Assembly: GCF_000182565.1 (NCBI RefSeq)
Contig: NW_015971543.1
Location: 186,001-250,000 of the forward strand
Source of the DNA: Spizellomyces punctatus DAOM BR117
Taxonomy: Eukaryota > Chytridiomycota > Chytridiomycetes > Spizellomycetales > Spizellomycetaceae
Direction: 5' to 3'
Length of the DNA: 64,000 nt
Shown one piece after another: positions 1-64,000 of the stretch (its first letter is position 1; every line of letters starts with the position of its first letter). Made by a program: the position numbers and the translations under genes. The notes beneath the pieces were generated by a model that did not search any database, had not been told where the DNA came from, and saw only the letters and a list, made by a program, of their open reading frames with translations.

Positions 1-19
1 GAAGAAACCTGACAGCATC

Positions 20-1574
20 ATGTTGGCTGTACAAACAATGACACACGCAGCAAGTCTAACTCACGAAGAGATTCATGGGGCAGAAGCTGTAGAGGTTCCA
101 GTGGTACACTTGAGTATCTCGAAAATACTGTCAGGGACAGTCACCGTTCCGGACCTACCCCACCTGGAAGCCACTGGCCAATACAAACTGTTAATCACAT
201 CACTTTGCACGTTTGTACGAGATGACAAACGTATCTTCACTGATCCATGGGTGAAATCATGGTGTGCAAAGCGATGGCGGAACTTTTTCATCGTTGAGGC
301 TGCAAAGGATCCGCGTTCGGTTACTTGGGCGACCTATGGGAATTGGATTCAGAATGCAGTGGGATTTGGTGATACGCGGTGTCCGGAGCAAAAAGTTGCC
401 GAAAGATTCTTGAAGGGAACTGGACCAGAAGAGTGGATATGGGCAGTTCAAGGAGAGGAAAACATTTGGTCAGAGCAAGCAATGTCGTTACGGGGGGGCG
501 TAGCACCCTTACCTCCCGTTCAGATGCCCGAATCCGTGGCAAAGGAAACGGGATGCATGTTTTGCCCTGGCTTGCTAAATGGCCTTGTACCTGTCCGTGC
601 CTTTGACGAAGGATTCCCAGCTCTCGAACGCGACCACAACCTCTCCATCCTCCGTGTCGATGCCCACCCACTACGAGGCTGTCATGACAATATGGCCGAT
701 TACATTAATGCCTTTAAACACGGAATCGGTCTCTCGGCTTCTTGCGCACCTCACATTTCCCCAGAACACGCATCCCTGAAAAAGTTTTGTATATCTTATT
801 CGAAGGGAACACCCGATCTCCTGACTTTCCTCACTCAACACCCATCGTACGCGGAATCCATCACTTCCCTTTTTGTTTGGGCTGGGGCGGTGTATGGATC
901 TTATATTGCGGACTCGGCAGCATCTCTCGTCACCAAGCTACCTGTTGATCATTCCATGGGTGCGCTAATACGGGCTGTGGATCTGCTATGTCCTGTGGTC
1001 GATTTAAGGAGGATTGGGCCTCTTTCCAGGATCAATGATATTCGGGCTACAGATGCTGTGAAATCGCTGATGACTGCGGAGCGAACTCAGTTCATGAAGG
1101 AGCATGGAGAAAAGTTTACATCAAAGGGTGGATGGGACAAGCCTATCTTTTGTGTAACGGGCAGTACTGTCCCAGAGGTGAATACTTGTCATTCGCCAAA
1201 GGTTTTACTCAACGTGGATCTGAACCTTGTTCTCTGTAGGACGTTCCATATTTCCAAGCTCCGGCAGCTCGTCAGCTGCGGATGTACGACAACAATAATG
1301 ACATGCAACTGACAACGCGACAAAGTCTTGTAGAGTCAGACATGGCCATCCACTTGGGCATTGTCAACGCAAATCACTGGGACATGAGGTACGACTTTTG
1401 GTAGATCTGTATCGCATCTTTCCCAAACACTGAACAACGATCATCTTCCTTAGTTTCTCAGAGTTTCCCATGATGCTCAAAGTTGGATCAAGCAAATTCA
1501 AACACCCGTTCCCAAAAACAGCCGCAGTCACAGCCATGTTCTATCTTGTAGCTGAGTTGGGACTATGTGATTAA
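20..1574 (+). CDS. alpha/beta-hydrolase-like (lipase-type) protein
   Basis: Three exons (20-1177, 1240-1388, 1454-1574) give about 475 residues. The central part has the look of an alpha/beta-hydrolase: a beta strand and turn LRVDAHPLRG, then SYSKGTPD near residue 259-266, a G/S-x-S-x-G nucleophile elbow with Ser261 as candidate nucleophile, followed by VWAGAVYGSYIADS. The last two exons, reached only by splicing, add a conserved-looking tail with NANHWDM, whose His is a candidate catalytic base, and end at LVAELGLCD. Splicing restores frame exactly at both introns (62 and 65 nt); the unspliced frame would stop at 1312. No signal peptide is obvious. The frame is open upstream of the ATG at 20 to the window edge, so the N-terminus may be longer. 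Substrate cannot be inferred. Confidence 0.62.
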
Positions 1575-2361
1575 ACGATGGACGCTGCAAGAGTTTCTTG
1601 GGTAGGTATTGTACAGTTTGGTGGATTTTTATGGATATGTTCTTAGTTGCAGTAGTAGCATATTATCTTTATTATAATTATTACCGATGACGAACCTCAT
1701 AATAATAATGGTCAAAGGTCATCACTAACACAACGATCCCCTGCATACTGTCATCACGTTGGGGTCAGTAGGGTGAGATATGCATCGGCATTGCACAGTT
1801 GATCATTCTTTGGGTTCCTGTGCACCTCAGCCGACATGTTCAGGCTGGCTTCTTTTCAGAACATTGAAACCCCCATGCGCAATGATCCTGTGGGCTAAAC
1901 AGATAGGGTGTCACCTGAGCGTAAACAACAAGAAGGTTCCGAGTAGAGTGTGGGGCAATGTGTCCCCCTCTATATCCTCAAAAACCCCGGATCACATGTA
2001 TTAAGGTTCTGTCGTGTGCGTCGAGGATTTAGGCAAAAACCTAGATACTATTTTCAGAATGGTACAATCGGATAAATATAACCCATCCCTCACAAGGACG
2101 CCTTGTTCCTGTTTAGTAACACAGTTCCGACGAACCCAAAGGTCAACATGAGATTGATTGATTATGGTTACTGAGAATAGCGGCGGACTGGTTTGGGCAT
2201 TAAACAAACATAATCCTAGGAACAATACTTCCGCTGGCTGGTACATGATGAGCGCGGCATATAAGTAGAGAACAGGCGGTACGGCTTACCCCCTCACCCT
2301 TTCAGGAATCCAAAAGCAGGACCGGGCTGGTAATCATTAGTTTGTGCAAGTAAAGCCTACC
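1575..2361. other. intergenic, no gene seen
   Basis: This stretch holds only short open frames (the longest is about 74 codons without an ATG-supported family match). It is AT-rich just after the hydrolase gene, as expected for a 3' flank, and the second half is the likely promoter of the membrane protein that starts at 2362. Confidence 0.6.
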
Positions 2362-3270
2362 ATGCTTAGCCCGATACAACAACGAGAACAGGGTATCTTT
2401 TTGACGGGAATGGGACTGGCGTTCACCGTAGCGGCGATAATAACCTGGACAAGAAGGGTTAGCAAGAACAAAAAGGCAATCATCCAACTCTTCCCGCTGT
2501 TGTTATCGTTCACAGTGCAAATATTGATGTGCAGCAACGCCGTTGACCTCCTCGAAACGAAAATCTCAAAGAAAACGATGGTTACGGCCTTTCTATCGAG
2601 TAACTGCAATGACCTTTTGCAATACTGTTTTACGTACTTTACGGCAATCCGCTTGCTTTCCCTCATCCCCCCGCCGCAAGTACGCAATATACTGTTCGTC
2701 AAATTGTACTGTGCGGCAATCGTTGCGCTCTATTTTATCGACCATGTGGCCAGTTTCGTCGCTCTCGGAAAATCCGACATGGACTTGATAAAGTTCCTGT
2801 ATAGTTGGGAATTCAACAAGCTCGGCAAACTCTCCACCCTAATCGGCTTACTGATGTACCTCGTCATGGTATTCAGTGTAGATCTATGGTTGATCATCAA
2901 GATCAGAAACTGTCAGAAAGCGATCCACAGCAACGTAAAAATCAGGTCCGGCCATACACAATCCCTCATCATCCTCCTAAGTTTGGCAGTCAAAGTTGCC
3001 GAATCCGTGTACAAGCTCCACAGCGTCATCGAATCATATACCGGAATGGACTCTTACATGAGAAGTCTAAACGCGGCGGTCGAGATTTGGTCCGTCACCG
3101 AGCTCGGTATAACAGTCGAAGAAATCTTGAATAGCGGCAAAACCAACAGTCTCAGTAAAGGAAATGAAACCCATGAGCAATTCAGCATTCAAAAACAGAA
3201 TTCTGTCAAGAGGCTACCTGGTAGCACGGCTGTACTCCCATCAGTGGTGTCAAAGGAAGGAGTTTGTTAG
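2362..3270 (+). CDS. polytopic membrane protein, probably seven transmembrane segments
   Basis: This is a single-exon frame of 302 residues. The first ATG is at 2362; the frame is open a little upstream but with no earlier ATG. Hydrophobic segments lie near residues 12-30, 38-62, 83-101, 108-134, 156-179, 197-219 and around 236-250, followed by a polar Ser/Lys-rich cytosolic-type tail of about 45 residues. Loops are short and basic (WTRRVSKNKK after segment 1, KIRNCQKAIHSNVKIRSGH between segments 5 and 6), consistent with the positive-inside rule and an extracellular N-terminus. I do not recognise the family. The layout resembles lineage-specific seven-helix proteins, but no receptor signature (DRY, NPxxY) is visible. 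Confidence 0.6.
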   Translation: MLSPIQQREQGIFLTGMGLAFTVAAIITWTRRVSKNKKAIIQLFPLLLSFTVQILMCSNAVDLLETKISKKTMVTAFLSSNCNDLLQYCFTYFTAIRLLSLIPPPQVRNILFVKLYCAAIVALYFIDHVASFVALGKSDMDLIKFLYSWEFNKLGKLSTLIGLLMYLVMVFSVDLWLIIKIRNCQKAIHSNVKIRSGHTQSLIILLSLAVKVAESVYKLHSVIESYTGMDSYMRSLNAAVEIWSVTELGITVEEILNSGKTNSLSKGNETHEQFSIQKQNSVKRLPGSTAVLPSVVSKEGVC

Positions 3271-4348
3271 TGATATTCGACACTTGAGAGGTTTTGTAAA
3301 CAAAGAACGTGGAGGCACCGGACTGATAGTGGACCTTAGGAAGATACCCCCTTAAACAGACCCAACATGTACTAGACTATGTAGCAATAGAAGTATTACG
3401 CTGGTATGGAAGGAATATCCAGCTTGTTACCATTAACAAAACATAATACTACTGCCTTTATGGCAAATAACGCAATGTACGATGGGCTTTCCTTTTTGTG
3501 GTGACTGTGAAGGAACACCAATATATGGGAGACAGCACGATATTCGTATCCCCGCTTTTTTTTACTGACAAGCTGCATGAGGATTCGAACGTCCACAAGA
3601 GCAGGAACTAAAAGATTTAAACCCCATAATTGCTATAACTATTGTTCAAACCGTACAGACATACAGATCTGAATGAACAGTTCAAGAGTCTTGTAAAGAA
3701 GGTGGATTAGTGATTTTGTGGATTGGGTAGGCAAAGAACATCTTTACACGGCAAACAGCGCAACTGGCGTCGTTATCGCATCGTCAACTACTTCTTCCGC
3801 ACTAATCCTTGGTGAATCAAAGGTAGCCAGGACAGTGTTCAAATAAAACGGGAGCGAAAGAATCATCCTGTTCGAACCAATCTCCCAACACCGCCTGAGC
3901 ACCTTTGACATTTCGCAATATCGAGAGGAATTTCAACAGACAAGTTACATCCTGCAACTCGTATCGAATATTTGATGGAAACAACACAGCGGTTAACACA
4001 GTGGATGCGACGTTGAATGGGGGGGATCGAAAGGTCTTCCAGTGTGGGTTGTTGTGGTTGCATTCTTTTCAACGCGCTATTTTATAGCAATTGCCATGGT
4101 GTTATACCATCAAACCTGGTTTGACGCTGCTGTGTGTGCGGTTATCTGTCCCATCAAATATTCGATACTAGTTGTAAGGTGTTTACGGGGTTCATTTGGG
4201 GGTGTAGAATTCATTTGTGATATCAGTTTTACCCTTTCCCTAGTCATTTTTCCGAAACGGACGCAACAAACTCGTTGTCAATTGGAGCGAGCAGAGTCAA
4301 TGAACAAGCAGCAAACATTTGGATCGCCCTCTGAGCAAGCCTTCAACA
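3271..4348. other. intergenic, contains an inverted repeat
   Basis: No convincing gene was found. The stretch contains the inverted repeat listed separately (3943-3978 and 4151-4186) and the upstream region of the ACT-domain gene. Open frames at 3817-4072 (minus) and 4042-4425 (plus) have no recognisable content and run across the repeat. Confidence 0.55.
3943..4186. repeat. imperfect inverted repeat, possible MITE-like element
   Basis: The 18 bases at 3961-3978 are exactly the reverse complement of 4151-4168. Imperfect pairing continues outward for about 18 more bases on each side (3943-3960 against 4169-4186). The arms are about 172 bp apart. Short terminal inverted repeats around a non-coding centre fit a miniature inverted-repeat element or a long hairpin. 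I saw no clear target-site duplication. Confidence 0.4.
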
Positions 4349-4792
4349 ATGTCAGCCCAAAGTCTTACCCTCGTCCTCTACCCTACGCCTCTGTCGGTCC
4401 ATCGGCTTCCACCCACGGGAGATAATATTCGGGCCGTAACCCCCTTTCTTGCACCAACAACGTTGATGAATTCTTTAACCATTACATCAAGTGAGCTCTC
4501 ACTAATCGTACCGAGTCCGACAATACTCCCGAATCTGCCAGATCTTAAAACAGAAGCAGGATGGCGGGCTTTCCAAGTAGCTGGTACACTGGACTTTGCA
4601 TTGGTGGGCATTTTGGCTTCTATAACGGCGCCATTGAAAGAAGCTGGGGTGAGCGTTTTTTGTATTAGTACTTTTGATACGGATTGGATTTTGGTGAAGG
4701 AGGATACAGTGGAGGAGGCTAGGAGGGTTTGGCAAAATGTCGGGTTTAATGTTTTGGATCATTTTTATCCACAAGAAGTGTCATGTAGGTAG
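4349..4792 (+). CDS. ACT-domain protein (DUF2241/CASTOR-like ACT)
   Basis: This is a single exon of 147 residues starting at the ATG at 4349 (MSAQSLTLVLYPTPLS). The C-terminal half matches the ACT_7-type fold of small ACT proteins and of the CASTOR arginine sensors: LDFALVGILASITAPLKEAG, then VSVFCISTFDTDWILVKEDT, then an E-E-A-R helix. ACT domains bind small ligands, usually amino acids, at subunit interfaces; no catalytic domain is attached. The usual length of such stand-alone proteins is 130-150 residues, so it looks complete. The gene converges on the chitinase, with 143 bp between the two stop codons. The ligand is unknown. Confidence 0.75.
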   Translation: MSAQSLTLVLYPTPLSVHRLPPTGDNIRAVTPFLAPTTLMNSLTITSSELSLIVPSPTILPNLPDLKTEAGWRAFQVAGTLDFALVGILASITAPLKEAGVSVFCISTFDTDWILVKEDTVEEARRVWQNVGFNVLDHFYPQEVSCR

Positions 4793-4935
4793 AAAATTCC
4801 TAGCTAGAACTCACACCAAAATCAACCATCCCCTAAATACTACTTCACATAAACTCCATTTTCCTACTAATATAACCTTACGTACAACATAAATACAATT
4901 TAAATATAAATAAAAGAATCTGGTGCGGACGGTTA

Positions 4936-7153
4936 TTAAGCACCCAGCAACGCTCGAACGCCTTGTGCGTAGTCTCCGTTTGCTTCAGCTGTTGTGACTT
5001 CCCAGAGCATAATGCCACCTGAAAAAGGTGCCGGTCAGAATCTTGAAAGCCAAGTGTTTGGAACTTGGCCAACTTACCAAATCGTGATGAAAATTCACTC
5101 TTCCATGTCCCAACAATGTTGGCCAAGCTAGGGGTCGATGCACCAGCCGCTTGGAGCGGAACAAAGCTGATCGGAGAGGCTGATGCTACTGACGCAGGGG
5201 CCCCGATTAGCAGACGGACATTCGGGTTGACCGAAACTGTGTTGGCCCAATTGAACCAAAACTCGACGGCATCGCGCCAAGGACGATTGGGATAAGCGTT
5301 GTTACCACAGCTGTGACGAGATTATCAGATAAAGTCAAAGATGATAAAAGTGAAAGCGCTTCAGAATACTTACGCATTATTGTACCACTGAATATTCAGC
5401 CAGTCAAAGTAGCCTTTGGCATAAGCAGTGTTCTGAAGGACGTCCGGGAAAAAGCATTGGGGTGCCCCTGCAAAGCCATTTTGAGCGACTATGAGCTTGC
5501 TTTTCCCAAGATCCAATACACAACCGACATGACTTACCGCTCATGTAGAATGTTCTTCCACTGGCCCGCATGAGCCTCACAATATCTTGCAAAAAGATAT
5601 CGTAGCCAAAGTCGCTCCCGCCTTCCACATCCAAATCAAGACCGTCCAAAATGACGCCAGCGCCAAAGGGACGGACAAAAGCCGAGTCGGAACCTCCCAG
5701 AAACATGTTCCAGAGCGCCGTAGTGAATCGATTGACATCAGATATATCGGTAAAACCGACCGAAGCAATCCCGCCACCAAGAGAAAGAAACACCTTTTTG
5801 CCTAGAGCTTGGCACCGCCGGATAGCTTGGCCTACCTCTGGGCAGTTCAAAACTGTGCTTCCTGGGAAAGTGGTACCACAATGCCTGGATAAGTTGATAT
5901 CGATTGTGTTTTCGGCGTTTTTGAAAACATTTGCAAAAGCAATGTTGAGAACGTCGTAGGGTCCTGAGCAATAAGCATCAATCTCGCTTTCCGGAGCAGC
6001 GGCGCCAGTAACGACAGGGTTGGAACTGTCATTGTCATTTAATGTTTGAGGAAACGTTTGACAGGAATGACAAAGGACCAACTAGTGACTTACAATGCAA
6101 TGTTCTGTCCCCAGTATCCAACCAATAGTTTCCCTGCCTGAGCTTTGGCAATCAACGGGTCAGTATTGGGTAAGGAAATAGGCACTGGCGTTGATGATGG
6201 CGTTGCCGAGGGACTCGGAGTAGAAGACGGACGCTGAGACGCAGTACTAGGAGATAGAGATGGAGACGCAGACGGCGGAGTAGCACTCGGCGCTCTATTG
6301 GGGCTAGGAGAGGGTACAACCGATGGCACCAATGTTGGACTCGGGGAAGACACAGCCGGTGCATTAGATACTGCACTCGACTGAGATGAGATGGGTACTA
6401 AGGTATGCGGCGCCAGAATTGGGGTGGTTGTGACCGAACCAGAAGGTGACGGCGTAGGACCGGAAATTGTGGTCAAAGATATCGGTGGAGGGCTAATGGT
6501 CTCAACAGAGTCGTTATCCGCATCTTCCTCGTTTGCATACATCTTGAGTAGAAAGCGTGGTGGTTCCATGCCCATCGTATCCTCTGGACTGGGAAACTGG
6601 ACGCAGAATCCAGTCGTCTTACTACTACCCGGCACAATTTCGGCATTCCAGTCTTGTGGGGAGGCAATATACTGTTGGCCGTCATCTGAAAGTTCCTCAT
6701 AGTCTCCGCTCCAGCTGGTGTAGAGATCCGAGTTTGGTGGTAGTGAGATGGCAAGTCGCCAGGTAGCGGATGGAAGGCTTGCGGGATTGATGAGATGTAG
6801 GTGTGCGCAGAATCCGTCGTACCAAATCTTGAGAGTAAAATCCACCCCACCTATCCATGTGCTAGAGACTGTATCGGAAGGATACGTATGAGCTAAACAC
6901 ATTACACCGAGAAATATTGGAAAAGCGGCTACTTACTCTGATCATTGGCGACTTGAAACTGTATGGTCTCTCTGTATACCTTTGATTCCCATCGACTCTG
7001 GTCCTGCTCTTCGTTTTGATTGCAATCATCGTTCTCAGTTGTTGATTCATCCCACGTCCGCCCCGCCAGCGGTGCAGGCGCAGCCAAGGCTACGGCAACA
7101 AAAAACAAAAACACAACCAACGCAAAGTTCAATACTGCCCTTGTCTGGCGCAT
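4936..7153 (-). CDS. secreted GH18 class III chitinase with N-terminal CBM2-like domain
   Basis: Six exons (7153-6937, 6892-6094, 6025-5538, 5467-5374, 5310-5078, 5018-4936; introns 44-70 nt) encode about 637 residues. Residues 1-24 form a signal peptide ending in VALAAPAP. Next comes a cellulose/chitin-binding CBM2-like domain (TWIGGVDFTLKIWYDGF, SATWRLAISLPP, then a W-N-A-E turn), and then a Ser/Thr/Pro linker of over 100 residues. The GH18 barrel begins with VGYWGQN and carries KVFLSLGGG and the catalytic DGLDLDVE, whose final Glu is the acid/base. It ends with WYNNACGNNAYPNRPW and GGIMLWEVTTA. The protein should cleave beta-1,4-GlcNAc polymers outside the cell, in wall remodelling or on chitinous substrates. 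Splices were chosen because they restore these GH18 motifs. Confidence 0.92.
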
Positions 7154-8965
7154 TTTGTGCAGTTCGTATGGTTAAGAGCGCTGGGAAAATGAAGTGACGG
7201 CAAACAGTTTGACGGGATGTTTTTATCGAAATGGCTGCATCTATATGCTGCTTCATTTGACCGCAACCGCAGTCGAGTGTTTAAGGACAAAGGCGGTGCC
7301 TCCTTGATATTGGCATCTTCCAGTAAGCTTTAAAATAACAAGTAACTAAACGAAATTTCTCTGTGTAGAAATGGAAGGAAAAGAAGGATTTTGGGATTCC
7401 TGCTGGGACGGTAATCGAACGCGCTCAAACTCCGACCGTGCTTGGCTGCGCGAATGTCACGAATGTCAATTAACCTTAACGCTGTTGACAGATTGTCGAC
7501 AGATTCCCGTGGATACAGTGGCTTCATTCATAAACCCCGAAGCAATATCTAGTAATGGTCAATTTTAGGGAACTCGTCTACCCGGGCCTCAAAACAAGGA
7601 TGCGCCAAGACACAGTAAAAAAGTAGATAGAAAGATGAGCGGTTTACGAAAGCAAGGCAAACTAAGGCGCTGCATCGCGAACTCCTCCTCGTGTATACGG
7701 CAATGAGGATTTCCTGCGACCGTCACTATAACAACCCAGCAAACAGCTAGTTTGCCGCTCAGTGCATCACCACACTCTGTTCCCGCGTCCCTCACCCACC
7801 ACGAGTGGTCACTGCGAGGGGAAGGCTTCTGCGCATTCTCGTTTTGTGATGTTGCGCGCAAAATCGTATAACGCGCCTGAAAGAGTATGGGTTACGCGCT
7901 CGGTGATATCGGACGGGATCTGGGACTTTTACAATATCGTCAAAAGGCAGGTTTACAGTAAATCGTTGCCTCATTTCCACTAATATCGTCAAATGGTCTG
8001 TCTTTTTGAAATGGCTACACGGCAACAACACTAATGCGCTTGTTTGACAAACAAACTGTACGAGTCACACAACGCAGCGATATGCAAAATTATTACACGC
8101 TTAAAACCAATTTGGTGGATTTTCAGCAACCAGATACTGCGTAGCCATAACCTTGACCAGTAATAAGCGGTAAAATGCTGGTCGCTGAAAGGTTAAGCGT
8201 AACTTGCACTGCCACCTGGTTCTTCCCCCGACTTTCAGAAGCTTGCTAAGCCATGTCTTTTGGGGAGCACGGATTCGAATCCTGCCTGCGTAAGTGTTTA
8301 TTAAATTCCTTTGTGATTTTTTTGATTTTGTTCCTTTGGTAAGGCCGCTATCCTCCATCCGTGAAAGAACTTTCAATCGCCATGAACTGGGCGTAGTGTT
8401 CTCTTTCCTTGCCGTGGTTATCAAGACATTTCCCCCGTGAAAAAAAACAATTTCACTTCTTGTCTCTACTTTTTTGTGTGTGTGCGTTTGATCACTCTTT
8501 TGTGTGATTGAAATCTGCTCAAAGAGGCAATGCGCAAACAACCAAAAGCAAGAAACGATTTGAACGATTTTCTCACTTTTTGTAATTCTTATCGCTCTCA
8601 AAATGAACTTTTTGTTGAGGAGGTCACATGTCTGTTGTATGCGCAGTCACCGTGGCCGCACATGAGATGCAAAGTTGCGTAACCATCCGATCACCAAAGT
8701 CAAAATTCCAAGCAGATAAACAAAAGGGCCGGATCACACAACGGTGATATTGCGCTACCCATATTTTTTGTTTTTCCTTCATTTGAGGCTTTCTCCGAAC
8801 TTAACGATGGGAATATAAAAAGATGGAGTTGGGTCTCCGAATTCCCCCCCAGTAGACGACCCGCTTTCCTGTTGCTTTTCTCCCCAGCTGTGCTGGGTTT
8901 CTTATAGATCTCTAGAATAGACACATAGAAAAACTATTACCTCATATACACACATCTACCACAAG
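7154..8965. other. intergenic region, 1.8 kb, no convincing gene
   Basis: This is the shared upstream region of the divergent chitinase and subtilase genes. A 166-codon minus-strand frame at 8101-8601 has no recognisable domain and lacks supporting splice structure. Two places resemble tRNA T-arms (near 7400 and 8265) but do not fold into full tRNAs. The last 150 bp before the subtilase contain an AT-rich box and a CA-rich leader. Confidence 0.5.
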
Positions 8966-11807
8966 ATGAAGGCTTCTATCGTCCACTCTGCTATTGCCAT
9001 ATTGGCTGCATCCGCTACGGTGCAGGCTGCTCCGCGTCAGCGCTCACCCAGAGTTGGGGAGATCATCCCTGGAGCGTTCTTTATTGAATTGAAGGAAGGT
9101 GGGTTATCCATCAAGATTGTCTCTGAGATGCGCCAGTGAGGCACGCGTACTAAATCAAACCTTACTTTCGCAGCTGTTGAAAACAGCTTGCTCCAAGTGC
9201 TGCNNNNNNNNNNNNNNNNNNNNNNNNNNNNNNNNNNNNNNNNNNNNNNNNNNNNNNNNNNNNNNNNNNNNNNNNNNNNNNNNNNNNNNNNNNNNNNNNN
9301 NNNNNNNNNNNNNNNNNNNNNNNNNNNNNNNNNNNNNNNNNNNNNNNNNNNNNNNNNNNNNNNNCAAGGAACGTCCAGAAGTGCTTAGTGTTCGCCCTGT
9401 TCGTGCCATCCCTAGACCAAAGCCCATCATGACTGCTGTTGGCGATCGTACTGTAACCCCTAGCCTCGAATCAGCCCATGGTCTCACTGGTGTTTTGGAC
9501 GTTCACGACAAGCTCAAGATCTATGGTAAAGGCGTCAAGGTCGGTGTGATCGACTCTGGAGTGTACTACAAGCATCCCGCTTTGGGTGGTGGCTTCGGTC
9601 CCGGCTTCAAGGTAGAGAAAGGATGGGATTTCGTCGGGGATGCTTACACCGGTCTCAACGAACCCATTGAGGACGCTGACCCGATTGACGAATGTTCTGA
9701 CGTGTCCCACGGTACCCATGTTGCTGGTATCATTGCCGCCAATGCCACTGGAATGGCCAAGGAATGGGCGCCAGTTACTCCTTTCCTCGGTGTTGCTCCA
9801 CAGGCCACCCTTGGTGCCTACCGTGTCTTTGGTTGCGATGGCTCCGCTGGTGACGATGTGATTGCCAAAGCCATTTACCGTGGCCATGACGATGGTATGG
9901 ACATTTTGAACTTGAGTCTTGGAGGCGGTTCCCCCTACCCAGACAGTCCCGCCGTGTTTGCGGCGGATCGCGTCTCCAGTAAAGGAACATACGTCATTAT
10001 GGCTGCCGGAAACGACGGTGAGGACGGTGTCTTCACCACCGGTCCACCAGCTGTTGCGCCAAAAGGATGGAGTATTGCATCTATTGACAACTCCAAGTTG
10101 GTGCAATTCAGCATTTTTGACGATGCTGGCAAGTCCTACTCTTACGCTCCTTCGTCCGCTGGTGGCGGTTGGGTCGGAAAAGTGAAGGGACAAATTGTCA
10201 TCAACAGTGAGTGTTTCGACAACCTTATACATCTTGAGCTGTACTGATTGCGATTCTTGTCACCAGACCCGAACGCTGACCCTACAACCACTCTTGACGA
10301 TGGTTGTAAACCAGTTACCATTGATGCTAAGGGCAAGGTCATCATCTTCCAACAGGGTTCTGCCTGTGGATCCGCCGTCCGTTGTGGAAATGCCAAGGCT
10401 GCCGGTGCCGCTGGTTGTCTTGTTTACAACAACGTTCCTGGAAGCATCAACATTTTCGGTACTGCCGGCCTCCCTGGAGGTGGTTTGGACGACCAAACCG
10501 GTCTTGCCATCGTCAATGCTGTGAAAGCCCAACCCAACCGAGTGTGGACCTTTACCAACGAGTTGGGTATCTCTGATGTCCCTACCGCTCGCACGCCTTC
10601 CAGCTTCACATCCCTTGGTCTCGATGGAGATTTGAAAATGAAACCCGAGCTCGCTGGTATTGGTGGTAACGTCTACTCTACCGCATCCAAGTTTGCTGGT
10701 GCCAAGGCGGGAATGCCCACTCCTTACCTCTCCATGTCTGGAACATCGATGGCCACACCATACGTCGCCGGTACAGTTGCGCTCTTTGTGCAAGCCCGCG
10801 GTAAATTGGACACCGAGCTGGTGAAGGCTTACTTCCAGAACAACGCCAAGCCCGTTCACGTTAGCAACAAGGGTGATGATGCGACCCGCTTCGCATCTGT
10901 CGCGCAGCAAGGTGCTGGTCTGGTTGATATCTTTGAGACTATCAACACTCGTACCTTGATTCAACCATCGCGCATTGCTTTGAACGACACCCTTCACCAC
11001 AACGGCGTTCAGCGCATTAGCATCACCAACAACTACGACAGCCCTACCACCTACAAGTTGAGCGACTTTGGCGCCGTGGCCCTCACTGGCTCTGAGAAAG
11101 GTTCAGACCGACCCCTTGCTCATCCCGTTCACTCAAACGAAAAGGCCACAATCATGTTTTCCCAAAAGGAAGTCACCATCCCCGCAGGTAAAACTGTGAC
11201 CATCAATGCCGTTGTCATTCCTCCTATTACCCTTTCTGGAGATCTCTGGCCCATCTACTCTGGCTTCATCAACGTTCAGCCTGTCATCGCCTCCAAGAAG
11301 GGCACTACCAACGCTGCACCTCTTACCATCCCATACGTCGGCATGCGAGGTGACTACAGCCGGGCCCCAACTCTTTTGAAGAAGGATCCTAAAAATGGCC
11401 CCACCATCGGTGCATTTTCCGTCAAAAACAACACCCTCGCCCCTCTCGCAAACCCCATCACCATCAACCCAACCCAAAGCCCTGTGGTTATCCGATTGGC
11501 CTTTGCCTACCCAACTCGTGAAGCCTTTGTCGACATTGTTCCCGCGTCACTATTGGCTCCCAAGCCAAAGACTCACCTTGTCACCCTGGGTTCACAAGGC
11601 CGATCCTACGGCACCGCTGACAAGATTGACATCCCATGGAGTGGTGAAAAGACTCTGGACGTGCCTGCCGGTGGCGTTCCTGACAACAGCACAGTCCCTG
11701 CTGGAAAGTACAAGATCCGCATCTCGGCGTTGAAGCACTTTGCTAACCCCAAGCTGCCCTTTGCGTATGATACTTGGGAATCTCCTGTGATCACTGTGAA
11801 GTACTAG
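8966..11807 (+). CDS. secreted subtilisin-like serine protease (S8A, PA domain)
   Basis: Exons are 8966-9098, 9174-10206 (containing 161 N) and 10267-11807. The protein starts with a signal peptide (MKASIVHSAIAILAASATVQA), then the start of an I9-type propeptide that falls in the assembly gap. The catalytic triad is clear: Asp in VGVIDSGVYYKHP, His in SHGTHVAG, Ser in SGTSMATPYVAG, with oxyanion Asn in MAAGNDG. A PA (protease-associated) domain is inserted between His and Ser (about GKVIIFQQGSACGSAVRCGN). The C-terminus has a beta-rich Fn3-like region of about 300 residues. This architecture matches fungal subtilases of the minor-extracellular-protease/pyrolysin group. It is expected to be secreted and self-processed, and to degrade external protein. 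The reading frame does not match across the N run, so the gap size is not literal. Confidence 0.93.
9204..9364. other. assembly gap (161 N) inside the subtilase propeptide
   Basis: A run of N replaces the propeptide and the junction to the mature enzyme. The frame before the gap and the frame after it differ by one phase, so either the gap length is an estimate or it hides an intron. Confidence 0.99.
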
Positions 11808-12276
11808 ATATGTACTAGAAGTAGACGTAGTGTCATTGTCGATAAAATGTTAGATAGACGTCACATGTGTGCGGGCGTGCGTGTGGGTGTGATTGTTTGA
11901 AATGGAGTTATCTTCTGCCAGCTTTCAAGCTTTCAACTAATGTGGCCCCTTGTCCTTGATGTTAGTTTCCTACACCCTATGACGAACCTCTTGCATCCAT
12001 CCCATCCATCACTTGCATCCACCTATGGCGACCATCACACGCAATAGCCAGTAAATCACGTTGTGCGCAGCCGATCAAATCCGCGCTGATAAGATCAATT
12101 CTGTGCCCCAGGGAGACATGTTCATGACTCATCAACGTCAGCACGCACACCGTTGGATGGACACACAAGTGTTCCAAGGGCTCCCCTCCTCGTTGTCGGC
12201 TTTGCTATAAAAGCATGGCCATAGATTGCTGACCCCACCCATTGCACTTGAACAGCAATACAAGGTCTACTCAAAT
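11808..12276. other. intergenic, no gene seen
   Basis: This is the 3' flank of the subtilase and the promoter of the methyltransferase. It includes a GT-rich stretch near 11868-11895 and no long open frame with recognisable content. Confidence 0.6.
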
Positions 12277-13225
12277 ATGACCACTCCCGATCCCATTAAT
12301 GCCAAAGCTTGGTCTCCCTCTCTGTACGGCACCCACGGACATTTTGTCCACTCAAAGCAACACACGAGTGCTATCATTGAGCTCCTTGATCCCCAACCAA
12401 CCGACAGAATCTTTGATCTGGGATGCGGAGACGGCAAGTTGACTAAAAGGCTTGTGACGGATTACAATGTCCGCTCAGTTGTGGGTGTCGATGCTTCCGC
12501 GCCCATGATTGAAGCTGCTCAAGTGGAGTGCAAAGAACAAGTGGAATCTGGCCGGATTATCTTTGAGGTTTTGGATGGATTTGATGTTGAGACGAGTAAA
12601 TGGGTTGGTGAGGGATTTGATAAAGTGTTTAGTAACGCAGGTACAGTTTTCATTCCATTTCACACAAGCACAAAAGAATGAAAACAACCATCCAACTCTT
12701 TTTGTTATGCAGCCCTTCACTGGATGAAACGAGACCCAGTCGCAGTGATTCGCGGTGCACATAAAGTCTTGAAATCCGGCGGATCCTTCATCGCTGAATT
12801 CGGTGGACACGGCAACATTGCCTGTGTCCACGCTGCCCTCATCGCAGCTTTAAAAAGACGCAATGTGCCAAACGCAGAGAACCTCATGCTATTTTTCCCA
12901 ACGTAAGGACCATCTCGCGCGATATTCTTTATAAAATATCCATCTTACATCCCATATCCTCAGGACGAATCACTACGCCAAACTCCTTGACCCATACTTT
13001 ACTCCCACTCACCTGGAGATTATCCCCCGTCCAACACTTCTTCCAACAGATCTAAACGGATGGCTCTCCTCTTTTGCGACGCATTTCCTAGAAGCTGTAC
13101 CGGAAAGTGACCGTGAAAACGTCCGGAGTGAAGTTATTGAGGAATGTCAACCCGTTTTGTGTGATGACGAGGGACGATGGTGGCTTGATTATGTTCGGAT
13201 TAGAGTCATTGCCATCAAGAAATGA
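12277..13225 (+). CDS. class I SAM-dependent methyltransferase (BioC/Tam-like)
   Basis: Three exons (12277-12640, 12713-12902, 12964-13225) encode 271 residues; the summed length is an exact multiple of three. Motif I, the AdoMet-binding loop, is DLGCGDGKLT, followed by the acidic VVGVDASAPMIEAA. The signature FSNAALHWM, typical of trans-aconitate/malonyl-ACP-type methyltransferases, is created only by splicing intron 1. The C-terminal helical cap (PTHLEIIPRPTLLP, then WLSSFATHFLEAV) is also usual for this group. The start is the first in-frame ATG. Small-molecule carboxyl or related methylation is plausible, but the substrate is unknown. Confidence 0.82.
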
Positions 13226-13558
13226 AAACACTTTTGGGGCCCAGTTTAGATAGCAAAAGCCTTTTATTGCGTATAGTAGATGGCGGATTACACTACGTCA
13301 AATGAAAGTTCACCCATTTTAAATGACTTGTAAACTTTAGTCTCTCTAAATATCAACTTTGTTACGTCTTGCTACCACTTCTTGACAGTTTCCTAATGGC
13401 TTGCGACGGCGTTAGCTCGAACCCCGTGTAATTGTCATTCTCACTCGTCATACTAATCTGTTTTATTTAAAAAAACACCATTCTCACAACGTGTCAACAT
13501 TCAATCTGTACCTATACTCGCATTTCAAAAGTACAACGGAGAACCACAGAATAAACCA
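13226..13558. other. intergenic, no gene seen
   Basis: A short AT-rich stretch between the methyltransferase stop and the small SMP/LEA-like gene. No open frame of note. Confidence 0.6.
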
Positions 13559-13757
13559 ATGTCCAAAGACTCCTCCACAAGTCAAACGCCCATGACGTCC
13601 TCTGCAGCGTCCCGCATCCAATCGTCTCAGGCCAAAGCCGAACAGGACGTTTCGGCCGCGAGCTTTGCTAGCTCAATCTGCCGCAGCTCGCAATGAGTCT
13701 GCCGGGGCTAGGAATGTCGGTGGTACTCAGTCTTCTGGCAAGCGTAGCGGAAAGTAG
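13559..13757 (+). pseudogene. small SMP/LEA-like hydrophilic protein, frame interrupted
   Basis: The ATG frame reads MSKDSSTSQTPMTSSAASRI and continues IQSSQAKAEQDVSAASFAS, then stops after 45 codons (13694-13696). The core S-R-I-Q-S-S-Q-A-K, followed by S-F-A, is the motif of seed-maturation/LEA-like small proteins known in plants and fungi. The expected continuation (AQSAAARNESAGARN) lies in another frame from about 13670 to the stop at 13755. The two halves are offset by one phase just after S-F-A. No plausible GT-AG intron (at least 40 nt) bridges them. Either the gene has decayed, the assembly has a small indel, or frameshifting occurs. Intact relatives are intrinsically disordered stress proteins. 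Confidence 0.5.
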
Positions 13758-14034
13758 CGAGTCATGATATCTTGCATGATGTGTGCAGTGTATGCTTTGA
13801 TCATTCTGGCATTGTATGTAACGTAAAATTCTAAAGTAGGCTAGCAAGTTTACATGTTTGTGATAGGTAAAATACTAGTGCATATCAGTTCTCTTGCATA
13901 TCAACGGGGTTCCCCGTACAATTCCTTTCCATTCATCTTTCTCTAAAGCCCAAAATTCATGAAAAATTCATCCCAGTACCGGGTCAACTCACACACACCC
14001 GTCAAAAATAAATAAACAATAATTATAAAAAACA

Positions 14035-17000
14035 CTAATGCTCTGAACCGGGTAAATCCTCCCCTTCTAAATCACCCCATCCATCACCTGTCTAACAGTT
14101 GTCACAGAATAAGAAGCAGTCAGTTATCTCAGTCTAGTGAGATCAGTCAGCAAAAGTCAGTGGGAGGACTTACTGGATTAAGATCGGTTAAGCTCTCTTG
14201 CATCGCTAGCCTACCACTGATGAGGGGAGTTGAGAGGGTCGTTGGACTTTTCCCATCAGCGCTTGCAGCAGAAATATGAGATGGAGGGGTTATTGTTGGT
14301 TCCATATCCTTGAAGTAATCCACCTCCTCTACTACGGACTTTGGAACTTTATCCCCGTCAGGAGCTTGGCCAGTCGGACTCGGCAGATGGCTTGGATCAG
14401 GAGGAATAGTATGTGGGGATGCCTCACTGCTGGCATTGCCATTGAGCGATTGGCTATCGGTCGGTGACTCTGGTTGACGATCAACCGGACTAGGATCTGG
14501 GGAGTTGCCCAAACTCGATGTACCCCTTAAACTCTTCTTTCTTTCCCTCTTTAACCGCAACTCAGCTTCCCGTGCTTCCCGTTTGACTCGTAACAGCTCC
14601 TTCTTCTTCTGACGCTCGGCTTCAGCATCTTCGTTCGATTTCACGCTACATTGATCTGGCACTGGCCCACTGCTGTATGATTCTGCATATACTGACCCAT
14701 GCGTGGATGCGTCATCTCCTGATGCTGTAGGTTGATTTTCTATTGGTTGATCTGGCACCTCAGGTTCATCGCCCCAATTATCGTTCCAACCGTCGTCGGA
14801 ATGAGCCGCGGTATCAAGATCAGGCATAGACTGAAACGCCAGCGCTTCTGCAGTGTTTCGGGGGTTTGCATCGGACTTTACCGACGAGCGGTGAGCATGC
14901 AAAGTGAATGCAGTTGGTGTCACCCTTGGACCTGTTCGGGGAAATATCGTTCGAGTTCGGGCAAGACGTCCGTATACTCTACGTAGTTTGCTGGCTACAC
15001 TGCTCTCGTCGCGTTTACGCGCCACTGTCGGAGCACGCTCCATAGCTGTACTGATAAAAGTAATGATCCTGAGCAGTGCTTGTGAGATCTGGCGACGGAC
15101 ATCTCTAATGCATGCCATAAAGTGTTAAAATGCATATTCTTGCAAATCCGGACAAGCGAGCCAAGTCTCACCTGTTCTCATCCTTCAGGGATGGCACACC
15201 CAGTTCAATGACTTTAGGAAGCCAATGCATCGCTGAAGAGTCCGCAACCCCTTCCAAGTCGCCAACCAGTTGCTGACAAAAGAACTCGCTTTTTGACACA
15301 GGTGGTAGCACTTTCATAATCAAGTGAAAGCATTTGATGATACTTGCAGTCAGGTACCGCACGTCAGGCGATCCCTGCAATCGGCAGGTGGCAAAGAAAT
15401 TGAGCCTAACACAATCAAAATGAGGCCACTACTCATTCACTCGCCATTCATACCTTGCTAGTCCCTTCCATCACACACAGCTTCTTCCACAATGTGACCA
15501 ATCCATCAATCACTAGCCACTTCTGTTCCATCGGTATAGTATCCGAGACACATACATTCAATGTATGCGGAATAATCAGATTCTCAACCAACAATTGTGC
15601 AGTATATCGAGTCTCCGGAGCTGCAGGAGATGCAGTACTCGCAGGACCAGTTCCCGAACCACTTCCGGTTGCTGCACCCTTCTCTACCTGGCCATTCATG
15701 GGCACCACACTTTGCCGCTTCGCTCTGACGACGGGCAATGCCTCCTTCCTATCTCCGAAATCTGGTCCCGAAGGCATGAGCACTAGACTGGCCTTTCGGC
15801 GTATCGGCGGCGCACCCGTTATCGTTGATGAGGTATCTGCCGGCGGCAAGGAAGTCTTTTTCCGCACCGTCTTAGGAGCTCCACTGGCTTCGCCCGTCTC
15901 ATCATGCAGGCCACTTGGATTCGTTGATCGCGGCTCGTGACTGAATGGCATCGATGTGATGCCCGCTCCAATGGGTTGAGTAGCTTCTTCGGTATTTGCG
16001 TTTAAAAGTGATATTGTTGAGCCATCGCGTGATGTTGCAATAGGTGTTGCTGATTGAGTGTCCAAACAAAGGCGTGGAACAAGTGATGACAGGGAGTAAA
16101 GGGACAATATGTAAATGGCATCATCGGCCTCTTCTAAACCGGCCACAAGCTGCAAAAAGATATATCATTCGCTTAGTGTTGTGCTGCCTAGCCTTAACTC
16201 GACGTGTTACCAACCTCTGGGATGAGTATACTGTGTAGTAAGCTCTTGTCCCACTCCAACAATTCTGGCAAGTATCTGGATGTGAGCAAAACAGTATCAT
16301 GAGTATTAGCGACATCACCGCGCAAGCGCACATGACCCACCTATCAAAGAGCTCTAGCATGACCATACGCACATTGTAGGTCCGCACTTTCAGCATCTCT
16401 TCGATAAAGGGCAGGACCTGCTCATCATATATATCCACTGGAAGAATCCCCGCCGCGGAATCCCGACCTTTCCCAGATTTACCAATCTTTGGGACGAACA
16501 GCAGATCATAAAAGGCCTTTGCACCAGTTTCCGAGAGGGTATCACGGGTCAACACAAGAGGAAGGACATAATTTACAGTTGCTGCGGGGGGTAGTAACCG
16601 AATCTCCGCTGCTAGGTGACTAATGGCGTGTTAGGCCGTGTGTTCAACTCCCTACGTATGCGTTCAACTCACGAAAAGCGTTCCCGTTTGATTTCTGGAT
16701 CAATAGCGCGGATTTCCTTCAAGAATTTCTCTACGACATTGATGAATATATTGTCCTCAAAGAAAGAATCATGTAAGACATCCTCTACACGTGGACGATC
16801 CGCAGGGTCTTGCGACGACAATCGCTCGGCGGCCGATTGTAGACTTCCCCAGACAAAAACACTGCTGGTATGCTTGGTGGTTTTCGAGGCAGTCATAAAT
16901 GGAACAATCAATCCTGAGATTAGCTTTCCTAATGCGTATGCATCCCGGGCATCCGGCTGAATTCCTTCCTGCTATAATTAACATGGTAAATATTTTGTGA

Positions 17001-17812
17001 AGGCCAAGCAAGCCACTGAAAGGGATGGTCCACCTACCTTTGTGGGAGTTACATCCTCTGGAGGTATTGAGTCTTTAGGGAAATGAAGATGGACTTTCGG
17101 AAGGATTGCGGCAGGATTTTCGTCAAAGGAAGTAACGTACTCCATTCCACCCAAAACCCACTTTCGGTCTGGAAAGTCAGTTGTCACGTTAGATATTTTG
17201 ACGGCTTGGCTCACTCGACAATGATGGCCCGAACTCACCAGCACCGGTAACAAAAACGGAATCCATTTGAATATTGTTATGTGACAGCTCTTGTCGGTGC
17301 AAAAAGTCGACCGTTTTCTATCAAAACGCATGCGCATAAGGATGACGCATCAACATGCCAAAAGACAAGGTAAATACTCACCAAGATATTGTATATGCCC
17401 ATGGAGACTTCTTCTGGGGATAAAGAATCCAGAACCTTTGAAAGTGGGGTCACCGGCTCCGTTGCAATAAAGACTCCATTTTGGTCCAAGTCTGCATTGA
17501 TGAATTTTATGATCCCAGGATGGCGTATTGTTCGTAGCCGCTTAGAGGAGTGAAAGTAGTGAGCTGCTTGCACTTTCCAAAGCAGCTTGTTAATGGGGGG
17601 CTTACCTGTACTGCCTTGCCCAACACAGCAACATCATCCCCATCGTCCGGCTGACCACGTATTTTTCTGAACGTGAATACCGACGCTGGCTGTCCAGTCG
17701 CCTTGTTGACCGCCCGGTGCAAATTGAATGCACTCCCATCCGCGTCCCCGTCCGCCCATATGGCTTCTTTCAACGTGAACGCGGAAGTTGCTTTGCTTTC
17801 CGAAGCCCCCAT
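14035..17812 (-). CDS. SCYL3/SCYL1-like pseudokinase (Scy1 family)
   Basis: Eleven exons (17812-17606, 17540-17382, 17317-17239, 17168-17038, 16971-16673, 16619-16341, 16275-16215, 16149-15454, 15374-15172, 15104-14174, 14091-14035) give 1033 residues, and all phases close. It starts MGASESKATS, an N-myristoylation consensus like that of human SCYL3. The kinase-like domain includes VQRLRTIRHPGIIKFI, PEEVSMGIYNIL, ELSHNNIQMDSVF (HRD lost), KWVLGGME (DFG lost) and IPPEDV, so it is a pseudokinase. HEAT-type helices follow (YDEQVLPFIEEMLKVR, PELLEWDKSLLHSI, then LVAGLEEADD), then a disordered basic region and a C-terminus with DNWGDEP and GDGWGDLEGED. Family members act in COPI and Golgi/endosome trafficking. 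Intron 1 uses an AAG acceptor. The exon 8/9 junction is the least certain. Confidence 0.85.
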
Positions 17813-18337
17813 GCCACAGAAATTGACACCTCGTGCAACTGAGCGCTAATATGAGGTTATGAGAAGAGGTCAAGAAAATGCCCTTCTCGTCTGTACCGAA
17901 CCCACTTCACAGCAAACGCGCAATTCCTGGTTGGAAGATCTGCGTCCATGTGCGCAGCGGAACCAGCGCAAGAACCAGGATTGTCAGGTGATCCGCTTAC
18001 TGGACAAACAGCCTTCCACCACTAGTTCGGATAAGACTTGCTGGGATGTAGCGGATATCTTCTGCCCACTGCTTTGAAAACCTTTGACGGCGGCCACTAG
18101 CAAATAGCAAGCATTTAATGCAGGGGTTCCATCATCATATTCTCCTCGGTTAGTTTGCAAACGAGCTGCTTATCGTTCTCAATTCGGTTCGCCAGGCCGG
18201 AGCATCAACAAGCAAGTCCTAAGTCTATGAAAGTCTTTGCTGCTCTATATTCAACTCCAAGAGTTGTATAGAGCGTCATCTCCCGTCCACAATATCAGCT
18301 TAGACATAAGAAAAATATATGCATAGTTCGGTTAACT
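17813..18337. other. intergenic, no gene seen
   Basis: This is the 5' flank of the SCYL-like gene plus the 3' flank of the secreted protein. A 72-codon plus-strand frame at 17859-18077 has no recognisable features. Confidence 0.55.
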
Positions 18338-18907
18338 CTACATTATAATTTGTCTGGGGACACCCATTAACAGCAAGGTCCCCAGTATTGCGGCCATAAA
18401 CATATTCACTGGTGCCTCGTATCTTTTTACCCCACTTTCAACAACTGCTGTTACTAGTGGCCGGCCTCGAGAGGTGGTGGTAGGCGCTTCCCCAGATGCG
18501 TCTCTCGTAGTTGAAGCAGACGGAGATCCTGACGGCTGTTCACACAATTTAGTGAAGATCATCCAAATTTGCTTCTCAGCCTTACTCACAAGGATAGCAG
18601 TGGGCATAGCAGTAGGGAACGTCAAAGTCTCCCCTGGTTTGGTGTTATCGGTTGGACTGGGACGACTGCTTCCGGGTGTGATCAAAGTGATTGTTTTAGG
18701 CAATCCAGCCTCAGCCCAGGGTGTGCAACGACCAACTGAAGCTGGGCAGGGCGCCTGGACGCACACAATCGGGACCGGAACACATACTAGTGGCAGGGGA
18801 CATGAGAGGAGCTTTGAGGTGTCGCACGGCTGTTGGGCTTGGCAAACTGGAATGACGCTGATTAAGAATGACAGCAAGGCGAAGAGACAGGTCCTTATGA
18901 AATGCAT
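18338..18907 (-). CDS. small secreted, probably GPI-anchored, Cys/Pro/Thr protein
   Basis: This is a single exon of 189 residues from an ATG at 18907. Residues 1-24 form a signal peptide (CLFALLSFLISVIPVCQAQ). A short cysteine-rich module follows, with Cys in CDTSKLLSCPLPLVCVPVP and in IVCVQAPCPASVGRC. The middle is rich in Thr, Ser and Pro, as in heavily O-glycosylated wall proteins. The C-terminus is hydrophobic (VNMFMAAILGTLLLMGV) with only a few polar residues after it, which suits a GPI-attachment signal. The six- to seven-Cys module with C-P-x-P spacing resembles small repeats in other early-diverging fungal surface proteins, but I cannot name a family. Confidence 0.65.
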   Translation of the reverse strand: MHFIRTCLFALLSFLISVIPVCQAQQPCDTSKLLSCPLPLVCVPVPIVCVQAPCPASVGRCTPWAEAGLPKTITLITPGSSRPSPTDNTKPGETLTFPTAMPTAILVSKAEKQIWMIFTKLCEQPSGSPSASTTRDASGEAPTTTSRGRPLVTAVVESGVKRYEAPVNMFMAAILGTLLLMGVPRQIIM

Positions 18908-19572
18908 TGTATGATTGTAGGGACTATTCCATGGTGGGATATGAGGGTCAAAGGAAGAAGCAAAAACAAAACGCTACTGTTGCAGTTCTCCGATGTTCCT
19001 CCAAAAGTAGGTTTTTAGATTTTACTTTGCCTAATTCGAAGAAATTGCGCTTTGAATTTTTACATGCAGATGTTTGCCTTGGATCGCGACTGTCCAAAAC
19101 ACAGTTAGCGACCTGCTGTTTTCTTTTCATGTCGTGCATTTTGCTTGCATTTTACTGCAAGACCTACGCCTGCGTAGGCGCTGGGATGCACGCTATTATG
19201 ATTTATGTTTAATGATAACTTTACAGTACATTTGTACAATGGATCTCGAATACAAAACATCACACCAGTGAAATGTTCACCCGCCCCCGCCCCAGGAAGC
19301 AGACACAGGAGACTTTGAAAGGAATCAGTTTGCAACTAGCCACAAAACGGGTCTTTATCTAACTACACATTAAGCTATCAAACTTGACAAAGAAATCGTC
19401 TTTTACATGTACCAGAATTGCTCCAGGCATTGAACTATACTTAATATCGGACCGGTGATTTTTTTGATCTTGCTTTCTTGGAATAAATCGCAGTGCTTGA
19501 ATGTCGACAGCCCTTGTCCGAGCATGATGCAGGAGGATCGTCGAGCAGCGTAACGCTGGTGTTTAGCGCATG
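18908..19572. other. intergenic, no gene seen
   Basis: AT-rich flank between two minus-strand genes. Frames of 100 codons or fewer on both strands show no domain or family resemblance. Confidence 0.55.
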
Positions 19573-21857
19573 TTAGCTACCTCCGCCCCCGCATCCCCCA
19601 CCGCCACATCCCCCACCCCCGCATCCTCCTCCACCACATCCGCCATGACTTGCACCTCCCCCACATCCGCCATGACTTGCACCTCCCCCACATCCGCCAT
19701 GACTTCCACCTCCTCCACATCCGCCACTTCCACATCCTCCGCTGCCACACCCTCCGCTGCCAAATCCACCGTGGTGCCCGTGACCACTGTGGAAGTCACC
19801 AGTGCCACACGCAGCGGTTGCAAACCCGGGGTTCCCAAAGCTTCCAGTCGCACACCCGGCAACAAAAATGAATGGCAAATGATTATGCGAGGCACTGGAA
19901 TCCGAAATCGTTCTGTTCCCGTATTTGTTCACTGCAGTCATTGGCTTTGAATGTATGGAAGGACAATCTTTGGCCTTGGGATCGAATCTGTCTATGAACT
20001 TGAAGCCGGTAGATTTTTCTCTGTACGGTGTCGGTGGTTGGGCTGAGAATAGCTTTTCAAGCAGGCCCCGTTGGGGTGGAAGGTCGCACGAATATATTTC
20101 TGGTGGTATGACGTCTTGTTAACCATCATAGGAATATATAAAGCACTTTGAAGACAGACGAACAAACCATTAAAATGCTTTTTCCATAGTCTGGCTGTGT
20201 GTGCGAAGGAGTTCTTGAGATGGGAATTTGAAACCGTATCATCATGATTTATGATGCGTCTTAGATGCTTGAGGCCGTATTGTTGATAGTGAGAAGGATG
20301 CAGTTGGTGCGTATGCCAAGCCAGATCTATATCTGGTAAGATTGAAGAATAATGTGAGTCTCTTTGCATCGGGTTGCTCCAATTACAAAACGGACAAACC
20401 TAAGGTTGGTACAAGGAAGGAATGTTCGTGCGCCATTAATAACAAGAACTTATGGTACCGAACAGTGGCCCGTGCCATTTGAGCAGCATCCCATATCACC
20501 GTGCCGTCCACCATCTTCCCCGTAAAGTCTCGCTGACGCTTAACTGCTGCCACAAGGTCGGTGGAAAACATTGTCACGTTATTCTGGTATGCACAATTGA
20601 GCATGGCGATTGTTCGGTGACGGAGCGCGGTACGAGGCAGGTTAGAGAGCGTCTTCTTGAGGACCACTAGTCGTGGAGCGACTATAGACCAAGAGCATGA
20701 CTTGTCGTTCGACAGCTCAAGAAGCGACTTGACGACCTTCTTGGCAGTTGAAGCCGTTGGTCGGAAGAGCGTTTTTAAATCTTCAAAGCATGCTTTCGTG
20801 TCGATGACACCGGTGGTAGTATTCAAAAGGCAGCCCCTATACATCACAAACTATTAGGATGGGACGCGCATTTACGGCTAGGGCAACGCTACATACCGAA
20901 TGATGCTTGCAGTTTTGAGGGGATCAACTTCCGTAGACAAATGAAACTCGCGCACGTCCCTGAGAAACCGGACCGCGGAAGCATTGTCGACAGTGCTTTC
21001 CTCCCCGCACTGTTTGCATTTGAGTGGAGCGCCCTTTGTGCGGTACTGGATGTACTCTGGTCCCGATACGGCTTTTTGGAAGGAACACCACGCGCATGAA
21101 TACTGCAGGTCTGGGAGCTTATCATGCCTAAGTTCAAAGGGAAGCCCTGTATTCGTGTCCCAGAAATCTAACGAAGCCCTATCCGGGACGTAATCTTCGC
21201 TGGAGAGAAGAGCCTGGAAGGCAAAATTAGGGCCTGGCGCAAATGCGAACCGCTAATCGCAACCTTACCACTTCCTCCAAAGGTAATGCAAATGGCAAAT
21301 CTTCTCTTCCAAAGATGTGGTATGTGTCCTCATGGTATCTCCATGGGTTGAGCATATGGGCATGCCACATCAACAGAACATCTAGAGCCAAGTATAAAAT
21401 AAGCAGGAAGTTCAAACGCTGGCCATAAGGGAAATGTTCCCTAACGACTTATTTTCACTTGCGCCTACAATTGAAAAGAGCACTACTCACCAAGTGGAGG
21501 TAATGGGGTCTTAGCGGGACTTGTCTTGTCCTTTAACAGATGCAGCCAGATGCCATAGCGCTGCTCGGCTGCATACAAGTAGTGCAAATCCGTCGCCTCA
21601 TCTGCGGTTTCCAAGGCCTTGAAACGTCGGAGCAAGTCCAAGTGCCAGGTTAATGCCCCTGGTAGATGATCAGATCTATATATCGCGCCGATTTCGATTA
21701 CTTGACATTGAACACCTACCAATATGAACAACTTTGTCGATGACGATAGGATTGATCATCTGTGATGTTGACTCGCTGGGCTGTAACACAAAATTATAAG
21801 TTCCTTTGTGGGATTTGATGAGAAAGATATACATCCATACTGTACATTTACAGGCAT
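19573..21857 (-). CDS. GRDP-type glycine-rich domain protein (DUF1399-like)
   Basis: Eight exons (21857-21846, 21780-21720, 21658-21491, 21381-21269, 21213-20897, 20836-20400, 20332-20168, 20114-19573) close in phase to 604 residues. Three copies of a W-H-x-H motif mark the family: GALTWHLDLLRRF near the start, DVLLMWHAHMLNPWRYHED, and DIDLAWHTHQLHPSHY. A CxxC pair (CAWC, CKQC) lies between the second and third. The tail from about residue 520 is Gly/Cys/His-rich (CGGGG repeats, SHGGCGGGA repeats), the hallmark that gives GRDP proteins their name. In plants, GRDP proteins are linked to stress and development; the biochemical role is unknown. The 12-nt first exon is inferred from splice signals, and an alternative start exists at 21759. 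Confidence 0.8.
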
Positions 21858-22345
21858 TTCTTTGAAGGTTTAAGGTGCGGTTGATAGGCAGGTAGAAACG
21901 TATAATAAAGTTCTTTGCAAAATGACGGGCAAGCTGCCCTCCTTATATACTTTTTATTCACAAGATGGTCCGCTCCAAGCGATATCTTCTTTTGGAAAAC
22001 CGACTTGGCTTCCTTCCCCCAAAATACTTGAGTGTAGTCCCGTGAGTAGGAAAGCCAAGTCAACCTTGTATCCTTCCTTTGTCTTTCGCGCAGCAACCCA
22101 CATGATTTCCAATTGGTCACATGCCCACGGATTTTTGTTCTGTGCCAAGTCGTTCCTCGTGCAGGTTGATTCCTTTCATCTGCTAAAACGAGTTTCAAAG
22201 TTTTCTATTCATTCTAACGGATTAGATCTCAAGAATGAGAAGGGTAACATAGTGAGATCGCACTAGGATGCAAAATAGTCTCAGAGAAGGACTAACTCAA
22301 CAATCAGATAATAAAAGAAGAAGAAGAAGAAGAAACGGTGAGGGT
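21858..22345. other. intergenic with AAG microsatellite
   Basis: This is the promoter of the GRDP gene and the 3' flank of the Nudix gene. It contains the AAG repeat listed separately. No gene seen. Confidence 0.55.
22315..22335 (+). repeat. (AAG)7 microsatellite
   Basis: Seven perfect AAG units lie just downstream of the stop codon of the Nudix gene, in its presumed 3' untranslated region. Confidence 0.9.
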
Positions 22346-23054
22346 CTATTGTGCTCTGAGAGAGCACTTGAGCAAAGCTTGATGCATGAATGGCTTATGA
22401 GAAAGGAGCTTCGAAGCTTCCTCAAAATTGAACTGTTCAATGGTGATAAACAAAGGGAAATGCAATCGTTCATTAAGATACCATCCGGAACGACATACTT
22501 GACAGATGTATGTGAACGTACCAAGCGTCGCTGTCGTTCTCCCTGCTCTGGCCAATCCTCGCAAAATGTTGTTACATCCATTTCAAAGAAAGTAAACTCG
22601 CATGTGGGGATGTCGCTGTCAGGAAAGTACTTTGTGTGCGGGAATGTGCCAATGTTACGAGTCAGGGTTCCCTTGATGCCAGATTCTTCGTATGCCTCCC
22701 GCAACGCTGACTCCTCTGTAAAAGGGTTTCTGTAAGACTTTGAAATAGTGGATTGGCATTACAGATCGTACCTTGAGTCTCGTCGCTTTCCCATCCGCCT
22801 TTCGGCTACACCCGACCATAACATAATCTGATTAGGACATGCAAGTACATGGGCATTCAGTAGGACGGTAATACCAGTATCCACTCATTTGTTCGTGTTC
22901 GACTAGACACAAGAACTACCTGCTTGGTTCTTGCGAGGATAGGCACGACACCAACAACCAGACGAGCACCGTCAGAATTGTAAATTTGTTGCTGACGGCC
23001 CTGCCTGGACGTTGTAGGATATTTCATGTCATCATTGCTAGAAGAGTTGGACAT
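22346..23054 (-). CDS. Nudix hydrolase, diphosphoinositol-polyphosphate type (Aps1/DIPP-like)
   Basis: Four exons (23054-22875, 22805-22772, 22715-22522, 22432-22346) encode 164 residues. Splicing assembles a complete Nudix box: GGWESDE, a seven-residue spacer, then REAYEESGI, matching GX5EX7REUXEEXGU. The preceding ARLVVGVVPI and TNEWILPKGGW fit the diphosphoinositol polyphosphate phosphohydrolase/Ap6A hydrolase subfamily, as does the C-terminal FEEASKLLSHKPFMHQAL. Such enzymes remove a beta-phosphate from inositol pyrophosphates or cleave diadenosine polyphosphates in the cytosol. The exact substrate is inferred from subfamily resemblance only. It is divergent from the DJ-1 gene, with 487 bp between the two start codons. 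Confidence 0.88.
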
Positions 23055-23541
23055 TATTTGACAGAGGTTTTCTGGCAGGTTGAAGGATAGATCCAAAAAG
23101 GACAAGAAAACTTGATACGTAATCGCTCCACGTGCTTCAATTCGGCACTAGCATCCGCGACGGCGACGATCAAACAGTTCCATCGTTTGCTTTTTACCCC
23201 AAAACATTTTTGACACAGGCATTCACTTGTGATTCTGTAACTTTCAAGCGCTTTGCGCCATCATAGTAATAACTATCCAACCAAAAAAGAGGTGAGGTAT
23301 CAATGGGATCCATTGCGGGAAAGACATTGCCCTCAAAAATAGTCCCATACCGAGAAGGCCTGTATTTGGCACTTGAATTCAGAAGCCTCCAGAGGTCCAA
23401 TTCCATTTTACAAGCCCAGTAAAACGATAGGGAAAAACTGTGTTTATTCCAATACGAACCACGTGACATGATTTCACATCTCGAGTTCGTCATTTGTATC
23501 TGGCCTTCACATACAGCAGCATTTTGGCCATCCACATAAAG
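23055..23541. other. divergent promoter between Nudix and DJ-1 genes
   Basis: The two start codons face away from each other across this stretch. A 113-codon minus frame at 23194-23535 has no recognisable domain. No terminator or RNA gene is evident. Confidence 0.55.
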
Positions 23542-24513
23542 ATGGCTCCCAGTGCACTTGTACTTATCACAGATGGTAATGAGGAGATGGAAGCTGGTGC
23601 GTAACGTGTGCCCCGTTCATTGTCAGCTGTGGAGCAATGAACGCCAAGACTCTTCCTGTAGTCATTTCCATCGATATCCTTCGTCGTGCGGGGGTGGACG
23701 TTACAGTGGCTGGTCTGAATGGACCAAATACTGTGGAGTGTAGCAGACATGTTAAAATTGTTCCGGATACAGGATTATCTGCTGTGAAGGATAAGGTAGA
23801 ATAACATTATCTGATATTAGAGAGGAGAATCGACTGCCAGTTTTACTCACAAGTTACGGTAATCGTTTCAGACCTTCGACGCAATCCTTCTTCCTGGAGG
23901 CATGGGTGGTGCCGAAGCTTTCTCGAAAGTACGACTAAGCTGGCAACGGTAAATTGCAGCATTAGGAACTCACCTATCAGAAGCGTAGTCTTCGACAGTG
24001 CATGAACTCTTGAGCCAATACTATAGCCAACAAAAAGTTGTGGCGATCATTTGCGCTTGTTAGTAATACTTTGCAGTCACTTGCATGAGTTGTGTGACTA
24101 AGCATTCACTTGTGCATTAGCTCCTATTGTGCTCAAAGCCGCTCAAGTTGCCAAAGGACGGAGTGTTACCGCTCATCCGAGTGTGAAAGACCAGTTAGTC
24201 CAAGGTAAGGGGACAATGCTAGAGCTGGACACTGAGCATATTCTTATTCTTCAACGTCTCTAGATTACAACTATAAAGAAGAGCGAGTGGTAGTCGACGG
24301 AAATCTCATCACAAGGTCAGTTGGTCTCTAGAAAAATGTCTTCTCCCTGCTTGAGCCATAACCTCGTTTGTCTATATCTTTCACACCAGCCGAGGACCTG
24401 GGACAGCCTTCGAATTTGCACTTGCCGTGGTAAAGAAACTGCAAGGCCCTGAGAAGTTGAAAGAGATCGTACCTCCCATGATCTGCAATGATGAGATTGT
24501 AAAATCCGTTTGA
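23542..24513 (+). CDS. DJ-1/PARK7-like protein (DJ-1/PfpI family)
   Basis: Seven exons (23542-23596, 23662-23795, 23872-23928, 23989-24058, 24121-24204, 24264-24315, 24390-24513) sum to 576 nt, encoding 191 residues, close to human DJ-1 (189). Conserved features are MAPSALVLITDGNEEME (the Glu paired with the active Cys), RRAGVDVTVAGLNG, LLPGGMGGAEAF, VVAIICAS with the nucleophilic Cys at residue 104, TAHPSVKD (the active-site His) and SRGPGTAFEFALAVV. The family acts as a glutathione-independent glyoxalase/deglycase-like and redox-sensing protein; the Cys oxidises under stress. It converges on the Trf4-like gene. All introns are 59-76 nt. Confidence 0.94.
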
Positions 24514-24971
24514 TTTGCTGATGGCAATGGCAACAGCGGGTCGTCTTTCTTGATAGTGATGGTGATATATTATATTGTGGATGGAATACGATCTCCCTGA
24601 GGTTGGCATATGAAAGTAACGACTGTAGAGCCTGCGGATACCCGTGGAACACGGATGCTGGGAGAAAGGATCGCCTCCTCTCAGTATAGGTCCCTTTTCT
24701 CGTATTGAACTATGTACAATGATTCTATGTAATCGGCAGGACGGGGACAGGCGAGTCAGCCCACAACTGGGTACAGCTAACAATGAAAGCGTATCTGCAA
24801 ACACCCAGCCATCGCATCGTCGGTCGATATCTTCCTATTGTGTACGGCTAGCCAGCTTGCTTTTCATCGTCCTGTTGTCTTTTGACCTCCCTCTGCGTGT
24901 TGACTCCCCTTGGGCGCTCCCCTCGACAGCTTTGTATCAAAGGCGAGAAGAATGCATGCTACCAAGCGACT
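24514..24971. other. convergent 3' flanks, no gene seen
   Basis: This lies between the DJ-1 stop (plus) and the poly(A)-polymerase stop (minus). Open frames here overlap the flanks and show no family resemblance. Confidence 0.6.
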
Positions 24972-26540
24972 CTACTTGTGTTTCCTCTTCTTATTGGAAC
25001 TATCATGTTCCTCTCTATCACGCCGTTTGCTGCTTTGTGGAGGAGCTTGGTTCAATCTCCCCCTCAAATCATCTGTTGCAGCGGATTTGGTCGAACTTTG
25101 GATGCTAGGGGAAGATCTTTCCATCTTTCTTTGCGCGACATTCCATGAGTTATCTCGCTTATTCTTGCCTGTTTGGAATTTCATAGTGTTCCCACTCTTT
25201 CGTGATTGACCAACCGATAGGATTGGTCGCGAACGAGGGTTTCTTAGGAGATTCGCCCCCATCCTCTCCAACCTAGATCTATGATCCAAGTCTGCCTTGT
25301 GTAGCTGGACAACATGCCGCAATATGCCATCATCCGGTACTCCAGTATTTTTCTTCCGAGGGCTATCATACACGAAACGAGCCAACCTGGTATAGGTACT
25401 CTGAAAGAGTGCCTGAAGTTTTGCATGTTGATTGAAAGCCTTTGCCACATTGTTCTGCGGCATGACAGGATCCAAAATCGTGAGAGATTTTGCCGTGTAC
25501 TTGACCGCGGGCACATCGATTGCGGGGGTCTCGTCAGAATGTGTAGCGTACAGTTTGAGAAACTGCATCAAGCTTGGGCCAGCGTCTTTTTTTCCGACTT
25601 CTGTTTCTGACGGAAGCGGATCCGAGATTGATTTGTCCCACGCCTTTACAAAAGCATCGACCCAGCATAAGGTCGCAAAGCCGCCCAATCCGCCGGAGGA
25701 GGGCGAATCGAGCTTATTTTGGTACAATAGGTATTTAAGGAAAATCACTATCGCGCGAATTCTTTCGTCTTGCACCGATGTCTTCACATATTCCAGATGG
25801 GCGACTCCATCAGCAGACGGCAAGTTGAAGGGAGAATACGAGATATCCACAGACAGACCCGTGGGCACATCAATAAATTTGATGATTGGCATTCCTTTCG
25901 CACGGATGAGAAAGGTTTTTGTAGCGAGCCCTCTGCCATTCCTAATATGTCGCAGTACTCGGCGAAGTTGTTTGATCGCTTTTTGGCGGCCTTCCTCGGT
26001 TTGCTTTACATTAGTTGTGCCATCCCCGTCTTTCACCCGTTCGTTGCCGATAATCACTAAATCCAGATCAGCTGTTGGCAAGCACAGGCCGGTGGCAGAA
26101 CTGCCAAAGCACGCAACATCTACGTTTCCACTCAAGGACCCTTGGACAATGTTTCTATATACATCTATGACTGATTCTCTGACAGCTTGGAGTCGTTCGC
26201 AAGACGACATGTATTTCATGAAATCGTTGATCTCCTGCGACAAGGCGTCGAGCGGTGGTAAGTGGGAGTACTCGCCCACAACCCACGGCGCAGACCTGGG
26301 GGGATTTCGGGACTGCGAACCAGACATGGGCAAACTGGGTTTCACTTGCGCTGTTTTTACTGGGGAGGGAACGTCCACTTCTCGAGGTTTGTGGACAGGG
26401 AACGAGGAAAGATTTCGATAGGGCAATATTGAGCGTCGCAAAACCTGTGCATTTGAAAAACGCTTGCCGTTGAGCTGTCCACCAGTAAGTCGAACAAGAA
26501 ATGACCGCCAACACCGACAAGATGCCGCTGGAGGTGCCAT
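24972..26540 (-). CDS. non-canonical poly(A) polymerase, Trf4/5-PAPD5 (Cid14) type
   Basis: This is a single exon of 522 residues. After a leader of about 80 residues comes the family opening APWVVGEYSHLPPLDAL. The nucleotidyltransferase motif is CFGSSATGLCLPTADLDLVI (the G-S plus D-x-D pair), with the third metal-binding Asp in LSVDISY. The PAP-associated region contains IVIFLKYLLYQNKL and GGLGGFATLCWVDAF, and later MPQNNVAKAFN. The C-terminus is basic (KKRKHK) and suits nuclear import. Relatives add short A-tails to aberrant RNA in the TRAMP complex for exosome decay. The first 53 residues contain no Asp or Glu and many Arg, like a mitochondrial presequence (see findings). The stop of the cyclase gene lies 151 bp upstream of this start. 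Confidence 0.92.
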   Translation of the reverse strand: MAPPAASCRCWRSFLVRLTGGQLNGKRFSNAQVLRRSILPYRNLSSFPVHKPREVDVPSPVKTAQVKPSLPMSGSQSRNPPRSAPWVVGEYSHLPPLDALSQEINDFMKYMSSCERLQAVRESVIDVYRNIVQGSLSGNVDVACFGSSATGLCLPTADLDLVIIGNERVKDGDGTTNVKQTEEGRQKAIKQLRRVLRHIRNGRGLATKTFLIRAKGMPIIKFIDVPTGLSVDISYSPFNLPSADGVAHLEYVKTSVQDERIRAIVIFLKYLLYQNKLDSPSSGGLGGFATLCWVDAFVKAWDKSISDPLPSETEVGKKDAGPSLMQFLKLYATHSDETPAIDVPAVKYTAKSLTILDPVMPQNNVAKAFNQHAKLQALFQSTYTRLARFVYDSPRKKNTGVPDDGILRHVVQLHKADLDHRSRLERMGANLLRNPRSRPILSVGQSRKSGNTMKFQTGKNKRDNSWNVAQRKMERSSPSIQSSTKSAATDDLRGRLNQAPPQSSKRRDREEHDSSNKKRKHK

Positions 26541-26691
26541 TCAGCAGATCCCAACAAACCCCCCAAGCAGTCACGAAGATGAGAGCGGAGAGCTTGCTAA
26601 GCCACGCTGAATTCTTCCATGTCGTTTGGACCAGCGATTAACTATCGAGGTATCATTCTTAAATACTATACAAAAAAAAAAAATCCCAACG

Positions 26692-29600
26692 TCACTGGCC
26701 CAAGTCCTGCTTTACTCCTCTAGATTCCAAATCTAAACCCTCATTTTCGTCCTGCTCCTCCGTTTTCCCAAAGAAATTCTTAACAAACGACCCAGTATTA
26801 GAGCTTCTCATACCCTCCAGTCCATTGATTTCCTCCGGGACAATGCTGCCCTTTCTCATGCTAAAACTCTGCCTTGAAGGCGGTCTTCCAAGTAGAGGAG
26901 CCCCTCGCCCCAACCCAGATATTGGTCCAGTCCGAAGCGCCATACCAAGGGCTCCGCTTGAAGGCCGCGAGGTTCCTGCGCTGAACGATGCTTTAGACCC
27001 TTGTGTGGGTGTGGTAGGTGGGTTGTCGTAATCGGCCGTAGTGCTGACGATGCGTTCATCAGATGCTTTCAGCACATAGCTGCGTTGACTACTGGGGAGA
27101 CCATCACTTTTCTGCGGAATGAAGCTGAATCCGTGATAATCTTTCACGCAGGCATATGTAGAAGCAGTGATGCTAACGTCACCAACGGGACAGCGCTCTT
27201 GGGTCTTGTAAAAACATTAGTTTGACGACCTATAGAGTCATAAATTTGCTTTGTAAATAAGTTTACCTTTTCAGCGATTACCACTACACATGTTGAAGTG
27301 TAATGGCGATCAGTTGAATTGTCTCTCCAGTGTCTTGCAGCAAGGTCATGATAACTTACCGGTATCTCCGATAACATCATACCGAAAGTTCTTTGGTCCA
27401 CCCATAATCGCACCGCAGGCTTGACCTGCTCACTGGTAAGTTGATGCAGTTCATGATTAATACATAATTTGATACGTACCTGTATGTATGCCGATTCGCA
27501 TCTTCAATGGACTTTTTATGATTTGCATCACAATTGCACTTGTATTTAGCTGCTGTTCAACGTATGCTTGCATTTGCAATGCGACCAAGCATATTGACAG
27601 GGCTCCAGTTTTGGGCTCTGCCGATGTTGTTAGCGATGAGCAAGCAACGTACGCATCTCCTGAAAATCAGATCTTTTGATCAGCCAAGCGTCTCAATTAA
27701 CGTATCACTAAATTAGAGTGCCTATACCTATAGTCGTTATCTGCATTATAGATTCTTCATATTAGTACAAAGTATGAATTCCTAAAAGCACAAATCTAGT
27801 ACCTTTTCCACGCCATACTCTTCGGTGAGATGATCAAAGTAAGTGAAAAGTGTGTTGAGCATTTTAACGATAGTCAAGGGTTCTAGATTACTCGACATGG
27901 CTGTGAAGCTAGCTTAGGAATAAGTGACTGTGTAGTTTTGTAACCGACAATGGTCAATTGCAACTTACCCTGCAATGTCCATATGTAAAACCGTCACCAT
28001 GTCCATCTCCTCATAGACAATACTTGTCGGATCCTCTAATAGCTTCAAAATCACCGCCTGCGGTAATATGCTATGCAGAACTGCTGCACTCTTGTTGATT
28101 TCGTCTGCAACAAGTTCTCCCTGCGTATCCAATATCAAATCGATGAGATAATCCACCCTCCGTCGCTTCTCCATCAAGTAGAAAATCGCAACCCATGTAC
28201 ATCCACTGAGGACCATACATGCAGCTTCCTGCCACACGGCTTGGCCAAGAGCTAGCTGCATGATCACGACAGTAGGTCCAACAAGGGAAGCCGCAATGGT
28301 TCGCCAAAGGAATATCATCCCCTCAATTCGCATGCAGAAAAAGAATGCAATGTGTGGTATGACGCAACCAGTCATAAAGTCATAATGTCCAAGCTGACTC
28401 CAAGGCAAAGTAATGCAGATTATCGTAATCCAGATGGTGCAGACGTATATCCAGAAAATAATCTGGCGGGGCACAAATCTTCGTGAAGGTGCCGACGTTT
28501 CTGCCACCGCGAACACTGACACTCCGGTTACCAGCAGCTGAAGCCCAACGCTGGCGACTCCACATCCGAGAATCAGATAGTAGGTTTCAGGCGTGTCAAC
28601 TAGCTGAACGCCATTTTTAATGGCGTTATATATCCCCATAAAGTAGAATAATATTTCGCATAAGAGCACTATGGAACCAGCTCTCACAAACGGGCCGCGT
28701 GTGTCTGCCGTGAAGTCTCCTCGGAACCGATTTTCAATCAGAGGATGTTTGAAGCGTACTCCAAGTGGGTCGAATTCGTTATAAACAATATTCATGTAAC
28801 TGAGGCCCGTAGCAGTTGATATATCAATTTTGGCGCACATTCGCTGTACTACATCCACCAGTACTTCCTTTGCCTCAGGATTGTGACCCGTTTCGTCCTC
28901 AGCTGCTGGCTTTACATTGCTTGGACTGGCTACCTCTCGCATCGTTGCGAGAATACTTGGTTCGTGAGGTTCCGCTTCACGGGTTGGCTCAGAATGCGGC
29001 TTGGCAGTCAGGGTACCAAATTCTCTCTCCACATGGCTAACGTTTGTTCGACCTGTTTTCGCCACTGTCAACGGACTCCCTAGTGTTGCTACCCCCATAG
29101 CTACCTTGGCTGGATGATGAGCGTCCATTCCGCCTCCCAATGCGAGCCCTGCTGAACCAACGCTCAAGTATCTATCCAAAAGTATCTTGGATGTCCCGGC
29201 ATGCCCTGTTGAATTAGGAAAGCCGAACCCCGATCGAGTTTCAACTCCTCCCTCTTCGCTAACTGTGGGTAGTTGCCCGCTTACGCTGTCTTCCACGTCG
29301 GAAGATAAAGGTGCTCTTGCATAGGCGGAACTCACAATTGCGGTATCGATCCGTGCCACGGACCCAAACCGAGACGCTAATCCTTCTAAAGCGCTAGGCG
29401 TAAAACTGGACTTTCGAGAGTATCGTCGGGAGGCCGACAGCTCTGCAGTTTCAACCGGTCCAGTTACAGAATATATTGGTATGACTCCTTTTCCTTTGAC
29501 AGGGCGAGTTCCAAGTGAGACTGTTTCGAAAACTAATAAATACTGGAAAGTCAGTAGCAAGAATTATAAGCATATCTGTACAAACAGAACAGACCCCCAA

Positions 29601-32323
29601 CTATTTTCTGTTGCACATTTTCGGTCACAATGATCTCCTGCTCATGTGCAAGAGAGCACATTCTGGTGGGAGGTCAATTAACAAGCCGGTAGGCTGTTTA
29701 ATGATGATTCAATAATTCCTCACCTGCTAGCTACAAATATGCGTAATCAGTTAGCTGCATATCCTATACAATGAAATCAAGGTTAGCTCATACCTGTATT
29801 TACAACGTCTCCATAGATCTATGACGATTCGGGTGAAGGTCAGATAGGACGAAACGGTAGTTAGATTAACTATCTCTGTTGACCCATTCTGGAGCGTAAA
29901 ATCTGGCTGCGATACCTCGTAAACAAACTTTTTGCGTCCAACAATTCCAGCAACCAGTGGACCTACAATCCAGTATGCATGAGAAATGGCAGTCTCATCG
30001 GTGATTCAGCGCCTGACTTTCCTCACCTAGTGCAACACCAAATTCAATGTCCAGTTTGATAGAGATGCGTTCATCCCCAATGTCGTATAATTGTGGATTG
30101 TTGAAATAATCCCGAAGGGTAAGTGCCAGGTCGAGCATCTTGGAACGGTGCAGATATGGAATCGGTAAGCTACAGAGTATCTGAACTTGCGACCTACTGT
30201 GTGGGAAAGCGTACCTGACGCAGATGGGTATTGCTTCTATGCAGTCCACCTACGAGGAGAATTTTGGTGGAAATCGTCTACATCATACGAAATTGACGGT
30301 CAAAGCCGGAAATACAAGCGAAGAAAGAGTAATTTGGGGTTGCACACTTTTATCTTGGTCACGTCGCTATAATCTTCAATCGCCTCGTCCACATGTTGGA
30401 AGATCCCGTTAAGAAGAGCCAAAGCGTCTTTTGTGGACCCTAATGTGGATGCTACTTCTTTGAAGTTCTTGAGATCACAAAACATGACGGAAGCTAAGAG
30501 TTCATCGGTCAAAAATAACGCGCATTGCATGAAAGGACCTGAATTCGCCTACCTTGAGGGAATCTCTCTGCGATCAGATCAGATCTTCCTATTCCAGACT
30601 CTCGTAGTTTGGCCACAATTGACTTCGGAAGTGATAAGGAGAGAAGGTAGTCTGTCTTCATGCGCTCAAGCCTCATCTGCGCAAGACGGTCTTCTACAAC
30701 CTGGCATTTGATGTATCTGGAAAGGGAGAGAAGGAGGCCGCCTGTGAATATCCTGGTTCAGATCATTGCAGTCTTCAATTTGTGTGCTATCACGCTCTCA
30801 CCCTATTCGACGCTTTCGATCTCCGGCAACAACTAGGCCATAGGACACTATGGCAGTTATTAGAAAGGGTACGGCATAGATTACAGCCGGGTAGGCACCG
30901 TGAGCAAGCGCTACAAAAGCTAGCTTCACAGTGCACAGTATGCTGACCGCAAACAGACCAGCCACTCCTTGCAGATATGTCGCTGCAAATCCGCTCGATA
31001 TGGTGAAATATAAAATTGATATTGTTGACACCGGCCCAACTGGATCCGCAGCATCTGGTGCAAGGTAAAAGTCCCAGGCAGCCCCGGCGCATACGGCAAA
31101 CGTCTGGTGGTAAACAAGTATTGATGAATCTGGCGACGAGCTACTAGCTTTTTGATTCGTAGGTCCCGGAAAGAGACGCTTACCTCCAGTGCAGTCAATG
31201 CAATACGCCAAGTCTTTGATCTCAAAGACAGCCAGATGTAAACTTTCCCTCTCTTCCACACTGTCGCAAATAAAATGAACATCCAACTCAGGGTGTAAAT
31301 AACCCACAACAGTATGAATCCTCTCGTAAATCGTTGGCCATTCCGTTCAAATTTCGCGTACTCGGTTCGATAGGTCGGAAACATGATACCCGTGTATTGC
31401 AACAGTTGAAGGAACGCCAGTAATCGGAGGTGAAGAACTCGGTTGGGAAGAAGTTGTGTGCGGAAGTAGTGCTCTTCAGTACGTGTATGATGGAAGTGAA
31501 GGGTAAAAGGGTTCATATAACGTCGTAGAAGCGAACGATCACTTTCCAGGGATGTGACATCGAGGAAGGTGACGTTGGCATCAGTAAGGTTAGCATCGGC
31601 GTTGCTGCCTTGCTCGACGCTTTTGGCCGAGGAATCGTCATTGACATCTACGGGTGAAACTTGCGAAGCTTTGATTCGGATTTTAGGGATATTGTCCTTC
31701 GGTTTTGCTGCACCTGGAATGGCGTTCAAATTCCCCTTTGCACTCGCAGCTGGTGAATGTCCAGTACGCTGACGTGGGACATGTTGGATCGTATCTGTTG
31801 TTGTCAACTCGTACACTAATCGTTCCCACCATGCTCTTAACCGGTGCCGATATCTCATTTCAAGGCAGGCAAAACTCAAACCTTGCGTACCTAGTGGACG
31901 GAGGGTGCCTGCCTCACATCCGCGATTGCGTGACGGGAGCCATTGGATGTGCTCAGCTGCCTATCAAATTCGAGGATATACCCTCAATACCTAGAACCAG
32001 AACCCTAAAAATATACTCCGGAGGTCCTTTACAAATCGAGTCATATATAGTTAGGTTTAAGTTGGGATTAGAAACCTGACCCTGCTGAATACAGCTCTGC
32101 TCACAAATACAATGCGGACCGAGTCGGCCGCACCCTCTCGGTCATTAGCCTCGCGCAAGCAAGGGAGTGCCGCGGCACCAGACAAAACCACGAGCTGGGT
32201 CCACGACAAGATATCCTTCAAGAACTGGCGCGAAAAGAACGCAGAGGGTAATAAATAACAGCAAGAATGACCAACCATTGGAAGCGTGGGAGACATGGTC
32301 TTTCTGCACGGCTCGGCCACCAT
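26692..32323 (-). CDS. two-domain transmembrane class III (adenylyl-type) cyclase
   Basis: About 18 exons (32323-32081, 31960-31184, 31103-30802, 30752-30553, 30493-30348, 30277-30215, 30138-30027, 29962-29916, 29818-29794, 29730-29724, 29662-29602, 29542-27969, 27908-27803, 27740-27728, 27659-27480, 27425-27360, 27283-27267, 27204-26692) close in phase to about 1483 residues. The order is N-terminal region, six membrane helices, cyclase domain 1, linker, six membrane helices, cyclase domain 2, disordered tail. Domain 1 has VMFCDLKNF, KIKTISTKILLVGG, then IYGDVVNTASRM and PVKGKG. Domain 2 has VLHMDIAGFT, ITTIGDAYVAC, RIGIHTGQACGAIMGG, NFRYDVIGDTV. Lys in KIKTI and Glu in VYEIYG suggest ATP rather than GTP, so it may make cAMP at a membrane. 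Exon 1 and the true N-terminus are uncertain. It is not the peripheral LRR-type cyclase usual in Dikarya. Confidence 0.85.
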
Positions 32324-32538
32324 GGTAGAAGATGGGTGAAACAGCGGAGCCTTTGGTCACTTTGTGTTGTGCTAAAGTGGACATTGCATAAGCATTTAGA
32401 GAGCGAGTCTCTTAATGCAACCAGGGCGATGCGTTTATTGCCGTGCTCAAGAAATCCTGCAACCATGGTAAAGAATACCAAAGATCAAGCGGAACCTCTT
32501 GGCCACCGCGTGGTCTACTACCGTTGAAAGCATCACGA

Positions 32539-33285
32539 CTAGTATAGGCGAAGCTGTATTAGCTTTTTGGAGGACATTACTTGCATCAAATCAAGTGCTT
32601 TAGGAAAAATAAACTGTGGATCAACCGGCATTTTGCAACTGTGGCGGACCGCCAAAGGCCTCGCTGCGCTTTTTGTTTCCACTCGAGATGGCCCCCCCTC
32701 GCTATGGCCTGCCATGCAGATTGGCCACTTATGAAGTCCCTTTGAGTTTAATTTTTCTTGTTCAGTTCCGCTCGTATCCTTCTTGTGCAAATTCATATCG
32801 GCTTTCTCTCCCCATTTCACCTGCCTTTCGCTTGCTATGTAATCCGCATAAACAAGACCGATCTTTCTTTGGCTGAAATGACGTTGGCTGGATGACGTCG
32901 GTGGGAGAGATACTACAAGTCTCTGCTCACGTGTAATGTCTCTGATAGTAGGATAATCCGCTCCGATACGGATGGGGGACAGCAACACACGCGCGTTTTT
33001 TTTGGAAGGAGGTAGCGATCCATAGCCGCCTAGCAAAGGTTGTTTCATCCCGACGGCCGGACCAGATGATCGTATGAAAGATCCTCTGATAGCGCGGAGA
33101 AAAAGGAAAGACTTTTGATATGGGTCTTCCTGTAGATATACATGTGCCTTGACGGGTTCCTTGTCCCTTTGATATCGGGTTAATGGGGAGCATGACGGTA
33201 AGCCTCTCCAAAATTTAAAGCCTTTGACAAACATCATTTCCCTGCGCTGCAGGTTTCCGCTAGGCTTCCACATATTTCTGGCCAT
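32539..33285 (-). CDS. hypothetical 248-residue frame upstream of the cyclase
   Basis: This open frame starts with an ATG at 33285 and runs 248 codons on the cyclase strand. The protein is basic and polar (for example MKQPLLGGYGSLPPSKKNA, SLPPTSSSQRHFSQRK) with no recognised domain. It could be a 5' exon of the cyclase, because a GT donor in phase occurs near its end (after DLMQ), or a separate gene, or chance. A plus-strand frame covers part of the same DNA. I cannot choose from sequence alone. Confidence 0.25.
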   Translation of the reverse strand: MARNMWKPSGNLQRREMMFVKGFKFWRGLPSCSPLTRYQRDKEPVKAHVYLQEDPYQKSFLFLRAIRGSFIRSSGPAVGMKQPLLGGYGSLPPSKKNARVLLSPIRIGADYPTIRDITREQRLVVSLPPTSSSQRHFSQRKIGLVYADYIASERQVKWGEKADMNLHKKDTSGTEQEKLNSKGLHKWPICMAGHSEGGPSRVETKSAARPLAVRHSCKMPVDPQFIFPKALDLMQVMSSKKLIQLRLY

Positions 33286-33709
33286 GTACGCTCATCAGCA
33301 AACCAGTGCTAGCGTGATCCGCCAATGGATCAAGACTGTCTTTCGGAAACATCAATTAGAGGATGGAAGATGCTCTGACACACAACGAGATGTCCACACA
33401 TTTGTGTCGATTCACTCAGTCACCGATACGAAAGAACTACGCGAACATGTTGAAAAGGCTGGCTTCCGACCACGACCAAAATCAGCGGCTTTACGGAAGG
33501 AGGTTTACGTCCATCATCAAAAGGCTGGATTTCGGCAACGCCCAAACTGTGCAAAAATGTTGCTCGCACGGCACACCCGCAAGATGGGCATTCCTGCGCA
33601 GTCTGTAGTTCGATCTCCCTCACTTTCCCTCCCAAGATCAGGCAACCCTGGAAGTATTCACCGCAGCCGCTCCTGTATTCGGAGCCTTTCTCAAGTATGT
33701 CCGATATAA
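33284..33709 (+). CDS. hypothetical protein with an in-frame internal repeat
   Basis: An ATG frame of 141 codons, overlapping the minus-strand hypothetical frame by two bases. The peptide contains two copies of a short motif 22 residues apart, KAGFRPRPKSA and KAGFRQRPNCA, encoded by a 66-nt direct repeat starting near 33453 and 33519. The repeat keeps frame, which mildly favours coding. No family recognised, and the C-terminal half is Ser/Arg-rich. Confidence 0.25.
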   Translation: MYAHQQTSASVIRQWIKTVFRKHQLEDGRCSDTQRDVHTFVSIHSVTDTKELREHVEKAGFRPRPKSAALRKEVYVHHQKAGFRQRPNCAKMLLARHTRKMGIPAQSVVRSPSLSLPRSGNPGSIHRSRSCIRSLSQVCPI

Positions 33710-34318
33710 GTAGTTCTAATATTGTTGATTATGTGGATGTTGTAGTACATAGATTAAGTTTACTGAATGTTTGTAAATATATAACAGTCCTACAGTATCA
33801 GATATCATTTGCGGAGGCACTGAAGCCTCCCTTGAACAGTCTTCACCATTACATTTCCTACGGGCTCTCATAAGAATGCTGCGCCGTCCCAGAGATTATG
33901 CCTAAACTCGAGGATGAGTCCCGGGAGTAACAGCCTATCACCGAGCTCAAAGGCCACTCGTACCCCTGGGAAAGGGTAACATTGGCGTTCGAACCTGCTT
34001 GAAAGAAGACATGGACCCGAAGATGGTGTTGAAATGAATATCGTTTCATATAGTTTTATAACATGCTCTTTCAGCTACCAACTTACACAATAACAGCATC
34101 CTTCCACCGCCGACAGGCAGTCGTCGCTGGTTATGCTAGATCGATATTCCCCGAGGGATGTCATCAGCAATATAGCCATATTTAGTTTAATGAACATGCG
34201 CGTCACTATCGCATGTCACATCTTATCCATCTATAAGCCCTTCCTCCCTCTTCTTCTGTTTGACATCTTGTTCAGCTTCATCTTGTTTGATTTTCAACAA
34301 CGCAGCCTGGTCGTTAAA
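33710..34318. other. intergenic, PEPC promoter region
   Basis: No gene seen. The stretch immediately before 34319 is pyrimidine-rich (CTTCCTCCCTC-type), as in many fungal core promoters. Confidence 0.55.
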
Positions 34319-37300
34319 ATGCCAGAAGATGGAACAGATACTGCTATTGATGGACATGCATTACCCTCTTCCCCGTCAAGTGCAAGCACCTCCAAAAGCG
34401 GGTCAATGCAGGAACTGATATCGACGCTGATAAGTAGCGAAGTTACTCATGGCGATGCTGTAGACTTCAATGCCCCGCTGAGAGTACGTACAGGTTTTTT
34501 ATGCTGGATCGCTTTGTTTGAATCTTATAACCTTTATTATGCAGGAAGATATCCTGCTCCTCTCTGACATTTTGCTACACATCATCAAAGAACATGCCAG
34601 CATTGCAGGCGGGGCGCCTGACAAGTTGGCTGCAAAGGTCGATGAGCTTCTACACGCATCACGACGATATTTTACGAACCCATCTGATGAAACGTTTACG
34701 GAATTGCTGGCGCATATTCGCGATGTTAAGCATCCAAGTGATTATTTGGAGATTGCACGAGCCTTTCAAGAATTTTTGACTCTGGCGGATATCGCTGAGC
34801 GTCAGCACCGAGTACGCAGGTGGCGAGGTTATCGCAGTGGAAAAAGTTCGCTCTCCTACCGGCAAACCTGCCGTGATGCCTTCAATCTCCTAGCATCACA
34901 AGGTAACTGTAACTGTTCTAGTTACGACGTTGAATGGTTGCTGAGAATGGGATTTGCCAAAAGGATTTACTCCGAAACAGATCCGCGACACACTGCTGAA
35001 ACAGCAAGTTGATCTGGTTCTGACTGCTCATCCAACCCAAGCAGCGCGGCGCACTCTACTAGATAAGTACCTTCATATTGCCAATCTTCTGGCCGTCCGA
35101 GACCGGACTATTATGTACGTCGTGATTTCTATCTGGATCTCGATGTTCCGTACGTTCAGCAGCAAAGAGCTAATATGCCATTTCTGAAAAGGACTCCACA
35201 AGAAGAAGTCGACTTTCGCAACACGTTGGAAGGTGAAATCCTCGCTGCTTGGTAAGACTCGCCGGTATACGTGAACAAACCTTTCAGTAACAGAGTGTCC
35301 GTTTCAAGGCAAACAAACACGGTTCGGAGAATCAAACCAACGCCGGAGGACGAAGCTCGTAACGCTCTCATGGTTATCGAGAACACTATTTGGACATCCT
35401 TGCCAAATTTTATGGGAACCGTCGATCATGCCCTAGCCGAGATTGGACAGCCACCATTGCCAATTGATAGCACACTAATTACATTTGGAAGCTGGATTGG
35501 AGGTAAATATAACAAAATTCCAATCATATTCCGTACTCATTTTTGTAACGATGGGTCTCCCAGGCGACCGCGATGGTAATCCCTTTGTCACATCCGATGT
35601 GACTCGGGACGTCATCAAACTTTGTCGTTGGCGTGCCGCGACTCTCATATATGCTGAAGTGGATAAATTGATGTTTGACCTCAGTATGACTGTGTGCAAC
35701 GACGAGCTGCAGAAGGTTGTAGCGGAAATCCCCGAAGATGTGATCGTTAACTCATCGCGAAAGACAAACCTCACTTTCCCGAGGGGTAATGTCCCTCGCG
35801 ACGAACCATATCGGTTGCTGCTTACAGTCCTACGCGATCGATGCAAGGTGACGGAAGAATATTTGCAGCAAGCAATAGGGGTCCCCAATCCGCCACCACC
35901 TCCACCCGGTTTCATCTCGCATTCGAAGGATTTATTAGAACCCTTGCTACTTTGTCATAGATCGCTTGTAGAATGCGGAGACCATTTGGTGGCGAATGGA
36001 CGATTGCGAAATCTCGCACGACGCATCTCTGCATTTGGGCTGTCCCTTGTTAAGCTCGATATACGACAGGAGTCTGAGCGCCACGCAGAAGCAATGGATG
36101 CTATAACGCAATGGCTCGAGGTCGGATCGTACAATCAATGGTCTGAAGAGCAAAAGCAAGAGTGGTTAATAAAAGGTTCGCGGGGTACTTTGCTCATGTC
36201 ATTTTGAACAACACTATATCTAATAGCTGCTAACATCAGAGCTGCAAAACCGCCGCCCGTTGGTTCCCCATGATTGGCCTGAAAGTTGTACCGGTACAGA
36301 CAACGTTTCGGAAAACGTCAAAGAAGTCGTGGCTACCTTCCGTATGCTGTCCAAAGTCGGAACGGACGCGTTGGGAGCATACGTGATATCTATGGCTCGT
36401 ACGCCGTCTGATATCCTGGCCGTCGCCCTTCTGCAAAAAATTGCAGGTATCCAAGAGCCGATGCGCGTTGCTCCTTTATTTGAGACGAAAGCAGACTTGG
36501 AAAATGCGTCATCCACAATTGATCGGTTATTGTCGGTTGAATATTACCGCAAGTCCATTAATGGAAGGCAGGAGGTGATGTTGGGCTACTCGGATTCCGC
36601 CAAGGATGGGAGTCGGCTTACGTCAGTTTGGGGTCTATACAATGCACAAGAAGAACTTGTACGTACATGCGAAAAGCATGGAGTGCAATTGACGCTGTTC
36701 CACGGAAGGGGCGGGAGCGTTGGAAGAGGAGGAGGTCCGCAGCACTTGGCCATCCTCTCACAGCCGAACGGGACTGTGCAAGGCAGGATGAGAATCACAA
36801 TTCAGGGAGAGATTATTGATCACCATGTACGTTAAACATGCTTTCCAAGCAGCTGAAGCTAGTTGAAAACTAACATGCGCTATAGTTTGGACATACAGGA
36901 ACCGCTGAGCAGACGCTAGAACGATACACTACCGCCACGCTGATCTCGACTTTGGCGCCTCCACACCCACCGAAGCCAGAATGGCGCGCACTGATGTCTC
37001 AAATGTCAAATACATCTTGTGACTTTTATCGGCGAGTTGTCCGGGAGATGCCAGACTTCATTCCTTATTTCCGCTCTGCTACTCCTTTAGCTGAGATAGG
37101 AAGTATGAATATTGGCTCTAGACCTGCCAAACGGCGGGCTACAGGTGGCATTGAAACTTTGCGTGCCATTCCATGGATCTTTGCGTTCACCCAGACGCGA
37201 TCGCACCTTCCTGTGTGGTTGGGAATAGACGAGGCCATCGCGCAAGCTAAAGAAAGCGGCAAGTTGGGATTGCTAAGAGAGATGTATCGCAATTGGCCCT

Positions 37301-37799
37301 TTTTCAAGTCCACGGTGGACCTCATTCAAATGACTTTGGCAAAAGCGGATCCCAGGATATCTGGTACGCACAACGTTTTCTTAACTGATAGCACACCACA
37401 CGATATGACTAAAACTGCCGTATAGCATATTATGACGCGCGGTTGGCTCCTGAGGCTGTGAGACATGTCGGAGCTTACATTCGGGAGAGGCTCGACCAAT
37501 GTATTCGTCTCATTCTCGAGGTTTCTCAATCGAACGATCTTCTAGCCTCGGATCCTGTCGTGCGGCGTGCCGTGGAGTCGCGCCTTCCGTTCACCGACCC
37601 AATCAAGTAGGTAGTTCTGACGTCGCGGTCTAAGTATATCTGGCTAACCTCCTCTGTATTGCTTAGTCTGTTACAGGTTGAAGCTTTGAGTCTTTTGCGT
37701 GAAGCCGAGGAAATTGGAAAGGAGGAAGATCCACAGTTGCGCGATCTGATGTCAGTGACCATTCAAGGTATTGCTATGGGAATGGGTAACACTGGTTGA
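34319..37799 (+). CDS. ppc: phosphoenolpyruvate carboxylase
   Basis: Ten exons (34319-34483, 34545-34902, 34946-35114, 35192-35251, 35309-35502, 35564-36175, 36240-36826, 36886-37363, 37426-37606, 37667-37799) sum to 2937 nt, or 978 residues, the normal length. It carries both PEPC signatures: VDLVLTAHPTQAARRTLLDK and VMLGYSDSAKDGSR. It also has FHGRGGSVGRGGGP, the later FGHTGTAEQTLERY, LISTLAPPHPPKPEW, and the canonical C-terminal GMGNTG. PEPC carboxylates phosphoenolpyruvate with bicarbonate to oxaloacetate and phosphate, refilling the TCA cycle in the cytosol. No N-terminal plant-type phosphorylation Ser motif is visible; the first 55 residues are a Ser-rich extension. Nine ordinary host-type introns show it is a resident nuclear gene, not contamination. 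Confidence 0.96.
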
Positions 37800-38003
37800 T
37801 GAAGTTATGAATCTTGTTAAGTTGGATATTTGTTACATATCCTATGATTTGTCAATATTCATTTAAGTTGGAAAAATACATTAAAGAGAGTTCTGTTCAG
37901 CCCTGTGTATGACTCACACAAACGCGCAGACAAATTGACGGCAATCCCACCAAGCATCCGCGCCTTGGTTGAGCTGCAGGCGATTATAAGAGTCTGTTTG
38001 AGG

Positions 38004-41000
38004 ATGGGGGCAACTGAAAGTAAGCTTGCTTTTCGAAAGAGTGTCTTTCAACTTTACGAACAGAAGGTAACGAAATGCCTGATGCGACGCTTGGCTTGCC
38101 CAATGATCTCACCCATTTGACGTACGGTCTTGCGAATTCTTGGCAGAGCATTCCCGAATCAAACGACGACTTTTGGAGCAACTTTTATCGCCTACCAGAA
38201 ACAGCGGAGGATGTTTTCAACCTGTTTGCGCCAAAGGATATACGCAGAGTTCGAGATACAGCCGTCGAAAACCTGGAAACGTTGTTACGAAAGGTGAATC
38301 CACAAGTGCATGCCAAGCGCAACCATGCACCTCTTGTGCTAATGGAAGCTTGACACTTTCGTTCCAACCGACGAAACTTGTAGACGTTAAGTCGCCTTTT
38401 TAGCTTTTTGGCTCTGACCACGCGTCCTACCCCGGACGATGTACGAGATGTCTTGAACTGCATTCGCATTTTGACCCGCCTGTTACCATACGTTTTTGAA
38501 GTTGAGAATGGCGAATTGGAGGGGAAAATCTTCTGGGAGGTGGCAAATGGGGCACAGCCCTTGGGAGCAAAGCTATGTCAAGCAGTCGTGCAACTACTGT
38601 TCTTCAGGGGGTAAGATATCTAGAGAGGGACAATCGTGGTGGCTGCCTGCACTGCTATTTACAGGAGCGCTTGCGTTGTAGATTCACCTTGCCCGAAATT
38701 CCCGACCCTAAAACTGGACGTGGCGTTCAGTACAGCATCTGGTACTCAGGGATACTATTGGATTGTCGCCGGACTCGAAGCTAATGATCTGGCGACTAGG
38801 CAAGAAGGCATTGCAGTGGCAGTCAAACCGCCAGCCGCAACCCGAGACAACATTAATAATCGAACTGAGACAATGCGCCTTTTGCTGACAATTATATCTC
38901 GAACAATCTACTGCCCTGCGGCGAAGGTGCTAAAGTTTGAGAACAGATGGGGCAACGCCATTGTATGCGGCCTGGAAAAAAAGGCGGTTGTGTCGTTGCT
39001 CTGTTCCATGTTGAACACAATAATTAACTACCAACCGGTGGGATGGGTGTCACTGCCATATAATCATGTACGAACCAGAGTAACTTGATCTTCATGCGCC
39101 GCAATGTATCACATACTTACGACATCTTCAGCTGCTCTTTGCGAACATGGAGGAACAACTTGTAACTCTTTGTCTGCAAACATTCGTCGCCTTACTGGAT
39201 ATTCGGCCAGGCGGAACGCAGGCGCAGCCCTCTCAGAGGTACTTGTGGCCCTCTCTCTACTAGCAGTGGATTCGAGGTTCATTTTTTCATAGTCAGGACA
39301 ATAGCCGAAGACCCTCACTTGAGCACAGTCGTCGGTCATCAACCGCGAGTTCCAGCGAAGCACAGTCATTTTCCCCAACGGCAGCCAATAGCAGCGAGTC
39401 TAAGGTATTTTAGATCAACATTTTACGGTTGGGGTCGTTTAATGTCAAGGCCATATGAATTCATCGCCATACGATAGCGCGAAACCATGCGAAATGACTT
39501 CTGCTTTTACACCGGCAAGCTGCATCGGCCGCAAGATTTTTTACTCCTCATGGATGGCTTCTGCCGAGTTCTAAAGAATCCGTTGGACGTAGGTGCATGG
39601 AATGGAAAGGATATTGATGACAAGCGCATCACTCATGTCCCCTGTGCAGGCGGCAAATACATATCTACCTGGATCGATCAAGCGGGTCAACATCCATGTT
39701 GAAGTACTCATGCTCTTCTGGAAGTTGGTGGAGCACAATGAGGTCTGTTGCGTCTCGCTATTCGCTTGCAACACAGCATAGAAGCTCATATATGGGATAT
39801 ACATAGAAATTCGCACACCAAGCAATGGAAACCGACAAAGTTCTCGTTATTCTTGCATCAGTGCTGTACTTCGCGGTAGAGGCACGGAATGATCCAGGTA
39901 TGTACCAGTTTGTCAAAATTGACCTACGATCATAAAGCTGATAGGAACACCTCGTAATGCAGCGCAGATCGGTCTCCTCCGCATGTGCTGCTTCATCTTA
40001 CATATACTGTCCCAGGACCGCAATTTTGCAGTCCAGCTCAACTCCTTATTTGATTACAATACTGTTGGAGCGGCAGCAAAGGCTGTGCCGAACTTTACAT
40101 CGGGAACATGGGCGGATTTCATGTTTTTGGTGAGTTCACTGGCTCTGCCGCGGTCTAGGAGAAGAATATGTGATCTAGTTGCTGATCATTACTGTCATCA
40201 TTGTAGGCCATTCACACAATGGTGACGACGCCCAGTCGTTCGCCTATGGCGGCTCTACACGAACATCTCCTAACGGCGATGACAAACGTATCCCCGTTCG
40301 TGAAAGCGCTCAACGTTACCACCGCTACTAAACTGCTCAGCCTCTTCAACCTGTTCTCAAACCCGGCATTCATGCTTGCAAACGAGCATAATCATAAGAA
40401 CGTTTTTTTTCTGTTGGAAGCGTTTAACAACATTCTCCAGTATCAAGTCACGGGTATTTATTATGTATTCCAAGTTCACGGTCGTCGCACTTCTCATCGA
40501 CTGATCCTGCTTACAATCCTCTTTTTGATCAGGCAACACTCATCTTGTCTACGCAATTGTTCGACACAAGCAAAAGTTCTACGATTTGCATAACCTTACG
40601 TACGAGCACGCTGTTAGCGAGTTGAATCGAGTGCGAGCCATTCGAGCACAAAAACAAAGCGGAGATTCTCAAAAGCAGCCGACAAAATCCGAAAAAAATG
40701 AAGGGGAAGAGGAGGCGCGATCGACGGAGTCGTTGGAGGGTCAATTAGGTAGTAAAGCACCCAGCGCGACCAACGGGGATGGCAGCAACAGTGCAACCGC
40801 ATCAGAGCGTCGCCAGAGTGAGAGTGACTCTACAGGGACAGATACAGAGTTATCAGAAAAAGCAAAGGGCAAACTACCAGCTGAACACTCTTCGGGACCT
40901 GTGGCTGGCGGAAAAGATGGACAGGTTGCGCCTATCAACGATAAGGGCAAGTTTCAACCCAATCAGGAATGGGTAAGTGATTGAACTTGAACGCTGTTGG

Positions 41001-41511
41001 CAGCTCAATGGTTAAAGCTGGTTGACCGAACTTGCAGTTCAACTACTGGCGGGCTCATCTGCCGTTGTCTGTCATACTCATACTGGTCGATTCCCTCGGC
41101 CCAACGATCGAACAGATGTGCCTAGATAAGGGCATCAATGATGATAAGACTGTGTTGGAGTACCTCCAAAGTGGAACTTTAGTGGGCTTGTTACCTGTGC
41201 CACATCCGATCTACACTCGACGGTTTCATTATTCAGATGCAATTAGGATATGGTTTACCAGCTATTTATGGGTGAGTTCCTGAGATGGGGATGTCACAGT
41301 GTCTTGATACTAAATTGGAACTTGCGTAGGGTCGTGTGTTCACGACGAGTAACGGGATGGGTGCGGGGGAGGCCGCGAAAATGTGTCCGCCAATATGGAC
41401 TGGTGAGTTCAGATGTGATAAGGCATAACGCAGCAGTAAGATGAGCTGAAATTTGGTTTGTCGTGGCCAGGCACACAAATCAAATTATTTGTTGTCAAAG
41501 TGTCTGCATAA
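38004..41511 (+). CDS. HID1/Ecm30 family protein
   Basis: Sixteen exons (38004-38066, 38147-38293, 38384-38610, 38682-38741, 38800-39067, 39132-39238, 39293-39404, 39478-39588, 39650-39742, 39807-39897, 39963-40129, 40207-40453, 40533-40972, 41038-41271, 41330-41402, 41471-41511) close exactly to 826 residues. It begins MGATESKLAFRKSVFQL, the family's myristoylated start. Conserved blocks follow: VLNCIRILTRLLPYVFE, NTYLPGSIKRVN, LMLFWKLVEHNE, RNFAVQLN, YLQSGTLVGLLPVPHPI, and a C-terminal IWTGTQIKLF. HID1 works at the trans-Golgi and in dense-core vesicle maturation in animals; the yeast relative is Ecm30. A Ser/Lys/Glu-rich insert (about residues 590-690) is specific to this protein or lineage. 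It starts 204 bp after the PEPC stop. Confidence 0.92.
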
Positions 41512-41594
41512 ACATTCTGTGGCATATGTAAGCCGCTCACAACTGCCAAACAGAGATTCAGAAGCGCATATTATCGATAACTAGCGGCGACATT

Positions 41595-42909
41595 TTATTC
41601 GTTGGACAGATAGGCAGTAAGAGGAATGGTAGGCCCCTGGTGTCTCTCCAAAATCAGAGCTTGTCCGCTCTGGAGGCGTCTTGTAGAAATCAAAGATGAT
41701 AAGGTAGCATCCGTCGCAAGATGGCCTCCCGTATCACCATGGAATAAATTCAGTTTCTGGAGCAAGTCATAGTTACGACACGATCCATGATGATGAGCTT
41801 GTTGTCTGTCCATACGAACCTTGTCCTCGGGACCCGTGTTATTCATGTTTTGTATTTTGACCGCTGCGGCTATGTTATCTATCAAGCGACCAATTGTCCA
41901 GTCCTGCAAGAGACAATTTTTCTCATGCCACTGAGACTTTCTGCGCCGAATTCACACCAAATCGCGCTTACCTTATGAAAGAACATTGCTTGATTCTCTA
42001 TTTTGCTTTCCAACGGGAAGTAGATGCGAAAGTATACTCGTGATTCGAGTGGTACTGGCTTTTCCCCCTGTGAACGGACTAGAAACATCAGTTTCGTCAT
42101 CAACATGCATCACTGCTGTGTCTCGCCACCTTTGCATGCATTTTCATTTTCATCAATTCAATGGTAGGATTCAGCTTCTTGCTCTTCTTTTTAGGTGCTA
42201 GGTTTTCTGTCGCCAGCGCTTTTTGCCTTGCGTTTTCCGATGACGTTGCCAGTGTCGCTATCAGCTCTTTGTAGGCTTGTTCCTTCTCCTCTCTTTTGAC
42301 ATCTTTTTGGGTAGGAGCTGTACACGAGTGATCGGGAGGGTGTCGGTGCCTGGCTGAGAATGAGGGATGTTTGCTTCTGGCCGCTTGGAACCAGAGTAGC
42401 TGTCATTATTGACCTTAAGCAAAACTGCTTGGCACACTTGGGGCAGGTGGCGGACCACAGCTCGGCAGTTGTACATGAAGAAAAGGAGCAAGGAATCTTC
42501 TGTGAGGATGCCTCTTGTACGGATCCGCAACTTGGCTATAATGAAGCGCAAGCAACAAAACAAGTTTGATCATATCGTTCTCGACTCGGTGGGAGGAGAG
42601 ATCACATACATCTATGTCCTTCTTCTTTTCCGACCAGTTTTTACATTCATGTGCCTCTGCATGTCGGTGGTCGAGGCTATCAATAATAAAACGGACCAAT
42701 TTCATTTCGAATGATGCTCCATTCTACTGCTCAAATATGAAACCAGATAGTTACCAGTACGTCAGGGAGCATAAGTTGCAGGGAAAGGGCAGGAAGTCTA
42801 GCTCGAGCAGTGAGCCCAAATGATGTTACGTGAGTGTTTACATGCGCATGCTACCTAGCCGTCGGCAATCGGGCTTCGCGCACTGTACTCCTAGCTTGGG
42901 CAGTTCCAT
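41595..42909 (-). CDS. ZFAND1/Cuz1-like double AN1 zinc-finger protein
   Basis: Eight exons (42909-42855, 42797-42755, 42676-42610, 42535-42414, 42349-42130, 42067-41972, 41903-41820, 41756-41595) close to 282 residues, near the human ZFAND1 length. AN1 finger 1 runs from CAKPDC through FPCNLCSLTYCLDHRHAEAH to EC. Finger 2 runs from IPCSFSSCTTAELWSATCPK through CAKQFCLRHRHPPDHSC. The C-terminal ubiquitin-like part has VYFRIYFPLESK, MFFHKDWTIGRLIDNIA and a closing ALILER. Family members recruit Cdc48/p97 and the proteasome, for example in arsenite stress and stress-granule clearance. Several splice sites were chosen because they restore the zinc-binding Cys/His spacing. It converges on HID1 with 83 bp between stops. 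Confidence 0.9.
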
Positions 42910-43863
42910 CGTGCTGGCGATGCAAGTGCTGCAGATCCACCACCATGCTGTTGACTGGTCGATTGTGGCGCAGGACCAGCATGGTTACGTAACCCAGATC
43001 ATCCTCAGCTTGTGCCCTGGACTCGTTTCTCCTCAGTATTCCCTTTTGCACTCTAGCAAAACATATGTAAATCGCACACTTCGGCTCAAATGATCGGCGT
43101 CCAAAGCAGAGCGCAGTATGAAGCCCGCTGCTAAACTCTGTTGGCTCACAATTGAGTTCAAGCAGCGACTGCCCGAAGGATAAGTTTTCAAGGACGCCAT
43201 AGCCGTCTTGGTTCCTGCCGTGTGCAGAGACGCATTCGGACGCAGTGGGGTGAATTTCACTTTATAGGGTTGATATGCACGATAGATTATTCATTGCTGC
43301 ATCGTCAGCTTTATAAATGAACCACAAGTGGCAGAAATTCAGCAGTAGAATAGATTAGACTTTGCGGTTGCTCGCTGCCTAAAGCTTTGAACAAACACAT
43401 CCCTACTGGTTTTTCAGGTATCGATATATTCATGGTCCGCAGATTGTTACATATGGTCTCCCATTACTCAGTATCGTGAATACCGTTCCAGCGACTAAAA
43501 CATGAATCGCTGACAAAACATACTGAAGAGCAATGTAGAACTATTCATTACAGTGGAAAGGAGAGTCTCGCCCTCAAGGTACAATGCTGAGGTTAGTGAG
43601 AGACTCCAGAAGGGTAGAATCTCAAGGCGACAGTCGATGTTATTACGGACGCGGGTGATTGTCAAACGACATTGTGACTGTCGAGCTGAGTTGAAATACC
43701 AACTGTCTTTTAGTACAAGTCCAGGAGACCTCATCCATGATCGTGCAACTGCAGTCGGCGAACTGAGATTAATGCGAGAGTTCGATACGATTATGTAATC
43801 AAACTTACCCAGCTGGAAGCTCTCAAATCACTGGCATTTTCAATATTGATTTATACATTTGTG
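42910..43863. other. divergent intergenic region, no gene seen
   Basis: Upstream of ZFAND1 (minus) and of the coiled-coil gene (plus). Open frames of up to about 87 codons have no recognisable content. Confidence 0.55.
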
Positions 43864-46181
43864 ATGCCTCCAAAGCGGCTCCCACCTCTACAAGAAAAAC
43901 CCGAGATAGTACTGGGCTCGCGATCGAGCGGTACAGGTTCACCTTATCGCCAAGCTGCGTCGCGAGGGGGAGGTCGTGTGCTGTTAGCAGCTGGAAAAGC
44001 CTTGAAGAAAGGTAGAATAAGAAAGAAAAAGGATGGAGATGATGATGGTGAAAGCGATGCAAGCGGAAATGAAGATGAGAATGACAGTGGGGATAGTGAG
44101 AGCGAAAGTGAGAGCAACGGAAGTGAGGAAGAGGATGCGGTAGAAGACGAAGTTGCAGATGACGAAGACGACGACGATGATGATAATGATGATGACGACG
44201 ACGATGAGGAACATGAGAAAGTAGACAAATCAAAGAAAATAGCAAGCCGAGGAGATGAAGCAGTCCCAGCATCGCTCTCCGATGCNNNNNNNNNNNNNNN
44301 NNNNNNNNNNNNNNNNNNNNNNNNNNNNNNNNNNNNNNNNNNNNNNNNNNNNNNNNNNNNNNNNNNNNNNNNNNNNNNNNNNNNNTTCATTCCCATCGTC
44401 CGACGACGAGGCATCCGATTTCATTGCATCGCTTCATGCCTCCATCAATGCAGCAGCAGCGGCGGCCTTGGAATCTCAACCCCACGATGCTCGAAGGGAA
44501 CACTCCCTTCTTCCTTCAACAGGTGCTCCAAACCCTCCGCGACCCCGTCGACAAAAGGCTGTTCGACGTCCTTCTGCGCGCCGCGAAGCCATTCGACTAT
44601 CACATGCCCCGGTAAAACTAACAGGCTCCCAGTTTGAGCTATTCACCGCCTCAACAGGCGGGGGAATTCGAACTGGCGATCCCTATGCTCGATTTTTAAT
44701 AGGCCCCAGGACCGAGCGATTACAGGTCCCGACAGTCGAGGAAGCAGGACGGTCAAAGACAGATCGGCAAATGGCAGCCAAAGGCTTGATGGTTGGCAAA
44801 GCACCTGCTGGCGGGATAATAGCGCGCTCCTTCCCCGTGAGCAAAAGGAAGCGAAAGCAAATGCAAATGGCTGAGATCAAAGCCGAGCTAGTAAGCAAGT
44901 GGGAGAGGTTGGAGGACTTGAGGTTACAGTAGGTATTTTTCTTGTTTCTACGGATGTGCTGATCGAATGACTGTGGATATTGAAGAGTTGAAAATTCCTT
45001 TGTGTCGCATGAAGAATCATTGCCCGGATGAAGTCTCTCAAGCATTACCACGGAGAACTACAGTCACTGTAAGCGTCACTTGTCCATCTACGCTCTTGTA
45101 GAAGTACTTGTTAATAGATTGCTCTAAACTTTGAAAACCCCAAAAGAAAGGACGAAAATAAGCAGCTAAAGGAAGAGCATCAACGCATCACAGCGGAAAT
45201 GGTTTGTGTATGCAGCCTAATTCGAATATTGCTCTGTGCAATAACAGAATCAATCCTGCTTCCTTTATAGAATACGCGAGTTTCCGAGATATTAGATTCC
45301 AATGATGACCAAAACCGTACTATCCTTCAAGTGCACCGCGAACGAAAACAGCAACGTGCAAAACTCGAACGTGATATGGCCAGGTTCCACGCAGCCGCGG
45401 ACGAACGTATTCAAGGTAATGAATGTTGGGATTGAATTCAATTCCATTTGCTACTTACTAATCTTCCCCTGGTAGAGCTAGAAAAAGTCGTGCGAGAACG
45501 TCAAAGCAGCCTCGAAGAAGCTGAACGGGATTTGGAGGAGCTTGTTGAGTTTGAGGTATGAATGGCATCTAGTGCGCTCTGTCAGCGCTTCGTAGCTAAC
45601 AGGAGAAAATATTTTCAAGAATTTGGTCGACATAGACCCAGATGCAATGTCCAAGCAAATCTCTGCCGTCCAGGCCCGCAGAGATGCCCTTCTTGTTGAG
45701 CATGAGCGCAAGCTAGCGGCATTAAGCGAGCACGCTGAGACCGAGGGAAAAGAATCGGAGCAGCTGTTTGTTGACAAAATAATGGCCATTATTGACCAGG
45801 AGAAGTCGGTATGTCGACCAATGTATCAGTTCCTTCATGCTTTATAGTTAATAACCGGCGTTGCATTAGCAACTGACGTCAACATTTGACGACGTACTGA
45901 AAGTGTCCGTGAAAATTAACAAACGGCTACGACGAGAAATCGCCCTCCAGCAAGAGCACCAACTGAAAATAGAGCTGGAAATCGAAGCTAAAATGGCCGA
46001 ACAGCGACGGGCCTTCGAAATGAAGCGTAAGATGGTGGATACCCGCCGGAAAGTGCTCCAATTGTCCAAATTTATGACTTGCACACCAGATATGGAGTTC
46101 AGCGTCGGTGATGTGTTCACTGAAAGGAATACCTCTAAAGATGACAGAGTAGTTTCTACAGCGCTGGCCGCATCATCTTAG
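43864..46181 (+). CDS. coiled-coil protein with acidic N-terminal region, function unknown
   Basis: Exons are 43864-44928 (interrupted by 100 N), 45015-45068, 45147-45201, 45271-45415, 45476-45555, 45620-45808 and 45870-46181. The start MPPKRLPPLQEKPE is followed by a Lys/Arg patch and a long Glu/Asp/Ser tract with a run of Asp. After the gap comes a basic Arg/Pro-rich part, and then from about residue 330 long heptad-rich helices (for example LKEEHQRITAEMN, LEEAERDLEELVEFE, AALSEHAETEGKE) that continue almost to the end. Joining the exons keeps the heptad pattern, which supports the splices; three of them use AAG acceptors. I do not recognise the family. A structural role (cytoskeleton, kinetochore or ciliary base) is only a guess from the coiled coil. 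Confidence 0.7.
44286..44385. other. assembly gap (100 N) in the coiled-coil gene
   Basis: Exactly 100 N, the usual placeholder for a gap of unknown size. The reading frame before and after differ, so the true length must be a multiple of three (not 100) if no intron is hidden there. Confidence 0.99.
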
Positions 46182-46359
46182 TGATAGGCATAATCATTGA
46201 TTAAAGAGGCACGGTAAATATTGTTTTGTGATATAATTTTAAGAGCTTCGCACCCGCCCTACAAACTTCCTGTCCATTTAGGATCTAACAAAAAGCCCGT
46301 AGCGTAGCGCCATAGTTTCCGACATATGTGTAATCCATCAACTTCTGTTGTCGCGGAGT

Positions 46360-47267
<908 letters not shown>

Positions 47268-47843
47268 GGTGGGCAGCTCTGGTATACCGATGATCTGCCC
47301 TTACCGGTGATCCCAAGAGTCACTATGGTTGTCGTGCTGGACAACAGCGGAATCCTTCGTGCATGTGGCTTCAACAGAGCACGTGATACTTTTGGGGCTT
47401 AGTTGCAAACGTAACATCGGATCTGGACGGGGATTGAAATCGTTGAACAACCTACAGCAACAGCTGAAGAATGGCAGCTGCAAATATTCCAATGGTTAAG
47501 TGCAGACCCATATGAAGATCTGCAGGGTGCCTCGTTGTTTGGTGATTAGTCCGTTACGGAAGGCAACGGTTAAAGCCACTGTCGTCTAACTCATGAACTA
47601 CATGAAAAGCGCAAAGCACCCGAAAACGCCTTCTTCGCCCTGCGATCAACAAGATGGCTCTCAAAGGTGTTGTAGCAAAAGAACACATTCAAAGACTTGA
47701 CGTAGATCTCCACCGGCGCCAATCCCAAAAGCTGCCCACGTGTCGTGTTGAAGCCACGTGATTCATCGCGGACCCCAAGCCCATCAGCACTGCTGTCCGT
47801 CACGTCATCCAAAACCCCTTCGTCAGTTCTCCATTCCCAAAGT
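47268..47843. other. divergent promoter with a possible upstream ORF
   Basis: Lies between the NDUFS8 start (minus) and the PI4K2 start (plus). It contains a 35-codon ATG frame at 47654-47761 in the presumed PI4K2 leader. A minus-strand frame at 47591-47965 overlaps it and looks like a shadow of the Ser/Pro-rich plus frame. Confidence 0.5.
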
Positions 47844-50378
47844 ATGAGTCCGTCCCCTCCAGACTCTTCCCGGTCTGCAGGAGGAAACAATAAGCATCCT
47901 CGGTCTCTATCGGATACGCCCGTGAGCTTGTCATCTTCGCAATCGACGGCATCGGAGAACCGCAAGCCAGCCCCTTACTCTGCAGCATCTTCACCAAAGT
48001 GGCAACATTCCTCTACTTCCTCTCATAAACAAACATCTCCGCCAAGGCGCAAGTTACAACCCACCGCGAGGCCAAAACGGAACGCTTATGCTCCCTTAGC
48101 TGCATCACCGTCGTTGGTGAATGACGAGAGATATTCACTGGATGCAGTCAGTCCGGTAGGTGTATACTTACGACAGTTTTTATAATAACCAGACCAGTCA
48201 TGAATATGACAGCTGGGTAGGGCTCGTGCCTATTTGTGCTGCTCCCATGAGGTTGTGACCCTCACTTGGGAATTGGCACAGTAGTTACGTGACACCAGAT
48301 TGCTGCGTGGTACCTGGCGCCAAATAATACACTATTACGTATGATATAAAGCTAATCAAACCAATTCAATGGCATACCATTAGCGAACAGGGACGTCGAA
48401 CGGAAAGGATTACTTTGCCGTAACTCACGACAACTCCTCCGATTCAGAGTCAGAAAGACCTCCATCATTCTCCTCGACACACTCTGCCGAGCGCTTAGTC
48501 AGTAGCTCGCCAGGCAAGGCAGAACGGTCGCCCCGCGTCCACATTAGCGCCCGCTCTTCAGGGCGCTCTTCCCAATATAATTCGGCACCTGAAAATCCCT
48601 GTTACGCACCGAGCCTCATGGATATTCCTCAGGAACCTGCCATCGATGGTCCCGCTCGTTACCATGATTCCCTAGTTAACCCACCGCCAGAATTTGAAAA
48701 CCCGGTTCCTCCTGTGACCCCACTTACTGGACAGCAATTTCTAGCGATTGTTGACGAAGTCCGTGCCGCCATTAATGACGGCATCTATCCGACACTTATA
48801 TCACAAGGATCTTCCGGTTCGTACTTTTGTCGTAACCGCGACGGTGAAATTGTGGGAGTGTTCAAGCCAAAGAATGAAGAACCTTATGGACATCTCAATC
48901 CGAAATGGACAAAGTGGATACATAAGAACCTTTTCCCCTGTTGTTTTGGACGTAGTTGCATTATACCCAACCTCGGTTACATTTCTGAGGCAGCTGCCAG
49001 CTACGTTGATCGCCGGCTACAACTGAACGTCGTCCCGCGTACGGAAGTTGTATATCTAGCGAGCCCTACATTTTTCTACTCGAGAAGGGACTGGAGCGCA
49101 TACCGCAAGGGCAAACCACTTCCAGAGAAGGTGGGAAGTTTTCAAGTCTTCTTGAAAGGATTTAAGGATGCCACTAGATTCTTTCGCGAAGGATATGAAC
49201 GGATGCGCAGAGCGGGAAGTGCAAGTGGATCCCAACGCGGGTCTGCGGAAAACTTACCAGCGTCTGGAAATGGTGCAAATCCTTACCAGCCCTATGAATG
49301 GTCCGATCGTGCACAGAAGGAGTTTCAGTGGGGTTTCGAAAGGCTGGTGGTACTAGACTATCTGATAAGAAATACAGATCGTGGCCTTGACAACTGGATG
49401 GTGAAATTTGATGAGGAGGCGGATGAGAACGAGAAGCGCGAACGGGCAGCTCAGGCTGAGGAACAGGTTTCTGTGACTCGTGCAAAAGAGGAAGCGGGTC
49501 CAAAGCCTGGCTCAGGTGCCACCAACGATACAACTGTGGCAACGTTGCTCTCGATGTCTATACCATCGGTTCCATCCGAAGCAACCCTGGCGGATGGTAC
49601 AGCAAATGTGGAAAGTAGCAGTGCCACAGAAGTGACGACCGCTGATGCACCCCAGTCTCCAAGTTCCGTTGTTCCCGGAGTGGCTGTTGATGTCCCGGAC
49701 CAAACCACGGATGTAAATCATCTGCCCCCTAAAGTGACTGCCGAACCTCTGACAATTGACTCCATCACATCTGACGCACCCAACACTTCCTCTCAAGTTA
49801 ATAAACCTCCGCCTATTGTACAGATCGCCGCCATCGACAATGGTCTTGCATTCCCCTGGAAGCACCCGGATCGATGGCGTTCATATCCCTACGGATGGGC
49901 TTACCTTCCAGCTGCACGCGTTCCATTCTCGCGTGAAACCCGCATACAAGTTCTTCATCTCCTCACTTCGCCGACCTGGTGGCGGGAAACCATGGACGGC
50001 CTGGAACGGCTGTTTCGAATTGATCCAGATTTCAGCGAAACCATGTGGCGTCGACAACGCGCTGTGGTTCGTGGTGAAGGATATAATCTGGTGGAAACCT
50101 TGCGAAGATCCGAAGTTGACGGACGCGGAGGGAGTCCATGGGGACTGGTTCGTCGTCCTGTCGTTGCGGTCTTTGAAGAGGAGATTATAGATGAAAGCGA
50201 AGATGGTGACGTTGACAGGGGAGCATGGGCAGAAGGTGTCATGGGCGGTCCAAATATGGGGATGCGACCTGGCCGGAGGAGGAGCTTTGTGGAAAGGCAG
50301 GGAAGGAGGTTTGTTAAACGTGTGAGGCAGAGATTTGAAACCTTTGCACGAAGTCGGCCGTGCTTTGAGAATTGGTAG
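47844..50378 (+). CDS. type II phosphatidylinositol 4-kinase (Lsb6/PI4K2-like)
   Basis: Two exons (47844-48155, 48384-50378; intron 228 nt) encode 768 residues. The N-terminal 250 residues are Ser/Pro-rich and disordered. The kinase has SGSYFCRNRDGEIVGVFKPK with the ATP-binding Lys, a CCFGRSC cluster at the place of the palmitoylated CCPCC motif, SEAAASYVDRRLQL, the catalytic loop LIRNTDRGLDNWMVKF, and the IAAIDNGLAFPWKHP metal-binding segment. A Ser/Thr/Pro-rich insert of about 140 residues sits between the last two. The enzyme makes PI4P on Golgi, endosome or vacuole membranes. The start is the first ATG in the long frame; the frame is open further upstream without an ATG. Confidence 0.93.
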
Positions 50379-50749
50379 CCATGGTGGAGATGAATTGCAT
50401 ACAGATAGATGTCTGATGATCCGGCTCCGCACTATCATGTGGCAGGTCTTTTATGGATATACATTATGTGCTCTATTTTTATTGCTATGTGCTTATTTTT
50501 GTCAAAGAACTGCGACGGGCCAGTAACAGAGCAATGAACTCAAGAAGACCTCGATCTGCATTTGTCTATGAGGTTTAAAAGTCATCACTGATTTGCTACA
50601 AAGTCATATATCAACGATCTACTAAATTTACCAACCAGATACGCAGCACACCCAGTTGTGAGATAGCCTGCCCATCGTCCACATGTGAGATAACTGTGGT
50701 TTGTTGGTTCATCTGGTTTGAATGAATAATTGGTCACCTCTGCAGTCCG
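50379..50749. other. intergenic, no gene seen
   Basis: This is the 3' flank of PI4K2 and the promoter of the UBL-WLM gene. No open frame of note. Confidence 0.6.
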
Positions 50750-51865
50750 ATGACTAATCGTTCGCCGAGATTAAAAAGTCATGAACCTCCGTTTTCCTCG
50801 ACTGTTTTCTACAAGCTGCTGTTATCAACTATGGTCATGGCGGTGCTAGATCCCAGTTCAGATCAGAACGGCGGGGATAATGTCATCTCATTCAGTGTCA
50901 CCCACAAAGGAACGGTAGTCCCGCTGACTTTCGCACTTTTGGCAACCATATCCGACGTCAAAGCCCATCTTGCGTCCCTTCCCTCAATCAATATACCACC
51001 ACATGCTCAAAAACTTTTATTCAAGGGGAAATCTAGTTATGCCGAAAATGCTACCCTTGCTTCAATAGGAGTCAAAACAAATGCCAAACTCCTCCTTATC
51101 GGATCATCAGCCGCCGAAATTCATGCAGTCCAGGAAGCTACGAAACGAAAACAGGAAGCACAAGCTCGGGCAGCATCCCAGCGACCAGTGAGACCTTCTC
51201 AACCAATTCGAAGTATCGGATCAGTCGATGACGCAAACTATACCTTCCATTCCATTCGTCCACTCCCCGGTTTCTCGGATGAGAAGCAAGCAACTCTTCT
51301 TCTCAAACGTCTCCGCGATGACGCCGGAATTCAGTCAATTATGCGGAATCACAAGTGGTCGGTGGGTGCTTTAGTCGAGCTACACCCATCGGAACGCACG
51401 ATATTGGGATACAATGAAAACAAGGGGCAACGAATCGCTCTCCGTCTCCGCACAGACGACCTGGACGGCTTTCGCTATTACGATTCTATTCGAAAGGTGC
51501 TATTACATGAGTTGGCTCATATGGTGCACTCGGACCACAATGCTGATTTCCATGCTCTGAATCGACAATTGAATCGGGAATGCGATGCCGTGACACGAGG
51601 GGGGCGCACACTGGGTGCCAAAGGCGAGTACTATAATTCTGGCGAAGAGGAGGCTGTGGATGCGCCTGCCTTTATGGGTGGAACATTTAGACTAGGGGGT
51701 GGAAGTCAAAGTCGGGATAACAAGAGTCAGAGGGAGATCTTGGCAGAAGCGGCCTTAAAGAGGTTGACTAGGGAAGAAGTGGAATTAGTAGAGGGTTGCG
51801 GTAGTGGAATACATGCAGACGATAGTGATGATGCGCACCAGGCTGCAAGTCAAAATGAACCATGA
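50750..51865 (+). CDS. UBL-WLM metalloprotease-like protein (Wss1-related)
   Basis: This is a single exon of 371 residues. A ubiquitin-like domain (about residues 45-120; TFALLATISDVKAHLASLP, HAQKLLFKGKS, then GVKTNAKLLLIGS) precedes a WLM domain. The WLM part has MRNHKWSVGALVELHP and the zinc site HELAHMVHSDHNADFH, an HExxH with a downstream His and the catalytic Glu. WLM proteases such as yeast Wss1 cut DNA-protein crosslinks and SUMO/ubiquitin-linked proteins and bind Cdc48; the UBL-WLM form is known from fission yeast and plants. The first ATG gives a 27-residue leader; an internal ATG at MVMAVLDP is an alternative start. The acidic tail carries no clear SHP or SIM box. Confidence 0.9.
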   Translation: MTNRSPRLKSHEPPFSSTVFYKLLLSTMVMAVLDPSSDQNGGDNVISFSVTHKGTVVPLTFALLATISDVKAHLASLPSINIPPHAQKLLFKGKSSYAENATLASIGVKTNAKLLLIGSSAAEIHAVQEATKRKQEAQARAASQRPVRPSQPIRSIGSVDDANYTFHSIRPLPGFSDEKQATLLLKRLRDDAGIQSIMRNHKWSVGALVELHPSERTILGYNENKGQRIALRLRTDDLDGFRYYDSIRKVLLHELAHMVHSDHNADFHALNRQLNRECDAVTRGGRTLGAKGEYYNSGEEEAVDAPAFMGGTFRLGGGSQSRDNKSQREILAEAALKRLTREEVELVEGCGSGIHADDSDDAHQAASQNEP

Positions 51866-52381
51866 TATTTAGGCGTGCTATAGTTAGTGTAGATACTTAA
51901 TTTCTTGGCTATTCAGCAATTTGCGGTTTCTGCCGTTGGACATCCTGTTACAGGCGTTTTTGGAATAGTAAATCACCTTTCATCTACTTTTTGACCTTCT
52001 TTTTCTGCATCGAAGTACCGGAGCATTATCACTCAGAGCAAGAACACATTCACTGGGGCAGGATGTAACCCTATTTTCAGGACCACTGTGGATGTATTTT
52101 CGTTGTCTAGCTCAATATCGTTGGGCACTTGCCCAAACATTCGGCCAAAATGACGCTTGGGAATTTGTTGCCAGCTATATCATCATTCCAGGCTTCTTTT
52201 GGAAAGGACAGCTCTTGTGGGCCAGTCCTTGAATCTCATAATCTGAAGAGATCTCCCCACAGCTAGAGGTGTGTCTTTAAGCAGCACAAGATAACCTGTT
52301 GACCACCATATCGGCTGATAGATATACTAATATAATTATAGTTTATGTAGATGTACAATCACTCATTTCCCTCTAACCCGC
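51866..52381. other. convergent 3' flanks, no gene seen
   Basis: Between the WLM gene stop and the AN1 gene stop. AT-rich near 52310-52360. No open frame of note. Confidence 0.6.
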
Positions 52382-52846
52382 TTATCCCTTCACTGCTGTC
52401 CTTCTTCTTCCAGCTGGTTGGGCCACGCCGGCCTTTCCTCGGCAACCATGATCTACCGGCAGTCTATGTCCTATACACACTTGCTCTTCACAAGTAGAGC
52501 ACTTGAAGGGCACCACTTCCCGCTTTTTACATCCTTTCACTGCACACCGATTGGCCAATTTCCTTCGCTTTGCCTCAGCTTCTGGTGAAGGACATCCGGA
52601 TTCAATATGTCGATCGACAGCAGCGTTTGCTACTTGTGGATTCGAGGGCGATGCACCCGGGACTGGATGCAAACAGAGGGGACATACAACGGCCTTTGCG
52701 TCGCTCAAACCAGAGCAAGATGATATGTGATGAGAAAAGTCTCGGTGATCACGGCAATATGATTTGGTGCAAAGGCGACAAGTGAAGGGAAGATAATCCA
52801 ATTGGTCGCAGGTTGCGCAGTGTTTGCCAATGTGGTAGAGCTCCAT
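52382..52846 (-). CDS. AN1-type zinc-finger protein (ZFAND2-like)
   Basis: This is a single exon of 154 residues starting at MELYHIGKHCATCDQ (ATG at 52846). AN1 finger 1 is CATCDQLDYLPFTCRLCTKS through YCRDHR and HHISSC. A central CPLC and HIESGC pair suggests a further zinc site. AN1 finger 2 is CAVKGCKKREVVPFKCSTCE through VCIGHRLPVDHGC. The layout of two AN1 fingers around a C2H2-like linker is that of ZFAND2A/B (AIRAP), proteasome-associated stress factors, but the ubiquitin-interacting tail of ZFAND2B is absent. The C-terminus is short and basic (GRRRTAVKG). Confidence 0.88.
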   Translation of the reverse strand: MELYHIGKHCATCDQLDYLPFTCRLCTKSYCRDHRDFSHHISSCSGLSDAKAVVCPLCLHPVPGASPSNPQVANAAVDRHIESGCPSPEAEAKRRKLANRCAVKGCKKREVVPFKCSTCEEQVCIGHRLPVDHGCRGKAGVAQPAGRRRTAVKG

Positions 52847-53314
52847 GGTTGTTGTAGAATGGTAGAGTAGGAAAAGATGATAAAGAGAGAGCAAGTGTTC
52901 CTTGTATCTGAATCCGACGGTTTTTTATTCACCGCATATTTGTTTGTAATTGGACTTTCAGCTGAGAAATCAACAACGCCCCCCTCCGCAGTTCAGCTTT
53001 TAGACGCGTAAGTGGGATGGAAGACAAAGGAAGGTTTCAAGTTATGCAGTCGAACAAAACTCATCTGCTGCGATGGGGCAGTGGACGGAAGGGCTGTTAT
53101 CCCTCCGCTTCCGGCTGTGGGGTTCAAAAAGTATAGACACGACGACTACGTGTGTGTGTTTCAATACGCGTCTAGCTCAAAAATAGTCTTGGCACACAAA
53201 AAGAGAGTGAGTAACCTTGAAAGGGTGCATGACCTGTCTAAGTCCGTAAAGAAGCATAAAAGAAGGAGGAACGAATCCATTTCCCTCCACAACCACTGAA
53301 CATTACAAGCAATC
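52847..53314. other. divergent promoter between AN1 and PB1-UBA genes
   Basis: No gene seen. A 95-codon frame at 53012-53299 is basic and lacks a recognisable domain. Confidence 0.55.
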
Positions 53315-54445
53315 ATGAGTACTCAAGTATACGCCAAAGTCTCTTTTGAAGGCCGACTCCGTCAGTTTTCCATCAATCGTGTTGCGGCAGGATATGACTG
53401 GAAATCCTTTGAGGATGAGGTATGTTTTGGTGTTTTCCGGGCACAGTTGAATTATGTCATTAATGTTGCATCTTAGATTCGTCGTCTCCATGAGATCCCG
53501 CCTACAACCCGGATCGTTGTCACATACAAGGATCAAGATAACGACACCATTTCTTTGAACACAGACGCAGAGTTGAGGGATGCCGCCTTCGAGGCAAGGC
53601 AGGGCAAGAGTGCTGGTGATCGCGTAGTTATCCGCTTTGACGTGCGCGACCGCGATGCCGACCCGGCTGGATTTGTTGTCGTGAATGAGCAAGAGCAGAG
53701 TGCTCTGCCTGAGCCGGCCCAGCCATCAGTCCAGCAGAGTGCCCAGAATGAGCCGGTTTATCCGTCGGTCCCAATTGTTGCGGAAAGCCCATCGGTCGAC
53801 GATGGGCAGAAAGTTGCTGCAGAGCATCCGGTTGACACCAGCGTTGACAAGGGTAAAGCACCGGCTTCTGCCACGGCTACATCTGCATCGTCTTCGAATC
53901 CATCCGTGAAGGACGGTGAGCCTCGCCCGGAATCGACTTCTTCGCCCGAAAACAACGGATCGTCTTCGTCCTCTTCAAATAACCAAGACAATGAGGCCCC
54001 GCAGAATCCTTTTGAAGCCTTTACCGAAAACATCAAGCCGCTGCTCGACCAAATTCAAGCCAACATTGATGCTCATCCCGAATTTGTCCAATCCATGAGT
54101 AACCTCATTTCCCAGATTGGTGTGCAAGCCCAGGCGCACATCGATCCTATCCTTCGCAACGTCCACGAGCAAGTCCGTCAAGGCATGCATGGACGCTGCC
54201 CTCATCGTCAAACTCCTTTCGGCTTTGGTTTTCCCTTTGGATCTCGATTTCCTCCTTCGCAGGAGGGTGGATTTCCATTTTCTGCAGCCCCATCAGCACC
54301 CAGAACGCCTACTGCAGATGAGCTGAAGAGCAAAGTCGAGATTTTGAACGGCATGGGATTCTGGAACAATAGTCGAATTGAAGAGCTGCTTAAAAGATAT
54401 GACGGGAATGTGGAAAGGGTTGTGGAGGTGTTGCTCAGGGAGTGA
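53315..54445 (+). CDS. PB1-UBA protein (p62/NBR1-like, without a clear ZZ finger)
   Basis: Two exons (53315-53419, 53477-54445) give 357 residues. The N-terminal PB1 domain has TQVYAKVSFEGRLRQFSIN with the basic-cluster Arg, and the acidic OPCA-type segment TYKDQDNDTISLNTDAELRD. The middle is Ser/Pro-rich and disordered, then has an amphipathic stretch (LLDQIQANIDAHPEFVQSM) and a Gly/Phe-rich piece. The C-terminal UBA is KVEILNGMGFWNNSRIEELL, ending NVERVVEVLLRE. PB1 for self-assembly plus UBA for ubiquitin binding is the plan of selective-autophagy receptors p62 and NBR1. No ZZ zinc finger or NBR1 domain is visible, and an LC3-interacting motif is not certain. Confidence 0.85.
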
Positions 54446-54796
54446 TGGTTGGCTTGGGTTAGTTCAGATTATATAGTTCTTTTATGTCATGTATCATTGT
54501 CATGTTATGTTTTCCTTGTGGAGTATTCAGTTATGCTACGTTTCATTGTTTGCAATAAATAACTACATTGAGTCGTATCAACTTTAATGAGCGCGGACAA
54601 ACCCCTTGGCAGGCAATGATGGTCGTGACAAAGCCGCGGGCAAGTCCACTCGATCACGCACGTGAGACAGAGCAGTCTCGTCAGGATCTCGCGCATGTTG
54701 AAGCTCATCGTCACCATTGTTCGGGCTTTTTCGACCACCAAAGTATTCCGAATACGATTGATGTGTACTCTATCACGCTCATAGAGGGTCCTTGTG
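54446..54796. other. intergenic, no gene seen
   Basis: This is the 3' flank of the PB1-UBA gene and the promoter of ASH2. Confidence 0.6.
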
Positions 54797-57700
54797 ATGA
54801 ACATCTCGGAGCTGCTCACCTCCGATGCGGGCCCAGCCGACTCGAGTCAGCACCACCACTTCATTTCCAACCCGCACCATAGAGACATCCCGACAGAGAT
54901 CCTGCAGAGTAACTTAGATACTTCTCATACATCTGTCGCGAATGGTGCACGGCAAGAGCAATCCAATTTGGATGACGTTTTGGTAACCCAAGAATCTCGA
55001 CCTTTGAATAATGGTGCTGCTGGGCGGAGATCCTTAAGGGCCAAGTCGGATTCCCCACCGGCTCCCTCTCCGCAAACTGTACGTCCGCTGTCTCCAAAAT
55101 ATGGCTTTCAGATACGGTTTACTATTGCCGACGAAGACACTGGGGGAAACAACTCAACGTTGCCAGATACTAGCCATGCCGAACCTGAAATTCCTGGCTC
55201 CATCCACAAAGGAGAAGTTCACCTTGAACACCGTCAGCCTCCTGCTGCTGCATCCAATCGCGGCAAGTTCCCACATCAGATCCGCAGTGCTTCTCCAAAA
55301 CGCAGGAAATCCACCGATACAAGTCCTATTAAGGTGGAAATGTGTGCGAATTCCGAACTACCCGAGGACGATGTGGATTTGGTGAGCGGTGCCACACAAG
55401 AGGCGGTTAGAGACGGCACAACAACTTTGCGGCGAAATTCAAAGACAATACGACCAAGAAAGAGTGTGAGTTGGGCGTAAAACGTGTTGGACGGTGTTAG
55501 AAATATCTTTTGCTCACATGCAAATGTGCCACTAGATGCACGGGGATGCCTTCAACAAGACCTGCTATTGTGGAGGAAAGACTCGGGAAGAGTACGTTAC
55601 CTACACCCTACGCGAATATACATAGTTTTTTTGAAATATGCGGAATGACATTGCCCTTTGTCATTGTAGAAAGGAAAGACCAATGTTTCAGTGCGGCAAT
55701 TGTGGAAAGTACTTTCACCAGTGTAAGTGATTGTCTAGATATAGTATCAGCGCTATGCGGATGTCCTTGTGCACTGATTCCTTGATACAGCCTGTATCCA
55801 GCTGATTCAACAGTGGAAGCCTGAATTCAAGCCGCTTCTCGGGGATGACTTTTACTTTTACCGCTGTAAGCGATGTTCACATGGGCGAGAAACAATGAAA
55901 CGACTACCGATGACTTGGTATGATATTGGAGTATTTCCATTTTCCAGTTCGTGCGCCTCCTGACTTGCCCTTTTCACAGGGTGGATGTCATTCATGTCAC
56001 TCTATTCCATCTTTCTGCAACCGAACCCCCACGGAAAGTCTCACAGGACAAGCTCAAATATTATGGGTGGAAGACAGATATCTGCGCATTCATTGATAGG
56101 AATTGGAGCAAATTTTGGCTCAAGAGCCGAACAGCGACTTGGGAGAATACGGTCGCTAGTTGCTTGTCGACACAGAAGAGGTTCCTGCCAGGAACCAAAC
56201 ATTTTGGTCATGACCAAGGTTAGTCCCCTTTTCTGGTGTGCGCAAGTTGGTGTTCCGTTTTCTCAATATTCGTGAACAGGACTGTGGGCCTTAGAGTCGA
56301 TGGCGCTACCATCTTCCTATGAGCACTCAAAACGCGGGAGGGAGGCAGAGTACGACATCGGGTTGGATGGGGCATTACAGGAACACGAACGGGTGAAACC
56401 CAAACGGAAGCGATTAGATCTTGAATCGGACACCGACTCTGTAGTTAGCGGCACCACAGTAAGCTTTTGAATGGCAGATTAGGAAGGTTTAGTACCGTGC
56501 TGACAGGGATGCAATGAACTTGACAGAAAGTGAAAAAGTCACGAAATACGGGACGAAGTGTATCTGTGGGAACTCAGGACGGTGCCAACAGGCCACGGCA
56601 GAAGAGGCGGCCCAAAAAGAAGAGAATGGAAGAAGAGTACATTGATCCAGCTACTGCGATTGGTTAGTCCATTGCGCTATCCTGTCGCATCGACCTGTTG
56701 CCTAATTTCTCGCAGAGCTGTATCCCGATGTCGACAACCCACGAGCTCCAGTACAAATGAGCAATGATACGACACATAGAGCCCCACAGATGACAGTAAC
56801 TGATGGAGGATATACTGTCTACACGGATAAAGGTTATCGGATGGCTAAGGCTACTCATGGTGTATGGGAAGGTAGCTGGTACTACGAAGTACTGATTAAC
56901 GAACACCAAGGACATACCAGGTAGGATCTAACGCATAATCATGGAATATGATGGTGAACGATGAGAGTATTGACCTGTGTACGCATGTACCAGAATTGGC
57001 TGGTCCCAGATCAGTGGCGATCTCCAGGCACCATGTGGATATGATCGATTCAGTTATGCGTATCGAGATAATCCTGGAACGCTGTTCCACGTTGCAAAGG
57101 CTATAGCAGATGCACCTGAAGGGTACGCCGCTGGTTACGGTAAGTACTCGGCAAGACTGAATTCGTAGCAGCACATTACCAATTGTTTTACATGTCGCAG
57201 GCCCGGGCGACGTCATTGGCATGTCGATACATCTTCCTCCGTGTGAATCAATGGATGATTTACTTCGAAGGCTTTGGACTCGCGAAAGTCAATACCTACC
57301 ATTCCGAAGCAAGCCTTTGACGGTAGCGGAAGGAAGCGAGATTATCTATTACAAAAACGGGGAGTGTCTTGGCGTTGCCTTTCGGGATCTGTATCGTGGT
57401 AAGTAATGGGTGCACCGTCATGGTGCTGCAAGCTGTATTCTTAACCCATTGGATATGCAGGGAAGTACCATCCTGCTATATCATCGTACAAGGGCGGAAG
57501 TGTTACGTTGAACTTTGGCCCAAACTTTCGATACCCACCACCTCCCGGAGTGAGACCGTTCTGTGAAGCTGATAGCCTACCATTATGGGATACTAGCCAA
57601 GCAGAATTAGATGAAGAGGGACGCGGCGACAGTATTGAACTTGACGTCAAGGGCGAGATGGAGATTGATACTCCAGGCAATCTTTCTAGTTTGGACGGCG

Positions 57701-58476
57701 AGGGGGAGGAAGATGAGGGGCCATTTGCTCCAAATTCTTACGAAGTTGGTGAAGTGGAAAGGAAGGTATTTATTCCGGATTCAAATGGGAATGGGGATGG
57801 ACGCATTGTTACTATGGATGCGGACGAAGTGTCGGGGATCGAAGCCTTGCTAAGTCTTGGGGGAATGTTTGGCGGGACATCCGGAGATTCACCAAAGACT
57901 GCAAATGGATATGATAACTTATCTTCGACGCGAGGAAATGAGGACATGCAACACAGGAGAATGGCAGAGAGCGAAGCCAGGCAACATGATGCGCTGTCCG
58001 TTGATATTGAAGCCAAAGAAGCGGAGGTGGTTGAGTTAATACGACGGAGTTCTGGTGTAGAGGCATCGACTATACCCCCCATTTCTCCATCTTGCAATGG
58101 CAGTGGAGGTGTTGCAATGGAAATTGAAGCAAAGGAAGCAGAGGTAAAGGAAATGATTCGGAGGAGCTCTTTGGGAGAGAATACTATCCAGGCAAAGAAT
58201 GAAGGCTTTGATCCGATGGATGTCAACGTTCAGGACGTTGGCGTGTCCGAATCTATTTCACGCCTGAAGGAGAAAGAGATGGATGGACACGGATCGACCA
58301 GTTTGGTAGTAGAATCAGGGCCTGGCACCCATTCAAACCCTTTGCACGTGGAAGATCCACCAGCGGCCTCCCCTCCGGCACTGGTGACAAAAGCGGATGA
58401 TGACGAGCCTGTAAATAGTAATGATGGCGGGAATGTACATATGAACATTGGAAATGATGAGAATGTGAAAGAATGA
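54797..58476 (+). CDS. Ash2-like COMPASS subunit (PHD-WH-SPRY)
   Basis: About ten or more exons; the first is 54797-55465, then 55536-55591 and 55670-55722, and the last begins near 57461. After a disordered N-terminus of 223 residues comes an atypical PHD-like finger (TCYCGGKTRE, then MFQCGNCGKYFHQSC) and a winged-helix region (LKYYGWKTDICAFIDRNW). The SPRY domain has WEGSWYYEVLINEHQGHTR, IGWSQISGDLQAPCGYDRFS, FHVAKAIADAPEGYAAGYGP and GDVIGMSIHLP. This is the Ash2/Bre2 plan: a scaffold in COMPASS that stimulates H3K4 methylation in the nucleus. A C-terminal extension of about 320 acidic residues includes two copies of an IEAKEAEV helix (see findings). The SPRY exons and their phases were only partly traced. 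Confidence 0.9.
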
Positions 58477-59515
58477 ATGCTGGCATTGCACGGAGAAGTA
58501 ACTATCAAACGGAGGAATGTTTTCTTTTGAATGGGCAGTGGTCAACCCCTGTGAATTGCGCGCGAACGTTGAGAATGGATACTGCTATGGTTTACAGAGA
58601 TCTGCTTTTTAATACAAACGTACTGCAAGGAACGTACTGCAAGGAACGTACTGCAAAAAACCTACTGCAATAATGCATAATGCATGGCGTTGGGCACTGT
58701 ATGGCTCTGGTCAATTCCTCCATAGCGTCCACGTGGTCTTGCACAGCCACCATCTGCATTATCGCATGTTGCTAAAAATAGTAAATGCAATATTCCCATA
58801 TGCAGCAAGTAACCATCCAACGATCAAATGTCATTCCGGTTCTTTTCGAATTGTATTACCATTTCCCCATCTGGAGGTGCGTGGGAAAAAGGGGGCAAAG
58901 GGCGAGGAGGTCCCAAAACGACAAGGCTGGGAAAGGAAGGGAGGCGAGAGGCGAGTTTCGACGACGGCCAACGCTTGTTTTTTTCCCTTCAACCAACTTG
59001 GGTTTTTTTGACATTTAGTTTTGAGCCAACTTTTATATTCGACCCTGGCCAAAGGGGAAGGACGGAGAAGGATTAGGCGTTGTATATAGTGCTGTGTTTG
59101 TTGCTCTTGGAGGTTTCAAACGAACCGTGTGACAAAAGCGACAAAGGCATCGTGTCATTCAGGACGAAGGACTAGAGAGATTGTTTAGCAGAGTGCCTTG
59201 GCTATTAACTGCACGAGTAGCCTCGTAGTTTACTTGGTGAGTCCAAGGGCTCCGAAATTGAATTTGTCGTGCGCAAGAGGGTGGCAGACATGGAAGTCTC
59301 ATCGCTTTCACTTGACTCTGAACAGAGGGACACGTCACGAAACTCTAGTGTTTACTTTGTATATCGCCTGCAATTGATTTGAGCGGGTTTAACCCGGTCC
59401 GTCGAAGTTGAATCGCCTTGAAACGTTAACACCAGTCGACGTAGACTAAGGACGACCGTTACTACTTTTCCGTGCCGTATGCGGTTGTCCGCTCCTAGAC
59501 CAAAACTATTCAACG
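58477..59515. other. intergenic, long promoter/leader of the AGC kinase gene
   Basis: One kilobase without a recognisable gene. It holds the 14-bp tandem repeat at 58617-58672 and a GA-rich stretch near 58880-58960. Frames of up to 112 codons have no family resemblance. Confidence 0.55.
58617..58672 (+). repeat. four tandem copies of a 14-bp unit
   Basis: Units AACGTACTGCAAGG at 58617-58630 and 58631-58644 are identical. The third (58645-58658) differs in the last two bases and the fourth (58659-58672) in four. Confidence 0.9.
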
Positions 59516-61860
<2,345 letters not shown>

Positions 61861-62534
61861 GTTCAGTACCAAATAGGTGACCGCATGTACATCATTCCAC
61901 ATGCTGTCATCGATACATGTGTCTTTGTTAAGGGATATTTAGTGCCAGTTTACTGCAGTCAGCACTGGTTCTCTAGTCACTTGGACAGAAGCCCAAAGAA
62001 GGGTGTGATTTCTGCTGCGACAGTACATAGTATGTGTTAGTAGTTGCTAGGGTATATGTAGCTTTTGGATTGGTAGCAGCTTTCTTGTTTCTTCTTTTTT
62101 AATACTTGAAAATATCATTCTCGTTACCGCATTACAATTATACAATGCATTCGGATGGCAACAGCGATTGCCTTGGCTCGCCCCATGTTGCCAACGTTGA
62201 AAACCTCTGCATTCTAGCGCAAATGTCGGAAGCGAAGTGTAGGCCCTGATTTTCTATGGAACCAATGCAACCCCTTCCAATCGGTTGTTTGGTGGCGGAT
62301 TGTGTTTTGATCTGTTGACATATGAACCGTCTTCAACTTTTGATTCTAATGCGAATTTCCAAGTTCATATCTAGCATCTACAGCATCCTTTTTGGATATT
62401 CATTTCGTTCAAATGCATCCTTTTTGTCCTTTACCATTTTCAACCTGTAGAGTACGTAGTGTAGAGGTGACAGAAACTGGCACTAGCTACTACACCAGGG
62501 AATAAACCGGCGACAACCGGTTCGGAAAAGCTAA
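61861..62534. other. intergenic, no gene seen
   Basis: Convergent 3' flanks of the AGC kinase (plus) and the small hypothetical gene (minus). No open frame of note. Confidence 0.55.
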
Positions 62535-62926
62535 CTAAGCTACTACTAGGCAATTATACACGCAATACGTAACGGTTGGTTCTAACCGGATAATTGCCCA
62601 CCACCACACGCGGTCCCTACTAGGCCTTGATCTGGAACTCTTGATGGCATTGAAGCCAGACTCTTGCATCCAGGAGCGAATCGACTGGGCAGCGTCACAA
62701 GCCAGAGGATGTTCAGTGACAAGGCTTGGAGACTAGAGAAAATGCATGTCAGAAGATGACCCGATGACAAGAAATAAAATGATGCAATCAGTACATACCA
62801 ACCAAGCTCAACCAATGTGGCAGCATAATAGTAGGTTTTGTTATCGGATCCGATTGGTTGCCGCTGGTTCTGATCACGGTTGCTGTCGGGCGGTCGAGGT
62901 CCTCGGCACCAGAGCAGTATTCTCAT
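62535..62926 (-). CDS. hypothetical small protein, two exons
   Basis: Exons 62926-62795 and 62732-62535 (intron 62 nt, GTACTG donor, TAG acceptor) join in phase to 109 residues. The first exon gives MRILLWCRGPRPPDSNRDQN, then NKTYYYAATLVELGWY. The second gives SPSLVTEHPLACDAAQSIR and SWMQESGFNAIK, then DRVWWAIIRLE. The second exon is open for 66 codons and the splice joins two compositionally similar parts, which supports a real gene. No signal peptide, membrane segment or known domain recognised. Confidence 0.42.
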
Positions 62927-63499
62927 GATTGGACTGAGACTTGTTGGGTGGATGCTTTGAGTCGAGGATGGGTAAAGAGGAAAGAGGGAAGAGGGAGCAG
63001 GTCCCCCGTTTATAGACCTTTGGCATGCGCCTCACCGCAGTTTAAAAAAAAAGCTACATTAGCATGCCACACCGCAGTTTGGAGAACATTAGCATCCATG
63101 CCTCCTCACCGCTTTGAGCAATGATGGGGGTTCTGATTATGCGATATGATTAACCGGATTAATCCGGATAATAATGGGTCCTAGTGCCATTTTCAATCAC
63201 CTCCACACTATGATATTTTTGAATCCAAAAGGGCAGGAACGAATCAGGGCTTCTCCTCGAGCGGTAAGTGCTTAGTCACTGCTTACGTAACACACGACGC
63301 AACTTGTGACACTTTCATTTGAGGATTCTACAAAGCAAAATTCCCACGCTCCGGTTGACGGTCAGCGTTTTTCAAGAGCATTTTAAACATTTCTTTTTCA
63401 CGGTGGACGTTTTCGTCTGTTTTGGAGAGGGTTACAAACCCACTTGGCTCTTGGGAACTTACCTAGGCAGCATTGGTTGCGGCCGTTGCTTCCGTCAGG
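62927..63499. other. divergent intergenic region, no gene seen
   Basis: Upstream of both the small hypothetical gene (minus) and the partial gene at the window edge (plus). Confidence 0.55.
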
Positions 63500-64000
63500 A
63501 TGCCCTTTTGGAGTAGGAACAAGAAGAGGAGAGCGAGGACGCCTCCTCCTAACCTGCAAACGCCGCCTGGACAGCACCACTCTCCTTCCGCACTGTCCTT
63601 CTTTGGCTTTAGAAAGCGGAGTCCTTCGCCGTTTACCGCACTCCGTTCTCGTGATTCTCCCTCGTCTCCAGAGTCTGGTGGACATGGAGGCAGTGCCAGA
63701 GATCTACCCTACCACCCACACCACTACAGCGAGGGATTCCTTTCTCCACCAGACCGGCGCTTTAACTTTGAATTAGAATATGATAGAGCGGCCGCCGAAG
63801 CTGCTTCTGACAAGCGTGCTCCTCGGGTACCCTCAAAGGCCCATGAGAGCGTGTCAAACAAGCCGGCAACGACACCGGTCGTCGTTGTCACGTCAACAGG
63901 ACCGTCGTGCGTAATACAGTGCGATCGTCACAAGACTGTGCAGTGGGCGTTAGAGAAGGCTAGTACATTGCTTCCAAAGGACCACTCGGAGTTGGTGGAG
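63500..64000 (+). CDS. 5' part of a gene, possibly universal-stress-protein-like (truncated by window)
   Basis: An ATG frame at 63500 stays open for 167 codons to the window end. The first 110 residues are Arg/Ser/Pro-rich and disordered (MPFWSRNKKRRARTPPPNL, SALSFFGFRKRSPSPF). The last part changes character: CVIQCDRHKTVQWALEKAST, which resembles the first strand and helix of a universal stress protein domain (V-x-x-D, then A-x-x-W/A-L). Fungal USP proteins often have such a disordered N-terminus. The identification is tentative because most of the domain lies outside the window. Confidence 0.55.
   Translation, partial: MPFWSRNKKRRARTPPPNLQTPPGQHHSPSALSFFGFRKRSPSPFTALRSRDSPSSPESGGHGGSARDLPYHPHHYSEGFLSPPDRRFNFELEYDRAAAEAASDKRAPRVPSKAHESVSNKPATTPVVVVTSTGPSCVIQCDRHKTVQWALEKASTLLPKDHSELVE

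What the first reader, a model, noticed from the sequence alone, without database searches (positions are those of the whole stretch)
27360..30493. Membrane cyclase with two complementary half-sites in reversed order
Seen: domain 1 has one metal-type Asp (FCDLKNF) but S-T where the second Asp should be (KIKTISTKI), and it keeps Asn and Arg in VVNTASRM. Domain 2 has both Asp (HMDIAGFT, TIGDAY) but V and K where Asn and Arg should be (GDTVVIAEK). Known: in animal transmembrane adenylyl cyclases, C1 supplies both Asp and C2 supplies Asn/Arg plus the adenine-selecting Lys/Asp. Here the C2-like domain comes first and the C1-like domain second. Inference: one composite active site from a circularly swapped arrangement, with ATP as likely substrate (Lys in KIKTI, Glu in VYEIYG). 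Fungi are normally described with peripheral LRR-type adenylate cyclases, so a 6TM-C-6TM-C enzyme is notable.
Basis: partly seen in the sequence, partly recalled or inferred. Interest (0 to 1): 0.85.

Follow-up and report, generated by a model that had tools for sequence, protein, structure and literature searches.

The report
Chytrid membrane cyclase, halves reversed
A zoospore-forming fungus carries a twelve-helix membrane enzyme, probably making the messenger cAMP, whose two catalytic halves stand in the opposite order to those of the animal enzymes; the reversed order is already known from a cGMP-making parasite enzyme, so this is a new variant rather than a new kind.

Summary
Confirmed. 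The minus strand (31858..26692) holds one 17-exon gene whose exons reproduce, letter for letter, SPPG_04407 of the chytrid Spizellomyces punctatus (1355 aa). Layout: six membrane helices, cyclase domain D1, six helices, cyclase domain D2. D1 keeps the purine/transition-state half of a class III site (K429, E503, N510, R514, K551), D2 the metal/phosphate half (D1055, D1099, R1152). The split holds in 31 chytrid protein rows, D1 before D2 in 30 of 31. D1 is C2-like, D2 C1-like in half-site state; a modelled relative superposes on the AC9 pair. So: one composite site, reversed against animal tmACs, most likely cAMP (pair K/E, not K/D). Not new: the inverted order, published for Toxoplasma's 12-TM guanylyl cyclase (PMC6592433, passages). 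Not found in print in seven searches of an open-licence library: this family, in six chytrid orders. The same genome also holds a canonical-order tmAC-like gene and an LRR-type adenylate cyclase. The origin of the reversed order is undecided. No activity was tested.

The parts
26692..31858 (-). whole coding gene, 17 exons, encodes SPPG_04407 (1355 aa)
   Evidence: exons joined give P0001 letter for letter; P0001 named
30831..31438 (-). first membrane bundle, six helices (residues 141-316)
   Evidence: six main hydropathy peaks averaged over 18 rows; six helices in the AlphaFold2 model of the relative P0037
29456..30562 (-). cyclase domain D1 (residues 378-562), C2-like
   Evidence: PF00211; IIC2 51.8 bits against VC1 21.9 bits; in 6 of 6 listed two-domain tmAC entries the TM1+D1 model of P0037 was aligned with the C2 half
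30474..30476 (-). D387, the single metal-type Asp kept in D1 (pseudo-site)
   Evidence: D in 26, E in 3 of 29 rows
30348..30350 (-). K429, purine-selecting Lys of D1
   Evidence: 29 of 30 rows
30266..30268 (-). T433, place of the missing second Asp in D1
   Evidence: Asp in 1 of 30 rows, that one in a broken gene model
29916..29918 (-). E503, second purine residue of D1 (Asp in animal C2)
   Evidence: Glu in 31 of 31 rows
29798..29800 (-). N510, transition-state Asn of D1
   Evidence: 30 of 30 rows
29662..29725 (-). R514, transition-state Arg of D1; codon split by an intron (29725, 29724 and 29662)
   Evidence: 28 of 29 rows
29489..29491 (-). K551 of the VKGKG motif of D1
   Evidence: 28 of 29 rows
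28172..28669 (-). second membrane bundle, six helices (residues 825-990)
   Evidence: six membrane helices in the AlphaFold2 model of P0020
27100..28006 (-). cyclase domain D2 (residues 1046-1220), C1-like half-site
   Evidence: PF00211; VC1 52.8 bits against IIC2 37.3 bits, but GC-A 97.1 bits
27977..27979 (-). D1055, first metal Asp of D2
   Evidence: 29 of 29 rows
27655..27657 (-). D1099, second metal Asp of D2
   Evidence: 30 of 30 rows
27496..27498 (-). R1152, triphosphate Arg of D2 (non-Arg in D1)
   Evidence: 30 of 30 rows; D1 has E, A, G or S there in 14 of 14 rows aligned
27267..27283 (-). 17-base exon with V1181 and K1185, where Asn and Arg are replaced in D2
   Evidence: Asn in 0 of 29 rows, Arg in 5 of 28

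Best explanation
It is a membrane-bound class III nucleotidyl cyclase of 12-TM (tmAC-like) build in which one polypeptide forms one active site. The two cyclase domains pack head to tail below two six-helix bundles. D2 holds the two catalytic metals through D1055 and D1099 and the triphosphate through R1152; D1 holds the purine through K429 and E503 and stabilises the transition state with N510 and R514 (and K551 of the VKGKG motif; roles by homology, recalled or from PMC6592433). The opposite interface keeps only D387 of these residues and should not be catalytic; it is a candidate allosteric pocket. Because the halves stand in reversed order, the active site should lie where animal tmACs have their forskolin pocket when the chains are superposed in order (inference). 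Substrate most likely ATP, product cAMP. Shown here: gene, layout, half-site split and its conservation, similarity of each half, modelled fold of two relatives. Inferred: catalysis, substrate, single active site, regulation by the membrane bundles.
Against: No activity data. E503 replaces the Asp of animal tmACs, so the substrate call is weaker than K/D would give. As whole domains D1 scores best with a bacterial cyclase (92.4 bits) and D2 scores 97.1 with GC-A, more than with VC1 or the AC8 C1 stretch; a bacterial domain ties with AC5. Nine of the 31 rows have a gap or an outlying letter at one of the key places, mostly in broken gene models.
Confidence: 0.85

Rival explanations
1. Same composite site, but the enzyme is a guanylyl cyclase or accepts both nucleotides: Lys donates to guanine O6 and Glu accepts from N1-H and 2-NH2.
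For: The inverted-order 12-TM enzyme I could read about is a GC (PMC6592433). Glu is invariant at the second purine position, 31 of 31, where the adenylyl cyclase rows have Asp. D2 scores higher with GC domains than with VC1 and groups with GC-type domains in the trees, 94/86 and 84/85, unstarred.
Against: Lys at the first purine position in 29 of 30; the GC-type rows have Glu there (Asp in one algal row). D1, which carries the purine residues, lies on the animal C2 side (92/76 and 86/89, unstarred). In chytrid RGC1 a K/D pair turns a GC into an AC (PMC12264004, passages).
Confidence: 0.2
2. A catalytically dead or purely regulatory protein kept for its membrane sensor.
For: Each domain alone lacks half a site.
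Against: The missing halves are complementary and the retained residues are near-invariant in 31 rows; a dead pair would not be expected to keep them.
Confidence: 0.05
3. Two genes or a wrong splice reading; missed exons restore the lost residues.
For: Several tiny exons (7, 13, 17 and 25 bases) lie exactly at the catalytic motifs; the database protein may itself be only a prediction.
Against: The exons reproduce the database protein exactly; relatives show the same split, and 30 of 31 rows have both domains in one annotated protein.
Confidence: 0.03
4. On origin, not function: the gene is a circular permutation of a canonical-order tmAC such as the one in the same genome.
For: D1 with animal C2 plus the fungal canonical C2 at 86/89, unstarred; holding D2 with the C1 domains costs only 2.45 log units, p 0.284.
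Against: The canonical gene's C1 joins animal C1 (97/89, starred) and its C2 animal C2 (94/80), while D1 and D2 sit on long separate branches. D1+D2 as one clade is not rejected either (p 0.213 and 0.152), nor D2 with the P-ATPase GC2 domains (p 0.503).
Confidence: 0.25

Closest known systems
Animal 12-TM transmembrane adenylyl cyclases (AC5, AC8, AC9)
   Same: 6TM-C-6TM-C in one chain, one complete and one degenerate site, same half-site residues but one, pseudo-dimer fold in the model
   Different: order of the halves reversed; Glu instead of Asp as second purine residue; first Asp kept in the C2-like half (Ser in animal C2)
Inverted-order 12-TM guanylyl cyclase of Toxoplasma (TgATPaseP-GC) and the alveolate and Dictyostelium proteins named with it
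   Same: 12 TM, two cyclase domains, N/R in the first and both Asp in the second (PMC6592433, passages); two metagenome proteins with P-type ATPase domains, P0113 and P0114, show the same split
   Different: no ATPase domain here; purine pair K/E, in Toxoplasma E/A. Inverted order in Plasmodium, Paramecium, Tetrahymena and Dictyostelium GCA is recalled; the 1999 and 2001 papers are not held
Chytrid NeoR/RGC1 rhodopsin-cyclase heterodimer
   Same: one catalytic site built from one partner's purine residues and the other's Asp pair; the metal partner has T/K in place of N/R (PMC12264004, passages)
   Different: two chains, rhodopsin input, GTP substrate
Fungal LRR-type adenylate cyclase (Cyr1 kind)
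   Same: class III cyclase; one is in the same genome (L009)
   Different: LRR and PP2C domains, which P0001 lacks; single cyclase domain

Membership tests
Class III cyclase homology domain (PF00211) | domain score above the curated cut-off | tested here: met
   97 and 130 bits against a cut-off of 21.9 (pieces of my first model); two stretches in P0001
Animal-type tmAC | two six-helix bundles each followed by a cyclase domain | tested here: met
   (prediction only)
Animal-type tmAC | one complete composite site plus one degenerate site | tested here: met
   by sequence
Animal-type tmAC | C1-like (two Asp) half first, C2-like (N/R) half second | tested here: not met
   order reversed
Animal-type tmAC | Lys/Asp purine pair | tested here: not met
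   Lys/Glu, 29 of 30 and 31 of 31 rows
Animal-type tmAC | makes cAMP from ATP | not testable with these tools
   needs an assay
Inverted-order 12-TM guanylyl cyclase (Toxoplasma type) | inverted order of half-sites | tested here: met
   against PMC6592433
Inverted-order 12-TM guanylyl cyclase (Toxoplasma type) | N-terminal P4-ATPase-like domain | tested here: not met
   whole P0001 gives only PF00211 at E 0.001
Inverted-order 12-TM guanylyl cyclase (Toxoplasma type) | Glu-type GTP purine pair (E/A or E/C) | tested here: not met
   K/E
Inverted-order 12-TM guanylyl cyclase (Toxoplasma type) | shared ancestry of the two domains | tested here: inconclusive
   against P0113-P0115: D2 with GC2 fits equally well (p 0.503), D1 with GC1 p 0.090
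Fungal LRR-type adenylate cyclase | LRR and PP2C domains | tested here: not met
   absent from P0001, present in L009
Rhodopsin-guanylyl cyclase | microbial rhodopsin domain | tested here: not met
   only PF00211 in P0001

The most novel reading that the evidence does not exclude
Chytrid fungi have their own, undescribed class of 12-TM adenylyl cyclase with reversed half-site order and a Lys/Glu purine pair, present in at least six chytrid orders and, in Spizellomyces, beside a canonical-order animal-type tmAC, so that one fungal genome holds both orders and the reversed order exists for ATP as well as for GTP enzymes.
Probability: 0.6. Interest if true: 0.62.

Novelty: new variant of a known kind. 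Interest (0 to 1): 0.52.

Why it matters
The two halves of 12-TM cyclases stand in one order in animals and in the other in the Toxoplasma guanylyl cyclase; why, and whether order ties a membrane bundle to a particular half, is open. A culturable fungus that holds both orders in one genome lets that be tested directly: swap bundles, compare regulation, and see whether the vacant pocket, with one Asp still kept, has become an allosteric site. It also widens the picture of fungal cAMP signalling beyond the LRR-type adenylate cyclase.

Tried and rejected
The hand-spliced model (1371 aa) was replaced by the database reading where two introns differ; the first splicing attempt had a one-base error. 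The origin of the reversed order could not be settled: eight AU tests, four on 47 rows and four on 49 rows, gave p 0.090 to 0.503; one further grouping and three needed no test because the best tree already held them. Trees used 14 of the 31 chytrid rows, picked by hand to spread over genera; one of them (P0011) has a gap at the first Asp of D2. The hydropathy average left out 3 of 21 rows.

Literature, all ten searches used. Seven on fungal or chytrid cyclases gave no description of this family or of canonical-order tmACs in chytrids; one search gave no paper, one search listed 12 of 35. Three on inverted order and Dictyostelium (one search listed 15 of 16). Listings show titles and abstract starts only, and subscription papers are not held, so this is a weak negative. 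Of seven papers I read passages only: PMC6592433, PMC12264004, PMC8815786, PMC11988041, PMC1435932, PMC5285503, PMC4046227. Linder 1999 and Roelofs 2001 were seen only as citations.

Protein searches: searches scored only the 7997 and 7990 candidates sharing most words; one search scored 399 candidates in a length window that leaves out animal tmACs. One search had missed the Batrachochytrium row that one search found, so absence from other fungal phyla is not shown. The modelled relative P0020 has a two-residue insert at KIK-AS-TI, likely a splice error in that entry. In one search the outlying Thr of P0037 at the VKGKG Lys comes from the cut end of its domain: the protein does contain VKGKG. 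NCBIfam gave nothing for P0001.
Full report
What is there. On the minus strand of the window, 31858 to 26692, lies one gene of 17 exons. Joined, they give exactly the 1355-residue protein SPPG_04407 of Spizellomyces punctatus DAOM BR117 (found, printed). The introns begin with GT and end with AG. My own first model had 17 exons too but differed at two introns and was 15 residues longer. Pfam finds only the class III cyclase domain PF00211 in P0001, in two stretches.

Layout. Hydropathy averaged over 18 of the 21 rows of alignment A1 (P0001 included; P0013, P0014 and P0020 left out) shows six main peaks (1.39 to 2.3) before the first cyclase domain, residues 141-316, and six (1.56 to 2.27) before the second, 825-990, besides three weaker shoulders of 0.73 to 0.85. 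AlphaFold2 models of two relatives that fit the size limit agree: six membrane helices before D1 in P0037 and six before D2 in P0020, the first of them broken. The build is 6TM-C-6TM-C.

The half-sites. D1 carries K429, E503, N510, R514 and K551; of the two metal Asp it keeps D387 and has T433 at the second place. D2 carries D1055, D1099 and R1152 and has V1181 and K1185 where Asn and Arg should be. The 31 chytrid rows come from 28 named species or strains. Those looked up fall in six orders of Chytridiomycota: Spizellomycetales, Rhizophlyctidales, Polychytriales, Cladochytriales, Chytridiales, Rhizophydiales (8 names looked up). D1 stands before D2 in 30 of 31; P0037 ends after D1. Counting rows with a letter at the place, D1 has K 29/30, E 31/31, N 30/30, R 28/29, VKGKG Lys 28/29, first Asp 26/29 (E in 3), second Asp 1/30 (P0013, broken model). 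D2 has Asp 29/29 and 30/30, Arg 30/30, Asn 0/29; at the Arg place K 23 and R 5 of 28. Nine of the 31 rows (P0006, P0007, P0008, P0011, P0013, P0014, P0021, P0037, P0109) have a gap or an outlying letter at some of these places. Together the two domains hold one set of class III contacts; the other interface keeps only D387 and, in D2, an Asp at the second purine place (27 of 30).

Mechanism. Metals and triphosphate on D2, base and transition state on D1, one site per chain, vacant pocket opposite. The same division of labour with one working site is shown by experiment in the chytrid NeoR/RGC1 pair, where RGC1 sets the base and NeoR gives the Asp pair, and where NeoR has T and K at the N and R places (PMC12264004, passages; there, putting N and R back into the isolated NeoR domain gave no activity). 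Substrate: Lys at the first purine place points to ATP; Glu instead of Asp at the second leaves a guanylyl or mixed cyclase possible. I put ATP at about 0.75.

Known or new. The inverted order is published: in Toxoplasma TgATPaseP-GC the first domain brings N, R and the base residues and the second both Asp, 'unlike tmAC' (PMC6592433, passages). Two long metagenome proteins with P-type ATPase domains show it as well (P0113, P0114). The chytrid family differs: no ATPase domain, K/E pair, fungal. Whether it occurs in other fungal phyla was not settled. Seven literature searches of an open-licence library found no description of it.

Same genome, other cyclases. Fourteen PF00211 stretches lie in the genome, two of them this gene's D2. 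On contig C4 (253955-257105) a second gene gives one open frame of 832 residues with GT-AG introns from its first cyclase domain through a membrane region to its second; the first membrane bundle upstream was read by eye only. It is in the canonical order: the first domain has both Asp and the Arg but D and I where N and R should be, the second has F and T for the two Asp and keeps K, D, N, R. Its C2 scores 105.4 bits with IIC2 and 73.2 with VC1, its C1 100.7 with VC1 and 61.7 with IIC2, and they join their animal counterparts in the tree at 94/80 and 97/89. On contig C2 is an LRR, PP2C and cyclase gene of the usual fungal kind, in two reading frames. So one fungus holds both orders.

Origin. 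D1 and D2 are each one group of 14 rows (100/100) on long branches. D1 lies next to animal C2, 92/76 on 47 rows and 86/89 with the fungal canonical C2, both unstarred; D2 lies nearer GC-type domains (94/86; 84/85), but D2 with C1 domains (p 0.292, 0.284), with the P-ATPase GC2 domains (p 0.503) or with D1 (p 0.213, 0.152) is not rejected. Permutation, common descent with the alveolate-type enzymes, and independent duplication with complementary loss all stay open.

Verdict. It is a new, AC-like, fungal variant of a known kind.

Noticed in passing
L010 3456-6606 (contig C4 253955-257105 of the same genome): A second two-domain membrane cyclase in the canonical animal order, one open frame of 832 residues, closest to animal tmACs; its first membrane bundle was read by eye only.
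   Followed up: partly
L009 3394-8406 (contig C2, minus strand): LRR in one reading frame, PP2C and cyclase domain in the next: the usual fungal adenylate cyclase is present too.
   Followed up: yes
L001 and L002 (contig C13 about 298.9 and 306.0 kb): Two long reading frames 7 kb apart, coiled-coil by eye, ending in GC-type cyclase domains (E/C with N and R; E/A with Gln at the Arg place), perhaps a heterodimer pair; a third PF00211 stretch (L004, 300.7 kb, other strand) lies between them.
   Followed up: partly
L013 (contig C1 about 1.3107 Mb): A cyclase domain behind what reads by eye like a sensor plus HAMP region; Pfam gave no family for the 1116-residue frame before it.
   Followed up: no
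P0005, P0006, P0012; P0036, P0106, P0107: Three relatives carry the database name 'Nitrogen permease regulator 2', and three others are annotated as one protein with a zinc-cluster or RasGEF/SH3 part; perhaps annotation carry-over or merged neighbours.
   Followed up: no
P0110, P0111, P0112 (Rhizophydiales): Here D1 has Glu for the remaining Asp, and D2 has Asp for the lost Asn with Arg kept and Asn at its second purine place (the Asp in P0110 and P0111): the vacant site has drifted differently.
   Followed up: no
window 9204-9364 and 44286-44385: Two runs of N, 161 and 100 bases.
   Followed up: no
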